From the IMG/VR virus record IMGVR_UViG_3300010885_023020, positions 1-25,804 of that record: a stretch of 25,804 nt of DNA, one strand, 5' to 3'. The stretch comes from a virus. This document shows positions 1 to 25,804 of the stretch, piece after piece (the first letter of the stretch is position 1; every line of letters starts with the position of its first letter). The notes under the pieces are model-generated. The model was given only the letters and a program-made list of their open reading frames with translations. It was not told where the DNA came from and did not search any database. The translations under genes and the position numbers were made by a program.

Positions 1-639
1 AATATATTGGACGAGCAATTTAAGGTACTTTGCTTTGTCGTATTCTTCATAAACTACACATTCTCCGTCTTCACAGGACATAATGATAACAAATTTTTTG
101 ACTGATACTCCAGTCAGTTCGTAGTACATTGCGGCATAAGCACAGCACTGTACAAAATAATGGTCAATCCACGAGCGTGGTTTCGGTTTCTTAGAAGTCT
201 TAAAGTCGATGATTGCTAATTCACCATTATATTCGGCAATGCAGTCCGTCGTTCCCGCAATACCTAATTGCTTACTATATAGGGAACCTTCAAGAGAGTG
301 AATATTATCAATATTCTTGAGAGTTGACTTGGCAATATTAAACAGAAACTCTGAGATTGGAAGAACCTCAGAGGGCAGGTCTTGATTTTTTAGGAAATAC
401 TCAGTAAGAGTATGCATATCCGTACCACGACTTGTTGCAAGTTTTGTGATACGGTCTGCTTCCTCATCCCCAACTTTCTTGCGCCATTTCACAAAGATTT
501 CTTTATTGAAATGACTTGTGATAGAAGTGATTGAAACTAGTTTGAGTAGTTCTTCGTCATCAGTAACTTTATAATATCGAATACCATCTATAGTCTCCCG
601 TTCAAGTTTCGGGAGAGTCACATCAATATGATTGAACAT
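1..639 (-). CDS. PD-(D/E)XK exonuclease (3' end of gene beyond left edge)
   Basis: An open frame starts at the ATG at 639-637 and runs without a stop for 213 codons to base 1, so the C-terminus lies outside the window. It reads as a Cas4/RecB-like PD-(D/E)XK nuclease of the kind T4-like cyanophages carry. H76 sits in the N-terminal part. GIAGTTDCIAEYNG (residues 126-139) holds the motif II aspartate D132, IIDFKTSKK (143-151) holds the D145-x-K147 pair, and QCCAY (164-168) matches the Q-x3-Y helix of RecB-type nucleases. These residues coordinate Mg2+ for DNA cleavage. The likely role is DNA processing in phage replication/recombination or host DNA degradation. Its start overlaps the phoH stop by one base (TAATG), so the two are probably translationally coupled. 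The family call is good; the exact substrate is not known. Confidence 0.85.
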   Translation of the reverse strand, partial: MFNHIDVTLPKLERETIDGIRYYKVTDDEELLKLVSITSITSHFNKEIFVKWRKKVGDEEADRITKLATSRGTDMHTLTEYFLKNQDLPSEVLPISEFLFNIAKSTLKNIDNIHSLEGSLYSKQLGIAGTTDCIAEYNGELAIIDFKTSKKPKPRSWIDHYFVQCCAYAAMYYELTGVSVKKFVIIMSCEDGECVVYEEYDKAKYLKLLVQYI

Positions 640-1394
640 TAAAAACCTACTTCTATTTTCGCAAGGATATATTCTTTGACAAGTCCAGAACGGACAATAT
701 CATCAACACCAAATTCTATTATATCAATAGATGGCATTTTACGCAAGACATTCATAAAATCAACAATTCCATTACGTTCATTAGATTGTTGTAAATCGGA
801 CTGAGAAGCATCTCCACAAAACATAATCTTAGAGTTCTCACCAACACGAGTAATGATTGAATCAAGTTCATGTGCCGTGCAGTTTTGGAACTCATCTACA
901 ATCACAATTGCATTATCAAGTGTGGTGCCTCTTAAGAATGAGGTGCTCCAGAACTTAATTGTCTCCTGAGACTTAAGATTACCATAGAGCATCTCAAACT
1001 CTGCATCAGAAGGCATCTGGAACATATACTTTACCATATTCTTATAAGGAATCTGGTAGATGTCTGACTTATCTTCATAGGAACCAGGAAGGAAACCAAT
1101 CTCCCTTGTAGCAACCAAAGAACGAACCAGATAGATTTTCTCATAAGGAGTTCTTTCATCAAGAACTTCACGAAGAGCATTATAAAGAGTGATGAAAGTC
1201 TTACCAGTACCAGCACATCCATAGGCAACAAGATGTTTGCCTTCTGCATATGCATCAAAAAGTTTTCTTTGATTGTCTGTTAAGGGTTCAATATCTAATA
1301 GATATTCATTTCCAAGTGCTTTCTTTTTCTTTGCTTGACGGCCAGCAAGATCTGGACCGGTTTGTTGATCATTCGTCCTTTTTCTTCTTGCCAT
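639..1394 (-). CDS. phoH: PhoH-like P-loop ATPase
   Basis: A 251-aa protein with a full PhoH core: Walker A GCAGTGKT at residues 59-66, the family motif RSLVATREIGFLPG near 91-104, Walker B IVIVDEFQN at 163-171, and a GDASQSD motif at 194-200. About 30 basic residues precede the core (MARRKRTNDQ...). PhoH proteins are cytoplasmic ATPases with suggested roles in RNA metabolism or phosphate stress; the phage role is unproven, and phoH is very common in marine phages. The start ATG is at 1394; I see no clear Shine-Dalgarno, so expression may rely on readthrough from the 80-aa gene just upstream (10-base gap). The gene is followed directly by the exonuclease through a TAATG overlap. Confidence 0.95.
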   Translation of the reverse strand: MARRKRTNDQQTGPDLAGRQAKKKKALGNEYLLDIEPLTDNQRKLFDAYAEGKHLVAYGCAGTGKTFITLYNALREVLDERTPYEKIYLVRSLVATREIGFLPGSYEDKSDIYQIPYKNMVKYMFQMPSDAEFEMLYGNLKSQETIKFWSTSFLRGTTLDNAIVIVDEFQNCTAHELDSIITRVGENSKIMFCGDASQSDLQQSNERNGIVDFMNVLRKMPSIDIIEFGVDDIVRSGLVKEYILAKIEVGF

Positions 1395-1404
1395 ATTAGG
1401 TAGG

Positions 1405-1647
1405 TTAGATTTTTTTTACTCTTGACCCAGGAGCCCTGCTTGATTTTTCAAGTACTTCGTTCCATCCTGGGTTTCGTGCGACGAGTTTATCTTTCCACTC
1501 ACCCACCTCGCCAGGTTGGGCACATCCCTGCGACCAATCTCGTTGCCATTCAGAATTGTCCTGATACCACTGTGTGATGTCATGAACACTCATTTCAATC
1601 ACTTTAGTCTCACCAGTTTCTTTATGAATAATCGGATAAATTGCCAT
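1405..1647 (-). CDS. Small conserved-type phage protein (80 aa)
   Basis: An 80-aa protein in line with thyX and phoH. It begins MAIYPIIHKETGETKVIEMS and ends with a basic tail. The beta-rich start, an acidic helix (VHDITQWYQDNSEWQRDW) and the PGWNEVLEKSSRAPGSR end are reminiscent of short phage proteins often labelled FmdB-like or zinc-ribbon regulators. Only one cysteine (in CAQPG) is present, so a zinc ribbon cannot form here. A late-type CTAAATA box lies 23 bases upstream of the ATG, between thyX and this gene. The function is unknown. Confidence 0.75.
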   Translation of the reverse strand: MAIYPIIHKETGETKVIEMSVHDITQWYQDNSEWQRDWSQGCAQPGEVGEWKDKLVARNPGWNEVLEKSSRAPGSRVKKI

Positions 1648-1669
1648 CGTTTATAATAATGTGTATGAT

Positions 1670-1676
1670 TATTTAG
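1670..1676 (-). promoter_or_regulatory. Candidate late promoter box CTAAATA
   Basis: The minus strand reads CTAAATAAT just after the thyX stop and 23 bases before the ATG of the 80-aa gene. It fits the NTAAATA box seen before many genes in the right part. The position is consistent; the activity is inferred. Confidence 0.45.
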
Positions 1677-1677
1677 A

Positions 1678-2433
1678 TTATGGACTCAAACGTGCCTTAT
1701 GAAGTCTCTTCTCTTCATAATAACTAAAGATCTCAGGAACCCATTCTTTAATAATAGGAACCATACCTTCACAAAGTGCCCGAATCTCAAGTTGAGCATC
1801 CATCTTTGCACGGAGATCGAGAAAGTGTAGTGCTGCACGAAGTGAGAATGAAACTACAAAGTTCTGACGAATATTCTGTGGAAGATAATCTCGGAGATGC
1901 TCTTCTGCCATACCACGAGTATTAAATGCCTCTGCATACCTCTCAGATGCTGCCAGACAGAACTTTAACTGTCTTTCATAATCTTCCCTCGTCCATTCAT
2001 ACTTGTGCCCTTTACGGTCCAAATAGAGACCTTCTGGACGCACATAATAAACCTCTTGGGGTTTAAGGTCACCATTGGCAACTTTGAGCACACGACGACC
2101 AGTATAACGTTGCGACTGAACATCAAATGATACACCAACACGATGAGTTCGTGCCTGAACCATTACATTATGAACAAATCCAACGCAGTCCAAAGTAATC
2201 GCAGGATGCTCCAATGGACCCCAGTGGCCACGTTCATTTGCAAGTAACTGCTCAATAACCCATTTACCACATTCCTTTTCCGCTGGGGGAAACTTTGTAT
2301 GAATAGGTTCTTCAGAGTAATCATTCTTTCCACCCTGATAAACAAGAGTTTGTGGAAGTTGTGTCTGCCGAAGCATCACAACTTTCATGTTTTGATCTAG
2401 TTCTAGAAGATCCTTTGCTTTAATAGGTCTCAT
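1678..2433 (-). CDS. thyX: FAD-dependent thymidylate synthase ThyX
   Basis: A 251-aa flavin-dependent thymidylate synthase, which makes dTMP from dUMP using methylene-tetrahydrofolate, FAD and NADPH and so supplies phage DNA synthesis. The signature is ARTHRVGVSFDVQSQRYTG at residues 94-112, matching the ThyX RHR-x7-S/RY nucleotide-flavin site but with T for the first R and one extra residue before the serine. From memory, cyanobacterial ThyX has this same variant. HPAITLDCVGFVHNVMVQ (76-93) and LPQNIRQNFVVSFSLRAALHFLDLR in the C-terminal half are also typical of the family. Its ATG overlaps the stop of the upstream 51-aa gene (ATGA), so it is translationally coupled and belongs to the operon started by the promoter at 2759-2787. 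Confidence 0.95.
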   Translation of the reverse strand: MRPIKAKDLLELDQNMKVVMLRQTQLPQTLVYQGGKNDYSEEPIHTKFPPAEKECGKWVIEQLLANERGHWGPLEHPAITLDCVGFVHNVMVQARTHRVGVSFDVQSQRYTGRRVLKVANGDLKPQEVYYVRPEGLYLDRKGHKYEWTREDYERQLKFCLAASERYAEAFNTRGMAEEHLRDYLPQNIRQNFVVSFSLRAALHFLDLRAKMDAQLEIRALCEGMVPIIKEWVPEIFSYYEEKRLHKARLSP

Positions 2434-2585
2434 TTCTTTCCAAATCCTTTGTATTCTTTTGAATTTTGCTTTTCTAATTGTAGCACAGAAAGTTGTGACT
2501 TCATAAATTGAAGTTCCTCACCAGAATACAAATAATCCTGCCTTAGTGCTTCCTTGATCAATTTAATTGCTTTTTTGTTTCTCAT
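2430..2585 (-). CDS. 51-aa protein coupled to thyX
   Basis: A short gene of 52 codons with ATG at 2585 and TGA at 2432-2430. The protein begins MRNKKAIKLIKEALRQDY and ends with NSKEYKGFGKK; it is a basic, probably all-helical peptide. It is supported by back-to-back ATGA overlaps at both ends: its start overlaps the stop of the 51-aa gene upstream and its stop overlaps the thyX start. No domain was recognised. Confidence 0.7.
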   Translation of the reverse strand: MRNKKAIKLIKEALRQDYLYSGEELQFMKSQLSVLQLEKQNSKEYKGFGKK

Positions 2586-2737
2586 TCAGAATCCTCAAAA
2601 ATTTCGTCGTAATCTAACTCTTTTGGTGTAATATCATCAAACTTATATGCCTGAGTATCAGAATATAATTCTGTTTTCAGGGAATCTACCAAGAGTTCTA
2701 AATTACGGACAATCAGTTTTAGTTTGTCTTTGTCCAT
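2582..2737 (-). CDS. 51-aa acidic protein, first gene of the thyX operon
   Basis: A gene of 52 codons with ATG at 2737 and TGA at 2584-2582. The protein begins MDKDKLKLIVRNLELLVDSL (a helix with a leucine pattern) and ends in a strongly acidic tail (LDYDEIFEDSE). It is the first gene after the sigma-70-type promoter at 2759-2787, with its ATG about 15 bases after the expected start of transcription. Its stop overlaps the next start (ATGA). The function is unknown; the acidic tail and small size would suit a protein that binds a host or phage partner, but that is a guess. Confidence 0.7.
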   Translation of the reverse strand: MDKDKLKLIVRNLELLVDSLKTELYSDTQAYKFDDITPKELDYDEIFEDSE

Positions 2738-2758
2738 TGGTTATAGTTCTCTCATATC

Positions 2759-2787
2759 ATTCTACATAAAAAAAAGAGACCTGTCAA
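2759..2787 (-). promoter_or_regulatory. Sigma-70-type promoter (TTGACA-17-TAGAAT) built into a terminator loop
   Basis: On the minus strand a perfect -35 TTGACA (2787-2782) is followed by a 17-base spacer and a -10 TAGAAT (2764-2759, five of six consensus bases). Transcription would start near 2752 and serve the 51-aa, 51-aa and thyX genes, perhaps through phoH and the exonuclease. The -35 box is exactly the six-base loop of the terminator at 2768-2794. This is an early-type promoter that host RNA polymerase should recognise. Confidence 0.7.
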
Positions 2788-2794
2788 GGTCTCT
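2768..2794 (-). terminator. Rho-independent terminator after the 30-aa gene
   Basis: On the minus strand a 7-bp stem AGAGACC/GGTCTCT with loop TTGACA is followed by a run of seven to eight T. It starts six bases after the TAA of the 30-aa gene, so it ends that transcript. Confidence 0.85.
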
Positions 2795-2800
2795 AATGAT

Positions 2801-2893
2801 TTATCGCATTGCCATTGCAAGTTTTGCTTGCTGCTTACGATTTTCTTTTTCTTTTTGTTGCTTGATTAAAATAAGTTGCCAGTTGTTTTTCAT
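2801..2893 (-). CDS. 30-aa basic peptide
   Basis: ATG at 2893 and TAA at 2803-2801 encode 30 residues beginning MKNNWQLILIKQQKEKENR; most of it is a charged Lys/Gln-rich helix. It is supported by a strong ribosome binding site (AAAGGAGC, seven to eight bases before the ATG) and by a terminator right after the stop, which together make a compact single-gene unit. No family was recognised. It could be a small nucleic-acid-binding or host-modifying peptide, but nothing proves this. Confidence 0.6.
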   Translation of the reverse strand: MKNNWQLILIKQQKEKENRKQQAKLAMAMR

Positions 2894-2950
2894 TAGGGTG
2901 CTCCTTTACTTTGTAGGTATTGGTGCGTTCCTTCGGTGTTCCTACTTCCG

Positions 2951-2972
2951 TTTGCTATTCGCAAATAGCAAA
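2951..2972 (-). promoter_or_regulatory. Stem-loop in the leader of the 30-aa gene
   Basis: A perfect 9-bp inverted repeat TTTGCTATT/AATAGCAAA with a four-base loop lies between the late-type box and the start of the 30-aa gene. No T run follows, so it is a leader hairpin or a binding site rather than a terminator. The rest of the 184-base gap 2894-3077 holds no gene that I can see. Confidence 0.4.
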
Positions 2973-2984
2973 TGAACGTCAGAT

Positions 2985-2992
2985 TATTTATT
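2985..2992 (-). promoter_or_regulatory. Candidate late promoter AATAAATA
   Basis: The minus strand reads AATAAATA, which fits the NATAAATA late box of T4-like cyanophages. It is 92 bases upstream of the 30-aa gene, farther than at the other late genes, and would put the stem-loop at 2951-2972 in the leader. Confidence 0.4.
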
Positions 2993-3077
2993 GAATCAAT
3001 TTTGTAACATTGGATACAATTTTAAAAACCTTCGTGTGAGAAAATTTTGGAGAGATTTTTTCCGACTATTTTGGAAA

Positions 3078-3425
3078 TTACTTCCGCTTTTTCTTTTCTG
3101 GTGCTTTATAACCCCAGATTCTTGGACTCACTTTACCATAACCCCAGGCAATCTTCTGAACTGAACCGTGACCAAACTTATCAAAATATAAGTCAAAGAT
3201 TTTTACTTTACTTCCACGGCAGAGGTCCATATAAGTCTCACCATTAACAATATAAGTTACGATATGAGCATCAAGAGGAAATGATGGATCCTTTAATTGT
3301 TGTAGGGTTGCTTTTTCTAAAAGTATTTCGCATCCATACTTAGAAGGAACGATAATACTTTGACTAGATTTATCCAAGACTACTTCCTCCTGTGCCTTTT
3401 TTACAACATCACGAAGTCTACTCAC
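3078..3425 (-). CDS. Conserved-type hypothetical protein (115 aa)
   Basis: I place the start at GTG 3425, which overlaps the TGA of the upstream gene (GTGA); the open frame extends five codons further to a TTG at 3440, but that start lies well inside the upstream gene. The protein begins VSRLRDVVKKAQEEVVLDKS, has a central alpha/beta part with KYGCEILLEKATLQQL and HIVTYIVNGETYMDL, and ends in an aromatic and very basic tail (GYKAPEKKKRK). The basic tail suggests nucleic-acid contact, but no family was recognised. It is coupled to 3422-4009 and is the last gene before the 2894-3077 gap. Confidence 0.7.
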   Translation of the reverse strand: MSRLRDVVKKAQEEVVLDKSSQSIIVPSKYGCEILLEKATLQQLKDPSFPLDAHIVTYIVNGETYMDLCRGSKVKIFDLYFDKFGHGSVQKIAWGYGKVSPRIWGYKAPEKKKRK

Positions 3426-4009
3426 GAACGATTGCCCCAAGTAATATCGGGATAAGCTTCCGAAACAATTTCTTTTGTGATCTTATATCTTTCTTGAAGT
3501 TTTTTATCTTTCACCAAACAAAGAATCTCTGATTCAAGTGGATGCAGACCTTCAAGAATATTAATAAACATGGATTCACGACGAATTCTATTTAATCCAT
3601 CATTACCACCTTTGAGAAAGTGATAGAAGTGCTTAAACTCTCTACGAATTGTGGATCGTCCCTGATTGTCCGATGCTCCTAATGATATAGAACCAGTTTC
3701 GTGCATTTTACGGATCTCTGCAGATACCTTATCACTCATCGAACCTTTGAATGATACTTGATCCTGATATCCGGAATAAGGAACCATTCCATCTGGAAGC
3801 ATAGAAATCACAGTTTCATCAAAGTTCCAAATTAAAAGTGCCTTCAGAGAAGGGTGTTCATATTTTTTAAGAAGTTCAACTTTCTTGGCATTAGTTCTTT
3901 GCTTTGATACCAGGTTAAAAACCTCAAATGCAAATGGGTTAGGTGGTAGATTTTCATTTACCACCTCAACCTTTGTTACCTTAGTCGTCGTCTTCTTCTG
4001 TGTGGTCAT
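3422..4009 (-). CDS. Phage protein of unknown function (DUF6433-like)
   Basis: A protein of about 195 aa. I choose ATG 4009 because an AAGAAG stretch lies nine bases upstream; ATG 4015 or TTG 4030 are in the same frame and would add two or seven residues. It overlaps the end of the 79-aa membrane gene. The pattern, with an N-terminal Thr/Lys-rich stretch, QRTNAKKVELLKKYEHPSLK, a Pro/Gly-rich middle, FKHFYHFLKGG and a helical end (MFINILEGLHPLESEILCL ... IVSEAYPDITWGNRS), resembles a widespread T4-like phage family of unknown function (DUF6433, recalled from memory, not searched). It is cytoplasmic with no catalytic motif. It sits in the early block downstream of the promoter in glutaredoxin. 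Confidence 0.75.
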   Translation of the reverse strand: MTTQKKTTTKVTKVEVVNENLPPNPFAFEVFNLVSKQRTNAKKVELLKKYEHPSLKALLIWNFDETVISMLPDGMVPYSGYQDQVSFKGSMSDKVSAEIRKMHETGSISLGASDNQGRSTIRREFKHFYHFLKGGNDGLNRIRRESMFINILEGLHPLESEILCLVKDKKLQERYKITKEIVSEAYPDITWGNRS

Positions 4010-4220
4010 AGTCATAATCTTCTTGTTCAAATCTTACTGAAATAATTTCTTGATCTATAAAATTACCGTCGTTATCATAAAACTCTGGATGATAGGCAAT
4101 ATGTTTAGCACCTTCTTGGTGTGTCATCATATACTCTCGGGCAACCCATCCTGCTACAATCCCCACTATGAGAAATAATACGGTCATAAACGAACCGAAT
4201 ACTAGACTAGTTGCTAACAT
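3981..4220 (-). CDS. Small inner-membrane protein (79 aa)
   Basis: It begins at ATG 4220 after a GGAG ribosome binding site and a run of nine A. Residues about 5-27 (SLVFGSFMTVLFLIVGIVAG) form one membrane segment at the N-terminus, followed by a cytoplasmic or periplasmic tail that becomes highly acidic (FEQEDYDYDHTEEDDD). Small one-pass proteins like this are common in cyanophages. The function is not recognised; it could anchor another protein at the host membrane. The 3' end overlaps the next gene by 29 bases. Confidence 0.75.
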   Translation of the reverse strand: MLATSLVFGSFMTVLFLIVGIVAGWVAREYMMTHQEGAKHIAYHPEFYDNDGNFIDQEIISVRFEQEDYDYDHTEEDDD

Positions 4221-4386
4221 TTTTTTTTCTCCGGGAAACTACTTTTTTCCTTGAAATAAAGGAAAATTCAAAATAGATGGTAGTCTCTCGGTTGAGAAAG
4301 CAAACCATCTTCTCAAAGATGATGTGAAAAGGTTTGGTCTGCTTCCTTTTTCCTCCACTGAGTATAAGTTCTACACCACGATTCAT
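4207..4386 (-). CDS. Possible small basic protein (59 aa), or a structured leader
   Basis: An open frame from ATG 4386 to TAG 4207, extendable to TTG 4425. It begins MNRGVELILSGGKRKQTKPF and ends in Arg/Lys-rich sequence. A late-type box ATAAATA lies 18 bases before the ATG, as at true late genes here. Against it are the lack of a ribosome binding site, a 14-base overlap with the next gene in a region that also holds its ribosome binding site, and strong alternative hairpins inside (4275-4321). It may instead be the untranslated leader of the membrane protein gene. Confidence 0.35.
   Translation of the reverse strand: MNRGVELILSGGKRKQTKPFHIIFEKMVCFLNRETTIYFEFSFISRKKVVSRRKKNVSN
4275..4321 (-). 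promoter_or_regulatory. Pair of mutually exclusive hairpins
   Basis: Segment 4304-4311 can pair with 4316-4321 (CATCTT/AAGATG, loop of four) or with 4275-4281 (AGATGGT/ACCATCT, enclosing a smaller TCTC/GAGA hairpin). The shared segment cannot do both at once, as in attenuators and RNA switches. It lies 55-100 bases before the start of the 79-aa membrane protein gene. Confidence 0.35.
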
Positions 4387-4403
4387 ACCGTGGTAATCAT
4401 TGT

Positions 4404-4410
4404 TATTTAT
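4404..4410 (-). promoter_or_regulatory. Candidate late promoter ATAAATA
   Basis: The minus strand reads CATAAATAAC just after the glutaredoxin stop, 18 bases before ATG 4386. It would drive the possible 59-aa gene and the membrane protein gene late in infection. Confidence 0.45.
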
Positions 4411-4417
4411 GGTAGTA

Positions 4418-4654
4418 TCAGACAATTTGCTTCTCTTTTAGAAACTTAACGGTATCTGTGCATCCACCAAGTTTTTGATCATCACAAAGAACTTGAGGAA
4501 ATGTAGAACCTTCACCAAACTCTGAATAGAATTCGTCTTTGGTAAAATCTTCTCCCAAATTATACACCACAAAGTTGTTTCCTGTCAACTCTAGGATTTG
4601 TTTGACTTTATAACAATGTGGGCAATCTTCTTTGGAATAAACGGCAAAATTCAT
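4418..4654 (-). CDS. Glutaredoxin
   Basis: A 78-aa protein of usual short glutaredoxin length. The dithiol active site CPHC is at residues 11-14 after a first beta strand, TFPQV at 51-55 holds the cis-proline that binds glutathione, and GGCTD at 63-67 is the C-terminal glutathione contact. It reduces disulfides in the cytoplasm and in phages most often serves ribonucleotide reductase (T4 NrdC is the model). No nrd gene is seen in this window. An imperfect late box (TATAAATT) lies about 20 bases before the ATG. The coding sequence contains a perfect sigma-70 promoter pair that can serve the genes downstream. Confidence 0.92.
   Translation of the reverse strand: MNFAVYSKEDCPHCYKVKQILELTGNNFVVYNLGEDFTKDEFYSEFGEGSTFPQVLCDDQKLGGCTDTVKFLKEKQIV
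4559..4588 (-). promoter_or_regulatory. Sigma-70 promoter inside glutaredoxin (TTGACA-18-TATAAT)
   Basis: On the minus strand the -35 TTGACA (4588-4583) and -10 TATAAT (4564-4559) are both perfect, with an 18-base spacer. The start of transcription would be near 4552, giving an early transcript for the genes 4386 to 3078. Confidence 0.55.
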
Positions 4655-4674
4655 AATTGTTTAATATCTGTAAT

Positions 4675-4682
4675 AATTTATA
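4675..4682 (-). promoter_or_regulatory. Imperfect late box TATAAATT before glutaredoxin
   Basis: TATAAATT differs by one base from the T4 late box TATAAATA and lies about 20 bases before the glutaredoxin ATG, just after the terminator at 4686-4710. Confidence 0.3.
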
Positions 4683-4685
4683 TAA

Positions 4686-4710
4686 GAAAAAAGAGGAGAT
4701 TTCTCTCCTC
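4686..4710 (-). terminator. Rho-independent terminator
   Basis: A 7-bp stem GAGGAGA/TCTCCTC with a GAAA tetraloop, followed on the minus strand by six to seven T. It ends the candidate small RNA and any transcript coming from the late gene at 4818-5363. Confidence 0.85.
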
Positions 4711-4786
4711 CTATTATACCACCACAATACCTTTCTCACCACAGAAAGGATCTTCATTTCCCAAAGATACAAGGAATGTTGAAGAC
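4686..4786 (-). ncRNA. Candidate structured small RNA, about 100 nt
   Basis: A perfect sigma-70 promoter just upstream and a strong terminator frame about 100 bases without a usable open frame: the only ATG, at 4792, lies between the -10 box and the expected start. On the minus strand the RNA would fold into three hairpins. The first is TCTTCA/TGAAGA (4751-4785) with an inner TTCC/GGAA. The second is CCTTTCT/AGAAAGG with loop GTGGTG (4730-4749). The third is the terminator. A 19-base linker with GTGGTGG is left single-stranded. It could act in trans on host or phage mRNA, or be an attenuated leader of glutaredoxin, whose ATG is 32 bases beyond the terminator. I recognise no known RNA family. 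Confidence 0.5.
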
Positions 4787-4792
4787 CTTCAT

Positions 4793-4821
4793 ATTATATG
4801 GGATTTTGAGTCAGGTGTCAA
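4793..4821 (-). promoter_or_regulatory. Perfect sigma-70 promoter (TTGACA-17-TATAAT)
   Basis: The -35 TTGACA (4821-4816) overlaps the TGA stop of the upstream 181-aa gene; the -10 TATAAT is at 4798-4793 and the spacer is exactly 17 bases. Start of transcription near 4786. It matches the host consensus at all twelve bases, as expected for a strong early phage promoter. Confidence 0.8.
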
Positions 4822-5363
4822 GTAGCAAAAATATTCACAAAGTCTTCGGGCAGATTACAAGACTCTGCAAGAGTTGTGAATTCGGCAATTAATTCGGCAG
4901 GAACTGTGGTTGCGTTTTCAATTGCGGTCCAAGTATTCTCAAAATCTTGATAGTTTCCAGATTCAATAAGAAGTAGAGTTGCAGGAAGTGCCGTAGCTGC
5001 AACAGGTGCAATACCAATCAATTGACCAACAAAGGTATTGAGTAGAACAGAAGCAACCGCAGATTGCTTAAATGTATTCCAATCAGGACCACCAGGTGGT
5101 TGTGGTTGAGGTTCTGGTACAGGAATGGTTGCTACGATTGCATCAAATTCTTGTTTGGTGATAATCTCAAGACCTGGATCAACTTCGGTGATTAGAGTAT
5201 TATCTGGAACCGTTGAAAGGCAATAATCAACTCCACGATCATCAGTTAACCAATAACGAACATCCAATCCTGAAATGCCAGGATGAGTTTGTAGGGAACC
5301 GTTTTGACCAGGTTCAGTTAGATATTCTCCATTACGAACCCAATAATGCTTTAAGTATTGCAT
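4818..5363 (-). CDS. Probable structural/fibre-associated protein (181 aa)
   Basis: Two parts can be seen. Residues 1-80 (MQYLKHYWVRNGEYLTEPGQ..., HPGISGLDVRYWLTDDRGVDYCLS) look beta-rich. A Pro/Gln linker (PVPEPQPQPPGGP, 81-93) joins them to a helical C-terminal part (94-181) with SAVASVLLNTFVGQLIGIAPVA and the end CNLPEDFVNIFAT. The helical part resembles small proteins encoded next to phage fibre genes (from memory). A late box CTAAATA lies 28 bases before the ATG, and it is the last gene of the late block before a terminator. The likely role is a tail-fibre accessory or virion protein; the function is not proven. Confidence 0.7.
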   Translation of the reverse strand: MQYLKHYWVRNGEYLTEPGQNGSLQTHPGISGLDVRYWLTDDRGVDYCLSTVPDNTLITEVDPGLEIITKQEFDAIVATIPVPEPQPQPPGGPDWNTFKQSAVASVLLNTFVGQLIGIAPVAATALPATLLLIESGNYQDFENTWTAIENATTVPAELIAEFTTLAESCNLPEDFVNIFAT

Positions 5364-5390
5364 TTCTCTAAACTTATAAGATCTTTGTAT

Positions 5391-5397
5391 TATTTAG
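5391..5397 (-). promoter_or_regulatory. Late promoter box CTAAATA
   Basis: The box overlaps the TAA stop of the prolyl-hydroxylase-like gene and lies 28 bases before the ATG of the 181-aa gene. Confidence 0.55.
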
Positions 5398-6044
5398 TTA
5401 ACTCCATAAGTTTCTAAAAGTTCTTGATCTTCTTGTTCTTTAGTCTTTTGACCTTTGACTCGTGCCCAAGTAACAATCGAAAATCTCTCACCACTTATAA
5501 CAGGATTGACACCATGCAAATAATTTTGATCTGATGGAAAGACTACAAGAAGTCCTGGTTTTGGTTTCACTTGAATATGAAGATCTGGAAATACAAAGTT
5601 TCCTCCCTCAAAGTCATCATTCAAGTATAAGACCAGTGATAAGTCTCTGTCTGTTGATTTTCTCCAGATCTTATCACCATTAGGAGCAACCCATATAGAC
5701 CTACCATCAATATGAGGACTATAATGACCTCCAATACCATATCTTAAACACTGTGGAACCTCACTATCCCATACTTCAATATTGTAGAATGGATTGATGA
5801 TGTGTTTTACAATATTCTTAAAGAGATCTTCAATCTTTGGAAATAAATCTTCAAAATCAATAATCTGTGTGTCTCTTATATTCTTATCGACTATCCAAGA
5901 AGTTTCTCCAGTCTCATTTGTTTTTTCTGGGTCAAAGACTGATAGATCTGTTTTTGATGAGTTCTTACAGTGCTGAAGAAGTTCTTCTATTGCTTCTGGT
6001 GTAAGAACATTCGGTTCAATCAAAACATTTGATAAAAGATTCAT
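5394..6044 (-). CDS. Prolyl 4-hydroxylase-like 2OG-Fe(II) oxygenase
   Basis: A 216-aa 2-oxoglutarate/Fe(II) dioxygenase of the P4H alpha-subunit type. The double-stranded beta-helix core shows the iron ligands H111 and D113 (YGIGGHYSPHIDGRS), then LSLVLYLNDDFEGGNFVFPD (135-154), the distal ligand H177 (NYLHGVNPV) and the 2OG-binding R187 with S189 (GERFSIVTWAR). All key residues are present, so it should be active. Such enzymes hydroxylate prolines (or other residues) in proteins. It lies directly downstream of kelch-repeat gene 1, whose repeats hold a conserved RGPLS proline, which makes the fibre a possible substrate (inference). It has its own late promoter at the end of gene 1. Confidence 0.9.
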   Translation of the reverse strand: MNLLSNVLIEPNVLTPEAIEELLQHCKNSSKTDLSVFDPEKTNETGETSWIVDKNIRDTQIIDFEDLFPKIEDLFKNIVKHIINPFYNIEVWDSEVPQCLRYGIGGHYSPHIDGRSIWVAPNGDKIWRKSTDRDLSLVLYLNDDFEGGNFVFPDLHIQVKPKPGLLVVFPSDQNYLHGVNPVISGERFSIVTWARVKGQKTKEQEDQELLETYGVN

Positions 6045-6065
6045 AATAATGAAAGTTGATATGAG

Positions 6066-6072
6066 TATTTAT
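6066..6072 (-). promoter_or_regulatory. Late promoter box ATAAATA
   Basis: The TAA stop of kelch gene 1 is part of the box (TCA TAA ATA), which is 22 bases before the prolyl-hydroxylase ATG. Confidence 0.6.
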
Positions 6073-8972
6073 GAGGATGCTGCGTTGGTTGTTGAACCTA
6101 GTAAATATCTTGATGCACTTAAAGGACCTCTTATAGAATTTATAGTATCACTTGAATAATCTAATCTTAAAACCGCAGTAGAAAATCCAGAAACAATATA
6201 CCCATATTGAGAAGTTCCTGTTGCCGCTCCCTTTCCTGGAGATACGATTAAATTTTGCCTTGAGGATGCAGTTGCTGTATCATTTGAATAATCAATTCTT
6301 ATTGATAAAGAAGAACCATTGTATGATGCTGGTGCTCCCCCGCCACCAAAATAATATCCAAAATTTGAATTTCCTGTTGCAAATAGATATGCATCTGCTC
6401 TAGTCAATGGTCCTCTAATACTTGTTTTGCTTAAATCATTTGCATAAGTTATTCTTTCTATTGATGAAACTAAAGATGGACTTGATGAAGGAACGTCACC
6501 ACCCCCAATATATCCAAAGTTAGCATTTCCAACTCCAGCACCATTAATACTCAATCTTGCAGCAATTAAAGGACCTCTTGCACTAGCAGTTGCACTATCA
6601 TTACTATAATCTATCCTATCCACCGTAGAGAAATTTCCCGGTCCTCCTCCAGCAGCAAAATAACCAAAATTATCATTACCACTAATTGAAGCACCATAAA
6701 GATGGAATTGTGTTAAATTTCCTCTTCTTGATGCAATTGCTAAATCATTTGAGTAATCAATTCTTTCTACGGTAAGAGCATCAGCATATGGATACCCAGC
6801 AGAAACATAACCATAATTAGTATTTCCTGTTGCTTGAGAAGCAATTCTTAATACTACTGTAGGTCCTCTTTGAGATGCTGTTGCGGTATCGTTTGAAAAA
6901 TCTATTCTATCTACTCTTGTTAAATAAACATTACCACCAATACCACCATTTGCAAAATACCCATAAGACCCCAGTACTCTCTTAAATGGCATATTAGAAC
7001 TTAAAGTATTAGAATCATTAAAGGTAATTTGATTTTGTAGAACAGTTGGTAGAGGATTGGTGAAATAAATTGGAGCACCGCCATAAGCAAGTGGGGAGGT
7101 TGCTGCGAGTCTAGATTTTGCAGTTGATAGTGGACCTCTTGCGGAAACTGCTGCAGTATCGTTTGAGTAGTTGATGCGGTCTACTGTTGATCTATATGTT
7201 ACTCCATCTGTTATTCCGCCACCAAAATAACCAAAATTAGAGTTTCCTGTTCCCGCTTGTCCTTCTTTATTAGAACTCAATGGACTACGAATAACAGTGT
7301 TAGAAGTATCATTTGAGTAGTCTAATCTATCAACAATAGATAAATTTGGAAATCCACCTCCAGCAAAATACCCCAAAACATTATTTCCAGTTGCTCCGTG
7401 TCCAAATTTAGCGCCACTAGAGAACGGATTTCTACTCAATGCAGTTGCAGTATCATTAGAATAATCTATTCTATCCACAAAACTATAAAATGAACCGCTT
7501 CTACCCCCACCAAAATATCCAAAATTTTGATTTCCAGTTGCTCTTAGGTTATGTTTACTGATAGTTAATGGTCCTCTAACTGATGCAGTTGAAGTATCTG
7601 TTGAGTAATCTATTCTATCTACCGTTGAAATGGGGTCTGGGTATCCTCCCCCATAATAACCAAAATTTGTATTTCCAGTAGAACCCATTAAAGATCTTGC
7701 TAAACTTAATGGTCCCCGTAGCACTGCGTTTTGAGTGTCGCTGGAATACTCTAGTCTTTCTACTGAAGATAATAATAATGCTTCTTCTCCAGCAAAATAT
7801 CCAAAACTGCCATTACCCGAAGAACCCAAAGACCTTCTTGCTATGCTCAAAGCACTACGAACACCTGCAGTTGCAGTATCATTCGCATAATCTACCTTAT
7901 CAATTGTTGCAAGATTATTGGTTCCATCAGTTCCACCACCAAAATACCCGGCATTAGGAACTGTGGGGAAGGTAAAGTTTGATGCGAAGGCAGATTGTGG
8001 AGAACCACCGAAGGATGCAGAGGAGGTTGCTGCCAAATATCCTCTTGCAGAACTTAATGGTCCTCTTACTGATGCCGTTGTTGAGTCATTGGAAAAATCT
8101 ATACGGTCTACTCCCGAAAATGATCCAGGAGCACCACCACCAAAATAACCAAAATTAGAGTTTCCTGTTGCTGCTAGTCCATATCTTGCTTGACTTAATG
8201 GACCTCTTACTGATGCTGTTGCTGTATCATTAGCAAAATCAATTCTATCCATTGTTGATCTTGGACCAGGAAAACCACCACCAAAATAACCAAAGTTGAA
8301 GTTTCCTGTTGCTGCTAGTCCATATCTTGCTTGACTTAATGGACCTCGTATCAATACATTTATAGAATCATTTGAGAAAGTTATTCTTTCAACTCTATTC
8401 GCAAAACTGTATCCACCTCCAAAATAGGCATAATTTGAATTGGAAACTCCTCTTGCTGCAAAATTTACAGTAGTAGATGTTCTTATATTTAATCTAGTTT
8501 GTGTAACCAAATCATTAGAATAATTTATTCTTGATAGTAAGGAAGTTGATTCATTAACCGCACCATACCAAACATAACCATAATTTATATTTCCTGTTGC
8601 TGAACTCTCTCCTGCTGCTGCTATTAAATTACCACGTACAGATGTATTTGTTGTATCATTAAAATAATTTAGTCTACTTACAGTAGATTGACCTACTCCG
8701 TTAGAAATTCTACCTCCATAAAACCAACCGAAATTGGTATTTCCTGATCCAGATAATTGAAAAACTGCTAAATCTAAATTTCCTCTTACTGATGCAGTTG
8801 AGGTATCATTAGTATAATCAATACGATCTACTGTTGAAAATGCCCCACCTCCACCCCCAAAATACCCATACTCCCTATAAGATTCCCGTGTCTTATCGGC
8901 AACCAACCCGACAAGTTGTCTTTTTCTTATATCTCCAATTGAAAAAACTCCACGAGTATTAGTTTCTGCCAT
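6069..8972 (-). CDS. Kelch-like triple beta-propeller protein 1
   Basis: A 967-aa protein made almost wholly of repeats of about 46-50 residues with the pattern GYFGGG, then STVDRIDYSNDTATASVRGPLS, then an AATGNSNF end. The order glycine doublet, Tyr/Asp strand, Arg and next hydrophobic strand is that of kelch blades. I count 18 repeats in three sets of six (about residues 36-340, 341-660 and 660-967). Sets 1 and 2 end with a changed repeat lacking the usual GNSNF (SASFGGSPQS, PLAYGGAPIY) followed by a linker, and set 3 opens with FKRVLGSYGYF. The N-terminal 35 residues (MAETNTRGVFSIGD...) have no repeat and end in RESYREY. There is no signal peptide. It is a likely virion surface or fibre protein. 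A late box precedes it, with a sulfotransferase gene upstream and a hydroxylase gene downstream. Confidence 0.88.
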   Translation of the reverse strand: MAETNTRGVFSIGDIRKRQLVGLVADKTRESYREYGYFGGGGGAFSTVDRIDYTNDTSTASVRGNLDLAVFQLSGSGNTNFGWFYGGRISNGVGQSTVSRLNYFNDTTNTSVRGNLIAAAGESSATGNINYGYVWYGAVNESTSLLSRINYSNDLVTQTRLNIRTSTTVNFAARGVSNSNYAYFGGGYSFANRVERITFSNDSINVLIRGPLSQARYGLAATGNFNFGYFGGGFPGPRSTMDRIDFANDTATASVRGPLSQARYGLAATGNSNFGYFGGGAPGSFSGVDRIDFSNDSTTASVRGPLSSARGYLAATSSASFGGSPQSAFASNFTFPTVPNAGYFGGGTDGTNNLATIDKVDYANDTATAGVRSALSIARRSLGSSGNGSFGYFAGEEALLLSSVERLEYSSDTQNAVLRGPLSLARSLMGSTGNTNFGYYGGGYPDPISTVDRIDYSTDTSTASVRGPLTISKHNLRATGNQNFGYFGGGRSGSFYSFVDRIDYSNDTATALSRNPFSSGAKFGHGATGNNVLGYFAGGGFPNLSIVDRLDYSNDTSNTVIRSPLSSNKEGQAGTGNSNFGYFGGGITDGVTYRSTVDRINYSNDTAAVSARGPLSTAKSRLAATSPLAYGGAPIYFTNPLPTVLQNQITFNDSNTLSSNMPFKRVLGSYGYFANGGIGGNVYLTRVDRIDFSNDTATASQRGPTVVLRIASQATGNTNYGYVSAGYPYADALTVERIDYSNDLAIASRRGNLTQFHLYGASISGNDNFGYFAAGGGPGNFSTVDRIDYSNDSATASARGPLIAARLSINGAGVGNANFGYIGGGDVPSSSPSLVSSIERITYANDLSKTSIRGPLTRADAYLFATGNSNFGYYFGGGGAPASYNGSSLSIRIDYSNDTATASSRQNLIVSPGKGAATGTSQYGYIVSGFSTAVLRLDYSSDTINSIRGPLSASRYLLGSTTNAASS
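8162..8206 (-). repeat. 45-bp repeat, copy 1 of 3
   Basis: Identical DNA in kelch gene 1 (twice) and kelch gene 2 (once), coding for RGPLSQARYGLAATG plus a base. Identity at silent positions points to recent recombination. Confidence 0.85.
8303..8347 (-). repeat. 45-bp repeat, copy 2 of 3
   Basis: The second copy in kelch gene 1, one blade (141 bases) from the first and identical to it. Confidence 0.85.
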
Positions 8973-9003
8973 TTATAGAGATTACAACTACCTATGCTTT
9001 GAG

Positions 9004-9010
9004 TATTTAG
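9004..9010 (-). promoter_or_regulatory. Late promoter box CTAAATA
   Basis: The box includes the TAA stop of the sulfotransferase gene and lies 32 bases before the ATG of kelch gene 1. Confidence 0.6.
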
Positions 9011-9855
9011 GATATAGTCAAGTAATAATCATTCGTACAATTCTCTCTCCAATATTCCATTCCACTATACTTCTCTATAATACTCATACTCAAAACTTCT
9101 TCTGGTTTCTTACAAGTCTTTTTAATCGTCTTACCAACAGTGTGCATTCCTTCCAAGTTATACTGGAACAAATCATTCTCTGGATATTTGTTCTCCAAGT
9201 TCTCATAAGAATGCTGATATTTTTCAAGTCCCCAGAAGTCATATACTTCCCCCATTACCTCATCAGTTCTCTCAACCAAGTCATCATACTCAACAATCTT
9301 CAATAAGTTCTGTTCGTTTCTTCTAAAACTTTGTGCCAGTGCAAACAATGCCTGACCTACGATTCCATAATCACTCATCAAATAATCACAACGATTATCA
9401 TCATTCACTTCAATCTTATTATCAATCAAGTACTGGTCTACGAATGAGACCTTATCACTATTCCTATGAATCAAACTAATAAAACTTGCTAACATTTCTG
9501 GAATACTTCTTACGGGACATACAATTCTTACATCCTCTTTAATGTAAGTTCTAAATCGTTCAATATTATTTGGAATTGCACGATTGAACTCTATGACTTT
9601 TGATTTACCTTCCTTTTTAAGAATTGGTTCGTAGAATAAATCCATCATATTAGAGAGTACATTAAAGCAAGACTCTGGTTGTGGTGATGCAAGTAACATC
9701 TCACTGGACTGAAAGTACTTATCTGTGTAATATAGAAGTTCTACTGATGGTGAGATTGGTCCTGAGTGTAATGAAGGATTTTGATTGAGAATTGAACGGA
9801 GTAATGTAGAACCACTTCTGGGTAGTCCAGCCATCATAAAATAATCAAATTTCAT
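9007..9855 (-). CDS. Sulfotransferase 1
   Basis: A 282-aa PAPS-dependent sulfotransferase. The 5'-phosphosulfate loop is at the N-terminus (AGLPRSGSTLLRS, residues 9-21) and the 3'-phosphate site is RIVCPVRSIPEMLASF (110-125) with R116 and S124. The following HSGPISPSVELL and a late IVEYDDLV are also typical. The family transfers sulfate to sugars, tyrosines or small molecules; the start of the protein is closest in feel to tyrosylprotein or Sulfotransfer_3 enzymes. The start overlaps the stop of the 207-aa oxygenase-like gene (ATGA) and the gene precedes kelch protein 1, so the three are likely co-expressed. The substrate is unknown; phage fibre tyrosines or host surface sugars are both possible. 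Confidence 0.88.
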   Translation of the reverse strand: MKFDYFMMAGLPRSGSTLLRSILNQNPSLHSGPISPSVELLYYTDKYFQSSEMLLASPQPESCFNVLSNMMDLFYEPILKKEGKSKVIEFNRAIPNNIERFRTYIKEDVRIVCPVRSIPEMLASFISLIHRNSDKVSFVDQYLIDNKIEVNDDNRCDYLMSDYGIVGQALFALAQSFRRNEQNLLKIVEYDDLVERTDEVMGEVYDFWGLEKYQHSYENLENKYPENDLFQYNLEGMHTVGKTIKKTCKKPEEVLSMSIIEKYSGMEYWRENCTNDYYLTIS

Positions 9856-10475
9856 AAGTTAAAAAAGAATAATTGGACTAAACGACTTTGTGCTGGATCT
9901 TGTGGGCCAAAGTTAATATGATGACTATGATACATCCAAGACCTGAATAAAACTAAACGATTAAACTTTGGAGATACTTTAGCATAGGTCTCCCACTTAT
10001 CCAAATCTAATCCATCACCATAAATGATTGATTCTCTTAACTCATCATAATGAGTATAACCAAAGATTTCTGCTTCTTCTTTGGTTCTAGGTGTTGAATC
10101 TATTTTGAGTGCTTTGTGTCTTGCAAAGAGTGTTCCTGAATTTGGATTTTCTTTGAGTTGTTCTGGTGTGGATAGGTAGCAAACTCCACCAAACTCCCAA
10201 CCATTATCAACGTGATATTTTTGTAGTTTTTCGTTCTCTTGATCTGCAGTATCCCAAGAGTATCTAAAGTATCCAAAAGGATTTGATGGTTTGATTTGCC
10301 TTTGGAGTATTGATTCTATCTTTGATTTTAGAAGGTCTTCTTGGAAACCAGTTGTGCTGTTGGTTCCGGGATAGGTTGACTTTTCTTCTTTAGAGTATGT
10401 TGCAGATATTGCGTAGTCTCTTACTTCTTGTGGGTTCTCATGGAAATCGTCAGTGATAATAATAGAGCGTCTCAT
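9852..10475 (-). CDS. 2OG-oxygenase-like protein (DUF6445-type)
   Basis: A 207-aa protein that begins MRRSIIITDDFHENPQEVRD and has a YPGTNSTTGF segment, which I recognise as a DUF6445-type protein related to 2OG-Fe(II) oxygenases. The probable iron ligands are H88 and D90 (KYHVDNGWEFGGVCYLS) and one of H183/H185/H186 (MYHSHHINFG), with R198 in SRLVQLFFFNL as the 2OG contact. The motifs are intact, so it may be an active hydroxylase, but no substrate is known for the family. It is coupled to sulfotransferase 1 by ATGA and has a late box 24 bases before its ATG that overlaps the end of kelch gene 2. Confidence 0.75.
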   Translation of the reverse strand: MRRSIIITDDFHENPQEVRDYAISATYSKEEKSTYPGTNSTTGFQEDLLKSKIESILQRQIKPSNPFGYFRYSWDTADQENEKLQKYHVDNGWEFGGVCYLSTPEQLKENPNSGTLFARHKALKIDSTPRTKEEAEIFGYTHYDELRESIIYGDGLDLDKWETYAKVSPKFNRLVLFRSWMYHSHHINFGPQDPAQSRLVQLFFFNL

Positions 10476-10498
10476 TGGGGTTCATTATGTTATGTTGG

Positions 10499-10505
10499 TA
10501 TTTAT
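10499..10505 (-). promoter_or_regulatory. Late promoter box ATAAATA
   Basis: It follows the TAA stop of kelch gene 2 directly (TAATAAATA) and is 24 bases before the ATG of the DUF6445-like gene. Confidence 0.6.
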
Positions 10506-13387
10506 TAGGAATTTCTGGCGTTGCTACTTGCCTGTGCCCCATTTGTAGCATATGGCAAGAAGCATCTAGTTGAAGTATTAACGGTATCATTAGAATATGT
10601 CATTCTTTCTATATTACTTAATCCTTCACCAAATCCCCCTCCACTATAATATCCAAAGCTTTGATTACCAGTCCCAGTTACTGATGTCTTTCCAAGAGAA
10701 AATGGGCTTAGACTTATATTACCTCTTAAACTAGCATTAGTAGTATCATTTGAAAAATCTAATCTTTGAATTAACGTAACATTTGACGGTGATAATGAAG
10801 GATTATTTCCACCAATCCAATATCCAAAATTATTATTATTACTCCCCCCACAAGAATTAACTTGAACTGCTAATTTTCCTCTATTGCTAGCAATAACATT
10901 ATCATTTGAAAAATTTATTCTTCTGATAGTACTTGTATTTCCTGCTGCAATCCAACCATAAGGTATATTTGACAATCCATAATCACCAAATGAAACTGAA
11001 TCGGTATTTCCTCTGGCAACAGGACTGCCAGTATCATTTGAGTAATTTAATCTTTCGATACGAGTAGTACCCCCTAATGTGGCAGGAAATCTATACCCTC
11101 CGCCAAAATAACCGAAATTATCATTATAAACAGTGAACCTTGAATAAGTACCAATTAAAGAACTTAATCCACCAAATAGTGTGGGATTTGTTGTGTCATT
11201 AGAATAATCAATTCTTTGCAAGTTAGTATTATTAACAGCAGTATTCATATAAGAAAAATTATTATTTCCTACACAGTTATAAAATGTTGCACTAGAAGCA
11301 ACAATTAAACTTCCTCTATTTGAAGCATTTGCTGTATCATTTGAGTAATCTATTCTAGAAACATTTGTTCTTCCTGTATCAGTACCACCCGCAAAATACC
11401 CATAAGATCCCAGTGCTCTCTTCTTCACACTATAATTGGTAGTATCTTCAATTCTTCTCATTGACTGAATATCAAAGAAGGTTGAAGTTGCTTGGAAGTC
11501 CGTTGCACCACCGAATGCCGTTGGTGAGGTTGCTGCTACATAGCTTCTTGCGGAACTCAATGGTCCTCTTACAGATGCTGTTGCAGTATCATTTGAATAA
11601 TCTATACGATCTACTATTGAATATAATGGACTTCCTGCTTGAGGAATTCCTCCGCCAAAATAACCAAAGTTAGAATTTCCTGTTGCAGTTAAATCTCTTC
11701 TTCCTTGTGATAATGGTCCTCTTGTAGAAACTGCAGTGGTATCATTAGAATAATCAAGACGATATATTATTGAAGTTTCTGCTGGTCCAACATATCCAGT
11801 AGAAAAATATCCAAAATTAGAATTTCCTGTTGCTGCTAATGAATATGCATTGTTTAATAAAGAATTACGATTTAATGCAGATGAATTATCATTTGAATAA
11901 TTTATACGATCTATTGTTGATACTGCATTAGGTGCCCATCCACCAGCATTATATCCAAAATTAGAAGTTCCTGTTGCTGCTAGTCCATATCTTGCTTGAC
12001 TTAATGGACCTCTAGGTAATCCTATAGATGTATCATTTGAATAGGATATTCTATCTACTGATGATAAATTAGCAGGAAACCCTCCACAAAAATAACCAAA
12101 ATTAAGATTTCCTACTGCAGAATGTTGTGATTTTGATAAACTCAATACACCTCTAACCAGTGTTGTTGCTAAATCGTTAGTATAATTTATGCGGTCTATT
12201 ATTGATGTGGTGGGATTACCACCACCAAAATAACCAAAGTTAGAGTTTCCCGTTGCTCCCATACCATATCTTGCTAGCGTTAGTCGTCCTCTTACTGATG
12301 CGGATGAAGTATCACTAGAATAATCTATACGATCTATTGTTGATGCACTTCCAGGAAGATTACCACCTCCAAAATACCCAAAGGGTTTTGGAAACACTCC
12401 GTATTGTGAGATTGGAGAACCACCGAAACTGTGGGAGGAGGTTGCTGCAATTGTTAAATCGACATTTGATAATGGTCCACGAACACTTGCGACCACTAAA
12501 TCATTACTATAATCTATTCTATCAACAGTAGAAACTGCTTGACCTTGAGAACCTGTAGTAGATCCCCCAACAGAGTAACCAAAATTAGAATTTCCTGTAG
12601 AACCAGGCCACCAAAATTTTGGAAAACTTAAAGATCCTCTAATTGATAATAATGCAGTATCATTAGCATAATTTAAACGATGTGATGAAGATGTTCCCCA
12701 ACCTGTTAAAAAATATCCAAAATTATTATTTCCAGTCGCACTAAAACTAAAATTAGAATTTTGTATATTACCTCTAGATAATGCTGTTGCACTATCATTA
12801 GAATAATCTATACGGTCTACTGTAGATCCTCCAGATGAGGCTTGTCCGCTCCCACCAAAATAACCAAAGTTGGAGTTTCCTGTTGCAAGTATACCTCTTG
12901 ATATTGTTAAAGGACCTCTAATTGATGCTGTGGTATTATCATTGGAATAATTTATTCTTTCTGTGGTAGAAATATATGCAGGTGTAGCACTAATAATTCC
13001 CCCCGCAATATATCCAAAGTTAGAGTTTCCTGTTGCTCCTGTAAACAATCTTCCAATTGTTAAACCCCCCCTAGATAAAATATTAGTATCATTAGAATAA
13101 TCAATACGTTTAATATCCGTTATATTATTAAATCCAGATTTATTACCTCCCATAATATATCCAAAATTAGAATTGCCTGCCCCACCACTATAATATTGAT
13201 TTATACTCGCAACTCTTCTATTTGTAGTTGTTGTATCGTTTGAGTAATCAAGTCTATTTAATGGTCCACCAATTCCTAGAAAATACCCATACTCTCTATA
13301 AGATTCTCTATTCCTATTAGGAATATCTCCACTTAAATCTTTATTATAATAAGTGCTTAATGAAAATACTCCAGAATTATTAGGCAT
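10505..13387 (-). CDS. Kelch-like triple beta-propeller protein 2
   Basis: A 960-aa paralog of kelch protein 1. I take ATG 13387 (MPNNSGVFSL); an in-frame TTG at 13399 would add four residues and is less likely. After a 33-residue start ending in RESYREY come 18 repeats in three sets of six. Set 1 ends at SHSFGGSPIS, set 2 at PTAFGGATDF followed by a long linker to VKKRALGSYGYF, and set 3 runs to the C-terminus SSNARNS. Typical blades are GYFGGGNPTTSIIDRINY and RGPLSSARSYVAAT. Set 3 is the most divergent (blade 2 opens SYMNTAV and lacks the glycines). It is a probable virion surface or fibre protein. The gene sits between the degenerate oxygenase-like gene upstream and the intact one downstream, with a late box 28 bases before the ATG. 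Confidence 0.88.
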   Translation of the reverse strand: MPNNSGVFSLSTYYNKDLSGDIPNRNRESYREYGYFLGIGGPLNRLDYSNDTTTTNRRVASINQYYSGGAGNSNFGYIMGGNKSGFNNITDIKRIDYSNDTNILSRGGLTIGRLFTGATGNSNFGYIAGGIISATPAYISTTERINYSNDNTTASIRGPLTISRGILATGNSNFGYFGGSGQASSGGSTVDRIDYSNDSATALSRGNIQNSNFSFSATGNNNFGYFLTGWGTSSSHRLNYANDTALLSIRGSLSFPKFWWPGSTGNSNFGYSVGGSTTGSQGQAVSTVDRIDYSNDLVVASVRGPLSNVDLTIAATSSHSFGGSPISQYGVFPKPFGYFGGGNLPGSASTIDRIDYSSDTSSASVRGRLTLARYGMGATGNSNFGYFGGGNPTTSIIDRINYTNDLATTLVRGVLSLSKSQHSAVGNLNFGYFCGGFPANLSSVDRISYSNDTSIGLPRGPLSQARYGLAATGTSNFGYNAGGWAPNAVSTIDRINYSNDNSSALNRNSLLNNAYSLAATGNSNFGYFSTGYVGPAETSIIYRLDYSNDTTAVSTRGPLSQGRRDLTATGNSNFGYFGGGIPQAGSPLYSIVDRIDYSNDTATASVRGPLSSARSYVAATSPTAFGGATDFQATSTFFDIQSMRRIEDTTNYSVKKRALGSYGYFAGGTDTGRTNVSRIDYSNDTANASNRGSLIVASSATFYNCVGNNNFSYMNTAVNNTNLQRIDYSNDTTNPTLFGGLSSLIGTYSRFTVYNDNFGYFGGGYRFPATLGGTTRIERLNYSNDTGSPVARGNTDSVSFGDYGLSNIPYGWIAAGNTSTIRRINFSNDNVIASNRGKLAVQVNSCGGSNNNNFGYWIGGNNPSLSPSNVTLIQRLDFSNDTTNASLRGNISLSPFSLGKTSVTGTGNQSFGYYSGGGFGEGLSNIERMTYSNDTVNTSTRCFLPYATNGAQASSNARNS
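11968..12012 (-). repeat. 45-bp repeat, copy 3 of 3
   Basis: The copy in kelch gene 2, identical to the two copies in kelch gene 1 about 3.7 kb away. Confidence 0.85.
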
Positions 13388-13407
13388 TATAACCAACAAA
13401 GATTCTA

Positions 13408-13911
13408 TTATTGATTATTTAGTTTCTGGATCTCTATCAAGAACTTTCTACAATCACTCTCATTCCCATAAGAATGAAACAATCGAGCATCAAATAAAAT
13501 CAATCGATTATATTTCACAAAGTAATTCATATAACTTTCCCAGTTTTCTTTCTTACTTACATCATAAGATTTCTCAACCTCTTCCATACTCTGTAATCCC
13601 ATCCATTTCATTTTAGTTTGATTTGGAAGTTCTTCATCTTGTGTTTCTTTGTGCATCCAAAAGGAAACACCAGTCTTATTCACACATTCTGTTGGAAAGT
13701 CAAGATACAAAATACCAATATAATCAAAGTTATAATTTGCCGTGATTTCTGTTTCGGGAATATTGATTGCTGCCGGAATGATCGAAGTATTGAATTGAAG
13801 AATATGAGAGATCTTATTTGAGATCTCTTCTGTTGGTCCTAATTGATTGGAGTTTTTATAAATCAAAGGTTCGTCAAGAAAATTATCGACGATTATAATT
13901 TTTTGCTTCAT
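13408..13911 (-). CDS. Degenerate DUF6445/2OG-oxygenase-like protein
   Basis: A 167-aa protein that begins MKQKIIIVDNFLDEP, the same type of start as the 207-aa protein at 9852-10475. Two blocks align: YIGILYLD (64-71) with FGGVCYLS, and LILFDARLFHSYGN (137-150) with LVLFRSWMYHSHH. The segment that should hold the H-x-D iron pair reads TANYNF, so both ligands are missing, whereas H146 and R155 remain. The region between the start and the core is also about 40 residues shorter. It is probably not an active oxygenase and may be a binding or chaperone-like remnant. It lies directly upstream of kelch gene 2, whose late box overlaps its last codons. Confidence 0.6.
   Translation of the reverse strand: MKQKIIIVDNFLDEPLIYKNSNQLGPTEEISNKISHILQFNTSIIPAAINIPETEITANYNFDYIGILYLDFPTECVNKTGVSFWMHKETQDEELPNQTKMKWMGLQSMEEVEKSYDVSKKENWESYMNYFVKYNRLILFDARLFHSYGNESDCRKFLIEIQKLNNQ
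13415..13421 (-). promoter_or_regulatory. Late promoter box CTAAATA
   Basis: Within the last codons of the degenerate oxygenase-like gene, 28 bases before ATG 13387 of kelch gene 2. Confidence 0.55.
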
Positions 13912-13920
13912 CTCAAAATC

Positions 13921-14850
13921 TTATTCTTCTACAATTCCTTTGATTTGTGATTGAGTTTCTGGGGAACCTTTGAGATTAAACTGACGGAATGCTTCCATCT
14001 TCTGTTCCACAAGTTTTCTGCGTTCTTCTGGATTCAAGTAATTACCTGCACCCAGATCAACACCCATTACATCCTCATAACCACGAATCACATTCTGTTC
14101 CAGTTCACTCACAAACTTCATACGACCTTCTTGTGAAGATAGTGCTTCTCCAAGTGATGGGAATCCTTCGTTGAATTGATTTCTCTTATCAATCAGTGCA
14201 GGAGCAGTAGATCTACGGACACTGTGAATATTACCAATACTACAACCAAGTTGCGATCCTAAAACTTCATCAAGCATCTGCTCACTGAACCTCGACTTCC
14301 AATAATTCTCTTCGTTGGCAAGGAATTGTTCTCTGGAAACTGGTTGTCCACCATTTCTTTCTGTAAGTTCTGCAAGCATCTTATCAAGGTGCTCCATTTG
14401 ATAAAGACGATCACGAACCTCAAGCTCACTGGATCTTAAGAAATGCTCCAGTTGCATTTGATCTAGATCGTGCCAACAGAGTTTCTTACCACCACCTCCT
14501 GGACCACCACCAGTACATTCCCACTGAATTGGTTTTGTCTTATCTTGATCTTGCCACTTATAATCAAACTCTCTTACCTTCTCCTGCATTTCAAGCAGTT
14601 TTGTCATGAGTCCCTCTGCCATCTGCCTACGAGACTTCAATACACTCTCATAAGCACTCTCAAGAGTATAAGTCTCTAGTAGTGCAAACTTTTCTAACTG
14701 AAAGTTTGTGCGTCCCTGTGCGAGTTCCTTATCGATCTCGTGATACTTATAAACATTCTCAAATGCTTTACTCAAATATTCACCTGATTTATCACCGACT
14801 GCTTCTTCTACGGTTCTAAATCCAAGACTATTTTCTGGTAGGATACTCAT
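13921..14850 (-). CDS. Hypothetical, probably structural, coiled-coil protein (309 aa)
   Basis: The ATG at 14850 has a TGGAGA ribosome binding site. The protein is mostly charged helix with coiled-coil character: ESAYESVLKSRRQMAEGLMT and MQLEHFLRSSELEVRDRLYQ are examples. A glycine-rich loop with two cysteines (CTGGGPGGGGKKLCWH, about 112-127) breaks the helices. The end is polar (SPETQSQIKGIVEE). There is no signal peptide or membrane segment. I recognise no family; cyanophages commonly carry proteins of this look among virion genes. A late box lies 36 bases upstream, inside the end of the glycosyltransferase gene. Confidence 0.7.
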   Translation of the reverse strand: MSILPENSLGFRTVEEAVGDKSGEYLSKAFENVYKYHEIDKELAQGRTNFQLEKFALLETYTLESAYESVLKSRRQMAEGLMTKLLEMQEKVREFDYKWQDQDKTKPIQWECTGGGPGGGGKKLCWHDLDQMQLEHFLRSSELEVRDRLYQMEHLDKMLAELTERNGGQPVSREQFLANEENYWKSRFSEQMLDEVLGSQLGCSIGNIHSVRRSTAPALIDKRNQFNEGFPSLGEALSSQEGRMKFVSELEQNVIRGYEDVMGVDLGAGNYLNPEERRKLVEQKMEAFRQFNLKGSPETQSQIKGIVEE

Positions 14851-14875
14851 AAGATCTCCAAGTGTTTAATGTTTT

Positions 14876-15922
14876 TCAACTACAATATTTAGTATGATTA
14901 AAATAACTTTGATTTCTGGTTTCCACTATATCCTCCACATAAGTTTCTCCAGTTCTAGAAATCTTATTCCTCATAAAGTCTCTACCAAATCCAACACCAG
15001 AGGTGTCTGTATGCCCTTCCAATCCCCTTATAAGATCTTTCCACATAATACTAATACTTTTCCAATCATAAGACTTCACAACCCAATCACTACAAGATTT
15101 AGAAACCTCATCATAAGTCTTTCGATCTTTATCAAAATAATCGAGTGCTATACAAGTTGCCTCTGCAAATCGTTGAACAAATCTCTCACTTACCTCATAA
15201 CCTTTTGGTGTTCTGTTTCCTTCAATTGGAATCACACTTGCAAGATTTGGACCAGCAACTTCTTCTAGGGCACCAATATCAGTAATAATAGGATAGGCAC
15301 CACAACGCATTGCTTCACACATTGCAACACCAAAAGTCTCTTCCCAGATACAAGGACTGATAAAGAATGCAGATTCTTGATAGTGCTGAATGAGTTGTTG
15401 ACGATCAATTGCTCTTGAATAATAAACATTTGGAAGAGTCTTGAGATGCTCATAGAGTTCAAGAAATGGATCATTCTGTGGTCCATAAAGACTCATAGAA
15501 GAGAAGATCTTAAAGACTGCATCAGGATGATATTGATGCACCAAAGGAATGACTGCTGCAAGAACCGGAAGTGCCTTATAAGGAATTGAAGTATAGATCA
15601 GTTGCTTTTTCTTTTGATTAGAATAGGTGTATTGTGAATCTACACCATTTGGGATTATGGATATTTTATTTTCTGGAACTTTGTGAAATTGTTGTAGAGT
15701 TTGTTTCGCAAAGTTTGAGGGTGCTACGATATGAGTAATATAGTCGTGAGAGAAGTTATGATAAACTTGTTGATCGTATGCGTGATGAGCCCACAAGATT
15801 TTGATTGGTTTTTGTGAATCTTTAAGTTCTTGTGGAAGATGAGAAACTATGATGTTATCTGGGAATGTATAATATTGCTTGAGATATTCATATGCAGTTT
15901 CAGTTGCACCTGATATAGTCAT
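14876..15922 (-). CDS. GT-B glycosyltransferase (GT4-like)
   Basis: A 348-aa protein with the C-terminal half of a GT-B fold enzyme well preserved. HIVAPSNFAKQTL (64-76) and IIPNGVDSQY (89-98) are the inter-domain acceptor-to-donor segment, followed by Rossmann strands (LIYTSIPYKALPVL, AVFKIFSSMS). The nucleotide-sugar E-x7-E motif is EETFGVAMCEAM (194-205) with E195 and E203, and GAYPIITDIGALEEVAG (208-224) completes the donor site. The N-terminal domain is shorter than usual (about 60 residues before HIVAPSNF), so the acceptor site may be reduced. It transfers a sugar from an NDP donor to an unknown acceptor. It is directly downstream of kelch gene 3 with its own late box. Confidence 0.88.
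   Translation of the reverse strand: MTISGATETAYEYLKQYYTFPDNIIVSHLPQELKDSQKPIKILWAHHAYDQQVYHNFSHDYITHIVAPSNFAKQTLQQFHKVPENKISIIPNGVDSQYTYSNQKKKQLIYTSIPYKALPVLAAVIPLVHQYHPDAVFKIFSSMSLYGPQNDPFLELYEHLKTLPNVYYSRAIDRQQLIQHYQESAFFISPCIWEETFGVAMCEAMRCGAYPIITDIGALEEVAGPNLASVIPIEGNRTPKGYEVSERFVQRFAEATCIALDYFDKDRKTYDEVSKSCSDWVVKSYDWKSISIMWKDLIRGLEGHTDTSGVGFGRDFMRNKISRTGETYVEDIVETRNQSYFNHTKYCS
14886..14892 (-). promoter_or_regulatory. Late promoter box CTAAATA
   Basis: Inside the last codons of the glycosyltransferase gene, 36 bases before the ATG of the 309-aa gene. Confidence 0.5.
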
Positions 15923-15946
15923 AATGAGTGATAATGTAGTTTTTGA

Positions 15947-15953
15947 TATTTAT
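15947..15953 (-). promoter_or_regulatory. Late promoter box ATAAATA
   Basis: Shares the TAA stop of kelch gene 3 (TCA TAA ATA) exactly as at the end of kelch gene 1; 25 bases before the glycosyltransferase ATG. Confidence 0.6.
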
Positions 15954-18880
15954 GAGGATCTTGCGTTGGTTGTTCCTATTGACAGTGAAACATATGGAGC
16001 ATTTGTCTGCCTTATACTTGCAGCAACCAAATCGTTAGAATAATTTATTCTTTCAATTTTAGAACTTCCTTCTCCCATAGAAAACCAACCATATGTTTCA
16101 TTTCCTGTTCCTGCAAAATAATTTTTCACTTCGTTTAATGAACCTCTTGTAGAATTTGTTATCAAATCATTTGAAAAATCTATTCTTTCTACTGAAGTAA
16201 CTATAACTCCATTTGGAGCACCAGGAACTCTACCACCAGCAAACCAACCATAGTTACTATTATATGATGTTGCATATCTTCCCCTTTGGACAGTCATTTT
16301 TCCTCTTAATGGTGTGGTAATTATATCATTACTAAATGAAACTCTATTAATAATTGTTGTATCACCTTCAAAAACTCCATTAGTAGTGACACCAGATGCA
16401 CCACTACCAAAATATCCAAATGTATTTCCAAAAACCATACCAGACATAGAACTTCTTGCCAGAGATAAACTTCCTTTGGTTATAGCAGTATTCAAATCAT
16501 TTGAAAAATCTAACCTATCAACTGTGCTTTTAAAACCCACACCATTTTGGAATCCTCCCCCCACATATCCATAGTTATTATTTGAAAAAGAACCTGATAT
16601 TGCTCCTCTAGATACACTCAAGCTTCCACGAATAGAAGATGATGAAGAATCATTACTATAATCTATTCTTTGAATTAATGATGTGGATGGATAGGAAAAT
16701 GCTCCACCACCGGCAGCATATCCATAATTATTATTTCCAAATCCACACATAAATTCTTGTGTAGAAAGATTCGCAGTTAGAATTGGTCTAGTTACTAGTG
16801 TTGTGTCATTTGAAAAATCTATTCTATGAATATTAGAATAAGTAAATCCTCCATAAAAATACCCATAAGACCCTAATACTCTCTTAAATGGCAAATCTAA
16901 AGTATTAGAATCAATCCACTGTGTTGCTGCACGAATATAAGAAGGAAGTGGGTCCACTGCGGTATTTGGAGCACCTCCGTATGCTTGTGAGGATGATGTT
17001 GCTAGTTGCCTTTTACTTTGAGATGCTTTGCCCCTAACAGTTGCAGTTTGGGTATCATTAGAATAATCAACACGATACAAATCACTAAAATTTACTGCAC
17101 CATCAAAACCAAGTCCAAAATATCCAAAGTTAGAATTACCTGTTGCTACAACTTGTATGGATACTGTGAGTGGACCTCTAACGCTTGCGGTTGAGGTATC
17201 GTTTAAATAATCAATACGATTTACTATTGAAGAGTTAGGTGCTCCTCCAGCAACATAACCAAAGTTATTATTACCAGTAGAACCAAAATTAGAAATACTA
17301 TATGAGAGTGGTCCACGAACTGATGTATTTGTAGTGTCGCTTGAATAGTCTAAACGATCTACTGTAGAAAAATATGGTGGCGGAGAAGGAGTTCTTCCTC
17401 CCATAAAGTAACCAAAGTTAGAATTTCCTGTAGCAGTATGTCTATATCTAGCGGCACTTAAAATAGATCTAGTAAGTGCAGTTACAGTATCATTACTGTA
17501 ACTGATACGATCTATTGTTGATAATACTGGAGATGAACCGCCACCAAAATAACCAAAATTGGAATTGCCCGTTGCTCTAGTTTCTCTTGCTATACTTAAT
17601 GGACCACGATTTGATGTAGATCCAGTATCATTTGCATAATCTATACGATCTACTCTTGATACTAATCCAGGTGCAGCAACACCACCGCCAAAATAACCAA
17701 AATTATTATTACTTACACCTGTTGGTTCATAAATTGTAGACTGTAAAAATGTTCTAACTACGGCAGTATTTGTATCATTTGCATAATCTATACGGTCTAC
17801 TGTTGATATGTCTGTAGGAGAAGAATTAACACCACCAGCAAAATACCCAAAAGGAGCAGTGGAAGTCCAAGGTGCTCCAAGATACGAAACAGGAGAACCA
17901 CCGAATGATCCCGAAGAAACAGAACAACCATAAGCGGTTCCTATATTTAATGGACCTCTAAATGATGCATTTACAGTATCATTAGAATAATCTATTCTTT
18001 CTACATCACTTCTACCGTAATATCCACTTGGTTGGTAATTAGTACCAGCACCAAAATATCCAAAATTTGAATTTCCACAAGCAGAACCACCCCACCTACC
18101 ACCATTTAGAGGACCACGAATAGAAGCATTTGCCGTATCATTTGCATAATCTATACGACATATTGTAGTTCTTCCTGTGGGTAATGCAGCACCACCACCA
18201 TAATATCCAAAGTTATTATTTCCAGTTGCTTCTACGCCACCATTAAAACTTGGAATAGTTATAAATCCTCTAAATGATGGAGTGATATTATCATTAGAAA
18301 AGCTTATTCTTTCCACTGATGTTAAATTATTTCCACCACTAGAAATATATCCAAAATTTGAATTATTAGATACTGCTGGTTTTTGTCTAGCAATAGTTAA
18401 AGATGCTCTTGTTACTAATGGAACTAAATCATTTGAATAGTCCATTCTATCTACTGATGTTAAATAAGTAACATTTGGAACCAATTGATAATATTGCAAT
18501 CCCCCAACCCAATAACCAAAGTTATTATTTCCAACACCGCTATTACTCTGACGACCAAAAGGTAAGTTTGCCCTTCTTGAATGTGTAGTATCATTAGAAT
18601 AATCTAATCTTTGAATACCAGAGTAATCCACATAACCAGAAGAAAAATATCCAAAATTTTTGTTTCCCACAGTCCCAGAACGATGAACGAACATTCCAGT
18701 ATTTCTAATTGTAGCAGTTGCAGTATCATTAGAAAAATCTACTCTATCTAGAGGTATTGACTCACCACCAAAATACCCATACTCCCTATAAGATTCTCTA
18801 TTTCTTTCTACCCACTGCCCTTCCTTTTGGAGTTCGTAAACCTCACCAATACCAAAGATATTAGTTCTAATGTCTGCCAT
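15950..18880 (-). CDS. Kelch-like triple beta-propeller protein 3
   Basis: A 976-aa paralog of the two other repeat proteins. The 34-residue start (MADIRTNIFGIGEVYELQ...) differs from theirs up to the shared RESYREYGYF. Then 18 repeats follow in three sets of six. Set 1 ends at SGSFGGSPVS plus linker, set 2 at SQAYGGAPNT plus a linker that ends in PFKRVLGSYGYF (also in protein 1), and set 3 ends TTNARSS, like TTNAASS in protein 1. A typical blade opens GYFGGGSSPVLSTIDRISY. Loops between strands vary in length (for example VGGLQYYQLVPNVTYLTS), as expected for exposed propeller loops. It is a probable virion surface or fibre protein. Its ATG overlaps the stop of the glycosyltransferase gene upstream (TAATG), with GGAG as ribosome binding site and no separate late box, so it is co-transcribed with it. 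Confidence 0.88.
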   Translation of the reverse strand: MADIRTNIFGIGEVYELQKEGQWVERNRESYREYGYFGGESIPLDRVDFSNDTATATIRNTGMFVHRSGTVGNKNFGYFSSGYVDYSGIQRLDYSNDTTHSRRANLPFGRQSNSGVGNNNFGYWVGGLQYYQLVPNVTYLTSVDRMDYSNDLVPLVTRASLTIARQKPAVSNNSNFGYISSGGNNLTSVERISFSNDNITPSFRGFITIPSFNGGVEATGNNNFGYYGGGAALPTGRTTICRIDYANDTANASIRGPLNGGRWGGSACGNSNFGYFGAGTNYQPSGYYGRSDVERIDYSNDTVNASFRGPLNIGTAYGCSVSSGSFGGSPVSYLGAPWTSTAPFGYFAGGVNSSPTDISTVDRIDYANDTNTAVVRTFLQSTIYEPTGVSNNNFGYFGGGVAAPGLVSRVDRIDYANDTGSTSNRGPLSIARETRATGNSNFGYFGGGSSPVLSTIDRISYSNDTVTALTRSILSAARYRHTATGNSNFGYFMGGRTPSPPPYFSTVDRLDYSSDTTNTSVRGPLSYSISNFGSTGNNNFGYVAGGAPNSSIVNRIDYLNDTSTASVRGPLTVSIQVVATGNSNFGYFGLGFDGAVNFSDLYRVDYSNDTQTATVRGKASQSKRQLATSSSQAYGGAPNTAVDPLPSYIRAATQWIDSNTLDLPFKRVLGSYGYFYGGFTYSNIHRIDFSNDTTLVTRPILTANLSTQEFMCGFGNNNYGYAAGGGAFSYPSTSLIQRIDYSNDSSSSSIRGSLSVSRGAISGSFSNNNYGYVGGGFQNGVGFKSTVDRLDFSNDLNTAITKGSLSLARSSMSGMVFGNTFGYFGSGASGVTTNGVFEGDTTIINRVSFSNDIITTPLRGKMTVQRGRYATSYNSNYGWFAGGRVPGAPNGVIVTSVERIDFSNDLITNSTRGSLNEVKNYFAGTGNETYGWFSMGEGSSKIERINYSNDLVAASIRQTNAPYVSLSIGTTNARSS

Positions 18881-19536
18881 TACTTCTCCTCAAAAAGATG
18901 TGAACCTGTATGAGATAAATGAATACTTGTATCCAACCAACACTCATAACCTAAACTTCGTGCTCTCCAAAAGAAACTAATGTCTTCTGGCATAAAGGTA
19001 GGTCCATTCTTATGTTCCAAAAAGTAATGATATGAGTTATGATATTCTGCCTCACTTGGTTTTACATTACTATCATCAAGTGAAGGATAATACTTCAACT
19101 CTGGATAAGCAGCTGCAATATCATAAAACACCTTACGATGAATCATTACAAATCCCATTCCATTATGTTCTATCTTTATCAAATCTCCTTGACGTTCTTC
19201 TGGTTGAGAAGTCTTATAATTATATCTCAAGGGAATAGATTTCATAGGATAAGGTGCGGCAGTAATATCCTTACCAGAACTCAAAAGTTTTAATACTGAA
19301 GTAGGATCAAATCCAATATCACTATCAAGAAAAAATAGATATTCGTGATCTGTGTTATTTAGAAAGAAGTTGGCAATCTTACTTCTTCCTTGAGAAATTA
19401 AAGATGAGTTTGCGACTGTAAATAATCCGTGAGATATTCCTTCTCTTACAAATAACTTTCCAAGATTAAACAAACTCATCGTGGTCTTTTCGCAAACCAC
19501 TCCACCATAACAAGGTAATGCTATAAAAATACTCAT
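18880..19536 (-). CDS. GT-A glycosyltransferase (GT2/Anp1-like)
   Basis: A 218-aa GT-A type glycosyltransferase. It opens with a beta strand (MSIFIALPCYGG), has SQGRSKIANFFLNNTDHEYL before the metal-binding D-x-D in FFLDSDIGFDP (68-78, D71 and D73), then ITAAPYPMKS (91-100), the acceptor-side GMGFVMIHRKVF, and the catalytic-type MPEDISFFWRARSLGYECWL followed by HLSHTGSH. These features match phage and bacterial GT2/Anp1-like proteins that transfer one sugar from an NDP donor. It is soluble with no membrane segment. It is translationally coupled to kelch gene 3, which makes that protein a possible acceptor (inference). The partial gene at the right edge belongs to the same type. Confidence 0.85.
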   Translation of the reverse strand: MSIFIALPCYGGVVCEKTTMSLFNLGKLFVREGISHGLFTVANSSLISQGRSKIANFFLNNTDHEYLFFLDSDIGFDPTSVLKLLSSGKDITAAPYPMKSIPLRYNYKTSQPEERQGDLIKIEHNGMGFVMIHRKVFYDIAAAYPELKYYPSLDDSNVKPSEAEYHNSYHYFLEHKNGPTFMPEDISFFWRARSLGYECWLDTSIHLSHTGSHLFEEK

Positions 19537-19540
19537 TATT

Positions 19541-21454
19541 TTAATAGATAATTTTTCCAGATAAATCTACGTCAATTGTGCTTGCAATATTTGCATCAAT
19601 TCCAACCACATCACATTCGACAACAAGAGAAGAATATCTTTCCAATCTCTTTGGGTTATCAAAAAGTTCTACAGATGCATACGAGGGAATCATTAGATTT
19701 CTTGCAAAATAAACCGAATCATATCCCAATACAAAGAATGTAACACCAGTTCCTGCTGCAATTGAAAGTGGAGTTGTTTTAGAAATCGTAAATGAAGTAG
19801 ATCCAATTGCAGTAATTGGTGATCTATCTATAAAAGTTCCAATGCTTACAATACTGTTAGTGGTAACTACGGTGCTGTTAATGCCACCGGCAACAAAGAA
19901 TGTTGTTGCACTAGCTGCTGCGGTTGATGCAAGTGAAGCAATTGTACGGTCACTAACAATTCTTACAGAAGTATCATAGTCTCCCACAAACTCTGTATTT
20001 GTAAGTCTTAGTGATTGTAGAAGAATTGGATTGGTTGTTGCACTGAGAAGTGTTGTAGATACATTCGTTCCCAAACCAATTGTAGAACCAAGTGCAGTGC
20101 TCAGTCCAACAAATGCAGTGGTGTTCTCCTCCTCCAATGAAATATGAACATCTACGGCATTAGAAAGACCTGAACCATATACATCCACACCACGAATATG
20201 AATTGAATCACTTGGATATAAGACTGATGGTTGCTTTAGAATCTCTACAACACTACCAACAGGAATAGGAACATCAAAGGCAATATAAGCATCAATTGTA
20301 TTTGCCGTTCCAACTGGTGCTCTACGATACATTACATCCACACCGACTTCTGTTTTTGCAAGTCCTGGTTGTGAAATATAAACCTCATTCTCCTCACTGT
20401 TTCCATATTGATTTAATTTAGAATATCCATAACCTCTATTGAGAAGATTGAGTCTAATTATTTTTCCATCACTATCCACATCAGCAGTAATAGATACTCC
20501 AATTCCTGATGTAGAAGCAATTGAAACCGATGGCGGAGTCGTATAACCTTCTCCAGAAACATTTAAGTATGCAGCAGTGACTTCTCCAAGTGTTAATACT
20601 GCTGTTCCTGTTGCTGTTGATCCACCTGCAGTTGGTGCTCTAAAGGTCACCACAGGGGCAGAAGTATAACCAAAACCACCATATGTAACTGCAATACCCG
20701 TTACTCCGCCACCAGAAACTGCAGTAACATAACCCAATGCACTCGTAATACCGGCATATGCAGGATCACCCACTGTCCCCACACCAATAAAACTAGTTGT
20801 TGCGAAAGAAACATTTAGATTTGTTGGAGATCCAATATCTGCAACATCATAACCAGTTCCTGCACTTGTAATATTTACAGAAGTCACAGCACCGGCAAGA
20901 GAATTGATAGCAACTGTTGCTCCTGCCCCTGTCGGTTGTCTTCGTGCCGTATTTGCTACATTGATTGAATGAACAATATATCTCTTATTTGCCGTTGATG
21001 GTAATGTAACAATAGGAGTCAATACACCAGTTGGGGATGCCGCAATACTTCTTGAAATATTTGCATTAAACTTACCGGATCCACTACTAATATCATCAAC
21101 CTTTAATCCACCATAAACCTCAAACTTATAATTTGACTGAGAGAATCCTGTGGTTCCAATACCTACTTGATATCCTGGATATGATGATAAGAATACATTG
21201 CCACTTGGATATGCTTCAATAATTGGAATACTATACCTATCATTTACCGAAAATGAAGGAGATGTTTCTGGTGCATCTACAAGGGATAGCATCTCACCAT
21301 TTGCACCATAAAATAATAAACCACCAGTAGAAGCACTGGATACTTGTAGAGTAATCGTAGAATTACCTGCACCGGTAAACTCAATCTTTGGATTAGTTCC
21401 TACACCAGTAGCACCTATATTTGGAGTAATTTTAATATTATTAAACTGAGACAT
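19541..21454 (-). CDS. Large beta-rich virion structural protein (637 aa)
   Basis: A Gly/Ser/Thr-rich, beta-strand-rich protein. The N-terminal part (1-130) has fibre-like strands and a YQVGIGTTGFSQSNYKFEVYG segment of the type found in trimeric tail fibres. Then come three related units with the pattern VTSVNITSAGTGY, VTGIAVTYGGFGYTSAP and VTAAYLNVSGEGYTTPP (roughly residues 185-310), a known-looking repeat of cyanophage structural proteins. The C-terminal half (about 350-637) is another beta-rich domain ending VDLSGKIIY. No enzyme motif or signal peptide is present. It is probably a tail fibre, baseplate-attached or capsid decoration protein. A late box lies 26 bases before the ATG; the stop is four bases from the next start. 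Confidence 0.75.
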   Translation of the reverse strand: MSQFNNIKITPNIGATGVGTNPKIEFTGAGNSTITLQVSSASTGGLLFYGANGEMLSLVDAPETSPSFSVNDRYSIPIIEAYPSGNVFLSSYPGYQVGIGTTGFSQSNYKFEVYGGLKVDDISSGSGKFNANISRSIAASPTGVLTPIVTLPSTANKRYIVHSINVANTARRQPTGAGATVAINSLAGAVTSVNITSAGTGYDVADIGSPTNLNVSFATTSFIGVGTVGDPAYAGITSALGYVTAVSGGGVTGIAVTYGGFGYTSAPVVTFRAPTAGGSTATGTAVLTLGEVTAAYLNVSGEGYTTPPSVSIASTSGIGVSITADVDSDGKIIRLNLLNRGYGYSKLNQYGNSEENEVYISQPGLAKTEVGVDVMYRRAPVGTANTIDAYIAFDVPIPVGSVVEILKQPSVLYPSDSIHIRGVDVYGSGLSNAVDVHISLEEENTTAFVGLSTALGSTIGLGTNVSTTLLSATTNPILLQSLRLTNTEFVGDYDTSVRIVSDRTIASLASTAAASATTFFVAGGINSTVVTTNSIVSIGTFIDRSPITAIGSTSFTISKTTPLSIAAGTGVTFFVLGYDSVYFARNLMIPSYASVELFDNPKRLERYSSLVVECDVVGIDANIASTIDVDLSGKIIY

Positions 21455-21475
21455 CTCTACTCTACAATATGAATA

Positions 21476-21565
21476 TTAGTATTTATCATCAGGCAAAGAC
21501 TCTATTGGGAGTTTTTGTTCTGCTTCTTCTTGTGAAGTGAATTTGAGAAAATATTGTGTATACAT
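21476..21565 (-). pseudogene. 29-aa open frame, possible remnant of a small phage gene
   Basis: ATG 21565 to TAA 21478-21476, coding MYTQYFLKFTSQEEAEQKLP and nine more residues. The start looks like that of longer small cyanophage proteins (MYTQYFLKF..., from memory), so this may be a truncated remnant left by the rearrangements around the two spike genes. A TTAAATA box, the copy of the functional-looking box at 22888, lies only four bases before the ATG, so a transcript started there would miss it. Its last codons carry the late box of the next gene. It may be translated by readthrough, or not at all. Confidence 0.3.
21480..21486 (-). promoter_or_regulatory. Late promoter box ATAAATA
   Basis: The minus strand reads GATAAATAC, 26 bases before the ATG of the 637-aa structural gene and inside the 29-aa open frame. 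Confidence 0.55.
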
Positions 21566-21677
21566 TTTTATTTAATGAGTTGTTATAACCAAGATTGTTG
21601 TCAATTTGATTATCGGGTGAGGGCCTGGAGTTGAGCGTCGGCAAGTCGGACGGGGTAATAGGCGAGGCGGGCGATGG
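21565..21677 (-). repeat. Direct repeat A, copy 1 (113 bp)
   Basis: Covers the last codons of spike paralog 2 (LADAQLQALTR and stop) plus the following spacer. It differs from copy 2 at 22884-22996 at three positions. Confidence 0.9.
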
Positions 21678-22872
21678 GATTATTAAGCGCCTGTGTCCCA
21701 TTGAAGCGAGCGCCAATGACGACTTGCTGTGCCCCAAGAACTGGAATTGCTCCACTTGTATCTGGAGTGCCAAGAACGTTATTTAATGCAAACGAGAAAT
21801 TATTTACCTTGTAGGCATACGCGGCATTTACTGTATTGACAGAGTATGTGGATGAGACATCTGCAACAGTGACATTGGAGACTTGCGTAAATCCACCAGC
21901 GATTGTGGATGTAGCGTAAATTGCGTGTCCGCTAGCCCCTGACCCACCGGTTGCATTAGTTCCTATATCTACAATGTAAACAGTGGAAGTAACGGGCATA
22001 TTCTTAACCGATGCAATTACCGTCCCCTCATCCTGCCGATACCAACTCGAAAAGTTAGTCCCCGTCATGCTCGCCACATCAGCAGCGCGGGTGACGGTGG
22101 CAGAAGTGGTGGGGATGTAGGAGGTGGGGAAGGAGCCCTGCTCTACCTGATACCCCCAGATTACAAATGTTTCCGTGCCATCGTGGGCATATGTATTCGT
22201 CAATGGATTCAAAGAAGAACTATTGCTGGCAACAATAGTCCAGATGTCTCCAGAAATACATGACACCGAAATGCGATAGTAACCGTTAGGAAAAGGTGTT
22301 ATTGAAAATCCAGAGTTAAATCCACTTCCAGATACAACCGTTCCAGTTCCTAAGTCAAGATCAAACCGATAGTTTGGGGAATAATTGCCATTGTTCTGAT
22401 CACCGCACCAAATGTACCTTTGATTAGTTTTTTTTACAAACCAACTTCTTGTGTAAACAACACTACCGCTGCTTACAAAGTTTTCTCCAAGCCTTGCTCG
22501 CAGTGTTCCCGCTGCTGCGGTTACAAGCGATGCGGTGGAGTCACCAGTGGGGCTGGTTTGGCCAGACGCGACAGTTACGTTTTCACTCCAAGTCCAACCA
22601 GTTGTAAAAACAGTAGAAGCTGTCCTTAGGTTCGTCCTCGCCTCCTCCACCAACAGGCCAAGGCTTTCCCCCGTCGTCGGGTTGTGATCGAATCGAGGTT
22701 CATTCGCAATAGCAGTCTTAATTAATCCATCAGCACCCACATAAGTGCCAGTAGAACTTCTACTAAAAGTTATAAGATTTCTACCAGTTAAAGTATCAAT
22801 AAGACTCTTGTTCTTAGCAAAGTTAAGGTCTAGTGTAGGTCTTCCGTAATTTGCACCGTATACAATTGCCAT
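21610..22872 (-). CDS. Mosaic fibre/spike protein, paralog 2 (420 aa)
   Basis: Layout: a conserved N-terminal domain (1-81) with PTLDLNFAKNKSLIDTLTGR and the phage spike motif TAIANEPRFDHNPTTG ... LGLLVEEARTN; a variable jelly-roll-like domain (about 82-245), ending in IWGYQVEQGSFPTSYIPTT; the conserved block ATVTRAADVASMTG.NFSSWYRQDEGTV (about 250-282); a second variable LamG-like domain (about 283-390); and the fixed end YYPVRLADAQLQALTR. This is the pattern of phage head-spike/fibre proteins with concanavalin-like sugar-binding domains. There is no enzyme motif. It probably binds host or environmental glycans. The parts shared with paralog 1 are nearly identical in DNA and visibly richer in G+C than the flanking genes. 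Confidence 0.8.
   Translation of the reverse strand: MAIVYGANYGRPTLDLNFAKNKSLIDTLTGRNLITFSRSSTGTYVGADGLIKTAIANEPRFDHNPTTGESLGLLVEEARTNLRTASTVFTTGWTWSENVTVASGQTSPTGDSTASLVTAAAGTLRARLGENFVSSGSVVYTRSWFVKKTNQRYIWCGDQNNGNYSPNYRFDLDLGTGTVVSGSGFNSGFSITPFPNGYYRISVSCISGDIWTIVASNSSSLNPLTNTYAHDGTETFVIWGYQVEQGSFPTSYIPTTSATVTRAADVASMTGTNFSSWYRQDEGTVIASVKNMPVTSTVYIVDIGTNATGGSGASGHAIYATSTIAGGFTQVSNVTVADVSSTYSVNTVNAAYAYKVNNFSFALNNVLGTPDTSGAIPVLGAQQVVIGARFNGTQALNNPIARLAYYPVRLADAQLQALTR
22018..22133 (-). repeat. Direct repeat B, copy 1 (116 bp)
   Basis: Codes for the central conserved block of spike paralog 2 and is nearly identical to 23331-23446; differences cluster in a few bases near 22101-22106. Confidence 0.88.
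22630..22746 (-). repeat. Direct repeat C, copy 1 (117 bp, perfect)
   Basis: Codes for the N-terminal conserved segment TYVGADGLIKTAIANEPRFD through LLVEEARTN. I compared it base by base with 23832-23948 and found no difference. Confidence 0.92.
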
Positions 22873-22883
22873 ATATCTTTTTG

Positions 22884-22996
22884 TTTTTATTTAGTGAGTT
22901 GTTATAACCAAGATTGTTGTCAATTTGATTATCGGGTGAGGGCCTGGAGTTGAGCGTCGGCAAGTCGGACGGGGTAGTAGGTGAGGCGGGCGATGG
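22884..22996 (-). repeat. Direct repeat A, copy 2 (113 bp)
   Basis: The end of spike paralog 1 and the spacer before spike paralog 2, containing the late box of paralog 2. Partner of 21565-21677. Confidence 0.9.
22888..22894 (-). promoter_or_regulatory. Late promoter box CTAAATA
   Basis: 16 bases before the ATG of spike paralog 2, within direct repeat A. The copy in the other repeat reads TTAAATA. Confidence 0.5.
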
Positions 22997-24083
22997 TGCC
23001 GGAATAGTCATAAGACGTGCCACCGCCTAAATAATTACCGATTACAAAGCTGGTTACAGCAGGAACTGTCCCAGACGTGTCCGACGTTATTGTTCCCCCA
23101 TTGGCCACAACTGCAAAATTATTTAACTTGATAGCTGCTGCTGTTTTAACGTTAGCGACAGAAGAGTATGTGGCAAAAGATTGGTTATTTACCTGAATAG
23201 AGCCCCCATCCACAACTTGATAGGTCAAGTTATTTGCAGGATATACCAATACTGTTGCTCCATTACTAGAACTGCCTTGCAGCGTCCAGTAGGCACTATT
23301 AGACACGGAATTGCTAATGCCTTGGCAAAATACCGTCCCCTCATCCTGCCGATACCAACTTGAAAAGTTAGCCCCCGTCATGCTCGCCACATCAGCAGCG
23401 CGGGTGACGGTGGCCGTTGTGGTGGGGATGTAGGAGGTGGGGAAGGCGCCAAGTTCCATCTGAGCACCCCAGGCGTAGAAGGATGCTGCTGTTGAAGGGT
23501 TGGATCCATAGATGCCAAACGCATTGCTGCCAGATGCGGTTGTATAAGTTACGCGAGTCCAAGTTGTTCCAACAGTATGTTGAACTCCGCCATAATCACT
23601 TGGATTTCCAACTCTTACTGTTACAGTTCCGCTGACAGCTTTGATCCAAACAGTTTGGGTAACCGTTCCTGCGCCAACAGACAAGGACTTGGTAACCCTC
23701 GTATCAACTGCTGGAAATGTTATAAGTGCAGCAGTGTTGGTCCCATCTGGAGCAGTAGCGGCATTTGCTGTGATTGTAGATCCGTTATAAGTAGACCAAT
23801 TCGTAGCATCAATCACGCTATAAGTGACTACGTTCGTCCTCGCCTCCTCCACCAACAGGCCAAGGCTTTCCCCCGTCGTCGGGTTGTGATCGAATCGAGG
23901 TTCATTCGCAATAGCAGTCTTAATTAATCCATCAGCACCCACATAAGTTGCTTCTCTTGCTGTTTGGGATCTAGTAAAAGTAACAAGATTTAGACCACTT
24001 ACGGTATCAATAAGACTCTTATTCTTGACAAAGTTAAGGTCTAATGTAGGTGTTCCGTAATTTACTCCATGTATAGCAGACAT
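22929..24083 (-). CDS. Mosaic fibre/spike protein, paralog 1 (384 aa)
   Basis: The same plan as paralog 2. The N-terminal conserved domain begins MSAIHGVNYGTPTLDLNF, with VSGLNLVTFTRSQTAREATY before the shared spike motif. The first variable domain (about 86-215) is shorter and unrelated (ATNWSTYNGSTITANA ... FYAWGAQMELGAFPTSYIP). The central SWYRQDEGTV block is shared, a second unrelated variable domain follows (about 250-360), and the end is YYPVRLADAQLQALTR. It is a likely glycan-binding spike or fibre. A GGAG ribosome binding site lies ten bases before the ATG; no late box separates it from the upstream fibre-tip gene, so they are probably co-transcribed. Confidence 0.8.
   Translation of the reverse strand: MSAIHGVNYGTPTLDLNFVKNKSLIDTVSGLNLVTFTRSQTAREATYVGADGLIKTAIANEPRFDHNPTTGESLGLLVEEARTNVVTYSVIDATNWSTYNGSTITANAATAPDGTNTAALITFPAVDTRVTKSLSVGAGTVTQTVWIKAVSGTVTVRVGNPSDYGGVQHTVGTTWTRVTYTTASGSNAFGIYGSNPSTAASFYAWGAQMELGAFPTSYIPTTTATVTRAADVASMTGANFSSWYRQDEGTVFCQGISNSVSNSAYWTLQGSSSNGATVLVYPANNLTYQVVDGGSIQVNNQSFATYSSVANVKTAAAIKLNNFAVVANGGTITSDTSGTVPAVTSFVIGNYLGGGTSYDYSGTIARLTYYPVRLADAQLQALTR
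23331..23446 (-). repeat. Direct repeat B, copy 2 (116 bp)
   Basis: Central conserved block of spike paralog 1; partner of 22018-22133. Confidence 0.88.
23832..23948 (-). repeat. Direct repeat C, copy 2 (117 bp, perfect)
   Basis: N-terminal conserved segment of spike paralog 1; identical to 22630-22746. Confidence 0.92.
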
Positions 24084-24097
24084 TTTATTTTATCTCC

Positions 24098-24532
24098 TCA
24101 ATACTCCACATCTAACTTAGCAACATCTTTTCGTTCCCCAAGTATCATAAAGTAACAATCAATTTCACCACCAACACACTCAATCTCTACTGTGTTACTT
24201 GATATTCCAACAACACTATGTAACTTACCATTCTTTGGAGTAAGATTCACAGTAATACTTTCATCATCAACCAGACCAGTCCAATAATCTGGTAGAGGTA
24301 TACTAGACTCTGTTGTTTTGCCACGAACATAAACACCATTCTCAGGTCCTTCAAGTGAACCGTGTCTTAAGGTCAGTCCTGGTTTTGTTGGGTGAGGAAT
24401 GGAGAATGACTTGGTAGTAGCACCAAAATCACCAACAACCTGTAGTTTATATTGTGGAATTGCCGTCCCAATACCAATCCTACTATTAACAAGAACAAAG
24501 TCGGTATTAAAACCAATACGATTCGCAGGCAT
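24098..24532 (-). CDS. Small fibre-tip-like virion protein (144 aa)
   Basis: A 144-aa beta-rich protein. RIGIGTAIPQYKLQVVGDFG (18-37) is the fibre shaft motif common before phage fibre heads. FSIPHPTKPGLTLRHGSLEG and PENGVYVRGK follow, then LPDYWTGLVDDESITVNLTP, and the end GERKDVAKLDVEY. I have seen this arrangement at the C-terminus of larger phage fibre proteins, where it likely forms the trimeric head; here it is a free-standing gene. No serine-protease chaperone domain is present. A late box lies 27 bases before the ATG. It heads a run with the two spike paralogs. Confidence 0.75.
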   Translation of the reverse strand: MPANRIGFNTDFVLVNSRIGIGTAIPQYKLQVVGDFGATTKSFSIPHPTKPGLTLRHGSLEGPENGVYVRGKTTESSIPLPDYWTGLVDDESITVNLTPKNGKLHSVVGISSNTVEIECVGGEIDCYFMILGERKDVAKLDVEY

Positions 24533-24558
24533 CTATTTCTAATATCTTTTCTTATTTC

Positions 24559-24566
24559 TATTTATT
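24559..24566 (-). promoter_or_regulatory. Late promoter box AATAAATA
   Basis: Overlaps the TAA stop of sulfotransferase 2 (TAATAAATA) and is 27 bases before the ATG of the fibre-tip-like gene. Confidence 0.6.
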
Positions 24567-25356
24567 ACTGCCAGAACTCTAATTTTAGACCATCATAATA
24601 CTTCACCAATTCCTCACCAAGTATCTCTTCTGGTTTTGGACTAGTTCTACCAAGTTTCTTTCTTACATCGTGGAGTCCTTGAATACCATAAGCATCATCA
24701 TTCTCTGGTGATGGATTACTTAAGTTCTCAAAGTAATGTCCAGAATAATATTCTAACTCACAGAACTCATAAACCTTCTTCAGTGTTTCTTCTGGGGAGT
24801 TTACAATCTCTTCATAATCAATAAAACACAAATGTTCTCTTTGAGTTTCATATCCAATCTTTAAACTCTTCCAAGGAACACTCACATAATTCTCCCATAA
24901 TAATCTACATCTTGTTTGATTATTGACTGGTTTATTTGTATTCATCAGTTCTCTATCAATATAAGTAATCTTTTTTGACTTATTAATGATAGAAACAAAG
25001 GATGCTAAAACTTCACTGATTCTTCTGGTGGTGCAGATGATCTTTGGAGTTGTCTGAAATGTAGATTGAATATAAGAACCATACTTTGCCCAAGACCTAT
25101 GCTTCTCTAATACAATCGGTTCTTTGATATGCTGATAACACCCAGAAATAATACCTCTTTCTATATTTGAGTATTGTTCTGGATGTGTATTTGTCTGAAA
25201 TGTTGATACCTGTTTCCAAGTTGGTTTAGTTGCTAGAAGTAAATCTAACAATGGACTTGTTGGAGTGGTATGTATAGTTGGATTTTGTGAAATCAAAGTA
25301 GCAAAAACGGTGCTCCCACTACGAGGAACACCGCTCAAGAAATAAAACTGTTTCAT
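24565..25356 (-). CDS. Sulfotransferase 2
   Basis: A 263-aa PAPS-dependent sulfotransferase and distant paralog of that at 9007-9855. The 5'-phosphosulfate loop is SGVPRSGSTVFATLI (8-22), followed by the same TTPTSPLLDLL type segment (30-40). The 3'-phosphate site is KIICTTRRISEVLASF (105-120) with R111/R112 and S119. HLCFIDYEEIV and the end KKLGRTSPKPEEIL match the order in paralog 1 (VGKTIKKTCKKPEEVL). All key residues are intact. It starts with an ATGA overlap with the glycosyltransferase gene upstream. The acceptor is unknown; a virion protein or host glycan is possible. Confidence 0.87.
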   Translation of the reverse strand: MKQFYFLSGVPRSGSTVFATLISQNPTIHTTPTSPLLDLLLATKPTWKQVSTFQTNTHPEQYSNIERGIISGCYQHIKEPIVLEKHRSWAKYGSYIQSTFQTTPKIICTTRRISEVLASFVSIINKSKKITYIDRELMNTNKPVNNQTRCRLLWENYVSVPWKSLKIGYETQREHLCFIDYEEIVNSPEETLKKVYEFCELEYYSGHYFENLSNPSPENDDAYGIQGLHDVRKKLGRTSPKPEEILGEELVKYYDGLKLEFWQ

Positions 25357-25804
25357 TCTTGGATTTCTTCAGGTTGTTGTGTTGTTAGAAACTCCAGGAA
25401 GTGTGCAAAGTTTCCCATCCATACTTTACTTCCAATATGAGCACAGGTTGCATTTGGATTGATCCAAATATCAAACTCAAGTTCTTTCAGTTTAGTGCAA
25501 AGGTAAATATCTTCTCCAACAAACTCATTATAACTTGTTGCATACTCACAAATCAACTTAAGTTCTTTTCCTCTAAACAATGTAGTTGGATTTGAGTTCC
25601 AGAGTGCTTCTAATGCCTTTCTGGAAAGTTTAAGAAATCCGGTTCCTACTGCATCAACCTTAATGTTTCCTTGTTCGTCTTTTTCAATTTGATCAATACC
25701 TTTAAGTTTTACATTAAAGTTTCCTGGTTCATCAGTTTTTGATACCACAGGAAGACCAATTACATCGTGCTGGGAGTTAATAACATCTAAAAGTGCTCTT
25801 GCAT
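25353..25804 (-). CDS. Glycosyltransferase, GT-A type (5' part beyond right edge)
   Basis: The frame is open from the TGA at 25355-25353 to the right edge, with 150 residues visible; the GTG at 25748 is an internal codon, not the start. The visible upstream part reads ARALLDVINSQHDVIGLPVV, then a variable loop and VDAVGTGFLKLSRKALEALW, which matches the GMGFVMIHRKVF acceptor segment of the glycosyltransferase at 18880-19536. VGEDIYLCTKLKELEFDIWI and CAHIGSK match its MPEDISFFWRARSLGYECWL and LSHTGSH. The D-x-D site must lie outside the window. It is coupled to sulfotransferase 2 by ATGA. It is probably active if the missing part is intact. Confidence 0.8.
   Translation of the reverse strand, partial: ARALLDVINSQHDVIGLPVVSKTDEPGNFNVKLKGIDQIEKDEQGNIKVDAVGTGFLKLSRKALEALWNSNPTTLFRGKELKLICEYATSYNEFVGEDIYLCTKLKELEFDIWINPNATCAHIGSKVWMGNFAHFLEFLTTQQPEEIQE

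Follow-up and report, generated by a model that had tools for sequence, protein, structure and literature searches.

Small RNAs are, to our knowledge, hardly known in picocyanobacterial phages. Sponges of the CsrB/RsmZ type and multi-seed small RNAs display one short motif repeatedly. The RNAs catalogued in cyanophages, i.e. PhotoRC-II, wcaG, manA and the glutamine riboswitch (PMC2864571, PMC9964418), are structured and mostly form the leader of the gene that follows. T4-like phages have promoter-early stem-loop elements (PeSLs) that occur in dense arrays, as described in PMC4503421, which cites Arbiol 2010 and Comeau 2014. Cyanobacteria make Yfr1 and Yfr2, abundant small RNAs whose unpaired motif is ultraconserved (PMC2190773, PMC6778093).

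The RNA gene described here lies in the window, the whole 25,804-nucleotide stretch of IMG/VR record IMGVR_UViG_3300010885_023020 that was analysed. Like the catalogued cyanophage elements it is a structured RNA in cyanophages, but none of them matches it (Rfam 15). It resembles the CsrB/RsmZ-type sponges and multi-seed RNAs in presenting a short motif both in a loop and in a linker, although unlike those sponges its motif is GGUGGU and the copies number only two. It is short, with hairpins, a terminator and a strongly conserved unpaired motif as in Yfr1 and Yfr2, but differs from these in motif and layout and in giving no family match. With PeSLs it shares a sigma-70-type early promoter, a close stem-loop terminator, an intergenic position and location at a site of gene exchange; it differs, as far as the secondary description in PMC4503421 goes, in its conserved covarying body and fixed loop motifs, and in that a record usually holds one strong match to it (two in G062). 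The locus is probably an autonomous gene for a small RNA, carried by T4-like cyanophages akin to Synechococcus phage S-SRM01; the RNA would be expressed early and act in trans through GGUGGU.

Promoter, fold and downstream neighbour

4793 to 4821, minus strand: sigma-70 promoter of the RNA (TTGACA 4821-4816, 17-nt spacer, TATAAT 4798-4793)
4687 to 4786, minus strand: small RNA of ~100 nt, putative start at 4786, ending within the T tract
4750 to 4786, minus strand: hairpin 1, two helices and a 9-nt loop UGUAUCUUU
4730 to 4749, minus strand: hairpin 2, 7-bp stem with hexaloop GUGGUG at 4742-4737
4713 to 4729, minus strand: linker with the second GGUGGU at 4723-4718, single-stranded in most relatives
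4687 to 4712, minus strand: intrinsic terminator, AGGAGGAGA-GAAA-TCTCCTCTT, with T tract 4692-4687
4674 to 4682, minus strand: candidate late-promoter-like motif TATAAATTA, ahead of glutaredoxin
4559 to 4588, minus strand: second perfect promoter, TTGACA-18-TATAAT, inside the glutaredoxin gene
4418 to 4654, minus strand: glutaredoxin gene (PF00462, E 4e-11), the usual downstream neighbour

The first-pass annotation, which gave no strand, had described a twelve-of-twelve sigma-70 promoter followed by a non-coding RNA of three hairpins, the last a terminator with a GAAA loop, and had pointed to a GTGGTGG linker. All of this proved correct, promoter and RNA being on the minus strand. The window contains a single exact TTGACA-17-TATAAT (4821-4793), 100 dinucleotide shuffles contain none, and chance origin is thus not expected. 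Hairpin 1 spans 4786-4750, hairpin 2 4749-4730 and the GAAA-loop terminator hairpin 4712-4691, followed by T6; no sign of coding was found, reading frames between the conserved blocks not being maintained among relatives; and the linker GGUGG(U) and the GUGGUG loop of hairpin 2 are the conserved unpaired motifs. The fold predicted from 4786 has an energy of -34.0 kcal/mol (z ~ -3.5) that none of 200 shuffles equalled, and a fourth helix, 4729-4712, appears only in the minimum-energy fold of the window itself and is absent from relatives.

The promoter matches at 12/12 positions in 42 and at 11/12 in 9 of the 51 distinct relatives in the first collection, with constant geometry in all 51 (17-nt spacer, 6 nt from the -10 box to GTCTT), figures that somewhat overstate conservation since the collections required parts of the promoter; the second sample, picked by promoter and first five RNA bases, is unusable for measuring it. 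Judged from the sigma-70 consensus only, the RNA would be expressed early.

The promoter inside glutaredoxin averages 0.35 mismatches over 94 distinct genes versus 2.53 +/- 0.115 after synonymous resampling, a control whose exact significance is rough because it pools within-gene codons and ignores relatedness; its codons Leu23 TTG and Tyr31 TAT are each present in 94/94. These values indicate selection at synonymous sites. This promoter probably starts early transcription of the downstream genes, for which the RNA's own promoter would therefore be unnecessary. The motif TATAAATTA is present in many relatives with and without the RNA; before S-SRM01 genes it occurs only twice versus 0.3 expected, the related TATAAATA 27 times versus 1.3. 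Elsewhere in the window a glutamine riboswitch (RF01739, 2980-2922 minus, 52.4 bits), for which relatives L016 and L078 give matches too, is the sole Rfam 15 family, and three paralogous repeat proteins of ~970 aa (phrog_19111; 6069-8972, 10505-13399 and 15950-18880 minus) carry repeats like GYFGGG...RIDYSNDTATASVRGPL.

Relatives and covariation of the stems

BLAST located the RNA in S-SRM01 (Kyanoviridae), a freshwater phage isolated from a Singapore reservoir and cultured on Synechococcus sp. KCZYC6, again ahead of glutaredoxin, the predicted first base (G of GUCUU) being at 10977 of that record; with two variants as queries, S-SRM01 was the sole carrier among 50,697 phage records, marine phages included. 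Searched by glutaredoxin, IMG/VR yielded 80 near loci, 37 with the whole RNA element and three with part of it, and a pattern search on hairpin 2 and linker, with TATAAT required by the pattern itself, gave 100 contigs. A lone match in the genome collection, from a Bacteroidales assembly, lacks every stem of the RNA and looks like chance; it was not accepted as a host or prophage copy. In pairs of phages that agree at only 30-39% of fourfold sites in glutaredoxin, identity is 79-80% for the RNA and 52-56% for the promoter spacer; the 150 bases upstream of the promoter are at 51%, about the level of unrelated DNA in this alignment.

The first-pass annotation had set compensatory stem changes among relatives as the test of the RNA and a covariance search of cyanophages as the means. 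A covariance model (R1) built from seven sequences recovered the RNA in S-SRM01 and >100 IMG/VR contigs (E to 1e-26), matched 77 places among 100 loci, and scores the window at 107.5 bits over 4786-4688; weak matches in other records are to terminators only. Compensatory changes are present in both samples. In the model alignment of the first sample 97.8% of cells are paired and 21 of 27 pairs change on both sides, none of 500 shuffles reaching any of the measures, and slid controls pair 62-69% (53-72% over both samples). The second sample, chosen by promoter and first five RNA bases only, has 30 distinct rows, window included, among the matches listed; it is 98.1% paired, with both-side changes in 20/27 pairs, including 7/7 of hairpin 2. 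All nine terminator pairs change on both sides in each sample (the second among the matches listed), and hairpin 1 (helices 1-2 of A3/A4) is paired in 95.8-99.2% of cells, with the same limit on the second sample. Because relatedness of the sequences inflates shuffle tests, most weight goes to the slid controls and to the second sample.

Since the model alignment is fitted to structure, hairpin 2 was independently anchored by its loop alone; at stem positions 4 to 7, 53-56 of the 56 distinct sequences then have either U-A or C-G, the two pairs replacing each other. The hexaloop stays GUGGUG in 54/56 distinct RNAs of the first sample while the stem covaries, and in 29/30 of the second among the matches listed. 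These data indicate a real RNA family whose structure has been kept by evolution across >100 virus fragments. Rfam 15 has no family at or near the RNA, none scoring above gathering threshold, and we therefore class it as a new small-RNA family, encoded by phages and outside the catalogued ones. As to a possible RNA anti-CRISPR (repeat mimic), the CRISPR-repeat families of Rfam, which are those compared, gave no match in 4400-5000 at E <= 10. A shortened variant of 79-80 nt occurs in L078 (3863-3942 plus); its linker and hairpin 2 are merged, and hairpin 2 and terminator therefore compete for the same bases.

In the window the linker reads GGTGGTATAAT and includes an extended -10 box, which raises a nested promoter as the reason for its conservation: TGnTATAAT would initiate the glutaredoxin mRNA within the terminator stem, allowing it to escape the terminator. 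The sequence is present in ~54/56 RNAs of the first sample and precedes S-SRM01 genes 11 times versus 2.2, and the terminator, -12.9 kcal/mol when whole, falls to -1.8 if transcription starts 7 nt after TATAAT. However, the first sample was mostly picked by a pattern containing TATAAT, and in the second sample, free of that bias, TATAAT is found in 4/30 RNAs but GGUGG(U) in 27/30, among the matches listed; the RNA motif is therefore the conserved thing. The linker's apparent conservation as an extended -10 box was traced to this sampling bias, and a nested promoter, which we regard as highly improbable, holds at best for a subset of the RNAs, window included.

Genomic setting: leader, cassette or autonomous gene

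Of the first-pass interpretation, one half stood: a phage-encoded small RNA agrees with what many phages show, namely a conserved geometry of the promoter, stems that covary and an intrinsic terminator. The other half, an attenuator controlling glutaredoxin, was rejected on context. As a cis-acting leader the RNA would be a regulated attenuator in which hairpins 1 and 2 sense a signal and admit polymerase into glutaredoxin. Most copies do lie before glutaredoxin, which counts against an autonomous RNA: 97 of 98 informative copies in the first sample are ~50 nt ahead of it, the exception having an HNH endonuclease gene (phrog_953, E 1e-84) inserted between, and 25/30 precede it in the second sample, among the matches listed, with two before an HNH gene and three elsewhere. 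However, the RNA gene is not bound to one downstream gene, nor always directly upstream of glutaredoxin. The HNH gene separates the two in L112, L396 and L414, full copies adjoin other genes, and whole-record searches put the distance between off-locus RNAs and glutaredoxin at 4 kb in G064, ~35 kb in G062 and 54 kb in G063; a second, promoterless copy in G062 is 7 kb from glutaredoxin and adjoins a collagen-like tail-fibre gene. By eye, promoter-like sequence of the next gene follows three of the four off-locus copies, those in L372 and L436 and the promoterless one of G062. About half of the closest glutaredoxin loci are without the RNA, and the conserved promoter within glutaredoxin can serve downstream genes without that of the RNA. 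The terminator stem is strong in all folds, an unsystematic look at which revealed no antiterminator pairing, the overlap of hairpin 2 and terminator in the L078 variant being the sole exception. On this evidence a cis-acting leader is rather improbable, and the copies beside other genes and the intervening HNH genes argue for an autonomous unit.

The same loci bear on a cassette of PeSL type, in which promoter and terminator would act as an insulator and recombination anchor at a hypervariable edge and the RNA would be a by-product. Genes upstream of the RNA vary freely between phages, which places the unit at the edge of an exchanged region: immediately ahead of the promoter the DNA of different phages is unrelated, whereas RNA and glutaredoxin are conserved. 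Presence of the RNA is patchy on the glutaredoxin tree, with 11 changes, at least four of them forced by well-supported branches. Decayed and lost copies show the RNA to be dispensable, a point against the autonomous-RNA reading. Chimeric copies also favour the cassette: in L089 (12583-12649 minus) promoter, hairpin 1 and half of hairpin 2 are fused at GTGGTGG to a glycine-rich gene, whereby exchange at the edge of the region is shown, and in L147 (4388-4479 minus) the RNA has lost its terminator by recombination. But promoter plus hairpin would suffice for an insulator, yet here constraint extends to hairpin 1, the GUGGUG loop and the motif in the linker. Of the PeSL features, early promoter and intergenic stem-loop are present and many copies per genome are absent, the RNA being usually single-copy as against the dense arrays described in PMC4503421. 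We doubt the cassette reading for these reasons and continue to prefer an autonomous small-RNA gene.

Possible action through the GGUGGU motifs

Comparison of sequences establishes the promoter, fold, terminator, strong constraint, GUGGUG loop, linker GGUGG(U) and independence of any single neighbouring gene. In the autonomous small-RNA model, host sigma-70 polymerase would initiate at 4786 and transcription would end at the terminator, yielding an RNA of ~100 nt with two hairpins and the terminator that would be made early in infection and act in trans. Its two GGUGGU sites may serve as paired seeds that recognise ACCACC-type sites in mRNAs of host or phage; alternatively, they may be bait for a G/U-binding protein. 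Trans action through these motifs is what we best infer, and it stays at that strength because tests of phage leaders, kissing loops, GUGGUG loops and Yfr1 all failed.

CACCAC occurs in six S-SRM01 leaders versus 1.0 expected, but an RNA-lacking phage has four versus 0.8, so that the enrichment is unspecific and was discarded as a sign of targets. Two S-SRM01 genes (89350 and 90334 plus; L227) have a common leader, CAGTTCACACCACTGAACC, directly before ATG, in which a hairpin with a CACCAC loop complements hairpin 2 of the RNA (-25.1 kcal/mol). These kissing-loop targets were rejected: relatives' leaders are unstructured and C/A-rich, other phages have that gene family without the RNA, and the pairing is not conserved in RNA-carrying phages. 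GUGGUG hexaloops elsewhere were likewise set aside as a recurring partner, extra ones occurring in S-SRM01 only. S-SRM01 (MW015081.1) also has, at ~88413-88570 plus, an 11/12 promoter, ~110 non-coding bases and a terminator hairpin with a GUGGUG loop; this element has no relatives among the 50,697 phage records.

That the RNA sponges or mimics host Yfr1/Yfr2 is scarcely credible. A minority of the variants (UGUGAAGAG) comes close to complementarity with the Yfr1 motif ACUCCUCACAC (PMC2190773), but the duplex energy with single-stranded Yfr1 does not surpass that with shuffled Yfr1 (a median 0.32 of shuffles equally good), on which ground Yfr1 sponging was rejected; the window has no Yfr1 family match, and on direct reading the RNA lacks the Yfr1 layout of ACUCCUCACAC between two hairpins. 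A wider role, as an early sponge whose GGUGGU would capture a cyanobacterial RNA-binding protein or as a global regulator blocking many C/A-rich (ACCACC) leaders at once, is unlikely but conceivable; if so, the RNA would help the phage to take over host gene expression.

The RNA is widespread, structurally well supported and absent from Rfam. Its cultured carrier S-SRM01, growing on Synechococcus sp. KCZYC6, makes it directly testable, and the constant motif defines a precise mutation to make. If the RNA acts in trans, it would be a case of RNA-based takeover by a phage, in a host group of ecological importance.
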